Below the pieces are notes generated by a model. The model was not told the DNA's origin. It saw only the letters and a list, made by a program, of their open reading frames with translations, and made no database searches. From Pigoraptor vietnamica (lineage: Eukaryota > Opisthokonta > Filasterea): DNA of 64,000 bases. The position numbers and the translations under genes were made by a program. Where the stretch lies: positions 61,579 to 125,578 of the forward strand of contig CALSCQ010001242.1 in NCBI GenBank assembly GCA_943704525.1, written 5' to 3'. Within the stretch, counting starts at the first letter, position 1, and each line of letters starts with the position of its first letter. Positions 1 through 64,000 of the stretch are shown here, piece after piece.

Positions 1-1865
1 ATCTTCAATTTGACCATGTGCGCGTGCAGTGAAGGCAGTGTCTGCTCCATGAGCGACATGAGCGTCGAGAGATACGGTTGCATCTGCGGAGAAAGCGAGT
101 TAGAGAGGGGCCACGGACCGCGAACGGATGCAATGCACGCAGCACGCAACCACGCATGCCCAAAAGCACGCCACAGCCACGCACGCACGCACAGCGAGAA
201 TGCATGCAGGCGCGAAAATCCCCACCAGCCCCATGTCCATACGGAAGAACGCCATGTGCAGGGGCTTGTTCAGCAGGTTCGCGAGGCACGCAAACGCGTC
301 GACGACGTCCATGTTGAGCAGCAGCATGCTCGCCAAAAACGACATTCCCTGCACGTAGCCCACGTCGGGGCGGTAGCACACATACGCCTCCAACACGCTT
401 CGCAGGCTGTCGTAGTACGGACCCCCGCCCTGAAATATCCCCAGCGAGGGAAAGGTGCGCGACACGTCCAGACATATGAGGTGGACACTCGATTCGCGCC
501 CGAGCACCGCCCCGCCCGTCACGCTCCCCTGCGACAGTTTGTCCGCATCCGAGGACGCTTCCGACGGCGTATTTCCGCCGGGGCGCGCGCGGGAAGGTGG
601 CGGCGTGGTGGGAGGCGCCCCAGAACCGGAGGAAGACCCGTAGTAGTCATCCTCGGTCGTCGCCTGTAGCTTGTTGCGCGCGTGCGTGAGGAAAATCTCA
701 AACAGCTCCTTCGTGATGTGGAGGTCGTTACCAATCGCCAGCGCCCACACGCGCCCGCGCAGCGACGGCGGGAGACCCTGCCACCACAAGTCCCGCAACT
801 TCTTCGTGCGCCGGTGCACCTCGAACTGCGGCAACACCGCCGACCACTGCTGCAGCGCGTACGCAACGAGCCGGTCCTTCTCGTCCTGTCGCGCCAGCCG
901 CGTCTTCTGCTCCTTGTCCGCGCGCCGCTTCGCCTCGCTCACCATGAGGTCGTACTCCCTCTGTTGTCGCTCGGCCTCCGCGGGGTCCTTCGGCGGCAAG
1001 TTGCGCGGACGGCTCTCTAATACGAGGACGTCCTTCTGGTTGGCGGCGTCCGGACTGGTGCCCGCGGACGACGACGTCCCGAGGAGATCGTTGTCCGACT
1101 TTCGCATGCCGAATAGGCTGCGCAGCAGAACCAACATAAGACGGCGACGAAGTGATACCGATCAAGGGTGGAAACGTGCCTTAAAAAAAAGGCGCCAAAC
1201 GCACGACACGCAACGCGTTGAACCCTGCGCTCGCCACACACACTCACCTAAAGAGCCCGCCAATATACGAGCCCGGCCGCGAACCCCCACCGGGCGTCTG
1301 CGGCGTGGGCGACGCGCTTCCTCGCGACTGCCGCGCACCCATCGTTCCCACCGGGACGTCCGATCGGCTGCGCCGGTGGCCACCCGCGGCAGGCTTCGAC
1401 GTCGGTGCATCGCCCAGCGAGAAGTCTCTATGCATGTGGTGCTTGTGGTGCCCGTGCGCGCCGGCGTGGCCATTCGGGCGCGGTTTGTACGCAGGGAGGC
1501 TGCGAAGTTCGTCGGGAGAGCCGGAGATGCGGTCGCTGTCGCCGTCAGCGGGGGAAGGGCTGCCGTGCGCCGAAATCGCGTCGAGATGCGACGGACTGCG
1601 CGCACCGCCCATGGCCGCTGGAATGGGGCGTGGCGTCGACGACGCGAAAGTGGGCGCATCGGGCAAGGTGCCCGCTGTTTACGCAGAGAGAATAAAGAGT
1701 AAGCAGAGCGAAATGGCACGATTGCATGCGCATGTGCGCCTGTGTCGAGGGCAAGCTCTCACCGGACGTCGAGAGCGGTTCGTCCTCCACAAACACGGCT
1801 GGCGATGACGGCAGCATGCTACCCACGGACCGGCCGCGGTGCATGGGTGCCGGTGGTCGCTGCAT
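1..1865 (-). CDS. TBC-domain RabGAP, TBC1D12/TBC1D14-like (3' end beyond window)
   Basis: Predicted GTPase-activating protein for Rab GTPases of membrane and autophagy traffic. Exons on the minus strand: 1763-1865, 1248-1674, 226-1117 and 1-83, phases consistent; the gene continues past base 1. ATG at 1865. The first ~175 residues are Ser/Pro-rich and probably disordered. The TBC domain opens with KLRDLWWQGLPPSLRGRVW, followed by NDLHITKELFEIFL, the arginine-finger motif ICLDVSRTFPSLGIF, the glutamine-finger motif YVQGMSF, and ANLLNKPLHMAFFRMDMGL, which splices onto MQPYLSTL. These strings are characteristic of the TBC1D12/14 subfamily, and both catalytic fingers are present. A low-complexity insert (GSSSGSGAPPTTPPPS) separates the Rab-binding half from the arginine motif. 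The extreme C-terminus cannot be judged because the window cuts it. Confidence 0.85.
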
Positions 1866-2369
1866 GGTGCCGATTCACGCGCGCGCCCGCAGGCGACGCG
1901 GCGTCTAGACGCACGCCCTCATCGTAGCGACAGTGCGGAGCGTCGTGCAGCGCTCATGGCGCAGGAATGGAGAGAAGGCCGAGCAGAGACGCGCGAGCAA
2001 AGCGGCACACGCGCGCCTGCGTCGGACGTGGAGAAGGCTTCGACCCGCTTTGACGCGTTTCGATGCGCTGCCGTTAATTGTCCTCGACACTCAATTCGAA
2101 CACAGATTACGGCACGGTTGCACAGACAGGTGACACGGTCCCACGGCCAGAGACGCACAAGCACGCGGACATGTACGGTTCTTCAAGACGACGCCTAGCA
2201 AAGGATAGCGGTCATAACCACAAACGAAGAAGAGAAGCGTAGAAAACGGTGTGCCGTAGCGCTTTCCGACCGACACCAGTGCCAACGTACACACGGTCTG
2301 ATCAAATGACGTACATGTGGCGTCAAGATCACCAACATCCGGGTGAAAGTGAAAGTTGCGCTGTATTCT
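1866..2369. other. Intergenic spacer
   Basis: Lies between the start of the TBC gene and the 3' end of the KANSL2-like gene, both on minus. It must hold the TBC gene promoter. I see no conserved ORF, RNA gene or repeat in it. Confidence 0.5.
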
Positions 2370-5241
2370 TCACTTTGGGCCCGACACGAGCAGAACAACG
2401 TCCGACTCTGACGCATCGTCCGCATCAGATCCCGCGGCGGCGAACGGCGTCAGATAGTGCGGCACAGACACGGCCGGAGAGACCGGCTTGGACTGTGTCT
2501 TGGTCGTCGGGGCGGCCCTCTGCCCTTTGCCCTTCTTCGCCGCCTGTGTCGACGGGAGCTCAATGGGGGGACCATGCATCGCCCGGAGCTCGATGGCGGG
2601 ATCCTCTCCGTCAGCTTCCACGTCGACGTCTTCGTCCTCATCATCGGCTGCAGAACCCGCTGCGTTGGACGAGGGCGCCTGCTGCCGCGGAGGCTGAGAT
2701 AACGGAGCCGCCGCGACAGCATCGGCTGTTGGCGTAGCTGAGTCGGCTGGCTTGGGATCTGAAGCGCAATCAAAACGGGCAATAAGCATCATTGACACGA
2801 GCACAAACACACCGCTATAGCTTGCCCATCGCAACAACGACTCACCAGCGACCTGCGGGGCGCGGCCTGCAGGCTCCTTCCCATGCAGTTGCTCACTGAC
2901 GGCCGTCGTGACTTCGACAGACTCGGACGACACGACCATCGTCGCGCCCACGCCCTCCGCATCGACAGCTAGACCAAGGACCTCGCGCTTCAGCAGCGCG
3001 CCCTCCATCATGAGCGCGTGTGAGGAAGGCGCATAAGCCGCCATCTCCGCAAGGCCCCCGGCGCGCACGGCCGATTCGAACGCAGCCGATACCTCGGGCG
3101 GCATCTCGCGGTCAATCTGGTCAAACGCACCGGCGATGTCCACGTCGTCCTGCTGGCTCGCGGTCGCTGCAGCGCCCTCCACGCCACCGGCGCCGCCGTC
3201 ACCCGAGAGAACGTCCACCTGCTCCATGGATCCGTCGATCGTCGCACTCATGGGATCCATGTCGTCCACCAGCTCGCCCAGCATCAGCGCCGCGACGTCA
3301 AGCGTGTCCCTCGCCCCTCCATCCATTGCAGATGGCTCCGAAGGGTAGGGCGCGGCACTGTCGACAGGCGGCGCCGAACGATCGCCATACGTGGCGGTGT
3401 CAAGGAACGGAAAAGAGGCCGCCGACAGATGCGCCTCGCAAGACGCGGTTCCCAGCGCGGTCGCGACGGGCGCTTGACAGTCCGCGTGGTCGCACCGCTT
3501 GAAGAGCAGCTGCTTCGGGTCCGAGAGGATGTCTGCGCAACGAATTCCGTGAGTTTGGTATCGTACCAAAAGAACGTACACTGCTCCTTACAGCGAGAAA
3601 CGGACGACGGCCAAGTCAGTGAACAAGGGATTAGGTACTCACGGCCAAGGCAGTATTTGGACGATGGCAGAACCGGCTTTCCGCAGCGCGCCCGATCGCT
3701 CTTCTCCCCTACGTGCGCCTGGCACGTGACAGACACCGCAGCCTGCCTGACGGAGCCTCGATGGCCACTCCGGGTCTTGTGACTCGCTGTCGCCGGTGTG
3801 GCGGCCGCAGCAGCAGCAGCCGCAGCAGCCGCCGCCGCCGCCGAGGATATGCCTCTGACGTTGGCGTCGAGCTGTGCGCGCCAGCCACGCCGAAAAGGAA
3901 TGAACACGGTCGATCGCGGGCGAGGGTCCGTGTCGGCAGGGGCGATGCCGAGGGCCGTGTCGCGCTGGTCCACGTACTGCGCGTGCGCGTACTTTAGCTT
4001 CCACGCAATGCGGCGCGCTTCCGACTCGTACAGCCCACGCAGCGCGGCGATTTGCTTGACGCGGAGGCGTGCAACTTCGCGGACGGTCCAAACGCCCGCG
4101 TTCCTGTGAAGATAGATAACAGACGAACACCAAATTAGGCACAAACTCAAGAAAATGCGCGCGCGCGTGCGCGCGTATGTGTTCAGCGTGCACCCATGTC
4201 CCCGCACACCCACTTGAGCGTCTCCTCCTCCGGAAACGCCGCGTCCTCATCATCGTCCGATTCGCGCGCCCTGCTCTGCCACCACGCAGTCGCCTTCGCC
4301 CTCGCCTTCGCGCCCGCTTGAGCGTCTTCCACCTTCACCGCAGCAGCACCCTCACCCTCCGAGTCACCAGCGTCACTCAACACCGACGGCGACGACGGCA
4401 CGTCGGGCTCTCCAGCGTCCAATATCCCGCCCTCTTCTTTCGCCCTGACCGTCCGCGTCGGAATACCGAGCGTCCGGAACGCGGCCGCCAACCTTTTTCG
4501 CCGGGTGCGTGGCGATTGCGGACGCTTCAAAGGCGAGGGCGCGGCTGCTGCAGGCGCGGATGCATGCACCGGCGACCCTTGCTGAGATGTCGCAACCACA
4601 ACTCCTCGCAACAACGGGTTCGCCGTCCCCGAGGCCTCCAGCGTCAACGGCGCAATGTCTGACACATCGGCCCCCGCAGAAGCAAGTTTCAGAATGTCCT
4701 CAGAGTCGCTAATTCCCTCGACGTCGAGACGCGGAATTTTGGGAACAAACGCCGTCGAATCTGTGTGCGCTTCACAGAAACTGGGTACACAAAAACGACA
4801 GTCCGTTTAACGTCCGCAGAAAACACAAACACACTCACATCAGGCTCAGACTCACTCAGTGTTCAACGCCTTAGCGACGAGATTGCCACACGAGGCTGTC
4901 CTTGATACGTGGCGGCATGGCTTGTAAGGGCTGGCGGGGTCCTCGACGAGGTGTCGCGCGCATACATCAAACCCAACGAGGCGACCAAGCGCGCATCCCT
5001 CGCGCCCACACGGGAAATCCGACACGGCCAGCGACGGCGGCAGCGGGATAATGCCATCATCGTCCTCCACTGCAACGGTAACGCCGAACATCGAATGTAC
5101 GACACAGTCAATTACAACGAAGACGCATGATCCCACAAAGTGACGGCGACTCTCCCACGTACCTTCCGAGGCACCCCGCTTTCGCGTTTCGGCGTCGTCG
5201 GTCAGGGCAGACGACGGGCCCGAGGAATCGCCGCCGTCCAT
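2370..5241 (-). CDS. KANSL2-like double C3HC3H zinc-finger protein
   Basis: Predicted chromatin protein related to KAT8 regulatory NSL complex subunit 2, about 800 aa. Minus-strand exons: 5163-5241, 4856-5069, 4208-4780, 3643-4103, 2846-3532, 2370-2758. Two zf-C3Hc3H modules can be read. The first runs CGREGCALGRL..CARHL..PYKPC..CGNLVAK and ends FCEAH across a splice. The second runs CQAHVGEKSDRARCGKPVLP..YCLGHIL..LLFKRCDHADC..SCEAHL. The second module's His (CLGH) and the first module's FCEAH appear only if introns 4 and 2 are removed as given, which supports those junctions. A run of about 14 Ala precedes module 2. The C-terminal third is acidic and low in complexity. In animals the NSL complex activates MOF/KAT8 acetyltransferase; the same role here is inferred from the domain pair only. 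Confidence 0.78.
3792..3845 (+). repeat. GCN/GCC triplet tract encoding polyalanine
   Basis: On the plus strand this reads as cag/ccg-type triplets. It is coding on minus, giving about 14 consecutive Ala just before the second zinc-finger module of the KANSL2-like gene. Mixed GCN codons suggest an old rather than a recently slipping tract. Confidence 0.8.
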
Positions 5242-5934
5242 TTCCCACGTCACGCCAAGGGAAAGGGCCTATCGCCCAGTCAACGCGCGCCGCATGGGCC
5301 GCATAAACGACAAGGTGCGGCCCACCACGCAATGCCGTCAACACGTTTTGGTTTAAAGAATAAAATGGTTTTCGCAATGGCTCACGTATTGGGAATGTGC
5401 GAGTAAGAGACACAGCGTCTTCCTATGGGATAGCGAGAGAGAGCTGAAAAAAGCACGTGAGCGAGGGAGGAAGCAGCGACGATTTTGTGTGGCGTTTTTG
5501 GTTTTCTTTTCCAAGTTGCGCGCACATGACCGAATTTTTTGTCATCCCCAAATTTAGACTTTGGAGTAATAAAAGTACATTTTAAGTAAATTATATCTGG
5601 ACACATTCACCAATATTCCTCAAACAACGCCTTAAATGGTATTTTAACAAGCGTAAATGTACCCAATATAGCCAAACCATCTGGACACTCTCGAACAAAG
5701 ATTGCCTCTTCTGGCAAAGAAACCCCGCGACGTCTGCGCATTTTTTTTTAGGTGGGCGCACGGCTCACTTCACATCAACCCTCTGAAAACCTCAAGTTGA
5801 GGCGCAGTAGAGCGTTGAGAGGGCGCTGCGGGGGCGCAGCACCGGTTTTGTTCCTTTCTTTTTTTCGTGCGTGTGTGCCAGCGCAGTAGTGAGTATTTAC
5901 AACGCCCCCTAATTTACTCTCGTGTCGTTCGAAG
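5242..5934. promoter_or_regulatory. Divergent promoter region with an AT-rich island (about 5500-5710)
   Basis: Separates the divergent 5' ends of the KANSL2-like gene and the acyl-CoA synthetase. The middle is strikingly AT-rich against a GC-rich background and contains TCTGGACAC twice (5596-5604 and 5680-5688). It shares short ordered blocks with another island near 38.9 kb. No ORF, tRNA or other gene is apparent. Confidence 0.5.
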
Positions 5935-8900
5935 ATGGCTACCAAACACTTTGAGACGGACCCTAAAGGGAAGGCCGTCGTCCGCATGGGCGCCAGCGGG
6001 AATGCCGCTCTCAAACCCCGCACCATCCCCGAGGCCCTTGCTGCGACCGTTGCAAAGCACCCGCGGAAGGTGCGACTTTCATGACGGACGTTGACGCGAA
6101 ATGGATGTGATGCGTGAACCTGACACCTGCGCACACACTTTTGCAGATTGCGTTGCAAGTGAAGCGCGACAAAGTGTGGGAGAAGTGGACGTGGACAGAG
6201 TACGCGGAGATGGTGACAAAGGCCGCGAAGTCTTTCATCAAACTCGGCGTCAACGCGCGCGACTGCGTGGGCATCCTCGGTTTCAACTCGCCCGGTGAGT
6301 GCTAATGTCCGAGCTATGCGTACTTGTGGGGACGGTCTCTGGTTCAAGAGGGTTGCTCTTCCCGTGCGCACTCTTAAGCAACTCATGGGGTCGTGGTAGC
6401 TTGATCACTGTCACGTGGTCGGAATATTGGGGCCGCCCTCAGCGTGCGTGGCTCACGCCCCCCCCGTGCGATGCGCAGAGTGGTTCTTCTCCGACATCGG
6501 CGCGATCACGGCGGGCGCCATCCCTTTCGGCATATACACGACGAACGGCCCGGAAGCGTGCCTCTTTGTGCTCAAGCACTCGAAGGCGACCGTCTGCATC
6601 GTGGAAAACGACGTGCAACTCCGCAAAATTCAGTCGATTCGCTCGGGTGGGTCGCCCAGCGGAAAATATGAAAATCCCTCACCGCACTTAACAAGCGCAG
6701 ATACGCGCTCGCACGCCCACACACACGCACTCCCCGTTCTCCAATGCTCCTCGTATGCAGCTCTTTCATTGCAACCCGCTCACCCACCGGTTTTTGGGTT
6801 GGCGCAGAACTCCCCGACCTGAAGCACATTGTCCAGTACACCGGCAAAGTCGCGCAGGGCGTGGAGGGCCTCATGGACTGGCATCAGTTTCTGTCTCAGG
6901 GTCAGTTGTTGCCTCCACCGCGTCTGCACGTGCCAACGATTGTTTTGTGTCCGAACCGTGGCGCTCTGCCAGCCATTTGCCGCGTGTCTCAACATTGTCC
7001 TACCGTGCGTTCAGGGTCTTCGGTGCCCGACAGCGCGCTGGAGGAGCGCAAGAAGGAGGTCCTGCCGGAGAGCTGCGCGATCATCATCTACACGTCGGGC
7101 ACAACGGGCGACCCGAAGGCGTGCATGCTGTCACAAGACAACATGACGTGGACGGCGCAGGTGGTGGGCGGGTCCATCCACATGACGGAGGAGGACCACC
7201 TCATCAGGTCTGTCTGTCGGTGTCGACGTCGCTTGCGCGAGGAAGCAGACGCAGTGCTCTATCTGTTGGCCGGTCTTCGTGTGCGTGCGCAAATTCCCCA
7301 CGGTTCGCTATTATATTGTGTCGATTTCTTTCACCATGACATTTCGTCCACACACACACAACACTACAATTGCTCACAGTGGCCCACCACGTTTTTGCAG
7401 TTTCCTGCCGCTGAGTCACGTGGCGGCCCAAATGACGGACTTGGTTGGGCCGATTTGCTTTGGCTGCTGCGTGTCCTTCGCATCGCCCGACGCCCTCAAG
7501 GGAAGCCTCGGAGAGACACTCCGCGACGTACGCCCAACATATCCGCCTCCGCAGTGTGCTGCCGTCTTTGTTTTTATTTGATGACAGCACGTAAGCCAAT
7601 TTGCTTTCCTCATGGTGGATTGTTTCTTGTTCTCGTGCAAGACCTTAACTCTTCGTTTTTGTCGACTGCACTGTCTTCCTCGGCGTGCCGCGTGTGTGGG
7701 AGAAGATCGCCGAGCAGATGCAGCTCGCATCCGCGGGACACTCTGACTTCGCCAAAAAAGTTGGTGGGTTGCCCTAAGGACTGGTTTAATGCATCTTGCG
7801 AGCGGCCGTTGTGACTGTGTGTGTGTTGCGATTGTTGCGCATATTACGTGTGTGCGATTGTGTACGCGTGCGTATGGTGATGGTAACGATTTCGTCTGCT
7901 TTGTCGTGTCGTGCGTCGCAACAGCCAAGTGGGCCAAGAAGAAGGGCCTCGCTGCAAACGTGGGCAAGCAGGAGGGAAAGAAGAGCAAGCCGAAGGGCTG
8001 GTGAGTTGTGCGATTTCCCTGCACCGCGCGACGTCCACGCAAGCACTGAATGCGTTTGTATGTGGCTTTTGCATGTGTCGATGCAGCCCTGCCTGCCATC
8101 TAAGAAAAATCACCTATTGTGTCTCGAGGCCTATCCTCTCACACGCGGCTTGAGATGCCATGCTAATGACGCACTCGCGCAGGTGGTTGGCGAACAAACT
8201 CGTCTTTGAGAAGGTCCGCGTGGCCCTCGGCTTGGACCGGTGCCGCGCGGCGTTCTCCGGAGCCGCCCCCATCAGCAACGAAACGCTGCTCTACTTTCTC
8301 AGTCTGAACATCCCCGTGTACGAGGTCTACGGCGAGACAGAGAGCACCGGTTGGTTGCACTCCCCCGCAATGGCGCAGTTGGTGGTTCTCTGTCTCACAC
8401 GTGATGCGATGCAGGGATTATCACGATCTCGGTTCATCAAGATTACCGCACAGGTGCGCGTGCTCGTGTGTCTGTGTGTTGTGTGCGTGTGTGTATGTGT
8501 GCATGCGTGCGTGCGTGTGTGTAGCCGTTCTCATGTGCCGTCACACGTGCATGTCTAGGGTCGTGTGGAAAGGCGCCGAATGGCGTGGAGCTCCGCATTA
8601 TCAATCCGGACAGCGATGGCAACGGTGAAATCGCTTTCCGCGGCCGTAACACGATGATGGGGTGCGTGTGCATGGCGTCCTCCCAATTTGTATCAGAATT
8701 TGCGTGATCAATTTTACGATGTGACGCAATCGTGCAAGTGATTTCGTGGGTAGTTTCGTGGCGCCGTTCCATTTCTTCGCTCGCAAAATGCCATACTTTG
8801 TTCGGTTGAAACAATTCCACCTCTGTTTCGTCGTTTGCGCGAGAAAAAAAAAATTCTGTCCCTTTGTCCCAACGGTGCTTGCCCACTCACCGCGCCAGGT

Positions 8901-9436
8901 ACATGAACGACCCGACGTCGACGGCGAAGGACTTTCTTCCCGATGGATTTCTCAAGACGGGCGATATTGGCAAGGTGGACGGCGAGGGATTCCTCCGCAT
9001 TACAGGCCGAATTAAGGAGCTCGTCATCACGGCGGGAGGAGAGAACGTGCCCCCGGTGCCCGTCGAGAACGCTGTCAAGAGCGAGTTGCCCGTCTGCGGG
9101 TGCGTACATGCCATTTCATCATGTGCTGGACACTTATTTGTGTCTGCTCTCTATAGCACTCTCTCTGACACGCAGCCCTCCTCAACGCACCTCCCACTGG
9201 CAGTCACGCAATGCTGATCGGGGATGCGCGCAAGTTCATTACTGTGGTGATCACGCTGAAGTGCAACGTCGACGACGACGGCGCACCGACAGACGAATTG
9301 GCGCCTTCGGTGGTCCACGCATTCAAGGAGGCCGGCATTGGTGGGTATTCGTAGTGTATGCAAACACTTGTAGGCACGCATGCATGCGTGCACATATGCA
9401 CACCCACACACACACACATACACACACACACACACA

Positions 9437-9501
<65 letters not shown>

Positions 9502-10023
9502 AGACTCTCTCGCACACACACACGCACGCATACCCTCTCAATAACACACGCACTATGAGCAACAATCCCCTCACGCCAACCCGCTCGCCCTCGCATGCAG
9601 AGGTGACCAAGATGAGTGTTGCCTTCAAGGACCCGAAGGTGCTTGCGTACCTCGACGAGGGCATTCAGCGCGTCAACAAGCGCGCTGTTTCGAACGCGTC
9701 GGCCATCAAGAAATGGGCCCTCCTCCCGACAGACTTCAGCACGGCAGGTGGGATGTCGCTTTCCTTCCTACACTCTAATGGCGCTGTACGGCGTCTCTTC
9801 AACTGGATTCCCTGCGCGACCGGCTCGCGCACACGCACGCTTTAGCGATGATGGCGGTGCGAATGGGGCTCGTTCACCGTGCGGCAGCGAAAGTAGTGTG
9901 TCGGCATCTTTACAACATCTCACGCGCACGTCGGCAGGTGGCGAGCTCGGCCCAACCCTCAAGCTCAAGCGGCGCGTCATCAACAAGAAGTACGAGGCGC
10001 TGATCGAGGCCATGTACGCGTGA
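5935..10023 (+). CDS. Long-chain acyl-CoA synthetase, bubblegum (ACSBG) type
   Basis: Activates long-chain fatty acids to acyl-CoA via acyl-AMP. Fifteen exons: 5935-6069, 6147-6294, 6479-6646, 6808-6900, 7015-7207, 7401-7538, 7672-7763, 7925-8000, 8183-8349, 8415-8453, 8559-8661, 8899-9099, 9204-9340, 9601-9747, 9938-10023; 640 aa, all phases consistent. Visible motifs: AMP-binding loop YTSGTTGDPK (residues ~207-216), FLPLSHVAAQ, GVPRVWEKI, VYGETE, GFLKTGDIG, GRIKELVITAGGENVPP. The subfamily marker KGWWLANKLVFEKVRVALGLDRC is present. The ~640 aa length suits the ACSBG class (~700). Intron 6 (7539-7671) starts ATATCC and ends AC and fits only a U12-type AT-AC intron; it restores RPTVFLGVPRVWEK. 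No N-terminal membrane anchor is obvious. The tail lacks a clear peroxisomal targeting signal. Confidence 0.93.
7539..7671 (+). other. U12-type AT-AC intron in the acyl-CoA synthetase gene
   Basis: The donor reads ATATCCGCC, close to the minor-spliceosome consensus ATATCCTT. CCTTAAC at 7643-7649 matches the U12 branch-point core. The 3' end is GACTGCAC. No GT-AG pair nearby gives a continuous protein. Excision as given joins CCA-AC to T-GTC and recreates the conserved RPTVFLGVPRVWEK segment. Confidence 0.88.
9421..9502 (+). repeat. Compound (CA)n-(CT)n-(CA)n microsatellite
   Basis: In intron 13 of the acyl-CoA synthetase gene: CA 9421-9436, CT 9437-9477 with one TTT interruption, CA 9478-9502. 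The CT core is a mirror-symmetric polypyrimidine tract. Confidence 0.95.
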
Positions 10024-10187
10024 GCAGCTACTAAACTATTCGGGGTCTCATATGCTGCAAGCGCGGCGCCGTTCGGTGACGACCGTGAGTTCTGAATGCG
10101 ACAGCAGGCACATGTGGCTGTGCGCAGATAACAGGGAACCACCGAGTCGATGGAACCAACGAGTAAGCCCGGGCGTAGATCACCGCA

Positions 10188-11634
10188 CTAGTCGGCCCAG
10201 TCGACGTCCCGTTGCACCCACACGAATTCCGCAGACGGCCGCAGCTCTCCGTCGTTTCCGGTGGCGACGCACGAGGGCGACTGGCACGTGTAGACGAGCA
10301 CTGTGCCAAAATCCGGGATGGCCGGGCCACCACTTTGCGCCTTTTGCGGCTGGAGTGCGGACAGTAGGGCGGGAACGAGCTGAAATTCGAACAGCCGGGG
10401 ACCGTTGCACGCGGGGCACGGTGGGATGGGCGCGGGAACAGCGTGGGCGGGATCGCCCGTTGCGAGAAGGGGTGCGCCGCCCAGTTGGTACCTTCGCAGC
10501 ACACAAGCGCATTCACAAATTAGGACGGCGAACAGCGCGGCACGCCGACAAAACAAATACAACCCATCCACCGCCCTTCACGCATTCCCACCTCAGTATC
10601 TGCTCGGGGCTTCTCTCGATGCGCTTGGCGAATCGATGGAACACTTTGTCGCCGTGCCGCGCGACGGACGCCTCGTACTCGGTGTCCTCCGCGGGCTTCG
10701 GAAGAGCGCCTCGCCCCGACGGAGCCACGTTACCGTCCTCGCCGTCGTCCGCGTCGCCCGCGCTTTCCTCCGTGTCGGCCTCCAATGTCGCAATGCGAGC
10801 ACCCGAGAGCAGGTCGGCGAGCGGCCCCTCGCGCGCCTCGTACTCAGCCAACAGCGCACGCGCGCGCGCATCAACAGCATCCGTCGTTGGCTCCGCGTCG
10901 AGAGCGAGATAAAAGGACTTAAACCCGGCCGCAACAGAGTCGGGCACGGAGGATGGAGTGCGAGGGGCGGCCGGCCCCTTCTGCTTTGCGCCCGTCGACT
11001 TCGGTGGCGGTTGCGAGACCTTCGCATCGCGCGCGGCAAGAAGAGCCTCAATGTCGTCGAACCCCGTCGACGCAGGCGCAGAAGGGTCTGTGTCCTCGGC
11101 GTCCCAGTCTACGCTGCCGAAATCATTGCCAAATGCCGCGCTTGGTGAGGGCGTGACGTCCACCGCGAGTGGCGCAACGGGGGGCGGCAGAGCGGCCTCT
11201 GCAAGCTCGGCTGGGGGTGCACGGGCACTGCGTAACGCACACCAGCCTGAACCAGCGCGAGTGCATGCTTCGGTGCGACAACAAAAGAGATGCAGCGTGC
11301 GCAGCTCCGTTTCGGCAAGGGGCGCGTGAATCTGCGTTGTGAACAGTGAGCGCACGCTCGTCGACGCATCCTCTCGCACCAAGGCACCCACCTGTACGAC
11401 GTGCACGAGCCGTCCTCCGCAGCCTCCGCAAGTCAGCTCGTGCTCCGAAATTGCAAATCCTGGCGGGAGATTCTGAGCATTGCGACAGCGCATCTTAGTA
11501 ACAAGCGTTAAACTCGTGTGCTCCACGAAATTGCTCACCGGCGCGCCACCAAGCTTGCACGTCGCGTAAGAGACGGCGCCATCCTCGCGCGCGGGGACCC
11601 GGGCATCCACATAACCCAACCAAATGGTCTCCAT
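10188..11634 (-). CDS. PDCD2L/TSR4-like protein
   Basis: Predicted ribosome-biogenesis factor of the PDCD2/TSR4 family, whose members escort a 40S ribosomal protein (uS5 in studied systems). Minus exons: 11539-11634, 11392-11472, 10592-11331, 10188-10491; 406 aa. The N-terminal half has IWLGYVDARV, KLGGAP-NLPPG, CGGCGGRLVHVVQ-IHAPL and RTLHLFCC, the standard cysteine-rich PDCD2 start. The C-terminal half has QILRYQLGGAPL, CPACNGPRLFEFQLVPALL and TVLVYTCQSPSC, the second cysteine module. A long acidic, poorly conserved linker separates the halves, as in PDCD2L. Intron 2 (11332-11391) is only 60 nt, a multiple of three and stop-free, so retention would insert 20 residues. The 5' end is divergent from SMC5, 326 bp away. 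Confidence 0.85.
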
Positions 11635-11960
11635 GTTGCAGTGCGACGCACGAAGGAAGAATAGGAGCAGCGAGTTCAATAAACACGTGCCCGCGGCGGG
11701 GCAGTTCAAACGTAACAAAAGTAACAGGCCTTTCAAATACATCCGGGGTGGAATAAGTTCCCGCCCAAACGGAATTGTTACCGTGTTGGCGCGCAATCCC
11801 TTGGACGTGCGACACATTTCCTTCCACACGACAGAATCACTCGCAACACAGGCGATTAAGAGCACAGAGCGCACGCACAAGAGCATTTCAGGGTGCGCGC
11901 TGTCTCGCATTCGTTGAGACGGTGTCTGTTTCTTCGCTGTTGCGCGAAGGGCCATCGAGA
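11635..11960. promoter_or_regulatory. Divergent promoter between PDCD2L-like and SMC5
   Basis: A 326-bp spacer between two start codons pointing outward. It should carry both promoters. I see no TATA box or recognisable site. Confidence 0.45.
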
Positions 11961-16845
<4,885 letters not shown>

Positions 16846-17213
16846 GTTAGCAAGATCGGCACGCAACGAGATCGGCGTCTGCTGAGTCGTCTCACTGTGT
16901 CCCGCTGTCACGTATGGGGATGTGTGCGCTGTTGTCGTATTGTCGCGTGCGTGCGAAGCATGTATGTATCGGGCTGAAATTTGTTCGATAAAATGTGAGG
17001 GCATTTGGCCCCGTAAATGCATTGATAGGTGATACACGCGAAATTCAGCTACGCGGCACGCAGCACGCACGCACACGCACGCAGGCACGCAACGGCAAGG
17101 GGGGTACTCAGTGGGCAAGTGTTCTGCGTCCAGAAACGGCGTATCAGCGTGCGAGTGCACACGCGCATATGCAGTCAGGCACACAAGAGCAAGAGACACG
17201 AGGGCGCACGCAC
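16846..17213. other. Spacer between convergent 3' ends
   Basis: 3' flanks of SMC5 (plus) and the DnaJ gene (minus). Just after the SMC5 stop a short stretch (cgtctgctgagt) is repeated about 40 bp downstream, at 16872. No gene is visible. Confidence 0.5.
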
Positions 17214-18392
17214 CTATTTCGGGCGATTGGTGCCTCTCTGTGTGTTGCCGTGCGCTCCCCTCGACGACCCGGCGTTATTCCATCGATTTCCCTGCTGCTG
17301 CTGCTGCTGTCCGTACTTTTGCTGCCCCTGTCCGTACTTCTGTTGGTAGCTCCCACCCTGCCCATACTTCTGGCCGTGCGCGCCGCCTTGCTTCGACTGG
17401 TAGCTGCTCTGGTACGGCTTGTAGCTATTCTGGTACGGCTTGTAGCTATTCTCGTAGGGCTTGTAGCTGTTCTGGTACGGCTTGTAGCTGTTCTCGTAGG
17501 GCTTGTAGCTATTCTGGTACGGCTTGTAGCTATTCTGGTACGCCGACTGCCGCGCCTGCTGTTGCTGCTGTTGGCCGCCGCCGTGCCCTCCGCCGAACCC
17601 AAAGTTGAATTGATTGCCGAGATCGCCAAAGTCAAATCCGCCGAAATCGAAGCCGCCAAAGTTGAACCCTCCGCCCTGCTGTCCACGCGCCTGTCGCTGC
17701 CCGCCCTGCGCGCCCGCGCCGGCCCCGCCAAACTGCGAAAAGAGGTTCGAGAAGACGTCGCCAAAGCCGCCGCCGCCGTTTCCGCCGTTGAAAGTGTACG
17801 TGAATTTGGTGGCGCCACCTTGCCCTCCGAAAGGGTTGAAGCCAGCGCCGCCGGCAGATCCGCCGTCGCCGCCCTGGCCGAACATGTCGTACTCCTTTCG
17901 TCGCTGCTCGTCAGAGAGCGTCTCGTATGCTGCCAATTACAGTGGAGGCGAACTGTAAGTAAGCACGCAAATATCGCTTTCGAGTGTCACAAGTAACCGC
18001 CGTATGTTGAGTAAAAAACGATAGGGAGTGCGGGGGGTGCGGCAAGAGTGGCAGTCAGTGCCCAACGAGTCTCAGAGCGGTGTGTGTGCAAAGTGTAAAG
18101 GAAGAGATGGCGCACCGTTGTTAATCTCGGCAAATCTGTCGGCCGCTTTGGGGTCGTCTGGCCGCTTGTCGGGGTGCTCCGTCAGCGCGAGCTTGTGGTA
18201 CGCCTTTTTGATTTGTCGCGGCGTTGCGTTGCGCGCCACGCCGAGTATCTTGTACAAGTCCTTCGTGGCGGCGTCCACGCACTCGACGAAGCAGGCGATG
18301 AGGATAAGGGCGCAGAGGGCGAGCGAGATGGCGCGAGTGCGACGCGCGGATGCGGACGTCCCACCGGCGTGAGTGCCCGTGGGCGGCGCCAT
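17214..18392 (-). CDS. Secretory-pathway DnaJ/Hsp40 with G/F region and YKPYQ repeat tail
   Basis: Predicted Hsp70 co-chaperone of the ER lumen. Minus exons 18116-18392 and 17214-17929; 330 aa. After a basic start there is a hydrophobic stretch ([20 protein letters not shown]) consistent with a signal peptide or anchor, then a J domain (about 42-115) with the HPD motif in [12 protein letters not shown] and [15 protein letters not shown] across the splice. A Gly/Phe-rich segment follows ([24 protein letters not shown]). Then come seven near-identical [14 protein letters not shown] heptads and a Gln-rich tail. There is no CxxCxGxG zinc finger and no typical type I/II substrate-binding C-terminus. 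The tyrosine-rich repeat tail is not one I recognise in a named DnaJ subfamily. Confidence 0.8.
17398..17550 (-). repeat. 21-bp coding tandem repeat (SYKPYQN/E heptads)
   Basis: About seven copies of a 21-bp unit within the DnaJ gene, with Q and E variants alternating, so a 42-bp higher-order unit is visible. The copies are almost identical at DNA level, implying recent expansion or homogenisation. Confidence 0.9.
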
Positions 18393-18795
18393 TCTCTCAG
18401 GTCACTTAACTGACACGCAAAAATACAGCACTTCGTTCGTGTCACTCACACGCACACCCACACACACACCCCACGCACGCACACAATGAAATGACACACA
18501 AACGAACGTGCGCAAGTTGAGTAAAGAGAGAGATGCGCCACAAACAAAGTGAAAGTGTCCTTTTGCCTTATCCGCTGACCAATTGGGGCGCGCCACCTCA
18601 CCGCGCGACTATTCCGGGCTGCTTCCAGAAACACCCATCTGCCCCCAGGGAGGTTGTTACTATTAGTAGATGCTCCCACACTCGCTGCTCCCACTTTTCG
18701 TATTTTCAAAGCCGGGCGCACACAAGTCCTTCCCACACCGCGTTGCTTTCATCGCCCCTGCACTCGCCTTTGATCGCGCGACGCGTGTGCTCTCC
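18393..18795. promoter_or_regulatory. Divergent promoter between DnaJ and Bub2-like genes
   Basis: A 403-bp spacer between outward-facing starts. It contains a CCAAT motif near 18580 (gaccaattgg) that could serve either gene. No other gene is visible. Confidence 0.45.
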
Positions 18796-20030
18796 ATGCC
18801 CGAAATGGCAGCCAGCGGCGGTGCGAAGGAGGCGCCGTCGTCGGCCGCACTGCGCGCAAAGTACGAGGGCATATTTGCTGAAGGTGCGTCTGAGTCCGAG
18901 TTCGAGGGCGCACAAGTACACATATTGCAATTCTCTTTTTGGCGTGTGTGTGCGCGCGCGCGTGCGCGTGTGGGTATATGTGTGGGTGTGAGTGTGTGTG
19001 TGTGTGCGTGCGTGCGCGTGTGGGTGTATGTGTGGGTGTATGTGTGGGTGTGAGTGTGTGTGAGTGAGTGTGCGCGCGTGCGTGTGTGTGCATGCAGTAG
19101 TTCTGTGGTCGACTCACCTGCCTTTATTGATTGATTTCAGGGAGTGCGAACCCCGACCGCGTCCCCGCGCTCTTGGACGAACTGCGTCGCCTCGTGCTGC
19201 TCGAAGGCCTTCCCTCCGCGCCTGAAGACGCCGCCGCCATTCGCGGGACGCTGTGGATCATTCTCTTGCGCGTCCCGGCGGTCGATGCCGACGCCTACAT
19301 CGCGCTCGTGGAGAAGGGGAGGTCGGCCGTGTACGACAAAATTCGCAACGACACGTTTCGGACACTGAAGAGCGATGCCATGTTCCTGTCGCGCGTGAGC
19401 GAGGACAAGCTCATCCGCGTGCTCAACGCCTTCGCCAACGCGCACGCCGGCGGGAGTGCTGCGGAGCGGACGCCCCGCCTCCCACAGGCGCAGTTCTCGT
19501 ACGTGCAGGGGATGAACGTCCTCCTCGCGCCTCTCCTCTACGTTATGCCGGAAGTGACCGCCTTCTTCGCGTTCGACACACTCCTCACGCTGCACTGCCC
19601 CACGTACGTTCAGCCGACGCTCGCCGGCGCGCACGCGGGGTGTCGCCTCCTCGATCAATGCCTGCAGTCCGTCGACCCGGAGCTGTTTGCGCATCTCCAC
19701 TCGAAATCGCTTTCCGCGGAAGTGTACGCGCTCTCCCCCGTCCTGACGCTGTCGGCGGCAATTCCGCCCCTCGACGAGGTCCTCAAGCTTTGGGACTTCG
19801 TGTTTGCGTTTGGCGCGCACGTGGCCGTCCTCTGCGTGCTCGCGCAGTTTGTGGCGATGCGCGAGCAGCTGCTTGCGAGTTCCACACCCATGAAGCTGCT
19901 GCAGAAGCCGCCGGACCTCGACGCGCGCAAGACGATTCGCATTGCGACGTCCATGGCACGACAGCTGCCCGAGGGACTGTACGACGCACTCACGCGGCAC
20001 ACGTACGAGGAAGTGCGGCCAGGGCGCTGA
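18796..20030 (+). CDS. Bub2/Cdc16-like TBC-domain GAP
   Basis: Predicted GTPase-activating protein of the Bub2 class, which in yeasts forms a two-part GAP restraining mitotic exit or septation signalling. Exons 18796-18883 and 19141-20030; 325 aa, matching Bub2 (about 300). The TBC domain fills the protein. Readable motifs: LRRLVLLEGLP, IRGTLWIILLRVP, the arginine-finger motif KIRNDTFRTLKSDAMF, LIRVLNAFANAH, the glutamine-finger motif FSYVQGMNVLLAPLLY, and DPELFAHLHSKSLSAEVYAL followed by KLWDFVFAFG. The order and spacing follow Bub2/Cdc16 rather than other TBC families. Both catalytic residues are retained. The intron is filled by imperfect GT repeats. Whether a Bfa1/Byr4 partner exists cannot be seen here. 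Confidence 0.82.
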
Positions 20031-20265
20031 AGGAGGGAGAAAGGGGCTGAAGGCGTGCATTTTGTTGTTGTTTTTGGCGTTATTTTGCGTGTGCGTTTGT
20101 TCGCGGGCGCTGTGTCTGTGCGGGATTGTATCTCGCACAGGGCGTCCGCGTGCTTGTTGGCTGTGGATATTGAACCTCGTGATAAGGAGCATGTATTTGT
20201 CACTCGTTCTCTCCCCCTCTGTTGCTCTTCATTCTGGCCGATATGTGTATACTTTAAACACGTGC

Positions 20266-22297
20266 CTAGCGGACACTCTCTAGCATTCCGTCGCCCCGGC
20301 GCCGCACAAATGCCAGCAAGCCGCTGAAGCGCGACGGCCCCACGAGCGTTACACCGTCGACGGGATCGATGGAGACGAATAGCGACGCATCGTTTGACGT
20401 GCGCGCCGCCAGCGCCACGATTGCCTCGCGCTCTTTGCGTGTGAGCGTGCCGTCCCATTCGAACGCCGCCGCGACCGTGGGGTGGCGAGCGAGGAGCCCT
20501 GCGGGCACCTGCCCACTGGGGCGCATGAGGGCGGCCAGTCGGTAGTCGTGGCAGAGCGCGCGTCCCGCAAAGCACCGGCGCAGTGCGTCGCGCACAGAGT
20601 CGAGCAGCGCGCGGCTGGGCTTCCTGACAGGTCCGCACGCAAGCGCGATTGTCTTGTGGGCCGTTTTGCCCGCGATTTGTGTGCTTGCATGTGTGCCCTC
20701 TTCCGACTTTGTGTGTGCGCCGTTGTCTTCGCTGTCGGGGGTTGCGCTCGACCGCCTGTGTTGCTCGGCGAGGCGCATCCACGGCGGTGCCTGCTTGGCA
20801 CGCTGCGCAGCCTTCTTTACCGGTTGCGCGGGTGTGGGTGTGGTCGTCGTGTCACTTGTCGGTAGCGGCGCGACTGCAGCCGGCGGTGCCGGTTTTACGC
20901 CCGGTGTGTCGTTCGTGGTATCGTCGCTGGGACGACGGTCCTTCCTGCGCACCTTGGGCTTGTGCTTGTTTTGCACAGACTGCGCCTTGCGCTCCGTCGC
21001 CGACTGCGCTTCGAGCGCGTCCATGAGCTCGCGCGCCGCCCGATCCGTTTCGGCCGTCTTCGCCTCAATCCATCGCGCCTTTACGTTGGCGTAAAATGCG
21101 GCGCAGATGGAGCGCACGTCGTTCGCCGCCGATTCCGCCCCTTCGCCAACGGTCCGGCGCGCGGACGCGGGCACTTGCAGCGCCGTGTGTGCCGCAGCCA
21201 GCAATGCTTCGAAGTTCTCCCCATCGACGCTGATTGTGGCAACGTCGGTCGCGGTGCGCACAAAGAGGACCGGCACTCTGTTGATGAGAATGGTGCCGCG
21301 CGTGGGCGTTACGCCGCTGAGATTGGGCGGGACGCGGACGGTCAGTAGCGGCGATCGCGCTTCGCTCGGCAGCGATTGGTACCAGGCGCCAATGGCGGCT
21401 ATTTCGGCTGCGGAGTCGTTGTCACGCGACGATTTCCGCAGTCGGCGCACGTCGCAAACGGCCGCGTTGAGAGGCGGGGGCGCTGTCGTTGAAGTTGAGG
21501 TCGAAACTTTGGCGAGGAAGGAATGGCGGATGCGGCGATCCAGGAGCGGCCACACAGTGGACGTCAGAGATGTGCCGAACGACGCGTGACGCGAGCGCTG
21601 TTGCAAAAAGGCGCCATCGGATTCGCTGCGCATCATGACGAGGAGCAATGCGCCTGCGTGTGTTGCGGGACGTGTCAGCATGGGGCTCTTTTTGCGGAGA
21701 ATGTTGTAGCGCGCGCACTCACCGGCGTCCGGCTTTATGAGATTCGGATCAACTGCAACGACAAGGTCTGTGAGTTATGATGGCCTGGCACTTTCACTTG
21801 GATAATTGTGCGTGTGCGTGCACGTAGGGCTGCGGCACATGCGTGGGCCCACCTGCATATCCCCGCGGGTTCGTCAGAGGGACGAGGTGTTGCCGCCAGT
21901 CCACTGCGAAGGTCCCGCTCGACGCACCAGGAACCACGTGCAAGCGCACAGTCGTATCATCCACCTCCACACCGTCCATGTCATCTGCCCCTTCGCCGCG
22001 CTGTTGCTGCTGGTTGCTGTTGCATTGCGCGACCACGGAAGGTGATGCCGGCACGCTGAGCAACCGGTGCAAGAGGTCAACCGCTTGCGGGTCGGTAAAC
22101 GTCGCCAGATCTTCCCGCTGTTTCTCCGTCAACGAAAGCCAGTGGTGGCATAGTGCCTTGTAGATGTCCGTACGTGCGTTCTTCTCAAGCGGCGCCGCTC
22201 GCGTCCCGGCATTGCCCGGCGAGAGCAGATCCTCCAGTTCTGCATAACGATCCGACTCCACGATGCTACCGCCTACAGAGCCAACATTCGCCGGCAT
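20266..22297 (-). CDS. Protein with divergent La-type (LARP-like) HTH at the C-terminus
   Basis: Minus exons 21853-22297, 21723-21752 (30 nt) and 20266-21653; 620 aa. The first 480 residues match nothing I know. They include Lys/Arg-rich and Pro/Thr-rich stretches. The C-terminal ~110 residues fit a La motif: VRDALRRCFAGRALCHDY, then LAALMRPSGQVPAGLLARHP, then a segment ending NDASLFVSIDP. This parallels the family pattern of an amphipathic helix with YFS..NL..D.FL, then M...G.VP...I, then a final strand. The Tyr-Phe pair of canonical La motifs is replaced (RCF), so RNA binding is uncertain. The tiny middle exon is supported by phase and flanking GT-AG only. Convergent with the Bub2-like gene. 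Confidence 0.5.
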
Positions 22298-22505
22298 TTC
22301 AGCACGTTCTCAGCCGTGGCGCTCGTGTGTGTGGTATAAAGCAGTTCAAGCGTATCTAGCAGTTGCAGTCTAGAGGGAAAGCCCGCCTTTTGAGCTGGAT
22401 CTAAGCGACACACCGACAGGTGGCAAAGTCACCAGCACAAAAATAGACTCGACCGATCAGGGGTCACGTGATAACATCCGGGGTGTGGCGTCTTTGTTGT
22501 GCGTG
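22298..22505. other. Spacer upstream of the La-like gene
   Basis: Contains the La-like gene's 5' region and the 3' end of the RasGEF fusion, both on minus. No feature seen. Confidence 0.4.
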
Positions 22506-25500
22506 TCATCGTTTGGCAATGAACGGCACGAGCAGTTCGTCCCAAAACACGACGAGCGTCTGCAGCACCTGCGCGGGGCCGTCGTCGTCCTCTTCGTCAA
22601 ACAGCACCGAGTCGTCGTGGTACACCTGCCGGGGCGATGGGGTTTCAGAGGTTAGCGGAATTGACAAGAAATGAAACGCACAGCAAACTACGTACGTTGG
22701 CCTCTGTAAGCGAGCCCAGCAGTGGCGACGCGAAAATACGGCCGAGCTCCTTGAGTGTTTCGACCGTCGGACTCCGCTCGTACACGTACTGGCGCAAGAA
22801 GCCGACGAGGAAGGCAAGCACGGAGCGGTTTCGCGGCTGCATGTGCGACAACACGTCAATGTACGCTTCACGCGTCCGCGACTCGCGCCAGCCGTCCTTC
22901 GTGCCCTCAGCGAAAATGTCGGTGACTTGTGCGGCCTCGAGGATCCCGCTGTAGACGCCCACGCCGACGGGAACGGGGAGGCACAGCAAAAAGTGCCGAA
23001 GGAACGCCAGGGCCACGTCGGGCGTGTACTCCTGCGATATCTCAAAGGTTTCGTCCTTGCGCCTGTCAAACATGATGCGCAGGTGGTTGACCTGCGTCCC
23101 GACGTCGCCCCCGTCGCCGCCGTGGCGCTTGAGCGCGGCGATGAGCTGCGAGAAACCCTCGGGAAGACTCTGCGGATTCATGCGGCCGCGTTCCGCCATG
23201 TATCGCTCCACCGCGTCGCACGCGCGCGGAATTTCAGACTTCTCGCGCAACAGCGTCTCGTCGAGAGCCACGCCAAAGGGCACAATCTTCTTCTTGCGGA
23301 GGGAGGAGGCGCCCTTGCCTTGCGACCGCGAGAGCGTCCCTTCCGAGTCCGGGGGATCCGTGATGCTGCGCGGGCGCTGCAGAAAACAAAGACAGACACC
23401 AGAGTCAAATCGACAGCCCCGAGGACAACTGCCGGGCTTTCTCCCGCACTCACCGGAAGCAGCGTGTCGCTTGCGCTGCGCATGAGCTCCTTCTGAGCGA
23501 TCGTCTTGCGGTTGACCGCGTCCTGGATGTCGCCGTTCTCCGAGATGATGCTGCCGCGCTTCGCTAGATTTTCTTGCAGGTTGAGGCCCGTCAGGCTCGA
23601 GCTTCGTCGCAGCGACATGGCCGCCAGGTTGCGCACCGACGCACGCCGCGTCACGACGCTGTCCGCGCGGCCCGTGTTTTGCGTGCGGGGAACGATGAGC
23701 GCAACCGCTTCGGGCAGAACGAAAATCTTTGCGGGGAGCGCGCCTAGCATTTCTCCGTCCGCCTCGATCGCGAGCTTGGCGCCGTCCTTGCCAATGCCCT
23801 CGACGACGACGCTCGTCCCTCGCACGAGGTGGACGTTCTTATCGCTCGTGATTTGGTCGCCGCGGCGGATGAGGTTCGATACACGCGACGCCTCCAGCAT
23901 GGACACGTCCTCGAGAAGTACAATGTCAAACTGGCCGTCCGTCATGCACGCATCGATGGCGACCTCAAAGCCGCCAGAGTACCGCCCGTTGCAGATGAGC
24001 AGCTCAAACATGTTGCAGTTCATCCACTCCGAGTCGTCGATTTTCAGGCGCGTGGCGCGGTTGTTGGCCTTGCTACCGTGCGTGACCGACTGCAGAAGCA
24101 ACGACGCCCGTCCGACGAGCGCGCGGTTCGCCAGGTCCGTCAGGCGCGTGCTTTCCGTTCCGACGGAACACACGTTGAGGAAATAGCGGTCGCGCTGGGG
24201 AAGACCGCCCCTCTCCGGTGCTTGGACTACGCCGACGTCCGTCAGCGCGACCATCCCGTCAAACACGCACGCGAGGGCGTCGAGCGGGTCGGTGGGGATG
24301 TTGACCGTCTTGACAAAGTCGTCGTTGTCGCCGATCGGAATGATCCCGAAGGGGATACGACGCGTGCCGCCGCCCTGCGCGCCATCGAGCCGTTTTAAGA
24401 TGCGGCACGCACACAAATCCAGCACACACACGCAGAATGATCGACATTCCAGTAAGAAAGCACACACACACAAGTGACTGAGCAACACACGTAAAGACAC
24501 ACTCATACGCTCACACGCGCAAACACGGGTATCCTCACAGCGGTGACGCACCTCCGAGAGGTACCCCTCGAGCGCCTGGTTCACCGTAATCCCATTGCCA
24601 ACAATCACAATCGCGTCGTAATTCTTCTGCACTGCGAGCGCCGCCTTTTGCGCGGCCGTTGTGCGGTACTGCATCACGTTGGCGCCCGCCTTTCCCGCCT
24701 TCGGCCCTTGGTCCTCGAACGTCTCTTCCGTGATCATAAACGCCGTCCACGTGAGCTCGCCGAAGAGCTCCTTCACGCGCTCCAGCAACTTCTGCGCCCA
24801 CACCTGCGTACCGAAGGGAAGGGAAACCACGTGCTTCGAGCGTGAGACACTCAACATGGAGACAGCACACAGAATAAGCGAAGAAGCGCATCGCCGTGTC
24901 GGGCGTCAAACTAGGAGGATATGAAAAACACGGCCGAATTTCAACAGTAACTGGCGCGCGCATGCAGAGCAACCGAGCAGCGAACCCACCTTGGACGCCT
25001 TCTTCACGAGCGTATCGATGATGAACGCGATGCGGCGCGTGTTCTCCAACGGCTCCGCGGCGTTGCGCGGCTCAATGATGAGCGACTTCTTGTAGCAGTC
25101 CTGCTCGGTGAGGTTGCCCTTGCCAATCTCTTCCAGCTTGCTCCGCAGCACCGGCACGACGGCAAAGTTGTACGGCGTCTGCTGGTACTGCAGCATGTCG
25201 GTGAGCACGGCGCTGATCATTCGACGCTTCGTGAAGTTGATCAGGTCGGTCCCCGGCAGGCAGTTCGGGTTGCCGTCGCGGATAAACGTGAGGTCCGTCA
25301 TGTAGATGCCGATGTAGGGAATGCACGGCGGGTTGATGCTCGCGATGAGCTTGCGGTAGTCGCGCGAGTTGTTCGTGTTCGATGTCAGCGCGACGAGCTC
25401 CTCGAACCGCTCCTTATGTGCCGTCGGGACGACCGTCCACGTGTGCTTGAGGCGGTGCACGGGCGCCGACTGCAGCGACGAGATGATCTCATACAGGCCG

Positions 25501-26957
25501 TTGAAGTTGTTGAGCTCAAAGCAGCACTCGGCAATGTCTATCAGCTTCGTGAGAACCTCCTTGCGCGTCTGCAGCGTCGTGCGGCTGACAATCTGCGTCG
25601 TCGCCCACATGCTCGTCACGTTGAAGCGATCGATGAACCTAACGATCGGGCTCGCGTTCTCCGCGCTCGTGTTGCACGCGAGTTCGCTCAGGTCGTGCGG
25701 GCTGATCGACCGGTACAGCTCGTACTCGATCAGCGTCATCTGCCGCGCGATCTCCATCGGGTGGAAGTTCATGATGTCCAGACCCTCCAGCTTCACCTTG
25801 AGCCCCGCGACCGTCCCGTCGTCCTGAAGCATCGGCAGGATCGGAATGGGCTGGTTCTGGCTCTCGATCGACTCCTTCTTGCGCTCAACGCCGCCGCTGG
25901 CGCTGCTGACCGTCGACGGCGAGGGCGAGGGGGGCGGCACGAGGTCCCCCGGGCTGTTGTCGTCGCTTCGCCGCCGCTCGTCGCCCTTGCCGTTGGTCCT
26001 CGAGAGGTGCTTGGACTCGGCCTCGTCGATTCGCAGCTTCAAAATCCGCTTCATGTTCGGCCGCACCTCCGACGACCCCGACGACGACGGCTCCATGGGG
26101 ATCTGCTCGTCCGGCAGCGAGTCGAGGAAGGCGCGCAGCGTCTGCAGAAGCGCGGGGTCCTCCGCAAAGTCGTCAAAGTGCTGCTCGACCCATCGCTTGA
26201 TCACGTTGAGCACGCGGAGCTTGATTGGCGCGGCGATCTTCTTCGCAAACTCGTCCGCCCTGTCGTTGCTCTTCGGCGTGCCAATGTTGTAGCGCGCGAT
26301 GAGCAGCTGCAGCAGTTCCTCCGGCTTCGAAAACGTCCGAAACGTGAGGAGAAACTGCCGCTGAAAGTTGTGGTCCGTGTACTCGTCGTACGTCAGGCGC
26401 TCGACGAGCTTCAGCTTGGACGCGCCCTTCACGCGCGGCGTCCCCGAGCCGTCGTCGTCCTCGAGAACGATGTTGGTGATCGAGTCCGGCACGCTGAACA
26501 TGTACGGGGGATCCATCGCGCAGTACCGCAGCGGCTCGAGCACGGCCGCCTTCTTCTTCTCGTCGCGCAGGATGCGTAGGTACGTTCGCTCGCGGTCGAG
26601 CTGCTCCATTCGCTGGTGAATCTCAACGGGCGGGTCGAATATGTCCGACACTTGGTTGCCGAGCTCGTTGAGCGCGTCCGTCTTGGCCTGCATCTCGCGC
26701 TCGAGGGCTTCCAGGGTCATGTTGCGATAGATGGCCCGCTGCTCGTCCGACACGACCGAGCGCTTCGTGTCGTCATCGCCCTTCGACGTCTTTCGAGTCA
26801 CCTGCGGGCACTCGCCGCCCGCCGTGCTTATGCGGTCCTTCTTCGAATTTCCGCGCACGAGGCGACTTTCGCGCGGACTGTCGGGCGGCTGCGGCACATT
26901 CGACGACTTGCGCGAGTTACCGCGGCTCAGCGGCGGCTTAGCCCCCGACTCCGACAT
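22506..26957 (-). CDS. Predicted RasGEF / lipid-kinase-like / RhoGAP-like fusion protein
   Basis: Five minus exons: 24990-26957, 24552-24833, 23454-24374, 22696-23376, 22506-22625, all phase 0; 1323 aa. Exon 1: RasGEF_N (about 180-300, QRQFLLTFRTFSKPEELL) and the CDC25 catalytic domain (about 389-640, FHPMEIARQMTLIEYELYRSI, MDGNPNCLPG-type segment, FTKRRMISAVL). Exons 2-3: a diacylglycerol/sphingosine kinase-type fold, VGNGITVNQALEGYL, FGIIPIGDNDDFVKTVNIP, YFLNVCSVGTESTRL, LICNGRYSGGFEVAIDA, TDGQFDIVLLE. Its nucleotide-loop motifs depart from GGDGT and GTGND, so activity is doubtful. Exon 4: RhoGAP-like, PFGVALDETLL, IPRACDAVERYMAERG, ALKRHGG, ALAFLRHFLLCLPVPVG. The kinase-to-RhoGAP splice is well supported because the frame changes. 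The RasGEF-to-kinase junction uses a weak acceptor, and an ATG at 24857 would allow a separate second gene. Confidence 0.68.
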
Positions 26958-28475
26958 CTTCCCACACGCGCGCCTTGACGCGCCGGTCGCAAGCGGCGCT
27001 CAAGTGTGCAGCGGAAAGGGCAAGTAGGCGATGTCGCAACACGCGGCGTCGCCCCTTTTGGCCGCCGCACCAATAGCGACAGTCAGCCTACGGGAGCCAT
27101 GCGAGGTGCGTCGAGAGATTCGTTTCGCGCGCGAGTGAGAGTGTGCCCCTTACTGAGGCGAGCGGCCTGTGGAAGTCGTATGCGGTGTCCCGATGGCCAC
27201 GAGAGCGTCTCTCGGCGAGTGCAACTTGAGCGGAGAATAAAATCGCCGGCGAGCGACGCTACGCACAATACGCCGCGCCAACCCAAAACACACGTTCAAA
27301 CAGAGCAAGCAAGAGCACAGCACCGACGGCCTTCCTACAGCAGCAACCAGAGTAGGAGAGGGAATGTGACTTGAGCATGTGTTTTTGCGATGCATACAAA
27401 AAAAGTAGCCACTCCGCAGGCACGGCCACACGTACACAGGGAGCGTTCTCGGGGCTCTCGATTTAAGAACATTCGTAAATTTGGCAAATTTTGTGATCGC
27501 GTTCCAATATATTCTTCGTACGCGAAGGGGAGGCTCGACCAATCACAGGCCGCCATTGCAATATTGGTTTTGCGGCCGGGGACGAGCGGCCGGCACCCTT
27601 ATTATTTGATTATTTGAATTTCAACCGCGTTACAGCTGCCTGACGCTTCAGTCGAGCACCTTGTTGCAAGCGAAACGCAGCGCCATGGCGCGCAGAGTAA
27701 CACGTTCGCTCATGTCAATTTCATCCCCGGAACAGTCAAATCAGCCGCCGTAGAATCCGGCGGTGTTCAGGCTGACTGTCAGGCACGGCCGGTGCCGGCG
27801 GAATAGACGTTTCTCACTCTGAAATTTACAGCGACGGTGCAAATTTACATGTCGGGCGTTTCTGTATGCTCTAGATTACATTTTTCAGCCACGGCTTCGA
27901 TTCTTAATGAACAATGTCTGATGGGTCGACCAGCACCTGAGTGATCGGTTCTTGTCGCGAATAAATGGCACCCTTCAGTAAGAAAAAGGCAGCATAGGAC
28001 ATTTGAGTTCGACATAGCCTTTTACCGCCTGTTACTTCGTTACATTCGGCACGTGACACATCTTAAAGACCGGCGACTTCCGATTGGTCCGCCTGTTGCT
28101 ACGGTGACAGAGAGCGTGGTCCATTGCGTCGCGCGTAACCCCAACCCCACATTACACACGTCGTTGCCACCCCTCACGATGCGCCCAAACGCGGGTTAGA
28201 TTCAATACAATTTCATATAGTGCTATTGGCGCATCATGAGCCCATCGAACAATAAACACCGGTGACAGGTGAAACCGGCCCGCAGAGACTGTTCCCGCCA
28301 CGTCGTGTGAAGCGCACACAGGGCTTACGAAGAGAAGACCCCATTGCCGCCTTAGATCACGGTTCGCAGGAGGCCCCTTTTGCACTCGCTTGGCTGCGAA
28401 GGGAGAAGAAAGCGGCATCGGTTGCGTCGGGCAAAAAAAAAAAAAAACTAGAGTTGCGTCATTCGCACCGTCAAC
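26958..28475. promoter_or_regulatory. Long divergent intergenic region with CCAAT boxes and an X-box-like site
   Basis: 1.5 kb between the outward starts of the RasGEF fusion and the RD3-like gene. It has AT-rich patches (27450-27620, 27820-28030), inverted CCAAT elements (attgg at 27550s and 28083-28087), and at 28095-28108 a sequence that on minus reads GTCACC-GT-AGCAAC, matching the RFX X-box consensus. An A run (28434-28447) lies just before the RD3-like start. No ORF with recognisable similarity. Confidence 0.45.
28095..28108 (-). promoter_or_regulatory. X-box (RFX-type) motif
   Basis: On minus: GTCACC, 2-nt spacer, AGCAAC, a full match to GTNRCC(N0-3)RGYAAC. It is about 370 bp upstream of the RD3-like start and next to an inverted CCAAT box. 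A match this degenerate is expected about once per 65 kb by chance, so function is unproven. Confidence 0.3.
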
Positions 28476-29186
28476 ATGTTCGAGTCGCTGACCCAGTGGG
28501 CGTATGGGGAGCCCGCCTTGGACCCCAACTCGCCGGCGCGGTTGGCTGCGTCGCGGCAAGACATCATCCGTGACGAGGTGCAGTGCTGCATCCAGGACGT
28601 GGAAGACGCGCTCCACGAGAGGGCCAAGGAGGAGCGTCGCCGCGTGAGCAAGGTCGACTACAGCTGGCTCTTTCCCGAGGAGCGCAAGCGGTACGCGATG
28701 CCCGCCTCCATTTCCGTGCGTCTCGCGGAGCTGGCCGCTCGCTTGAACGGGGAGGAGTGCACGGCGTGCGTGGGACAGTTTCGACGCATGGTAGAGGGCA
28801 TCGAGGACGTCGAGCGCATCGCGGACGTGATGCTGTGCATCATGGAAAAGACGCTTGCCGACCGCCCTGCAGACCCGCAGTCGACGTCGTGGCGTCCTGT
28901 GGCACTCCTCCGGCGCGCGAGCCAGAGCGGTCTCAACGGCGTCATGTCGCCGGAGTGGGCCGACTACGTGCGTGCGAACATCACGAGCGTCAAGCAGGCC
29001 GCCGTCGCTCCCATCGGCACCATCAAGCGCCGTCTCTCGCAGTCGCTCTCGTCTTCGTCGATCGGGTCCCTCTCGTTGCCTTCCACCGTGGACCACGTGA
29101 GCGATCTGAGCGCGACTTACTACGACGTCGACGACCTCTCGCCGCCGCCGATCATCACCGGGCGCCTCGAAGAGCTTCCCATTTGA
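28476..29186 (+). CDS. RD3 (retinal degeneration 3) family protein
   Basis: Single exon, 236 aa; ATG at 28476 follows an A run. The core 30-125 resembles RD3/RD3L: a helix rich in Glu/Arg (HERAKEERRRVSKVDYSWL), where VDYSWL is the family hallmark, then PASISVRLAELAARLNGEEC, then CVGQFRRMVEGIEDVERIADV, matching the RD3 pattern of C..ai.+FR..l.....V..v..lF. Vertebrate RD3 binds and inhibits retinal membrane guanylyl cyclase and assists its trafficking. In this organism the partner could be another guanylyl cyclase, which is inference. The last 80 residues are Ser-rich and not conserved with animal RD3. Confidence 0.68.
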   Translation: MFESLTQWAYGEPALDPNSPARLAASRQDIIRDEVQCCIQDVEDALHERAKEERRRVSKVDYSWLFPEERKRYAMPASISVRLAELAARLNGEECTACVGQFRRMVEGIEDVERIADVMLCIMEKTLADRPADPQSTSWRPVALLRRASQSGLNGVMSPEWADYVRANITSVKQAAVAPIGTIKRRLSQSLSSSSIGSLSLPSTVDHVSDLSATYYDVDDLSPPPIITGRLEELPI

Positions 29187-29562
29187 GGCCTCACCGCGCG
29201 CATATATAATGGCGCGTGGTGCGTGGCGCGTGCATGCGTTTGTCGTGCGGCGACGGCTTGCGTGCGGAGTCTGCTGAAGTGTAAATAGCGTGCGTGCGCT
29301 TGAGGAGGAGATCGTTGGGTCGTGGAGACCTGCGTTTTCCACCTCACAGCACAATGCGTGCGGCGTAACTCGCGTGTGCGTGCGTGCGTGCGTGCACACC
29401 GGCGAGGAATGGTTGGTAAATGGCAAATTAAAAGACCGAGACTGAAACGGACCCCGTGTAAAGCAGCAACACCCCAGCATGACGTCATATATCTCGGCGC
29501 AAAAACGCATCCCGTCTCAAGTCTTCTCTGCACTCGCTGTTATAGAGACGCCCTGCGCGGAA
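29187..29562 (+). promoter_or_regulatory. Amidohydrolase promoter with CRE and TATA-like elements
   Basis: TGACGTCA (29480-29487), a perfect palindromic CRE, is immediately followed by an atatat TATA-like stretch (29487-29492) about 75 bp before the preferred start at 29563. An in-frame ATG at 29479 overlaps the CRE, which is one reason to prefer the downstream start. Confidence 0.45.
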
Positions 29563-31810
29563 ATGGCTGGCTTTGTGCTGCGCGGTGCCTCCATCTGGAC
29601 GCCCGAGGGTGTGCGGGACTGGATGGTCGTGCGAGAGGGACGTGTGGCCGCCATTGGCAGCAGTGGTGGGTACTGCTGTGACACGGCATCGTGTGCGTGC
29701 GTGCTGGCGTGCGTGCGTGCGTGCGTGTCTTTGTATGTTGTGTTCTTGCATGTGTGCCCGTGACGACTCTACGATCCATGTGTACAGCTGTCAATTTTTT
29801 TCAACCACTGTGTTGGCAATCTTTCTCACACACACACGTGCTCCACACCACAGGCGATCCCATTCCCGCAGACGCCGCGACACTTCCCACCGAGGATGCG
29901 CACGGACTCTGCGTGCTTCCTGGGCTGCAGGACGCGCACATCCACGTCTTTCTTCTCGGGCGATCTCGTTTCCAGGTGTCTCTTGCGGGCGCACGGTCCG
30001 TGGCCGAGGTGCAGAGGCGCATCTCTGAATTCGTGGAGGGACGGAAAGCCGCGGGACGATCGGCAGACGCGTGGGTTGTTGGCACGGGTGAGTCGCAAGC
30101 AACAGAGACGCACGTGTCAGCACTCCTGCCGTGGTCGCTTGGCGGCCTCGACGACGCTAACGGTTGAGACGTCCACCATCGTTAATAGATCGTTTGTTTT
30201 CACCGCAGGGTGGGATCAGGACTCGCTTGGGCTGGGCGGCGCATACCCCACCCGCGCAGACATCGACGCCGTGTGTGCGGATATCCCCGTCGTGCTCTAT
30301 CGCGCGTGCTTCCACATATGCCTCGCAAACACGGCCGCCCTCCGCGCGATCGGTGCCTTCGACATGGCGACGTTCCAATGTCCCGGCGGCGGATCCGTGG
30401 ACCGCGACGACAAGAGAGAGCCCACGGGCATTCTCCGCGAGAACGCCATGGACCTCTTCCGCCCGTTTATAGAGGAGCGCATGCCGCGCGCGGACCGCCT
30501 GCGCTGCTTCGAGGAAGGGCTGCGCGAGTGCCTGACCGCCGGCCTCACTGCCGTTCAAACGAACGATCCCGACGCGTGGGACATTTATCGCGAGCTGCAG
30601 CGGGAGGGAAAAGTGCCCCTGCGTGTATATCTCACCATCCCTTTTCACGAGGCGGACGCGCAGGGTCCGTTGACGCCGCGTGCGGGCGACAGGGACGGGC
30701 TGCTCTCGTGCCATAGGATCAAGCTGTTCGCGGACGGCTCGCTGGGCGGAGAGACGGCTGCGCTGCGTGAGCCCTATGCACCGAAGGAGAACGAGGACGG
30801 TTCGTGCCGGTGCAGTCACAACAAGGGCATGCTCGTGCACACCCCGGAGGACATGGCGAATAAGATCGCGAGGGCACATGCGCTGGGCTACCGCACCGAA
30901 GTGCACGCAATTGGGGACCGCGGTGCGGAGGTTGTGCTCGACGGCGTGCGCAAGGCCGGGATGACGCGCGACCACCGGCCGATTCTGACACATTGTCAAA
31001 TCCTCGGGGAAGGTGGGACGCGTTTTGCTGTGCGTGTGCGTGTGCGCATTGTTGTAGAAGATGGGCTGGAGGGGAGGGGGGCTGTACAGGCACTCGTCAG
31101 TAACCCACCTGCGATACACATCCGTGCGCGCGCACACACAACTCAGACCTTGTGGGCCAAATGGCGGCGATGGGAGTAATCGCGGACGTGCAGCCTTCGT
31201 TCGTCACGACCGACTCGCGATGGGTCGGTCTGCGACTGGGCGAAAAGACGCCGCGCCTCAAGTACTGTTACGCGTGGAAGACCCTCATGGAAACTGTGAG
31301 TACTCCGAGTCATTCCGTGTTATTCCGCTATTGGTGCATGCGCCCGTTGCGAGTGCGCTGACATGCATACAATCGACTGAATTCGCCGAGTGCGCGCTGA
31401 CTTGCATGCAATCGACTGAATTCGCCGTGTGCGTGCGATTGTACGGCTCACTTGCATTGGTGATGCAGGGCATTGTCGTCGCTGGCGGCTCAGACGCCCC
31501 CATAGAGAGTTGCAGCCCACTCGTCGGCCTGTACGCGGCCATCTATCGCGCGCTGCCGGACCCCGCGAGCGCCACGGGTGACCCACTCCCCGCGTGGCGC
31601 CCCGAGGAGTGCGTGCCGTTCGATGTCGCCATGCGCATGTACACAGAGTGGGCGGCGTTCACGGCGGGCGAGGAGCACCGTCTGGGGAAGCTTGCGCCGG
31701 GTTACGCGGCCGACTTTGTTGCCCTCGATGCGCGCGTGTGGGAAGACCCGCGGTTGCTCGCACGTGCGCAGGTGCGGGGTGTGTGGGTGGACGGTGTGAG
31801 GCGCTTGTAA
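29563..31810 (+). CDS. YtcJ-like metal-dependent amidohydrolase (Amidohydro_3)
   Basis: Exons 29563-29665, 29854-30087, 30209-31012, 31147-31295, 31469-31810; 543 aa, the usual length for this group. Start chosen at MAGFVLRGASIWTPEG, downstream of a TATA/CRE pair. Motifs: metal-binding HxH in LPGLQDAHIHVFLLG; GWDQDSLGLGGAYPTRADID; PVVLYRACFHICLANTAAL; IKLFADGSLGGETAAL carrying the position of the carboxylated-lysine region; TEVHAIGDRGAEVVLDG and ILTHCQIL, the next metal histidines; VAGGSDAPIESCSPLVGLYAA with the final metal aspartate; then GYAADFVALD. All metal ligands expected of this family are visible, so the enzyme should be active. The substrate is not deducible. No signal peptide. Confidence 0.85.
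31357..31432 (+). repeat. Short tandem duplication in amidohydrolase intron 4
   Basis: A unit of about 38 bp containing gcaatcgactgaattcgccg is present twice with few changes, filling most of the intron between exons 4 and 5. Confidence 0.8.
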
Positions 31811-31955
31811 ACTTTATGAAGGCCTTATCTGCTGCCGTCTGAGGGCCACTTAGCTACATGAAGGCACTAACCGGTCGTACAGAGACGTCAACAACTAGGC
31901 GCAAGAGTTCGCATCTCGCATAGCGCCTTGGGTCACCCTGAACACAATTCGCCGT

Positions 31956-34353
<2,398 letters not shown>

Positions 34354-34913
34354 CACCGAGCCTCCTATTCACTGCTCCGCTGACGGCAACCACCAAGGCA
34401 ATGCGTTCGCCTCAACGAACGTCAAGTCGTGCGCGCAACGAGACAGGCGAGAAGAGAGTAACACCACCGTGAAAGAGCAGCGTTCTCGTGTTCTAAACGT
34501 CGTCGTCCGCCGCGTTATTCGGTGTTAGATTGACTTGCTTATGCCCGTGCAGTCGTCCACGCACGTCAGCAACCAGACACAACACAAAGTGAGCGTAACA
34601 AACACCCCGTATGTGCGCGAAGATTGGGACTGTGACGCAACCCCGGATGAAACCCAATGTTGACGGTTGAAACGGCGGTGTTCACGCACTTAGCGGCAAA
34701 GGGCCATCAAGCTCGATTCCCCTTAGCGTTCCGAAGAGCCACTCTTTAACAGCACGAGCACGACACACAGACGCCTTCTCCACTCTTCTTCTCGGCATTT
34801 CATTTCTTCACCGAGACGCGCGTGTGTTGCTGTTGGCGCGAGATCGAACACGCAGCGCACGAAAACCACTACACACATCACACTCGCGGTGCCGTCTGGG
34901 ACGGCGAGCGAGG
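34354..34913. promoter_or_regulatory. Divergent promoter between SEC12/PREB and NTA1-like
   Basis: 560 bp between outward starts. I see no TATA box, ORF or RNA gene. Confidence 0.4.
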
Positions 34914-36596
34914 ATGATGTCCTTCTCGGGAGCCGGTGACACGCTAAAAATTGGTAGGTGTGACTGGAATAGCGCCGAGTGAGCGTGCGGAAGGGCTAAT
35001 CGCCTGCTGATTCTTTCGCGATGCAGCGTGTTGCCAGTTTGCTCCCATACAGTATGATGTCGCGCAAAGTCAGGCGAAAGTGGACGATATGATTGCATCG
35101 TGAGTCGCAGAGAGGCTGACACCTTCGCATGTGCTCGCGTACGCCACAACGCGTGTTTTCTTACCTCCGTTTCACAACGACGGCACTACGTGAAATCTAA
35201 CGCGCCATTCAACCAGAAACACTGACACCGCCATCTGTCTGCCTACGCCACACCGTCTATTTCACGCAAAGCTCTCTTCCTTCTCCCGCAACGACGGCAC
35301 CTTCGTGAATTCTAACGCGGCATTCAACGCAGTTTGCGACCGGGTGACATTGACGTTCTTCTTCTACCGGAAATGTCATTCACCGGTGGGTCGTGTCACT
35401 GCTTTCTCACGTGCTTCTCGTTTCTATTCGCTTCCAGTCGCCTGTATTCTCGAACAAGGCAGATGACGTGTGTGAGTCTCGCTCGCACCGCTGTGGCATG
35501 CAGGGTACATGTTCGCTGATCGCGAGCACATTCGGCCGTTCATGGAGGACGGGGAGACGGGACCATCGGTGTCGTGGGCGCAACGAACGGCGAGGCGCCT
35601 CAACTGCTACGTGCTTGTCGGATACCCCCGTCTTGCCCGAGGTGCGTGGTAGTTGGGTGACAATCTGTGTTCCCGCTGTGCCGATTTCCAAATCTATTGC
35701 TCGTATTTCCTCGCTCGCTCCTAGGCTTTGTTGTGTGTGCATGTGCGTGTGTGTGCGTGCGCATATTTGTTTTCGAAAGTGCCTCGTCTGCATCGAATTC
35801 TGTAGGCTCAAAATTCAACGTTGCCGGCGCTCGCAGAGGGCGACCAGGACCGGTTTTACAACAGTGTGAGTTTGGTGGACCCGCGCGGCATTGCCGTTGC
35901 GACGTACGACAAGGCCTTTCTCTATGAGGTGGATGAGCGATGGGCAAACGAGGGCCGCGGATTCATCACGGTGCAGTTGCCCCGCATTGGAACGGTGCGT
36001 GCGTGCGTTGTGCGCGTGAGCCAGCCTTTGCCGGCGATGGGGCAGGGGTTTGTGCGTGCTAGTAGGGGAATGGGGATTTGCTTGTGTGCGTGTCCCTGTG
36101 TGTGTGTGTGTACGCGCGCAAGTGTAAATTTGCGTGTGCGTGCGTGCTTGCATGTGGGGTGCGTACGCCTGCGAGGGTGTCGTACTATGTCTCACACCGT
36201 ACGTTTTGTGCTTAGGTTGGGCTCGGCATCTGCATGGACCTGAACCCGTACCAGTTTAAGGCGCCGTTCGATGCGTATGAGTTTGCGCACTTCCACCGGA
36301 AGGCCGGCACGCGCGTCATTCTGTTTGCGGCGGCGTGGCTCGACGACGCCGTCGACTCTGAGGACGCGCGGGTCATCCCGAACTACTGGGCCGCGCGCAT
36401 GCGCCCACTCATCGGAAAGGACGTGATATTTGTGGGTTGCAACCGCACTGGCGTGGAGGGCGAGACGACGTTTGGGGGGTGCTCGTGCGTAATTGCGCTG
36501 CGGACGCCCGCGCTCGTCTGCCAGATGAACAAGCGCCAGGAAAATGTCCTCGTGGCCGAAGTTGGGTTGCCGCCGCCCCGGCAACAGGAAATGTAA
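34914..36596 (+). CDS. Protein N-terminal amidase (NTA1-like), nitrilase superfamily
   Basis: Deamidates N-terminal Asn/Gln in the Arg/N-degron pathway (role known from yeast Nta1). Exons 34914-34953, 35027-35099, 35333-35385, 35504-35641, 35837-35994, 36216-36596; 280 aa. The nitrilase triad is complete: Glu in LLLPEMSFTG, Lys in ATYDKAFLYE, Cys in VGLGICMDLNPYQF. The stretch after the cysteine (DLNPYQFKAPFDAYEFAHF) and FLYEVDERWANEGRGF are specific to NTA1 rather than to other carbon-nitrogen hydrolases. Two ATG codons open exon 1. The coding end and stop lie inside a 73-bp tandem duplication (36545-36690), so the last ~17 codons are repeated in the 3' flank. The protein is shorter than yeast Nta1 (457 aa) because the yeast C-terminal extension is absent. 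Confidence 0.85.
35174..35329 (+). repeat. Duplicated ~40-bp segment in NTA1-like intron 2
   Basis: acgacggcac..cgtgaa.tctaacgcg.cattcaac occurs at about 35177-35214 and again at about 35291-35328. The second copy forms the 3' splice region of exon 3. Confidence 0.8.
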
Positions 36597-36690
36597 TCAT
36601 CTATTTGACTGTCACATTGTCCTCGTGGCCGAAGTTGGGTTGCCGCCGCCCCGGCAACATGGAATGTAATCATCTATTTGACTGTCACAT
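36545..36690 (+). repeat. 73-bp tandem duplication across the NTA1-like stop codon
   Basis: 36545-36617 and 36618-36690 are nearly identical (caacaggaaatg versus caacatggaatg). Copy 1 contains the last codons and the stop. Copy 2 is a fossil of the coding tail. Confidence 0.95.
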
Positions 36691-36709
36691 CCGGTGCCTC
36701 GAGTGGTGT

Positions 36710-36715
36710 GTGTGT

Positions 36716-36746
<31 letters not shown>

Positions 36747-36751
36747 GGGGG
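36710..36751 (+). repeat. (GT)n followed by G22
   Basis: GT tract running into an uninterrupted run of 22 G (36730-36751), between the convergent 3' ends of the NTA1-like and F-box genes. The run can form a G-quadruplex. Confidence 0.95.
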
Positions 36752-36819
36752 TTTGCAGCTGCGCGCATCTCTACTTCTTGCAAGTGGGACCTCCGCTAGT
36801 TCCAATGGGTTCAGTGTCC

Positions 36820-38653
36820 TCATGCGACGCCACCACACTCGACAACCGTCGTATCCACGGCAACCCCACGCCGCCGCAGCGAGCCCATCATGTCCGCAGC
36901 CGCGTATGCGCCGACTCCAAAAACGCCGTCCTCCGTTAGCGACTGGAGCTTCGGCAGACCCGCAAGGACGGCCAAAAGGTCGCCCCGCTGGTCCTGCGCC
37001 TTCCCCCCAAACATTTGGAGCAGAAGGACGTGCCGCAGCACGACGTGCTCGAGCGTGTGTCTCTGCTGCGACACGAGCGACGCCAACAGGCTCGAGTCGA
37101 CACTGACCCGCCGCAGACTAATGCACTTCAGCCGAGTGCACGCCGAGGCCGCCCTCATGGCAATGGCGTTGACGTTGTCCCAGCTGTCGCCGGTAATCGC
37201 CAGCGACTTGACGGACGCGTAGGCGCTCGCGGGGCGGGAGAACAAGCCCTCAAACAGGCACTGATACGCAGTGTCGACGAAGAGACACAGCTCCACAAAC
37301 TCAATGTGGGGCGCGCTGCAGAGCTCGTCCACGAGCGACGGCGTCACAAAGCGGCCCAGCGCGAGGCTCACGTCCCTCAGGCGGCGAGAGGCCGTGAGCA
37401 GACGGACGGCAGGATCAATGACGCAGGGAAATACGGGCGCGGAAAAGTGTACGAGGGGAACGCGCCCCACGGCCACGATCACGTCGTCAAAATCCGCCGC
37501 GCAACGGAGCTCCAGCGAGCGCAGGCCGAGGGGCGGTCGCACGGCTTCCACCGCGCCCGTCGATGACACAAACGCGTCCCAGCCGCCGGCAGCGCGCACC
37601 GGATTACGGCGACCGCTGCGGCCGATCGAGTGGGCGCTGACTCCAGCGAGCTCGCACAGCGTGCCCCGCGTGAGCCGCCCGCTGGCCTTCGGGCTGGTGC
37701 TCACGAACGACACGTGAGAGAGGGAGGGACAGCACTCAGCCAGACGACGGGCAATGTATGGCACGCCGTTGCCCGCGGATAGTGATTTGAACATGAGCGA
37801 AAACGTACGGAGGGACGGCAGGCTGCCCACTGCCGTCGCCAGCGCAAGACCGGCGTTGCGCACGACCACGCCGTCTGCGTAGAGAATCTCTTCGATTGGC
37901 ACGTCGACGTCGACGGAGAACTCTGTTACGCGCCCGCCAAGCGCGCCGCACAGTGCGATCAGGAATGCGTACGATTCGTCGCGCGAGTCGTCAAACAGAT
38001 ACCCGCGGACGAAGACGCGTGAAAGAGAGGGCAAGAGCGACGCTATGTCTAGCGCCGTGGATTCCGTCACGTCCACGGCGACGGCCTCCCACCCCGAAAA
38101 GTGGTCGTGCGCCCGCCGATCGCACGCGTCGACTGCAACAGAGACAAGTGATGCGGGACGCGGCAAGTGCCTCAAAAACGTCACCCACGTCGCCGCGCCC
38201 CGTTCAAAACAGCACGCGGACGCAAACTCAACGGCGGTGAGCGTGTGACATTCCTTGGCAAGCTGCGACAGAGAGGAGCAGAGTGAGTGTCCGTGTAACA
38301 CTTACAAACATTATTCGCCGTTACAGCGTACACCATCGCATAAAGAGTGAAGGTGACTTACCGCAATGACGGCGCTTTCGGAGATGACGCTGTCGTCGTC
38401 ACTTGCCGGCTCATTATCAAGCACGTCCGCGAACCGAAGTGTCGTTTTGGATCTGCGCACAATATTAAAATCACAATCGTTTTCCAACAACAGTACGAAT
38501 GCGAGACGGCGCAACAGACCTGTACCCCGACCACGCAACCGCCGGTGCGTGTGGGAAGAGAGCGCTGGCGACGTTCGCCCTGTGCACAGCGCTTGCGCCA
38601 AACGCATGAGTGAAGATGGCGGACACGATCTCGATGGGTAACTGGTCGAGCAT
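36820..38653 (-). CDS. F-box-like / LRR-like protein
   Basis: Minus exons 38526-38653, 38362-38452 and 36820-38262; 553 aa. The start MLDQLPIEIVSAIFTHAFG resembles an F-box first helix (LP.EI...IF), interrupted by an intron. The rest contains irregular leucine-rich segments such as LPSLSRVFVRGYLF, LPSLRTFSLMFKSL, RLRDVSLALGRF, SVKSLAITGDSW, RLKCISLRRVS and LEHVVLRHVLLL, spaced as in FBXL-type solenoids. If so, it would be a substrate adaptor of an SCF ubiquitin ligase. The F-box is short and the repeats diverge, so the call is tentative. Splice phases are consistent. Confidence 0.5.
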
Positions 38654-38757
38654 CGCAGTAAGAAACGAGTCTCCCCTTTCACATAAAACGGGGTACGAGA
38701 GAAGGGGCGCTCTGACGCGATCCAATGTTGTTCGATTTCACCCCTCACTCTTCTTTC

Positions 38758-38803
<46 letters not shown>

Positions 38804-39364
38804 TTCTATGTGAATGTGTGGCACGACTGTGCAACGAAGCGATGACGGGGTGCATTTGGGAAGCTCCCATATAGCCTAATATGGTAATTTCTATTAATAA
38901 ATCTTCGGTGTCCAAATATAGGATCCGATGGAAGTGTGAATGTCCATAAATTGCCTTCCGACGATTTTCAAAAAGACTGTATATGGATATTTGACATCGA
39001 TAAAAAGTGTTTAAATATCCCTTAGGCGGAAATATTGGTACAAAAATGTCTTTAATGCGTACAATATTTCCTAATAAGTGAATTCGCAGTCCAACACTCT
39101 CATTTCCTTCTTTGGAAGCCAATTGCCGCTTATTCGCCCCAATCATGTGCGTCTGTGAGCACTCCTGTAATTGCCTGCCCGGTTCGCGAACACTCCCCGC
39201 GCAACCGCACCTTCCACGCACGCCACTGTTTCTCGACGCTCTTCTTTATCTTCGCGGGCACAACGCCCGTGTCCGTTGTATTCACAGCCTATTCACACAC
39301 ACAGTATCGGTCTATTTCTCTTGCTGTCGGGTCGGGCGCTGAGCCTTGCGTCACTACGTGGATT
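38654..39364. promoter_or_regulatory. Divergent spacer with T31 tract and AT-rich island
   Basis: Between the outward starts of the F-box-like and LRRC58-like genes. It holds a run of about 31 T (38761-38791) followed by GT repeats and an AT-rich island (about 38860-39090). The island shares ordered blocks, in inverted orientation, with the island near 5.6 kb. No ORF. Confidence 0.5.
38761..38791 (+). repeat. T31 tract plus GT repeat
   Basis: Thirty-one T followed by GT repeats, about 110 bp upstream of the F-box-like start on minus. As an A-tract it may exclude nucleosomes in the divergent promoter. Confidence 0.9.
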
Positions 39365-40753
39365 ATGAGCGAATCTTTTTGTGCCTGCGGCGACGCGGCA
39401 ACTATTCTTCCCCCGCATCACCAAGCTTCCGAAGCCTTCGAAGTACGCGTCCACCCTCTACGTCGTCACTCGATAGGAACTTCGACAATGTGTCGCGGCC
39501 CCGTTCCGTCCGCTCGCGGCGGCGAAGTCGCGCTGAAGCCCGCCGTCGAGCGCGCGCTTGGGACGCTTGTCGCCATCAAGGAAATTGAGCGCCTCAAGTC
39601 CGAACTCATCGTCGACTTGAAAAACCGTCGACTCGAGTCGATCGAAGAGGGCACGATTCCCGAAGACGCGACGGAAGTCAACTTGCGGCGCAATCTCCTA
39701 TCCTCACTGCCGGTGGACGTGATGCGCCTCGTCCACATTCGCACGCTGCATCTCTCGTGCAACCGTTTCGCGACGTTTCCAGTCGAGCTGTGCTCGCTCG
39801 TGTCGCTCGAGTGCCTCTACATGAGCGACAATGACATTGTGGAGCTCCCGTCGGCGGTCGGGCGGCTCCGCAGTTTGAAGGTCCTGCGCCTATGTCGCAA
39901 CCGAATCACGCGCTTGCCCGACGAGATTGGCGACCTGCCGCGACTGACGACGCTCGTGCTCGGCAGCATTTACGGTGGAAACGAGCTCACCTCTCTGCCA
40001 GCTACCATCGGAAATCTCTCGTGCCTCGAGGAGCTCGACGTGAGCGGAAATCGTCTCGTCGAATTGCCTCACGAAATCGGGCGCCTTTCTTCGTTGCGCG
40101 TGTTGAATGCGTCGTGCAACGCCCTCGCGTCCCTTCCGCGGTCGGTTGGGCATATGTCGTCGCTCCACACGCTCAATCTTCGCCAGAACTGCCTACGCGT
40201 CCTTCCAGAGGAAATTGGCCAGCTGCGCACGCTCGCCGTCCTCGACGTCGTCGACAACCGCCTCGCGCTCGTCCCCGGCGAGTTGCGGCGCCTCACCAAC
40301 AAGGTGTCCGTGCTCATGCACGGCAACCCGCTGAACGTGTCGTCGGGCGAAGAGAGCGCCCAGAGCGGCGACGATGCGAGTGTGCCGGCGTCGGCAATTA
40401 TGGACGGCGTATCGCAGCATCTCACACGCCTTCGGCTGGGCTCTGTTGCGGAGAAGTTGGACTTGTCCGCGTGTGCCTCGCCCGCGCCGCCGCTGTCGCT
40501 GCTCGAGCTTGCTGGTCGCGCTGTGCTTCGTTCGGGGGTGGACATCGACAGCGCGCTTATCCCCGCCGACGTGCGCACTTTCCTGCGCCTGGCGCGCGAG
40601 TGTGACCGGTGCGGCAGCCCGTACATCCGATCGTGTCAAAAGTACGTTGGGACGGTGAACGTGCACGGGCACATGCGCGTGCCGAGCGTGCTGACGAAGT
40701 GTTCGGTTATGTGTCGCGCCGCAAAGTGCGAAACGGGCGGCCTTTCGTGGTAG
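39365..40753 (+). CDS. LRRC58-like leucine-rich repeat protein
   Basis: Intronless, 462 aa from ATG 39365. The open frame extends further 5', and ATG 39488 is an alternative start. About nine typical 23-residue LRRs span residues ~105-330 (e.g. LVHIRTLHLSCNRFATFPVEL, split into LHLSCNRFATFP; LEELDVSGNRLVELPHEIG). The C-terminal ~110 residues contain LSLLELAGRAVLRSGVDID, IPADVRTFLRLARECDRCG and a CxxC...C...C arrangement (CDRCGSPYI, CSVMCRAAKC) like that after the LRRs in LRRC58. Animal LRRC58 has been linked to a ubiquitin-ligase substrate-receptor role; transfer of that role here is inference. Confidence 0.75.
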   Translation: MSESFCACGDAATILPPHHQASEAFEVRVHPLRRHSIGTSTMCRGPVPSARGGEVALKPAVERALGTLVAIKEIERLKSELIVDLKNRRLESIEEGTIPEDATEVNLRRNLLSSLPVDVMRLVHIRTLHLSCNRFATFPVELCSLVSLECLYMSDNDIVELPSAVGRLRSLKVLRLCRNRITRLPDEIGDLPRLTTLVLGSIYGGNELTSLPATIGNLSCLEELDVSGNRLVELPHEIGRLSSLRVLNASCNALASLPRSVGHMSSLHTLNLRQNCLRVLPEEIGQLRTLAVLDVVDNRLALVPGELRRLTNKVSVLMHGNPLNVSSGEESAQSGDDASVPASAIMDGVSQHLTRLRLGSVAEKLDLSACASPAPPLSLLELAGRAVLRSGVDIDSALIPADVRTFLRLARECDRCGSPYIRSCQKYVGTVNVHGHMRVPSVLTKCSVMCRAAKCETGGLSW

Positions 40754-40915
40754 AGTGCCGCCGCTGTTATATTTGTGTATGTGTTGCCTAGTACGGCGCT
40801 TGTCATTGCGGCTGGTCCCAGTGACTATTATATATATGGTGACAATACACCATTCAACGAATCCATCCGAAAGTGTGTGCGTGTTTATCTGTACAAGGGT
40901 TGCTATGAATACACC

Positions 40916-42826
40916 TCAGTAGTGCGCGTGGTCCTGGGCGAGCGGCGTCGTCGGCCACGCAGGGCCGTTCGGTTGCCGCTGCCCGTACCACGCCTGCGAC
41001 GGCCCCCCTCCGCATCCCGGAGGTTGTAGCGGGCCGGAGAGCGACAGCGATAGCGAGCGCGCGACTTTGGACAGGCGAAAATTCCCGTCGGATCCGGAGC
41101 CGCCGAGGTCCTCGTATGGCCGCTTGGGCCGCCCGTCCGCGCGCGTGCCGACGCCGTGAATCCACTGCAGCTCCGCTTCGCACGAGAGCACTTCGCTGAC
41201 GGAGGAACCCTCGTCGTCGAGAAATTCGGTCTTGCGCACGGCGAAGCCATAGCGAGCGTCTGCGGACATGCGACTCCTCGCGGCGAGGTCGAACACGGCT
41301 AGCACGCGCTCTCTTCGGTCCGTGTCGCTCCCGTAGTGTAGTTCGACGTCCAGTAATCGCACGAAAATGTGCTTGTTGTCCGGATACACCACGGCGAGAT
41401 TCCTCAGCGCCGCCCTGCAGCCGTCCACGTCGCCCGCCCGGAGAAGTACGCCCGCCCTGCGGCAAGCCACGTACGCCGACACGCGCGGTTGCGAGTCGCC
41501 GATTCGCGCGAGTGCCTGGTCAAACACGTGCAGCGCACCCTGCAGGCCATGCCTTCGCCGCTCGAAATTCGCCCGCCGATCGATAGACTCGGCCGACACG
41601 GGCAGCTCGTCGAGCCGCGCAAAGGCGGTCTCCGCAAGGTCAATGTTGCCCGTCGCCTCCTCGAAGAGCGCCCTGGCAATGTGGATCGAGTGCTTCCTGC
41701 GGAGGTGAATGTCCGTGGCACGCGCAAAGACGGCGCGCGCGTCCTCCGTCCGCCCGTGTTTCGTCAGAAAGCGCGCGTACTGCACCCAGAATTCGTCGTA
41801 GGGCGCGCACGCCACAAGACACCGCTCGTACAAATGCACGGCGCGCTCGAGGGACCCTTCTTTCTCCTCAAACTCGAGATAGGCACGCCAGTTCTCCAGC
41901 TGATCCTCTCCCAGTGGTCGCACGTGAAAGTACGATCGCGTGATGTTGTGCTCAAAGGGGGCGCGCTTCTCGGCCTCGCTCTCCGCCCGCACGCTCGCTT
42001 CGATGCACGACGCCAATATCCTGTCGCGCACCAAGCCGTCGACGTCGGCGTCCTTCACCTCTGCGTTCGCGGCCCTTACTGCAGCGGCGTGTGCCGCGTA
42101 CGTTTCCTCCGACAGCAGCGTCGAGACGGGCGTGGCGTTCGCGAGTTGCACGATGCGATCGATCATCCGCCCGTTCCGCTGGTCGAACGGCAGCCGCACG
42201 AGCCTCTCATAGAGCGCAAAGACGTTCCGCAAATTGTCCTGGGCTCCCTCCCACGCGGCGTACACGTCCCAGAAAGGCGCCGCGTTCCAATCGTGCCGTA
42301 ATTGCTCCTCTCCGCGGGCGAACAAGTCCCGTATGGCGGCGGCAGAGTCCTCCGGCACACCCTCCCCCTCCGCGCCCGTCACGTCCTGCATCGCCATGCC
42401 CGTCGCGTACGAAGTGTAGTGGGCCCACAGATCGACGCTTCGCGGAAATGCCGCAACTGCACGCTCGTACACTTCCCGACACCGCGCGTCCCCACCGTGC
42501 AGGTAGGCGAGGTCCGCATACTTCTTCCAATATCCAAAGCAATACGGATACAGCGCGAGAAAAGCGTCGAAGGCGGCGCAAATCGAAGGCTCCTTGTTCT
42601 CGCGCTCCACAAGACCGAGCAGCATAGTCCAGCTCTCGAAATCGTCGGGATTTGATCGAACAGCCGCAAACAAGCGCCCCTCGTCCAGCACGGGCAAGTC
42701 TGGCATCGCCGACGTCCCCGCAACAGACGGCGCGTGCGACGAAGGCGCGCCATGCGCAAAGCCGTTCGGAGCCGCGGCCGCATCCGACGAGCTCGGACGG
42801 CCCGAGGGATCGGTCGGCTGCGTCAT
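40916..42826 (-). CDS. PRPF39: Pre-mRNA-processing factor 39 (PRPF39-like), HAT repeats
   Basis: U1 snRNP-associated splicing factor acting at 5' splice-site recognition. Intronless, 636 aa from ATG 42826 (MTQPTDPSG); the frame stays open upstream but only with a GTG. HAT/TPR-like repeats show the family signatures DDFESWTMLLGLVERE, YPYCFGYWKKYADL, VYERAVAAFPRSVDLWAHY, ENWRAYLEFEEKEGSLERAV, LYERCLVACAPYDEFWVQYA and ARAVFARATDIHLRRKHSIH. The N-terminal 60 residues are Ser/Ala/Pro-rich and the C-terminal 60 residues are low complexity. 3' end is 162 bp from the LRRC58-like gene (convergent). Confidence 0.9.
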   Translation of the reverse strand: MTQPTDPSGRPSSSDAAAAPNGFAHGAPSSHAPSVAGTSAMPDLPVLDEGRLFAAVRSNPDDFESWTMLLGLVERENKEPSICAAFDAFLALYPYCFGYWKKYADLAYLHGGDARCREVYERAVAAFPRSVDLWAHYTSYATGMAMQDVTGAEGEGVPEDSAAAIRDLFARGEEQLRHDWNAAPFWDVYAAWEGAQDNLRNVFALYERLVRLPFDQRNGRMIDRIVQLANATPVSTLLSEETYAAHAAAVRAANAEVKDADVDGLVRDRILASCIEASVRAESEAEKRAPFEHNITRSYFHVRPLGEDQLENWRAYLEFEEKEGSLERAVHLYERCLVACAPYDEFWVQYARFLTKHGRTEDARAVFARATDIHLRRKHSIHIARALFEEATGNIDLAETAFARLDELPVSAESIDRRANFERRRHGLQGALHVFDQALARIGDSQPRVSAYVACRRAGVLLRAGDVDGCRAALRNLAVVYPDNKHIFVRLLDVELHYGSDTDRRERVLAVFDLAARSRMSADARYGFAVRKTEFLDDEGSSVSEVLSCEAELQWIHGVGTRADGRPKRPYEDLGGSGSDGNFRLSKVARSLSLSLSGPLQPPGCGGGPSQAWYGQRQPNGPAWPTTPLAQDHAHY

Positions 42827-43588
42827 TCTCAGAAAGCCGCACGACCGCCCGGTGAATGCCCCGGGCGCCGACGCGTTACCGCGCGGCAACTGTAGTGGAG
42901 CCAGCTCCGTCTCTAGGGACACGCGAATCGCGAATCACGACGTTACCTCGAGTGCCCCTCATGCGCACGAGACTTCTCGCGCTGCTCACCCCGCGTAATT
43001 TGAATAAGGTGGTTTGTCAACGAAGAGGGAAAGCGTAACGGAGTTTGGAGTAACTTGATGATTGAGTGATGATTACAGTAATGTCTCACGTGCATGCGTT
43101 ACGCTGGAGCGGATTGAGTGTACGAAGCGGAAAGACAGCGCAAGTGGACGGTGTGTGCGTTCGATGGCGGGAACACGCACAGCAGCGCACGCACACACAC
43201 ACACACACACACACAGCCGAAAACACAAAAAAAGGGCGCGAAAAGGTGCCGACGTCACTGCGGGCAGCATTGTAATAATTTGAATTTTGGTACATTTTCC
43301 ATAGTCAACAGAATGCGTAATAAATGCGCGAATTGCTGCGCGCACAAATTTGAACAGAGGGTGCTTATTCAGTGTGCGCGGGAACGGTATTTTGCAATGA
43401 AAATGTATTGCATTACGAGGGAAGTAACCTGCGTCTGGGAACAGGCATACAGATCATAAGTAGGCCCTGTCACGTGTCAAAGTTCGAGTTCCCCCACGCC
43501 GGCGGCATCTGAAATCGAAAGCGCTCTTGTTAATTTCGTCGTGTCCTGCAAGGCAGGCAGTGTCCTTTCCCTCGCGTGTTGAGAGAAG
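42827..43588. promoter_or_regulatory. Divergent promoter between PRPF39 and SETD9
   Basis: 762 bp containing a short CA repeat (43192-43214) and an AT-rich stretch (43260-43460). No ORF or tRNA I would support. Confidence 0.4.
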
Positions 43589-45127
43589 ATGGTTCTGTCA
43601 TACGTGAAAAAGGTGGGCATGTGCTTGCATCGAACTGGCCTTTGTACAATTTCTCACGCATGTGACCACCACCCTCTCCCCCCCCACCCACCCCAACCCG
43701 CGACATAGGCATTCCAAGGGGTCGCGAAGCGCCTCATCAACCAGCGCAAGCTGCAGCAGGAGCTTGACCTCTATCGTCTCTTCCTTCTTGCGAATTACTA
43801 TGACATGCACACGGCCGCACTTGCGACGCACAAGGGTCCCGGCGATCCCGTCGTCAAGCTGTCGCCCCGCGCGCCTTCGCAGCGCAAGCAGGAGCGGTAT
43901 GTCGAAGATAACGTCAACAAACAGATCGTCGCGCTTTTCGAAGCACTGCGAAAATGCGAGCACGATATAGACGCCGGAAGTGACGTCACGGACGTCGTCG
44001 ACGTGGCCTTTCGTGTACGCGTGGGGTGGTCGTCCGTGGACAATCCAGCGGCCGGCGAAGGTGCGATCTCAGTCACTTTTATGTCTCACATATGTCTCGC
44101 ATGCTTACATCTTTTTGCTCGTAATATGTAGGGGTGTTCATGGAAGGGCGCGTCCCTCGGGGTACGGTCGTGGGGCTTTACCCGGGGGTTGTGGTGGGTA
44201 ACAGCGTGGGAGTGGCCGAGAAGGAAGGATTGTAAAATAGTCGGAGACTCGAAAGAGGGAAGAGGTAGATGTGATTGAGAGCGCTCCACGCACTAGCGTT
44301 TGTTTCGTTAGCTGGGATATTGAGGCGTGACATTGTCTAGTTCATCGCAGATGACTTTGTGTCTTTTCGTCCTTAGAGTCGATGGGGATTCAACCCATGA
44401 CTGCCACGAACTGAGGTCTTTTCTGCCTCCGTTTCGCGCGCTTACATCGCGCGTGCCCTCTCCAGTTCCTCCCCCACAGCCTGCAACACCACCCAAAGTT
44501 TCCCAACATGTCCAATGGCAGCGACACGCTCATCGCCCTTTACGACGGCACTGTCGTCGACGCCTCTCTCCACGACGGACGCATCGGCGCACGTGGTAGT
44601 TCCTCGTCGCACGCCTCAAGCAGACCCCTCGCATTTGACGATCTAGCGCGGCACACGCACCGACCGACTCCGTCGTCCCGCCTTCCTCGGAATCCGTTCG
44701 CGATCGGCCACAAGATCAACCACCCGCCGCGCGGGACGCGTCCCAACGTGGTCGTTTGCCCGCACGTCTTTCGCCCGTCGTTTCCCGAGGCGCTGCGACG
44801 CTTCATACCGAACCGATACTACGAGCCACCGTCGTTTTTCATGGCACAGAGCGACGCCCTTGTGCATTCGCTTGCTATCGTGGCACTCACGACGATTGAG
44901 GACGGCAGCGAGCTCTTTTTGAAGTATCCGCAGGTGCTAGCGGCCGTTACACGTGTCTTGATTCACACGCGTCTCTCTATCCCAACCCTTCCCGTTGTGC
45001 GCCAAATTGAACGGTACCCCTTGACTCACACTTCAACAGCTACCGCTACAACCCGAAGAGCGCGGACCGGTGGCCCGCGTGGTATGCGCCCGTCGACATC
45101 GAGGAAGACAAGCGCCGGTGGTCGTAA
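43589..45127 (+). CDS. SETD9: SETD9-like SET-domain protein
   Basis: Predicted lysine methyltransferase of the SETD9 family. Exons 43589-43612, 43709-44060, 44132-44193, 44466-44923, 45040-45127; 327 aa, similar to animal SETD9 (about 300). An N-terminal helical region (GVAKRLINQRKLQQELDLYRL) precedes the split SET domain: GVFMEGRVPRGTVVGLYPGVV, LIALYDGTVVDA, the cofactor motif NPFAIGHKINHPPRGTRPNV, ALTTIEDGSELFLNYRYNP and the tail WPAWYAPVDIEEDKRRW. The NH motif and catalytic Tyr are present. The last intron (44924-45039) has a U12-type GT-AG structure and its removal creates LFLNY. The substrate of SETD9 is not established. The stop is 46 bp from the stop of NSUN2 on the other strand. Confidence 0.83.
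44924..45039 (+). other. U12-type GT-AG intron in the SETD9-like gene
   Basis: Donor GTATCCGCA (consensus GTATCCTT). Branch-like CCCCTTGAC at 45017-45025 with its A 15 nt before the cag acceptor. This split is the one that gives LFLN-Y at the conserved SET C-terminus; the ordinary GT at 44934 would keep KYPQ and shift the frame. Confidence 0.8.
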
Positions 45128-45173
45128 CAATTTTTTTCCCCTCCTCTGTATTTACGGGAGCTCGAACAGACGC

Positions 45174-47827
45174 TCACGACTCCGTCATTTCAACGTCGCC
45201 GTCACCGTCACCACCAGCGCCACCGGCGGGTCCTTCGCCGTCGGACGGCTCGCCTTCAATCTCCGACCCAGAGTCCTCCTCCACGTTCGGAACGACTGCG
45301 AGATTGAGAAGGCGCAGGGTAAACAAAGCATGGCCTTAGCTGCGCGAACGGACTACAAAACACTCACGTCCCCCGTCCTCGTCGCCAGTCTCTGCGGGCG
45401 TGTCGTTGCCGGCAGGCGTGTCGGTCCCTGCAATACATTGTGCATGTCAGCGATCTCAACGAGCAGCGCGCATTGAGAATGCTCATGCGAGGCCTTTTGT
45501 TCGGCGCAAATTTTTAACGCGTCAACGGCTTCTCACCTTGTGCGGGTCCCGCCGCCTCTTCCTGTGGGCCGCGCAGGAGCACAAGCAGCGAGTCGCGATC
45601 CTCGGCCGTCACTAGCGCACGGAGCGTGTTGCGGCCGCGCCACACCGAGATGGTGACGGGGTGTTCCATCTCGCACCTAAAAGCAGCGAGTTGGCACACG
45701 CGTAAGCTACATTGCGCGCGCGCGATGTACACACGCGCACACACCTTGGGTCGGGATGCTGCCTTGGATCAAAATGGAGAATGATCGAGCCCATTTCTGT
45801 GGCTGCAAATCAAAGTGGGTCTCATTTCGTCAGCCCAAACACATCCTCCCGTTCATCCGCCAAAAGGCATGCACGTGCTGCGCGAACCACATAACAGCCC
45901 AAACTCACCGATGCTCTCGGCCACCGAGCGCACTGGCTCAGAAAAGTCGGGAAGGTGCGACGTCTCGTTCGTGAACAGGCGGATGATGTCGTCGTACGTT
46001 GCGGGGACGAAGCGGCGCGAGCCCTGGAGGTAGGGCACCAGCGCGTGCAGTCCCTCCTGCATGACGCGGTAGGGGCACGCGGCGATCTCGGCGTGGCTCT
46101 TCGACAGCACCTTGACGCCCGTGTTGACAATCTGCCATGACAGTGAACGAAAATCTCTCAGACAAACCCCTCTCGATGCAGAATTCGCGCACTGACTGAT
46201 ACGCGGGATGAACTCGGCGCACACTCATCAACAACGCACCCGTGCTGTCGTCTGCGGGTTGTATCGCAGGATGTCGCGAATGCCCGGCGCCACCATGTAG
46301 ATGTTGCGCTGGCCCTCCTCGCTGCGGCAGAGCATCTGGCTCTTGGGAAAGTCCTCGCTTAGTCCAAAGAACGCCCTGCGCGTATGCAACCAACCACAGG
46401 TCAGCAACAATCAAACTTGCAAGTCAGCGCACAATTCAGCAGGCAGGTTGGGTGCTGCTCGGAAGAGGCGTCGGATCAGCTCAAAACATAGACGTGTCAC
46501 GACTCCACTGCGTGGGAAGGGGATGCGTCCTGCGGCACCACTTACTGAATGTCCCGCAGCGACGGCGTCTCGTCGTTGAGCAGGACGAAGGGGTTTTCCT
46601 TGAACGCGTTGTGCGCCTTCTTCTCCACAGGCGCCTTCCCGCTCGCCGCATCCTCCGCAGTCGCCGCCCCACTGGCGACCTCGCGCGCGATCTCAGCCTC
46701 AATCTCGGCGTCATCGGCGGCGGTCGCAGACGACAGCTCGGCGCCTGCCGCTGTCGCATCGGTAGAGGGGCCAGCGCCGGCCTGGGCACGCTCTCTCGCG
46801 CGCCTCAATATCTGCGTGTTGAAACATAATATTAGGTTGAGGAAAGGCCGCTGTAGAGTGCGAGGGGTAGACAGCAGAGGACGACGCTCGAATGACGGTG
46901 GGGCTGACGCACCCTTTCGGCGAGGTGATCGGTGGCACCGAGCGCCCTCGACTTTCGAATGGCCGCGATGAAGAAGCCGCCGCTGTTCTGCTGGTGGGGG
47001 AACACGCGGATGCTGGGAGTGAAAGATACCGTCACGCACTGTGCAAATACGCCAGCATACAAATAATGACGCCATTCATATCTTCCCCCCAACCCTCCTC
47101 TCAGCTCCCTTTCCCCCCAAGAGCCACTCTTCTAATTTAAAAGGGCACGGTTTCTGCGGGAATCGACGCCAACGCACCACTTCTCGAGGCCGAGCTGCGC
47201 GGCGTTCTCGGGGGGAAAGTGCGACTCGCCGACCACCTTGAGCATCGGATGGTCTGCGGGCACGTCCGCAAGGCGCTCGAAAATGACGCCGGCCTTGTCC
47301 ATAACCTGCGATTGCACGCACCGTTCGTGTAAGTGATCACGTACCACAGAAGTGATCACGTACCACAGAGGTCCGACAGAGATTACAGAGCAGAGGGAAT
47401 ATAGCGGCTGAGTGCGCGTCTGGCGCGTATACTGCGATTACTCACGGTCCAACTCGTGATGCCGGGTGTGTACTTGAGCGAGCCAACCTTGTCCGACACA
47501 TCGATGAGCTCGATGCAACCTACAAGTGAACGGCGTCAGTTCGGTCGAATGGGAACGTTCACGACCTGCACGTACACCAACAACATACGCGCACAAGCAC
47601 AAATTCATGCCCACACACGCGCATGTGCGCGTCGAAGTACCTTGGTATTGCTGCAGGAGCTCGCACAACACGGCCTCGTTCTCGAGGGGGTGCAGCGAGC
47701 AAGTCGAATAGACAAGCACGCCGCCGACGGCGAGTAGCTGAAGTCCGCGCCGCAGAATGCGCGCCTGGAGACTACGAGGGTTGTCAGCAAGTGACAATGG
47801 CAGCCAACGCAAAACAAAACGCGTGCA

Positions 47828-47884
<57 letters not shown>

Positions 47885-48878
47885 GCATGCACGCACGCAC
47901 ACGCACACACGCACACATGCACACACGCACACACACGCGACCGATACGCACTTGTGGAGGCCGGCCGCGTTCAGCGGATTCCACGTGTTCCAGATGGCGG
48001 GGTTCTTCCGCATCGTCCCGTCGCCGCTGCATGGCACGTCGCACAGGATGCGGTCGTAGAGGAGAGGAACAGCGGGCGACGTCGGCGTCTGGATAATACA
48101 GGCCGCAAGAAAACATTGAGCAAAGACATGGGACTTCGACCTCAACGTAATCAAACCAGAGCACAGATAGTGCACGAGATGCAGGCCCTCCCACCTCACG
48201 GACGCGCAGGGACGGGTAGAAGGACGCGTCGTTGTTTGTGACGGCAAGGTGGGGACTCTGGAGCCGCTTCGTCTGGTGAATGAGCAAGTAGCACCGCTTG
48301 TTGTCTGCGTCGTTCGCAATCACGAAGCCCGCTGCAACCGACATAGAGAGAGGGGGGTTAGCTAGTCGAAGCCGCGACGAACTAGAAAGGCAATAAACGG
48401 AATTTTCTCCATATAAACAAGATCAAAAGGTGTTGCAAGCCACAACGGCGTTGGAATGCAGGCAGTGGTCACATTGATTTTGGGACAACCCACTCGGAAT
48501 GACCTCCGAGGCGCCGTCGGGGGACGTGTGGAGGCTCTCGAGCAACTGTGCCGTCTTCGACCCCGGCGCAGCGCACATGTCAAGGACCTGAGAACGCGGC
48601 ACGGACGTGCAAGCGGCCGTCAACAACAGTCTCAGAAATGCGAATTGGCTCGCTAGCGATTTAGGAGCAAACGCACAGATGGTAAGTATCCATCCCACGG
48701 CACGTAACCGACCTTGTGGTGAGGCTGGACGTCGAGGACCAAGGGCGGGATCATGCTGACCTCTTCCTGTCGGCTGAGATTGCCCTGCGAGTCGCAAGGC
48801 ACTTCAGACACACACGCACACACGAAAGTACGCAAACGCACGCACGAAAGTACGCGCCTACACGCATGCACGCGCGCG

Positions 48879-48911
<33 letters not shown>

Positions 48912-50182
48912 GCACACACACAGGAGCATACACAAAAATGACGCACAAGCCGGCATATTGCGACGGTAACGCACCCTGCTGGACTCTGCGACAAGGAACT
49001 TTTGGAGGCGCGCATAGTGCGGAAGCTTCTTCACGGCGCGCTTGTTCGTGCACACCTTCCACGCAAGCCGCTCGGGATACCTGAGGGCAAATAGTAAAAC
49101 ACAACGTCACGCGTGGTATTGCGAAGTAAAACTGCGCGTACTGACGCTCACAAAACGGGGCACAGCATGCTCTCAACTGCCTACAACAACGACACGCGCA
49201 CAAACCAGTGAATCGGCTCCGGCTTCTTGACCTCCTCGCCATCGACGACGACGTTTTCGAGGAGGGGAATATAGTACTTCTCCAGGCAGTTGCGCAGGTC
49301 CTTCGCGGTGCTGTGCGGCGCAGCACACAACGGTGCAATGAGAGAACACAGACATCATTGGATTGCGAGGACCATAATTGCATCTTCCACCCCACACACA
49401 CACACACACACCTCCCTCCCCTTCGCCGCGCAACAGTCGTGCACACAAAGTTGGGAAACGTTTCAACTTTCACTCTCACTGGCGGCGCGTTCGTATCATG
49501 GCGTGTTCGTGCACGGAACACACCTTCGGCTGCCCGTGATGCGGAACGTTGTCGGCAGATCATCGCGCATCGCCGCCATAAATGCGTCCCACTCGCTCTC
49601 AGGAATGATCCCGAGGGCCTAAAAATATGCAGGTCATACGGAGATTGAGAGTGTGAGACATAATCCACCACATCCACCCGAATGGAATCATGAAGAAACA
49701 CGCGCATCTCCACATTCACTCCCATATCACAAGGAAATATGCAGGTCACGCGGAGATTTGAGAGTGTGAGACATAATCCGCCACATCCACCGAATGGAAT
49801 CATGAAGAAACACACGCATCTACCACATTCACTCCCACATCATAAAGAAACGCAAAAGGCGCCTCGACGACCCTGACGCCGCGTGCGTCTGTGCGCCGAA
49901 GGCTGTATCATACGCACCTTGTAGTACTTTTCGAACATGGCGTTCTCCTTCACCACTTCGCGCCACACGTTCGGGCGACCCCCATCTTCAACATGGCGGC
50001 GCTTTCCGCCCTTCTGCGGCGGTAACAAACAACAGCGAGTTATGACGTGCGCTTATGACAAAAACTAACAGCTCTTCGCCGCAATAAAGGCGGATGCAGC
50101 TCAGGAAATGAAGACCGATCGCCCCACGCACCCGCTGATGCCCATGAAACCGCCTCTTGTTGTTGTTGCGTTGCTTCCCCAT
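45174..50182 (-). CDS. NSUN2: tRNA (cytosine-5) methyltransferase NSUN2
   Basis: SAM-dependent m5C RNA methyltransferase (Trm4/NSUN2). Twenty minus exons: 50132-50182, 49918-50013, 49524-49618, 49206-49310, 48975-49080, 48713-48784, 48494-48587, 48195-48331, 47952-48088, 47641-47771, 47446-47519, 47178-47305, 46913-47012, 46546-46811, 46240-46375, 45909-46131, 45745-45802, 45537-45676, 45368-45427, 45174-45295; 776 aa (human NSUN2 767). All phases agree. Motifs: VKENAMFEKYYK, FRITGS, QEEVSMIPPLVLDVQPHHKV, SAM loop LDMCAAPGSKTAQLLE, VIANDADNKRC, motif IV DVPCSGDGTMRKN, catalytic VYSTCSLHPLENEAV, RVFPHQQNSGGFFIAAI. Both catalytic-region cysteines are present. The NSUN2-specific C-terminal region follows (MVAPGIRDIL, VNTGVKVLSKS). 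The basic start (KQRNNNKRR) suits a nuclear protein. Confidence 0.96.
47836..47938 (+). repeat. CA/CGCA-rich tract
   Basis: About 100 bp of CA repeats mixed with CGCA in the intron between NSUN2 exons 9 and 10. Confidence 0.9.
49623..49847 (+). repeat. ~112-bp tandem duplication in NSUN2 intron 2
   Basis: Two copies beginning aaatatgcaggtca (49623 and about 49735) share blocks such as gagagtgtgagacataatcc and gaatggaatcatgaagaaac. Copy 1 abuts the acceptor of exon 3. Confidence 0.9.
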
Positions 50183-50457
50183 CGTTGTACAAGCCCCGCC
50201 ACGGCGTCGCAGTGCGGAATCCGTGCTTGCAGTCGGAGTTGTACGATGTGTTCGCATTCGCGTTTGAGAAAACAGATCGGTCCTGTCTGAGGCAACGGGA
50301 CGTGCCACCCACGTGCCAGTCATGTTACAGATATGATTAGTGCAAGGTGGGAGTAATTGTTTGTTTTTAGAGCAGTGCATTACGATTAGCCATTTCGAAG
50401 CGCGGTGCAAGTCGGTCTTGGAAGCAAACGCGCCGCCGGAGCGCCGAGTGGACGCAT

Positions 50458-53332
50458 TCACTTGTAGGCGAAGCCCCTCGCCTGCTCAAGAATGAAGCTG
50501 AAGTACTCGTACTCGGCGGCAATCCACTGGTCGTCGTCGAGGCACTCGCGGACGACGTTCGCAACCGCCTCGTCGCGCTTCTTGGCGGAGAGGTTGTGCT
50601 CTATCCGCTCGAGCAGTGGCCCGATGCGCTTTCGGCAGCGCTGGAATTCGGTGTAACGGAAATGGTGGAGGCGGTGGTACTGGTGGGAAAAGAGGACGGG
50701 ACGGGACGTTTCAGAAGAACACAGACGTCACAACACGACTCGTTTGGTCCCAGTACAGGGGTTGCAAGCGTATGTCTGCCAGAGTTATAGGGCGAACAGA
50801 TAGTTAACGGGTTATCTCCCTCCACGACTGCCCACGTGATATGCGCGCCCGGAGCACACGTTGCCGCAGAGGAATTCGCGCTCGGGCTCTTCGGCGCCCG
50901 CGGACGGACGACGACGCGCGGGACTCGTGACGAGAGAGTTGGCATCGTACGGGTCGCCGGAGAGGGTGATTTTGTGAGACGCTGGGTGGCTGGGGTTGGG
51001 GCGCAAAGGTCACAACAACAGCGTGCCCAGCCGCAAAACCGCAAGGAGCACTGCGTTTTGACGCACCAAAGCACATGCACTGGGGCCGATACCACATTCA
51101 ACAAATATCACACACGCAGACCCACTTGGTGCGGCCGCACGCCTGGCAGTCCAGCCTCTTCATCGCCACGTGCACGTCAAATTGCGGATACGCCTCGATC
51201 GCAGCGCGAAAGTCGGGCTTCCACGACGTCGTATCGACGAGGAACCGCTTGCTGTGACGCCGGGAATGCACACGCAAACTCAGTAACTCGCACCACTGAG
51301 GGGCTGCAACAACGAAACACGCCGCGAAGCACCTGTCGGAGCAAATGACGACACACGCACGTGGACGCACCTGTCCTGAATGCGCAGGTCGATCCGCCGC
51401 ACGGACGGCATGAAATAGGGATCCTTCTCCTCTTCCGTGAGTCGCACGAACTCGCTGTCCACACACGCCGACAGCATAAACTGCAGGTAGATGATGAACG
51501 ACTCGGACTCGTCGCCGCCCGGCACGCGGCCACCCCCTGGCACCCAGTGGCCCAGCTCTATCAGATCCGTGATGGTTCCCTTCAGCGGGGCTAGGTCTTT
51601 TGCGTGCGCGCCGACAACAACGTCTGGGTCGCTCTCCGCGTCACCGCCGTCCGAATCGTCGTCGCCATCCCCCTCCGAGCCCTCCGCGTCGCTTGCGGCA
51701 TCGGCAGCGCTTTCATCCTCGGCGCCATCGATCGCGTCTGTTGCAGGGCGCAGGAACTTGAACGGCGCCTTGTGTGCTTTCGGGGGCGTTGCACGCGACG
51801 GCCGCTTCAGGGGCGATGCGCGCAATTGCACGGCATCCGCAAACTGCTGCTTGAGCGGCGGGTCGACGGAGACGGCGTCGCGTCCGTCGACGGGCACCTC
51901 GTGAGTCGCTCGAATAGGGCACACGAGCACGTGCGCGTCCACTTGGTGATAGTCTCCCGACGCCACAAACCTTCAAAACGAGATCACGTAGACGGCGTGT
52001 GTGTTATGACGAGAACGGCACAGGCGGAACACTCACAAACAACACAATAACAGAATGCTCACAGAGAGCAAACGGCGTTCATCCCAAGCAATATCTCACT
52101 CACCGGTCGCCGTTCTCTGGATAGTACTCAAGCAATGGCTGATGGGCGTCCGCAACGCGGTACAGCACATACGACGGCGCGGCTGCACGGCCACCATCGA
52201 CGCCCGTCTCGACCTGCGCAGCCGCAAACGCGTTCGTAACGAGGCCGTTGCTTCCCCCGAGGGACCGCTGCGATGCCGGCGACGCGCTCGTGCGCTTCCG
52301 CGGCGACGCCTTGCGCCCCCTCTTTGGCGTGCCCTTCGCTCCTCCGCGCGCAGAACGGCGTCTCTTCGAGGGCGTGTCGGTCTTCGGGATGCGAAGGAGG
52401 TGTTCGGCCTCGTTCTCCGAACCCGACGCATCGCCCTGTGAATCCGCCACCGCTTCGTCGCCCTCACTCTGCTCCTCCTCCTCATCTTCCTCGTCCGTCG
52501 CCACAATGAAATCGGCGAGATCGTCCACGGTCCCCTCCGTCTCGTACTCCTCTTCCACCTTCGCACGTGCGCGCGTCTGACGCCGTGCTTTCCGCGGCTT
52601 CGGCTTGTCCTCGACGCCCCCAAATTCTAACGGATCAAGCCCGGCGGCTGCCCGCGTGCGCTTTCGGGTTGTCACTTTCGGCTCGGGCGTCGACAGCGCA
52701 GCTTCCGAGTCCCCGCTGCCACTGTCCTCGCTCCCTTCGTCGTCACTGCCAAAGATGTTGCGGTTGCGGGCCTTTGAAGATGCATCTCGCACGCGACGAA
52801 GGACGGCGTCAGACAAGCGCCGGGACTCCCCCTTGGCCGGCGGCTGCTCGTCTTCCTCAGAAGTGTCCTCGCGCCTCGCTTTCTTTCTCGGCGAACTTTC
52901 ATCCGACTCCGAGTCATGGCCGAGAACTCTCCTTCGCGAGCGACGGCGCATCGGTGTAACCTCGTCCTCGACAGTCGCCATGCCACTTGTGGGGACGACA
53001 ACGCCACTCGAATCCATTTTCTCCTGCACTCGGCCTTCCGATTGGCCGCCAGCAGGTGCGGAGGTCACTCGCACACTTCGTCGACGGTTGCTGTCGGTCG
53101 CAATGCCATGTCAGCAAAAGAACTTTACGCCAATGTCCCCTTAAACTCACCGCGTCTCCGCGTCATCTTCCTCCTCGCTGTCGATGGCATATATTCGAAC
53201 GGGCTCCAAGACAGACATCGCATCTCGCAGCCCCACACACAGCGCATTCCTTCGTTCGTTCCAGTAAGGCGACTCTTCAATAGGTCCCATTGCCGACTCG
53301 TAGTCGAAGCAACTGCGGTGCAGTATCCACAT
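50458..53332 (-). CDS. CCDC82-like DUF4211 protein
   Basis: Minus exons 53151-53332, 52104-53090, 51371-51970, 51126-51251, 50836-50989, 50458-50679; about 756 aa from ATG 53332 (ATG 53290 also possible). The N-terminal two thirds is charged and disordered, with alternating basic (KRRRSARGGAKGTPKRGRK) and acidic (ATDEEDEEEEQSEGDE) stretches. DUF4211 follows: SFIIYLQFMLSACVDSEFV, a Cys2 motif DCQACGRTNHPASHKITLSG, PYD, then FLCGNVCSGRAYHYHRLHHF and YTEFQRCRKRIG. The CxxC..CxxxC..H pattern and order match CCDC82. Molecular function is unknown in any organism I know of; charge and composition suggest a nuclear protein. The donor chosen for exon 4 (ACC-AA/GTGGGT) restores RTNHPASHK. Confidence 0.75.
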
Positions 53333-53771
53333 GTTACCGTGTTACTGTTTTGGCGCGTTGCCGGGCTTCTCCGTGCCGAGTCCGGCGAGGTGTTGCTTCG
53401 TACGACAACTACGCCGCTAAGCATTACTGGCCCCGACAGTTCCTTCCCACAACGATCACTCGCGGCGAACTGCTCGCACTACGGTTTCAGTTCTTCGGGT
53501 TATTATATGCGACAGCGAAACAAGACGTAAACGCGCCGGCGCAAACGCTATCTTCCTACAGCAATCCGAGAATAGGTGCGCCGGCACCGGCACGTCGCAG
53601 TTGTCGCCGCCGCAATTACGGCGGCTTCTCAACGTTCGTCTTCGGTTGCGGCACGATTGCTGCCGGAGAGCCAGCAGCGCGAACTGTGGCGGGGGAACGA
53701 CACCATAGGGCTCCCGCACGAGCCGAACCGACTGCGGCACGTATTGTTGCTCGGAAGCGCTACCGCCGAGC
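53333..53771. other. Spacer upstream of the CCDC82-like gene
   Basis: Holds the CCDC82-like promoter and the 3' flank of PLAC8 gene A. No gene or repeat recognised. Confidence 0.4.
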
Positions 53772-55755
53772 TTACACGTAAAATGACTGCTCTTGCACGT
53801 CCTGCGCGGGCGAAGTCGGAACTGGTTCGCTTGGCTGCTGTGGAGGCGGCTGCGGCGCGGACTGTTGCTGGGGAGCACCGCCGGGCTGTTGCTGCACAAG
53901 CACAAGGGCCGGCTGCGGTGCGTGCTGTTGCTGGATGGCGCTGGGCTGCTGCACGACAATAGGTTGCGGCGCAAATTGTAGCAGGGGAGCGCTACCGTCG
54001 GGCTGCTGCGCGTACTGCTGCTGGGGCGCAGGCTGGAGCACGTAGAACACCTGCGGCGCCGTGTTGCCGCCGGGTTGCGCGTATTGCAGCACGTACTGTT
54101 GGGGGACGGGGTTGGCGACCGGCTGTTGACCCTGTGGCGCGTTCGGCTGCTGGGGAGCATTGTGAATCGCCTGCGGTGCGACTTGCTGTGAAGGGACGTT
54201 GCCGCTGGGCTGTGCGTATTGCAGCACGTACTGCTGTGGGACGGGGTTGCCGACCGGCTGTTGAACCTGGGGAGCGTTTCGTTGCTGCGAAGCGTTGCCG
54301 AACGTTGATTGCTCGGGAGGGACGTTGCCGCCGGGCTGCGCGTACTGCAAGACGTACTGCTGTGGAGCGGCGTTGACCACCTGCGGCCCCTGTGGCGCGC
54401 TCTGCTGTTGGGGAGCCGCCACCATGACGTACTGCTGCGGAGCGGCGTTGCCGACGAACTGCTGACCCTGTGGCGCGTGTTGCGGCAGCGGTTGCGGCGG
54501 ACCTTGCGGAGCGTAATATGACTGCGGCATTGGGCCCTGCGGCGCGTAATACAGCTGGGCAGCGTTGCCGCCGACACCCTGCGGCGCGTACTGCCGCTGC
54601 TGCTGAGCCATTGGCGCGTACGCCTGTTGCGGGGCGTTGACGACCTGCTGGGGGATGTAGTGCTGCGGCGGGGCCCCATAAGGCTGCGCTTGAGCCACGG
54701 GCTGCACGCTTATCGCCACCGGCGCCGGCGCCGTCTGCGGTTGCGCGGGCGCGTATGACGACAGGGTTGCGCGCGCGTCGATCACAACGCCGGCTTTCTG
54801 CCCGCGCCGTGCCTTGACCTCGCGAATGTCCTGGCAGATAGCGCACGGACCGAGGCAGCAGAGGTTACGGAGATCTTCGGTCCAGGGCACGCCCAGGTGG
54901 AAAGCGCGGCGAACTCGTAGTCGCAACATGGCTATTGCGACGGACGGGCAGAGCAGTGCGACGCAGCAGAGAATAAAGTCGAACGGCCCGCCATCGACCT
55001 CCCCGCCGGCCTTGCCCATGGCGTACGGGTGGCACCCGCAGCACACCAGAATGCACGATTCGCCGTCGTCCGTGCAAGCTTCAATGTCCGACGAGTACGC
55101 GTTCGGCACGACCTTGCCGTCCGCACCGACGACGCCGTAGATGGGGTCCCAGTCGCCACGTGCATCCACCTCGCTAATGTCCTGCAGCGTCGCGAAGAGG
55201 GGACAGCAGCACACATAGCACATCGTAGCGACATCGTCCTCGCGAATGCTGTACTTCTCCTGCACGAGCATACGGAGACACCATCCGGCGAGGCATGGCG
55301 CCAACGAGGCCACGAGGAAGAAGTACCAGTCAAAGTACGTGCCCTGGACGTCTCCGGCGGCCTTCGCGACCATATAATGGTACGCGCAGCACGTGCAGCA
55401 GCACAGTCCACCGTCAATATCCTCGGCGCAAAATTCGTACGTGTACGCGCCGTTTGCGGGCGGCTTCGTCGACTTACTCAGCAGGCGCACGATAGGGAGC
55501 GGTTGCGCGTCCAGGTTTGTGACCACCGCTTCGCTGGGGCGCGCGCTTGGGACGGCCACCATGGCCACGCTGTCGTTCGCGACGAGTCCATCGTTGGAAG
55601 AAGACACTGCTGTTTGTCAGGGGGCGAGAGATGCGGGTTAGCACACTTCCTCGAAACCAGCTGTCATAGGCGCGTTCGGGCCGGGTAGATCCCTGTTGAC
55701 TCCGCGAGGGCCAGTGCACGCAAACAGCGTCACACTCACCGCTCCCTCTCTCCAT
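53772..55755 (-). CDS. Double-PLAC8 cysteine-rich protein with Q/P/A-rich t tail (copy A)
   Basis: Minus exons 55740-55755 and 53772-55609; about 617 aa. Two PLAC8-type modules in tandem: module 1 has GLCCCTCCAYHYMVAKAAG, a hydrophobic hairpin, then MCYVCCCPLFATLQDISEV; module 2 has SCILVCCGCHPYAMGKAGG, DFILCCVALLCPSVAIAML, then LCCLGPCAICQDIREV. PLAC8 proteins are Cys-rich membrane-associated proteins, plant members affecting cell size and metal resistance; function here is not deducible. The C-terminal ~300 residues consist of degenerate repeats rich in QQYVLQYAQPGGN and APQGQQ-like units and are probably disordered. The exon 2 acceptor is a tandem NAGNAG (aacagcag) giving proteins with or without one Ala. 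It is the inverted paralogue of the gene at 57214-59088. Confidence 0.8.
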
Positions 55756-56290
55756 TGTCTCGCTCAGCAAATCGCTGAGTAACTTTCCTAGTGAAGAGCC
55801 GAGTCGCCGCGATTGCCGCTTTTTTTAGATGAGTGTCTCGACAGCGCAGAGCACTACGAACGCGCAGTTGCGAATTCAAACGCCTCAGCGCGAATTGTGG
55901 CCTGAAGGGGCAAGCACGCCTACGATTGCTCGGTCCATCGCACTCTCGGACGGCACCCGCGTAACACAACATGCCCCCGCAAAGTGCAAGGACTTTTGCC
56001 CACTCTCAGGTGCGAAGGGAAGGAGAACGGTCGCCTTTCCACTCCATCCAAGCCACCAAACAGACGATCACAACACAGTCCAGAGTCAAGCCGGAGTAAT
56101 CCTGGTTGATGTTTGTGTGCCGGCACTGCCCCTGTGGCGGCAGTGCACGCGGACTGAGGCCGCGGCGGTCGCGCACCCGGCGCCTCCCATGGCACAGTTC
56201 ATTGTGCCGGCACTCGAACACAGAGACTCTTCTTTAAGTGGCGCATCGCTTTCAGGACTGAGCCGGCCGCGCGCGCAGCACTGCTTCACG
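55756..56290. promoter_or_regulatory. Divergent promoter between PLAC8-A and the four-TM gene
   Basis: 535 bp between outward starts. An open frame from 55829 runs through it in phase with the four-TM gene, but its peptide shows no similarity I recognise, so I leave it as 5' flank or UTR. Confidence 0.4.
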
Positions 56291-57070
56291 ATGGCCGCTG
56301 CTGACGCGAGACTCGTGTTCTACGCGTGCGCCGGCGTGACTGCGCTCGCTTCGCTTTCGTGGCTCTTCCTCGTCATCTCGATCGGACCGCCCGCCGATCA
56401 TATGCCATGGGCAGAATTCAAGACTCGCATTGTGTTTTTTGGGATCGTGTACTCGGACTACGTGAACCCCAACTCACTGTGCGGAGCGGGTCAATGCGTC
56501 AAGGTCGGGCCGACGGACGGCGACTTGGGGCAGGCGTGCGCCGTAGGCATGGCGTTTTCGGTCATTGCAATCCTCGCGTTGAGCGTGTGCGTTGCCTCTG
56601 GTGGCTACACGGCGTACACGCTTTATTCCGTGAGCGCGTTGTCCGCCGAACCCGACCGAAACAAGCTTAACAAGGCCCTCTTGGCCGCCATGGCCTCGAG
56701 TACTACCGCAGGTCCGTTTCAAAGTGACTGTGTGCCCTGTTTCAGTTGCGTGCGTATTACGAATGCTCAATCACCCCGTGCGATTGCTTTGTTTCCAAGC
56801 GTTAGTGTTGTAACTTCCGATCTGATGTGGGTGCGTCCAATTGCGATTGAGTGCGCAGCCGTTGCTGGGCTCCTCGCTTTCTCCGGTTTCGCCGGGGTTG
56901 TGAACAGGCTGAGCGACTCCGCCGAGCAGGTCACGTTTGGATCGGGTTTTGCGCTCTGCATTGTAGCCACACTCCTCTCGGCTGCCGTCGCGGGCCTAAG
57001 CTTCTACGCCCGAAAGCTCACGGCGCGCTCTGCTTCGCTGCGAATGACTAGAACGAACGGTGAGTTTTAA
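56291..57070 (+). CDS. Predicted four-transmembrane protein
   Basis: 259 aa from ATG 56291 (MAAADARLVFYACAG). Hydrophobic segments: LVFYACAGVTALASLSWLFL, AVGMAFSVIAILALSVCVA, IECAAVAGLLAFSGFAGVV and FALCIVATLLSAAVAGLSFY, with a first loop containing a Cys pair (NPNSLCGAGQCVKVG). The layout recalls claudin/tetraspan proteins but I cannot assign a family. The segment GPFQSDCVPCFSCVRITNA between TM2 and TM3 may be partly intronic. The frame ends AAC-GGT-GAG-TTT-TAA: the stop follows a perfect gtgagt donor at 57061, so the gene may instead splice into the downstream PLAC8 gene. Confidence 0.6.
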   Translation: MAAADARLVFYACAGVTALASLSWLFLVISIGPPADHMPWAEFKTRIVFFGIVYSDYVNPNSLCGAGQCVKVGPTDGDLGQACAVGMAFSVIAILALSVCVASGGYTAYTLYSVSALSAEPDRNKLNKALLAAMASSTTAGPFQSDCVPCFSCVRITNAQSPRAIALFPSVSVVTSDLMWVRPIAIECAAVAGLLAFSGFAGVVNRLSDSAEQVTFGSGFALCIVATLLSAAVAGLSFYARKLTARSASLRMTRTNGEF

Positions 57071-57213
57071 GCGCAGTTTCACTCGTGACTCTGAGTCCCA
57101 CGTGTGACACTTCGGACAACAACTAACAAATTGTATGTTGACCGGCACGCTTTTCAGGCCTATCTAGCGTTTCGTCATCCAACGATGGGCTTGTCGACTC
57201 CAACGTCGGAGCC

Positions 57214-59088
57214 ATGGCGGCCATCATCCCCAGCGCGCACGGCGGCGAAGCGCCGGCGGTGTACGAGACCGCACAACAGGGTGCGATCGTGCGCTTGCCG
57301 AGAAAGTCGACGAAGCCGCCCACAGACGGCGCGTACACGTACGATCTGTGCGCCGAGGATGTTGACGGTGCATTGTGCTGTTGTACGTGCTGCGCGTACC
57401 ATTATATGGTCGCGAAGGCCGCCGGAGACATCCAGGGCACGTACTTTGACTGGTTCATGTTTGCCGTGGCCTCGTGCATGGCGCCGTGCATCGCGGGGTG
57501 GTTTCTGCGTTCGAGCGTGCAGCGCAAGTACGGCATTCGCGAGGAGCCCCTCGTCACGATGTGCGTGGCGTGCTGCTGTCCCCTCTGCGCAACGCTTCAG
57601 GACATTCGCGAGGCGGATGTCCACGGCGACTGGGACCCCGTCTACGGCGTCGTCGGTGCGGACGGCAAGGTCGTGCCGAACGCGTACACGTCGGACCTGT
57701 GCGCTTGCACCGACGACCCCGAGTCGTGCATTCTGGTGTGCTGCGGGTGCCACCCGTACGCCATGGGCAAGGCCGGCGGGGAGGTCGATGGCGGGCCGTT
57801 CGACTTCATTCTCTGCTGCGTCGCGCTGTTCTGCCCGTTGGTCGCGATGGTCATGTTGCGGCTGCGCGTTCGCCGCGCTTTCCAGCTGGGCGAGCGCTGG
57901 ACGGACTCGCTTGAACGCATGCTCTGCTGCACGGGTCCGTGCGCTATCTGCCAGGACGTCCGCGAGGTCAACACACGGCGCGGGCGGAAAGCCGGCGTCA
58001 CGATCGACACGCGCGCAACCCTGTCGTCGTACGCACCCGCGCAACCGCAGACGGCGCCGGCGCCGGCGGCGATAAGCGCGCAGCCGGTGGCTCAACCGCA
58101 GCCGTACGGGGTCCCGCCGCCGCAGTACATCCCGCTGCACGTCGTCAACGCCCCGCAACAGGCGTACGCGCCAATGGCTCAGCAGCAGCCACAGTACGCG
58201 CCGCAGGGTGTCGGCGGCAACGCTGCCCAGTTGTATTACGCGCCGCAGGGCCCAATGCCGCAGTCATATTACGCTCCGCAAGGTCAGCCGCAACCGCTTC
58301 CGCAACACGCGCCACAGGGTCTACAGCTCGTCGGCAACGCCGCTCCGCAGCAATACGTCATGGTGGCGGCTCCCCAGCAGCAGGCCGCGCCTCAGGGACA
58401 GCAGGTGGTCGCCGCTCCTCAGCAGTACGTCCTGCAGTACGCGCAGCCTGGCGCCAACGTCCCTCCCGAGCAATCAACGTTCGGCAACGCTTCGCAGCAA
58501 CAAAACGCTCCCCAGGTTCAACAGCCGGTCGGCAACCCCATCCCACTACAGTACGTGCTGCAGTACGCGCAGCCCAGCGGCAACGTCCCTCCACAGCAAT
58601 TTGTGGCCCAGTCGAGCGTCGGCGACGCTGCTCAGCAGCAGTACGTGCCGCAACAGTACTACGTGATTGCGCTGCCGAGCGGTAGCGCTCCCCTCCCGCA
58701 ATTCGCGCCGCTCCAACAACAGTTCGCGCAGCCGGCGGCCGACGTGCCGCAGACCGCCCAGCAACCGGCCATCCAGCAGCTATTCGCGCAACCCGCCGGC
58801 AGCGCTCCTTCGTCGCAGATTGTTTCTCAGCCGAGTGCCGACGCCGTCGAGTCGCAGTTCGTGCAGTACGCCGTGCTGGACTTCCAGCAACCGCGCAATG
58901 CGGCACTGCAGAACGCGCAGCAACAGCCAAACGCGCCGCAAGGACAGTCCGGCGAACCCACGTCGCCGTACGTGCTTCAGGTCCCCAGTGACGGTCAACA
59001 AGTGTCCGGCGTGTTCTCCGTTTCACAGCCGGGGATCGCGAGCCCACAGGACGCGCAACCACAGGGAGTCGCCGAGGGGACGCAGTAG
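57214..59088 (+). CDS. Double-PLAC8 cysteine-rich protein with Q/P/A-rich tail (copy B)
   Basis: 624 aa from ATG 57214 (MAAIIPSAHGGEAP). Collinear with copy A: STKPPTDGAYTYDLCAEDVDG, module 1 LCCCTCCAYHYMVAKAAGD and CVACCCPLCATLQDIREAD, module 2 SCILVCCGCHPYAMGKAGGE, RLRVRRAFQLGERW, LCCTGPCAICQDVREVN, then the ATLSSYAPAQPQ linker and a repetitive Gln/Pro/Ala tail. The tails share unit types but differ in number and order. Similarity to copy A starts upstream of this ATG (GTTTCGTCATCCAACGATGG), so the real N-terminus is probably longer: acceptor cag at 57155-57157 opens GC-CTA-TCT-AGC in phase with the four-TM gene's donor. No separate first exon like that of copy A is visible. Confidence 0.78.
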   Translation: MAAIIPSAHGGEAPAVYETAQQGAIVRLPRKSTKPPTDGAYTYDLCAEDVDGALCCCTCCAYHYMVAKAAGDIQGTYFDWFMFAVASCMAPCIAGWFLRSSVQRKYGIREEPLVTMCVACCCPLCATLQDIREADVHGDWDPVYGVVGADGKVVPNAYTSDLCACTDDPESCILVCCGCHPYAMGKAGGEVDGGPFDFILCCVALFCPLVAMVMLRLRVRRAFQLGERWTDSLERMLCCTGPCAICQDVREVNTRRGRKAGVTIDTRATLSSYAPAQPQTAPAPAAISAQPVAQPQPYGVPPPQYIPLHVVNAPQQAYAPMAQQQPQYAPQGVGGNAAQLYYAPQGPMPQSYYAPQGQPQPLPQHAPQGLQLVGNAAPQQYVMVAAPQQQAAPQGQQVVAAPQQYVLQYAQPGANVPPEQSTFGNASQQQNAPQVQQPVGNPIPLQYVLQYAQPSGNVPPQQFVAQSSVGDAAQQQYVPQQYYVIALPSGSAPLPQFAPLQQQFAQPAADVPQTAQQPAIQQLFAQPAGSAPSSQIVSQPSADAVESQFVQYAVLDFQQPRNAALQNAQQQPNAPQGQSGEPTSPYVLQVPSDGQQVSGVFSVSQPGIASPQDAQPQGVAEGTQ

Positions 59089-59344
59089 CGCCGGCGACCA
59101 CCACCGACCGCTTTTTTCGTCGGCAGGCGATGCTCACTCGTGTACTCCTCTTCGGTCGTCCTCGCTGCGTCATGCTGTTATGCCATCGCGTGGATGCGCA
59201 TGTGGGAAAAAAAAAAAACTTGAAAAACAGTAGGTTGTAACACGCAACCAAGTTGTAACAATGGCCCCGATGGTAGGTCACACGCTTTCACCTTTCGTAC
59301 ATAACTCAGCTGGGGAGTGCGACATTCACTTGAGCGACGGCAAA

Positions 59345-60793
59345 ATGCTGCGACCTTTCGCCACTGCTCGCGCTCTTTTTCCACGCGCATACAGAGCAGC
59401 ATGTCTTGTGCGTGGGACGTGCGGCGCTGCATCCGAGAGTGTGGCCGTGTCGGGCGTGCGCGTACCCCTCCCACCAGAGCTTCTTCCCGGCGCGGGCAAG
59501 GGAAAGCGCGTGGTTGTGGGCGTCTCCGGAGGCGTGGACTCGTCCGTGTCGGCGCTTCTTCTGAAAAACGCCGGTTACGATGTCGTCGGCGTGTTTATGC
59601 GGAATTGGGACGAGAAGGACGAGGGCGGGAGCGGCACGCGGTGCACGGCAAACGAGGACATGCGCAGCGCAAAAATCGCGTGCGACGCGATCGGCATCCC
59701 ACTCGACGTCGTTTCTTTCGTGCGCGATTATTGGTTGGATGTCTTTGAGCCGATGTTGCGGACGTTTGCGGACGGCATGACGCCGAACCCCGACATTCTA
59801 TGCAACGCGCACATTAAGTTCACGCGATTCTTCGACCACGCCGTCAACAAACTCGGCGCTGATTATGTCGCGACGGGCCATTATGCGCGCGTGCGTCGGC
59901 GCTCCGACGGACCGCCGCAACTACTTCGCGCCGTCGACGTCGACAAGGATCAGACGTTTTTCCTGTGCTGGGTCCCCGGTGCGTCTCTGGAGCGGGCGCT
60001 ATTTCCCGTCGGCCATCTGGAGAAGCCCGTCGTGCGCCTTCTTGCGCGACATTCGGGCCTCGTGCACGCGGCGGAGCGCCCCGAGAGCATGGGGATATGT
60101 TTTATTGGAAAGCGGTCGTTTTCGGACTTCATTTCCGAGTACATCCCTGACAAACCCGGCGAATTCGTGACGCTCGACGGGCGCGTAGTCGGGACGCATC
60201 GCGGCTTGCACCACTTCACGCTCGGACAGCGGTCGCGTCTCAGCGGCTTTTCGCGCCCCGTGTATGTTGCGTGGAAGGTCGTGCAGACGAACCGAGTGAT
60301 CGTGGTGGAGGGCAGCGACCACCCACTCATGCGCTCCGCCACGTTCACAACAACCGCGCCCGTTTGGGTCAACCCGTCGGACGTGTCTTCGGTGCTTGTA
60401 CGCAAGGAGCGCGCGGTCGGCGACGGTAGCGGCGGCGGCGCAGTGTTCGGCGCCGCAGAACACACCCGTCTAGCGATGCGCTTCCGCCACCTGGCGCCGC
60501 TGATGCCGTGTCGCGTATCTCTTCTGGAGGGGGATGAGGGCGGGCTTCTTGTGTGGACCGACGCACCGCTCGCGAGTTTAACGCCCGGGCAAGTCGCTGT
60601 GCTCTACGACGGCGACGTGTGTCTCGGCGGCGCAACAATTGCCGACATTGTGGAGCCGGAAATCGACGGCCGACTTCGACCATGGAGCGAAGTTGTGCGC
60701 GAGCACATGGACCGTGTGCGTGCCGAGGCAATCGCGAACATGTCGAAGCGACAGAGGAGACGGCTCGAGGACGAAGCCACGTCGGGTTTATGA
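59345..60793 (+). CDS. TRMU: tRNA-specific 2-thiouridylase, mitochondrial (TRMU/MnmA)
   Basis: Thiolates U34 of tRNAs for Lys, Glu and Gln; in eukaryotes it works in mitochondria. Intronless, 482 aa from ATG 59345, whose start (MLRPFATARALFPRAYRAA) is Arg-rich without acids, like a mitochondrial presequence; ATG 59261 is an upstream alternative. PP-loop VVGVSGGVDSSV (58-69), GVFMRNWDE, the first catalytic Cys in TPNPDILCNAHIKF, DYVATGHYARV, DKDQTFFLCWV, the second catalytic Cys in SMGICFIGKRSFSDFI, LHHFTLGQR, and a C-terminal beta-barrel ending TPGQVAVLYDGDVCLGGATI. All catalytic motifs are intact. Confidence 0.95.
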   Translation: MLRPFATARALFPRAYRAACLVRGTCGAASESVAVSGVRVPLPPELLPGAGKGKRVVVGVSGGVDSSVSALLLKNAGYDVVGVFMRNWDEKDEGGSGTRCTANEDMRSAKIACDAIGIPLDVVSFVRDYWLDVFEPMLRTFADGMTPNPDILCNAHIKFTRFFDHAVNKLGADYVATGHYARVRRRSDGPPQLLRAVDVDKDQTFFLCWVPGASLERALFPVGHLEKPVVRLLARHSGLVHAAERPESMGICFIGKRSFSDFISEYIPDKPGEFVTLDGRVVGTHRGLHHFTLGQRSRLSGFSRPVYVAWKVVQTNRVIVVEGSDHPLMRSATFTTTAPVWVNPSDVSSVLVRKERAVGDGSGGGAVFGAAEHTRLAMRFRHLAPLMPCRVSLLEGDEGGLLVWTDAPLASLTPGQVAVLYDGDVCLGGATIADIVEPEIDGRLRPWSEVVREHMDRVRAEAIANMSKRQRRRLEDEATSGL

Positions 60794-61770
60794 AGAAGCT
60801 CTCACCATTCAGGCCCCCCCCCCCCGGCCGGCGCTATAAAGGCCGTGCTCGTCGGCGGCTATGAACTGAACTGACCTTAATGGATACGATACTCTCTGTT
60901 GCACAGTGCGCGCACGCCTTAGATCTGCGCACAAGGGCCGTGTGATTGGAATGGCTCATCTCCCGCTGACGGCGCTGTGGACGCACTGGGAACCTTTTTC
61001 GGCTGCGGAGAAATGACGGAGAGGGTTCAGTTTCGCACCCAACCGTGTCACGCGCCGGGTCTTGGGGTAACCAATCATGACGGTTGCGCTGTTGAAAATT
61101 CCCGCACTGACGAAAAAAATGAAACAAAAACACACCGAAACATAAGTCACCGCCGGCCGTTGCTTTGCCTCCAACCACAACGTGGTGTTTCGCCGCCGCA
61201 AAAACAAAAAAAAAAAAAACCGCCCCGCTGCAGGGTACCCTGTCGCTAACACGACAACAGTGGCGGGGATTTTTGCCGTTCGCCGAGCCGCACCTGGCTT
61301 CGGAAATGCCCGCGGGGCATTCCTGCTCCCATTTGCTGCCCGTGCAACGGAGTCAGCCGACAGGTGTTATTGTGTGTGTGGACATCATTCCGCCACGAAC
61401 CACACTCCGCTAATGAGTGCCGTGGGAGTGTCGGTGGCCGTGGCTTGTGTCACTGCGGCCGAACCGGCGCAACTCTGAGCACAAACTGTTGCTCAGCCGA
61501 AAAAACGCCGCCCCATTTTTGTCAATGGTACGAATTTTTACCAAAAGGGGCCGCCTTCGTCACCGGCATAGTTTGCGCACACACTGGCATGCCCTCACCG
61601 ACTGCCGGCACTGACTGCAATGCGTCATGGCACTCGGAGTCGGCCAGATTCCCGTCCCCAGTTGTGCTTTTTACGCCGGCGCCGTTCAGTACTGTCGGAG
61701 TGAGAGCGCGTGTGAAGCCAGTGCACCGCGTCTCCTTTTCGGACTGAACCGCCCTGAGTCAGTACGAAAA
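60794..61770. other. Intergenic region with C12 tract and TATAAA
   Basis: Immediately 3' of TRMU there is a C run (about 60814-60826) followed by ctataaagg (60834-60842). No convincing gene follows within 900 bp on either strand. Two A runs (61110s, 61208-61220) are present. It presumably contains the promoter of the next gene. Confidence 0.4.
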
Positions 61771-63253
61771 ATGCGCCAACAGCCTACCGCAAACAGCGAG
61801 CCGTCGCGCGAAAGCACCCGGGCGGCTGCTCCGCTCTCCCTGCTTTCGAAGATTTCCGACATTGCCACGCGCTTTTCGGAGCGAATCTGGGCTGCGCATG
61901 GCACGCGTCCGCCCACGTTCGTACTCCGCGACGACTGCCGGGACGCGCGGGGTCGGCCGCTGCTTGAACCTCAGGGCGGGCCACTCGAGAAACTGGCGAT
62001 TGAGCGCCGTGCAAGCCAGGCCATCGCGCCAGGCATCCGCACGAGCCCGACAACAGAGCCGACGGCGAACGCCCCTGTGCGTCGTGAGACGGTCTGTGCC
62101 CTGACCAAGTCCCCTCCACTCAGCCCGGGTGGCGCGGCAGCCGCGGTCGACAGTCGATCAAGCACCAGCGCTGGCCACAGGGACGTCCTTCCGCCGGTGC
62201 GAGATGGTGGCCGGCGACGCAGCCGCTCAGTGGGCCAGAGCTCGCCCGAGAGCCCAGCAACGGACGTTCCACAACCGTCGGCGGCGACTGCTACGGGGAC
62301 GAGGGACGTCAGGCACGTCAGGAGTTGGAGTCCCGTCCATAAGAATCCCCCAGCACAGCCGCCGACGCCGCAGCCACAACGGCGCGAGTCGTTGCGAAGC
62401 GCGTCATGTGGCTCGACACATGCGTCGGTCTTTCAACGCAGTCACGCGAAGGCCACACTCGCAACGTACGGCGAAGGCCGCTCCATTCCCCTCTCGCCCA
62501 CAGACAGCGACGATCTTCCCACCCTGCAGTCGAGCTATAGGGCCGACGCGGCGCCCCCCACGCCCTTGTTTACGCGCATGCCGCTCCCGGACGTTGGCAT
62601 GGGCGAAATTGACGCGTGCGAGAAGAGCCTGGACGAGCGACAGCTGGAGGCGTTGGGCGACGCTCCCCTCACCAAGAACATTGCGACGCGCCAAGATTAC
62701 AAGCGCGAACTCACGCGCATCCGCCGCCTGAGTTATGTGTCGCAGAACCAATGGGAGAGCGAAATCAGGCTGATGAGGTGAGCACCGCACACGAACGGGT
62801 AAACGTGGTCAACGTGTTCTCTTCCATCCTTCATTTCACCGCGCCCGCTTATGCTCAGACTCGCATTATTATTGCAACCGCAGGGAACAGCTCACACGCC
62901 TCGAGACCTACCGGCGTCGCTCGTCGTGCGTGTCGCCAGAAGGCCGGCGCGAGTCCATGTCGACACCCGCAGGCACTGCCGACGTCGTCGACCTCTTCGC
63001 GTCCACGGAAGCATCTCCTCCGGAGGCACGCCGACGTCCCAGTGCGCTTGACTTCGTGCGGGGGACAAGCGCGAGTGAGCCTACGACGCCTCTCGATGTC
63101 CGCGTCGCCGGTCCAGAGACCCCGTCGACGCGCTCCTCAGCGCCGAACAGCGCAGCAGCAGGCGAGCAGCCTGCGCAACCCTTCCTCGACAGCGCGCAGT
63201 GGAGAACAAGCCAACTCATGAAGCGACGCAGGAACCATACAAAGTCGCAGTGA
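61771..63253 (+). CDS. Unrecognised, largely disordered protein
   Basis: Exons 61771-62777 and 62884-63253 (donor gtgagc, acceptor cag, phases agree); 458 aa from ATG 61771, with ATG 61627 in frame as an alternative. The sequence is rich in Ser, Pro, Arg, Thr. The only regions that look structured are an N-terminal amphipathic stretch (LSLLSKISDIATRFSERIWA) and a helix-rich segment spanning the splice (EIDACEKSLDERQLEALGDA, then RQDYKRELTRIRRLSYVSQN, then EQLTRLETYRRR), which could be a short coiled coil. I recognise no domain. Bias towards SP/TP sites suggests phosphorylation. Two-exon structure and long frame argue for a real gene. Confidence 0.55.
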
Positions 63254-63583
63254 TCGAGCGAATTACAAAGAAAACGAAGCTCCCTGCCGTGTGTTGGTAA
63301 CGGCAGTCGTCACGATGTCGTCATTTCAAAGCGATTATGACGACACGGTCTGTCTCGTGTAAACATCGCCGCCCAATTGTCGGCTTCGATAACACACCAT
63401 TCGTGCTTCACGCGCACGCACCGCAATCAAGCGCACCCTCCTCCGAGGCAGGCAGAGTCAAGTCCTCTTGGACTCCGCACCCGGCTCCGAAGCGGTGCTG
63501 CGCGGCGCACTCGGCCGCGTCGGCGTTGTGGGCGCGGCAAACATTAAGCCACACTGCATAAGCGTCTTCGCGCAACATCGACA
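63254..63583. promoter_or_regulatory. Spacer upstream of the receptor gene
   Basis: 330 bp with no recognisable gene or motif; presumably the receptor promoter. Confidence 0.35.
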
Positions 63584-63941
63584 ATGGAGAACATAACCAT
63601 CAACACGCCGGCGGACCCGGAGTACCACAAAGATGCGTCGCGCCTCTATTTTGTCGGCGCGATCGTGTCGATGTTCTCGTGCATGGTGATTATGCTGCTC
63701 TACGCCATGTTTCCCCGGCACCGCAAGCACCCGTCGCCCATGGTGCTCTACCGCGCCTTCTGCGACATTGCGTTCTGCGTCGCGCACATCCTGTCGTACG
63801 GGTTCAACGAGCCCGATGGAGATTCGAAGCTGTGCCACGCGCTCGCACTCGTCAATCAGTTCTCGGTATGCTGCAAACAAATGACACTCGGCTGCCCACG
63901 CGCCACTGTCGAACACATTGCACGCACTTTGCTCACTGTGC

Positions 63942-64000
<59 letters not shown>
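63584..64000 (+). CDS. Seven-TM receptor, class E/GPCR-PIPK-like (first exon only)
   Basis: Exon 1 is 63584-63865 (94 codons, phase 0, donor gtatgc); the rest lies beyond the window. A short polar N-terminus with an N-glycosylation sequon (NIT) precedes TM1 (YFVGAIVSMFSCMVIMLLYA), a basic loop (FPRHRKHPSP), TM2 (LYRAFCDIAFCVAHILSYGF) and a Cys at the start of TM3 (LCHALALVNQF). The YRAFCD segment after a basic HPxP loop is what I associate with cAMP-receptor-like and GPCR-PIPK receptors of protists. With only two helices visible, the subclass is tentative. Confidence 0.55.
63944..64000 (+). repeat. (CT)n microsatellite at window edge
   Basis: Uninterrupted CT repeat reaching base 64000 inside the first intron of the receptor gene; its full length is not visible. 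Confidence 0.97.

Follow-up and report, generated by a model that had tools for sequence, protein, structure and literature searches.

A predicted fusion of a Ras exchange factor, a bacterial-type lipid-kinase fold and a RhoGAP-like tail in Pigoraptor vietnamica

One spliced gene model on the minus strand of the window (the whole stretch of 64,000 nucleotides from Pigoraptor vietnamica that was analysed) has the predicted domain order RasGEF_N-RasGEF-(DgkB/YegS-type lipid kinase)-(RhoGAP-like). A paralogue on contig C1181 of the same genome has RasGEF_N, RasGEF and lipid kinase in the same order, without RhoGAP. We give an even chance to the reading that the product is a Ras-family exchange factor of 1313 amino acids in which a pseudokinase that binds a lipid or nucleotide would regulate an active RasGEF, with a RhoGAP-like tail in the same chain.

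The five exons of the gene model run from an ATG at 26957 to a stop codon that ends at 22506 (Table 1); all five exon lengths are multiples of three and the junctions are in phase 0. Each of the four introns is of the GT...CAG type, and GC3 is 0.80-0.90 in all five exons as compared to 0.52-0.58 in all four introns. The first-pass annotation had described consecutive minus-strand exons in phase 0, and their frame, order and coordinates proved correct. The weak acceptor (cgaag) that it assigned to the RasGEF-to-kinase splice was misplaced and is rejected here: a normal acceptor, tacgCAG, lies at 24804 with a pyrimidine-rich tract ahead of it. The kinase-to-RhoGAP splice, on the other hand, was rightly called strong. 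The RhoGAP frame has its earliest ATG at 23199, codon 60 of exon 4, and the preceding 59 codons have a GC3 of 0.83; we accept the link between kinase and RhoGAP-like region because the 77-bp intron is good and GC3 is high already before this ATG. Note that intron 2 is in frame and stop-free, so that it is easily read through.

Table 1. Features of the gene model, in window positions
Feature	Position	Strand	Evidence
RasGEF_N domain (aa 176-277)	26127..26432	-	Pfam PF00618 1.1e-27
RasGEF/CDC25 domain (aa 402-579)	25221..25754	-	Pfam PF00617 1.2e-58
DgkB/YegS-type lipid-kinase domain span (about aa 641-970), exons 1-3	23685..25037	-	Pfam, NCBIfam, PDB, paralogue alignment
GNGIT, replacing the GGDGT motif of the lipid-kinase family	24585..24599	-	alignment with bacterial relatives
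GDNDDF, replacing family GTxND(F/L); GENDDF in the paralogue	24315..24332	-	alignment
Exon 1 (656 aa): Ser-rich N terminus, RasGEF_N, RasGEF, linker, first kinase-fold strand	24990..26957	-	GC3 0.90; donor GTGGGT at 24989
Intron 1, 186 bp, GTGGGT...tacgCAG; alternative ATG 24857 inside	24804..24989	-	GC3 0.58
Exon 2 (84 aa): portion of kinase fold including degenerate GGDGT motif	24552..24803	-	GC3 0.85
Intron 2, 177 bp, GTGCGT...gcgCAG	24375..24551	-	GC3 0.56
Exon 3 (307 aa): remainder of kinase fold (YegS_C) and Ser/Arg-rich linker	23454..24374	-	GC3 0.83
Intron 3, 77 bp, GTGAGT...ttctgCAG	23377..23453	-	GC3 0.56
Exon 4 (227 aa): RhoGAP-like region; Pfam match 22717-23097	22696..23376	-	GC3 0.83
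Intron 4, 70 bp, GTACGT...ggCAG	22626..22695	-	GC3 0.52
Exon 5 (39 aa and stop): C-terminal end	22506..22625	-	GC3 0.80

Both parts of the RasGEF module score above the curated Pfam cut-offs, i.e. RasGEF_N (REM), placed ahead of the CDC25 domain, with 96.7 bits against 28.3, and the CDC25 domain with 198.4 bits against 23.1, the latter over profile positions 1-181 of 181. The closest solved relatives of exon 1 in the PDB are SOS2 (1.5e-75) and SOS1; the SOS entries range from 1.5e-75 to 4.9e-73, the RasGEF_N part is included in the likeness, and the SLxIEPRN linker that follows the GEF is common to SOS and exon 1. The SINPPC-P-GIY-T region, which we take to be the catalytic hairpin, aligns well with SOS2. 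The domain set of SOS includes a DH, a PH and a histone domain, whereas in the window protein Pfam shows none of these up to E 1, and what follows the GEF is a lipid-kinase fold. The Ras activation proposed in the first-pass annotation is thereby supported in part, namely by a RasGEF that looks intact and SOS-like; from this we fairly infer the activity itself, on Ras or Rap.

The lipid-kinase domain was detected by both Pfam profiles, DAGK_cat (aa 694-789, 3e-9, 37.0 bits against a cut-off of 23.6) and YegS_C (aa 825-967, 8.3e-17, 61.8 bits against 27), both parts of the fold being thus present, as they are in the paralogue. The NCBIfam lipid-kinase models matched the whole domain (1.5e-29), the best of them with 102.9 bits against a cut-off of 274, and none of the 10 families came over its own cut-off. 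The best PDB matches are bacterial (4wer 3.3e-18, 2qv7 3.9e-15), and by sequence comparison the predicted domain is closest to bacterial DgkB/YegS-type proteins. In other words, the diacylglycerol/sphingosine-kinase-type fold first suggested is indeed a lipid-kinase fold, corrected by the NCBIfam and PDB matches to the bacterial DgkB/YegS type. An animal-type diacylglycerol kinase (DGK) or sphingosine kinase was rejected for the window kinase, where acylglycerol kinase is found only at E 0.18, and animal-type identity also for the paralogue kinase, where acylglycerol kinase (2.7e-5) and sphingosine kinase 1 (4.7e-4) stand against DgkB at 1.8e-19. The likeness to the soluble bacterial lipid kinases DgkB, YegS and BmrU extends over the whole domain; the window kinase differs in being part of a eukaryotic fusion and in having altered GGDGT and GTxNDF motifs. 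An AlphaFold model computed without alignment from exons 2 and 3, with intron 2 read through, was uninformative (mean pLDDT 30).

The aspartate of GGDGT is absent from both fusion genes, the paralogue having GGGGT at this place. GGDG[T/S] is present in 7/7 bacterial relatives, and the aspartate is retained in all nine other DAGK_cat loci examined in the same genome; GGDG or SGDG is seen at loci L007, L009 and L010. Because this aspartate is gone, a working kinase appears doubtful. Nevertheless, one may consider that the same fusion gene encodes an active kinase, which would phosphorylate diacylglycerol or some other lipid next to the RasGEF and provide local feedback as the separate mammalian DGK and RasGRP do. 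The fold retained over both Pfam parts would fit this, as would the paralogue, in which NPTARGGKAG is kept and the DAGK_cat match (7.4e-22) covers nearly the whole profile (positions 2-124 of 125), and in T cells DGKs restrain the DAG-driven RasGRP1 (PMC5103287, excerpted text). With the aspartate missing and GTxNDF changed in both genes, we regard it as unlikely. The C-terminal DGE motif, with the DG before it, is retained in the window kinase; DGE is also found in the paralogue, and DGE or DGD occurs in all five bacterial rows that reach the motif (two of the seven end before it). Two counterpoints to lost catalysis are this retained motif, which would also fit an active kinase, and the chance that another residue could serve.

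The tail shows a match to the Pfam RhoGAP profile (aa 1141-1267) that is weak yet above chance. It scores 20.9 bits (3.5e-4) in the whole protein and 23.9 bits (4.3e-5) in exon 4 alone, in both cases against a curated cut-off of 24.5, and in the genome search with frame neighbours it reaches 24.8 bits, just over that value. A profile of five RhoGAP domains, retained out of eight RhoGAP stretches in the same genome, scores the tail at 18.6 bits, and none of 2000 shuffles scored as high (best 14.6). The G[ILM][FY]R arginine-finger motif, present in six of the eight other RhoGAP stretches of the genome, was not found in the tail, and the profile alignment to the same-genome RhoGAPs begins downstream of the finger site. 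Moreover, Arg replaces the Lys of the LK motif, and Leu the R of LReLP. The Rho inactivation initially proposed is therefore unsupported. If the RhoGAP were nevertheless working, one chain would couple Ras activation and Rho inactivation through a RasGEF, a lipid module and a RhoGAP, perhaps with the Arg of LKRHGG (23116-23133) as the finger. This Arg lies 15 residues ahead of the LR where the profile match starts, the homology is above chance, and RasGEF with RhoGAP is known from Dictyostelium RasGEFD and yeast Bem2 (PMC1273635, excerpted text); in view of the missing motif, the changed residues and an alignment that begins past the finger, this reading seems to us even less probable than an active kinase. 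The search of the tail against PDB sequences up to E 1 returned a single match, ARHGAP15 (E 0.63), and a genome search that used the tail as query matched only the window's own exons. The AlphaFold model of exon 4, made without alignment, was uninformative (mean pLDDT 45); Foldseek found 222 matches to it at E <= 10, none at E <= 0.001, and no RhoGAP among the 50 matches listed. The RhoGAP part is absent from the paralogue, so that of the three parts only RasGEF and kinase are shared by the two genes.

The paralogue was modelled with 15 exons picked by eye (962 aa), all 14 introns being GT...CAG by that choice. Its Pfam matches are RasGEF_N (2.1e-24), RasGEF (5.3e-59) and YegS_C (2.6e-10) in addition to DAGK_cat. 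The two proteins are collinear over 697 columns (33.6% identity, E 5e-100) that span the RasGEF-kinase junction, and the linker itself is identical in 23 of 55 columns. It is by this alignment that the first kinase-fold strand was placed in exon 1. We consider the fusion real, and not a misreading of neighbours, because RasGEF and kinase are paired in a second gene of this genome too. The first-pass annotation had left room for two genes. The RasGEF gene would then stop at 24906, inside intron 1, and its neighbour, for kinase and RhoGAP, would begin at ATG 24857. This ATG is in frame with exon 2; however, the paralogue is collinear across the junction, the first kinase strand is on the RasGEF side, GC3 is low between 24989 and 24804, and a pyrimidine-rich tract leads to the CAG acceptor, so that two genes are very unlikely. 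An assembly chimera or a pseudogene, for which a fragmented assembly of 1395 contigs might speak, is hardly credible in view of 1313 open codons, high GC3 in every exon and a RasGEF-kinase fusion that recurs on C1181, the two genes sharing no intron position in the alignment.

Genome-wide, the paralogue kinase found eight matches at E <= 0.01, all on contigs C1181 or C504, i.e. at these two loci only. The YegS_C/DAGK_cat loci on C1124, C1284 and C700 had no RasGEF or RhoGAP match within 9.9 kb (E <= 0.01, these queries). Fourteen other contigs match RasGEF, six of them covered over 5.5-9.9 kb and eight as short loci only; the six (L055-L060, two ending at the contig end) contained no match to either kinase. 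A scan of viral contigs with the alignment of the two proteins gave no relative. As a side observation, the ADF/cofilin of this genome has actophorin as its nearest PDB match, a likeness that would also fit an amoebozoan.

In the reading that we prefer, the SOS-like RasGEF module would be active on a Ras or Rap GTPase. The kinase fold, joined directly to the RasGEF end, would have lost phosphotransfer, judging from the motifs alone (GGDGT to GNGIT, GTxNDF to GDNDDF), and could now be a lipid- or nucleotide-binding module that acts on the GEF by gating it or by bringing it to the membrane. The RhoGAP-like tail may serve to bind some partner, a Rho-family GTPase or another, but would not accelerate hydrolysis of GTP. 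By means of this protein, Ras activation would be coupled to the lipid state of the membrane and perhaps to Rho-GTP. More tentatively, the two genes may represent a new class of Ras exchange factors: a bacterial-type lipid kinase attached directly to an SOS-like GEF would have become a pseudokinase through which a membrane lipid or nucleotide is sensed and the GEF switched. This arrangement would then have been duplicated, and a RhoGAP-derived tail for Rho binding would have been acquired by one copy or else dropped by the other. PH or C1 domains are a common link between Ras exchange factors and lipids; a lipid-kinase fold with catalysis apparently lost would, if true, be a new way of coupling lipid state to Ras and add to the pseudoenzymes of small-GTPase signalling. 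As two paralogues carry it, the idea is testable, through possible binding of diacylglycerol, phosphatidic acid or ATP to the fold and an effect of this binding on exchange.

GflB of Dictyostelium is a GEF with a RhoGAP domain and is not known to have a lipid kinase; the window protein differs from it in having both RasGEF_N and a lipid kinase. In the excerpted text of PMC1273635, gflB is listed only as a RasGEF-homology gene and GflB is without RasGEF_N. The same excerpt gives both RasGEFD and Bem2 a combination of RasGEF and RhoGAP homology and names a lipid-kinase domain for neither, a comparison by description only. The earlier statement that no described protein has this domain order thus stands uncontradicted in the open-access papers searched, where no RasGEF with a lipid kinase was found, although the pairing of RasGEF and RhoGAP was already known. 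Mammalian RasGRP1 and DGK-alpha/zeta likewise tie a RasGEF to diacylglycerol and a DAG kinase (PMC5103287, excerpted text), but there the exchange factor and the kinases are distinct proteins, and the latter are enzymatically active.

The frame of the window gene starts at ATG 26957 (-) and runs to a stop at 22506, giving 1313 codons in five exons, all five divisible by three in length. The GC content at third codon positions (GC3) is 0.90, 0.85, 0.83, 0.83 and 0.80 in exons 1-5 versus 0.58, 0.56, 0.56 and 0.52 in introns 1-4, i.e. it tells exons from introns with no need for homology. For this reason intron 2 is taken as an intron despite the lack of a stop. This intron (24551-24375) is a stop-free multiple of three, and its retention would add 59 residues to the kinase fold, shortly past the degenerate GGDGT motif. 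The weak RasGEF-kinase acceptor reported in the first-pass annotation proved to be misplaced; a normal one, pyrimidine-rich (...ttcccttcggtacgCAG), lies at 24804.

Introns and domains of the window gene
Feature	Extent	Strand	Basis or ends
Intron 1	186 bp	(-)	GT...CAG
Intron 2	177 bp	(-)	GT...CAG
Intron 3	77 bp	(-)	GT...CAG
Intron 4	70 bp	(-)	GT...CAG
RasGEF_N	aa 176-277		Pfam
RasGEF	aa 402-579		Pfam
DAGK_cat	aa 694-789		Pfam
YegS_C	aa 825-967		Pfam
RhoGAP, sub-threshold	aa 1141-1267		Pfam

Profile searches of the eukaryotic genome (32.5 Mb in 1395 contigs; the window is C504:61579-125578) gave 12 DAGK_cat and 40 RasGEF matches. Both kinds occur together on contig C1181, on one strand and in the order of the window gene. 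The locus was read and its exons spliced by eye into a 962-aa paralogue with RasGEF_N, RasGEF, DAGK_cat (7.4e-22, 2-124 of 125) and YegS_C in Pfam; after these come only a Ser-rich tail and the stop codon. Neither this protein nor its 9.9-kb locus gave a RhoGAP match. BLASTP aligns residues 391-1071 of the window gene with 310-962 of the paralogue in a single stretch (E 5e-100; 697 columns, 33.6% identity), with identical columns in RasGEF (87/176), the linker (23/55), the kinase (95/299) and the region past it (22/97). No intron falls at the same alignment column, and in one of the two genes the introns have been remodelled. The paralogue (within C1181:500-10400) has many introns, several with abundant GT/CA simple repeats; the window gene has four, elsewhere.

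The kinase fold's first strand reads RRIAFIIDTLVKKASK in the window gene and KRVAFIVNPTARGGKAGK in the paralogue, the latter aligning with bacterial DgkB from its very start. Since RRIAFIIDTLVKKASK is encoded in exon 1, together with the RasGEF and ahead of intron 1, the disputed splice lies within the kinase domain. The placing of RasGEF and kinase in one gene, against which a start at ATG 24857 had been weighed, is thus borne out by the paralogue of the same order, the collinear alignment and the position of intron 1, and the predicted fusion is settled at the sequence level. For the putative link between kinase and RhoGAP, the evidence is the 77-bp intron together with GC3. The first ATG of the RhoGAP frame in exon 4 is residue 60 (23199), upstream of the Pfam-matched stretch, so the domain alone allows a separate RhoGAP start there. 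However, the 59 codons ahead of it have a GC3 of 0.83, like coding sequence here, and contain no earlier in-frame ATG.

The nearest PDB sequences to exon 1 are SOS2 and SOS1 (best E 1.5e-75; 28 distinct sequences at E <= 1e-5). Those nearest to the kinase are bacterial DgkB-type proteins (4wer, 3.3e-18; 2qv7, 3.9e-15), acylglycerol kinase reaching E 0.18 only; NCBIfam bacterial lipid kinases also match (best 1.5e-29), far below the family cut-offs. The aspartate of GGDGT has a role in catalysis. GGDG[T/S] is present in 7/7 bacterial relatives and reads GNGIT in the window gene and GGGGT in the paralogue. At the ten other contigs with a DAGK_cat locus that were examined, the site is GGDG in eight, SGDG in one and GGGG in one, the last being the paralogue. 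The asparagine of GTxND(F/L) is kept in 7/7 bacterial relatives (full motif in 6/7), the site being GDNDDF in the window gene and GENDDF in the paralogue; both retain the C-terminal DGE.

Among the Pfam matches listed at E <= 10, the RhoGAP-like part has RhoGAP alone. A profile of five same-genome RhoGAP domains gives it 18.6 bits, a score reached by 0 of 2000 shuffled versions (best 14.6). Against PDB sequences E is 0.63 only, which counts against RhoGAP homology; an AlphaFold model made without alignment was too low in quality for use. Laid beside eight other RhoGAP-like stretches of the genome, it lacks the G[ILM][FY]R motif, found in six of them (C787 has GFAR, C897 stops short of the site), and the same-genome profile match begins directly past this site. 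The arginine of LKRHGG could be a displaced finger.

Because the active-site motifs are altered and G[ILM][FY]R is absent, both domains look like pseudoenzymes, the kinase more certainly than the GAP. An active lipid kinase is unlikely given GNGIT, even with DGE retained, and a working RhoGAP, i.e. the Rho inactivation first proposed, is more doubtful still. What the sequences demonstrate is the domain order of the gene model, the paralogue and the motif losses. Beyond this, we consider it an even call that the gene encodes an active SOS-like RasGEF, in which the fused kinase fold would bind lipid or nucleotide and thereby gate or recruit the GEF, while the C-terminal tail might bind a Rho GTPase or another partner.

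Literature searches within a library of open-access papers turned up no RasGEF carrying a lipid-kinase domain, a weak absence. In mammals the pairing occurs as separate proteins, DGKs limiting diacylglycerol-driven RasGRP1 (PMC5103287), whereas here RasGEF and lipid-kinase fold share one gene. We therefore place the window gene among the multidomain RasGEFs, its partner domain being new.

Elsewhere in the genome, the ADF/cofilin has actophorin as its nearest PDB sequence, which would fit an amoebozoan. Several other genes were seen in the window. A RabGAP-TBC ORF (19131-20027 (+), E 3.6e-33) is a further small-GTPase regulator close to the RasGEF gene. Divergent from the latter is a 244-aa ORF (28452-29183 (+)) matching RD3 (retinal degeneration 3) at profile positions 23-125 of 129 (E 6.1e-16); RD3 is known as an animal family and is unexpected in a protist. 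Two long divergent ORFs (53775-55616 (-) and 57142-59085 (+)) carry PLAC8 domains, and a protein at 59234-60790 (+) has all three tRNA_Me_trans domains (best 4.2e-73), which we take to be of the tRNA 2-thiouridylase type.
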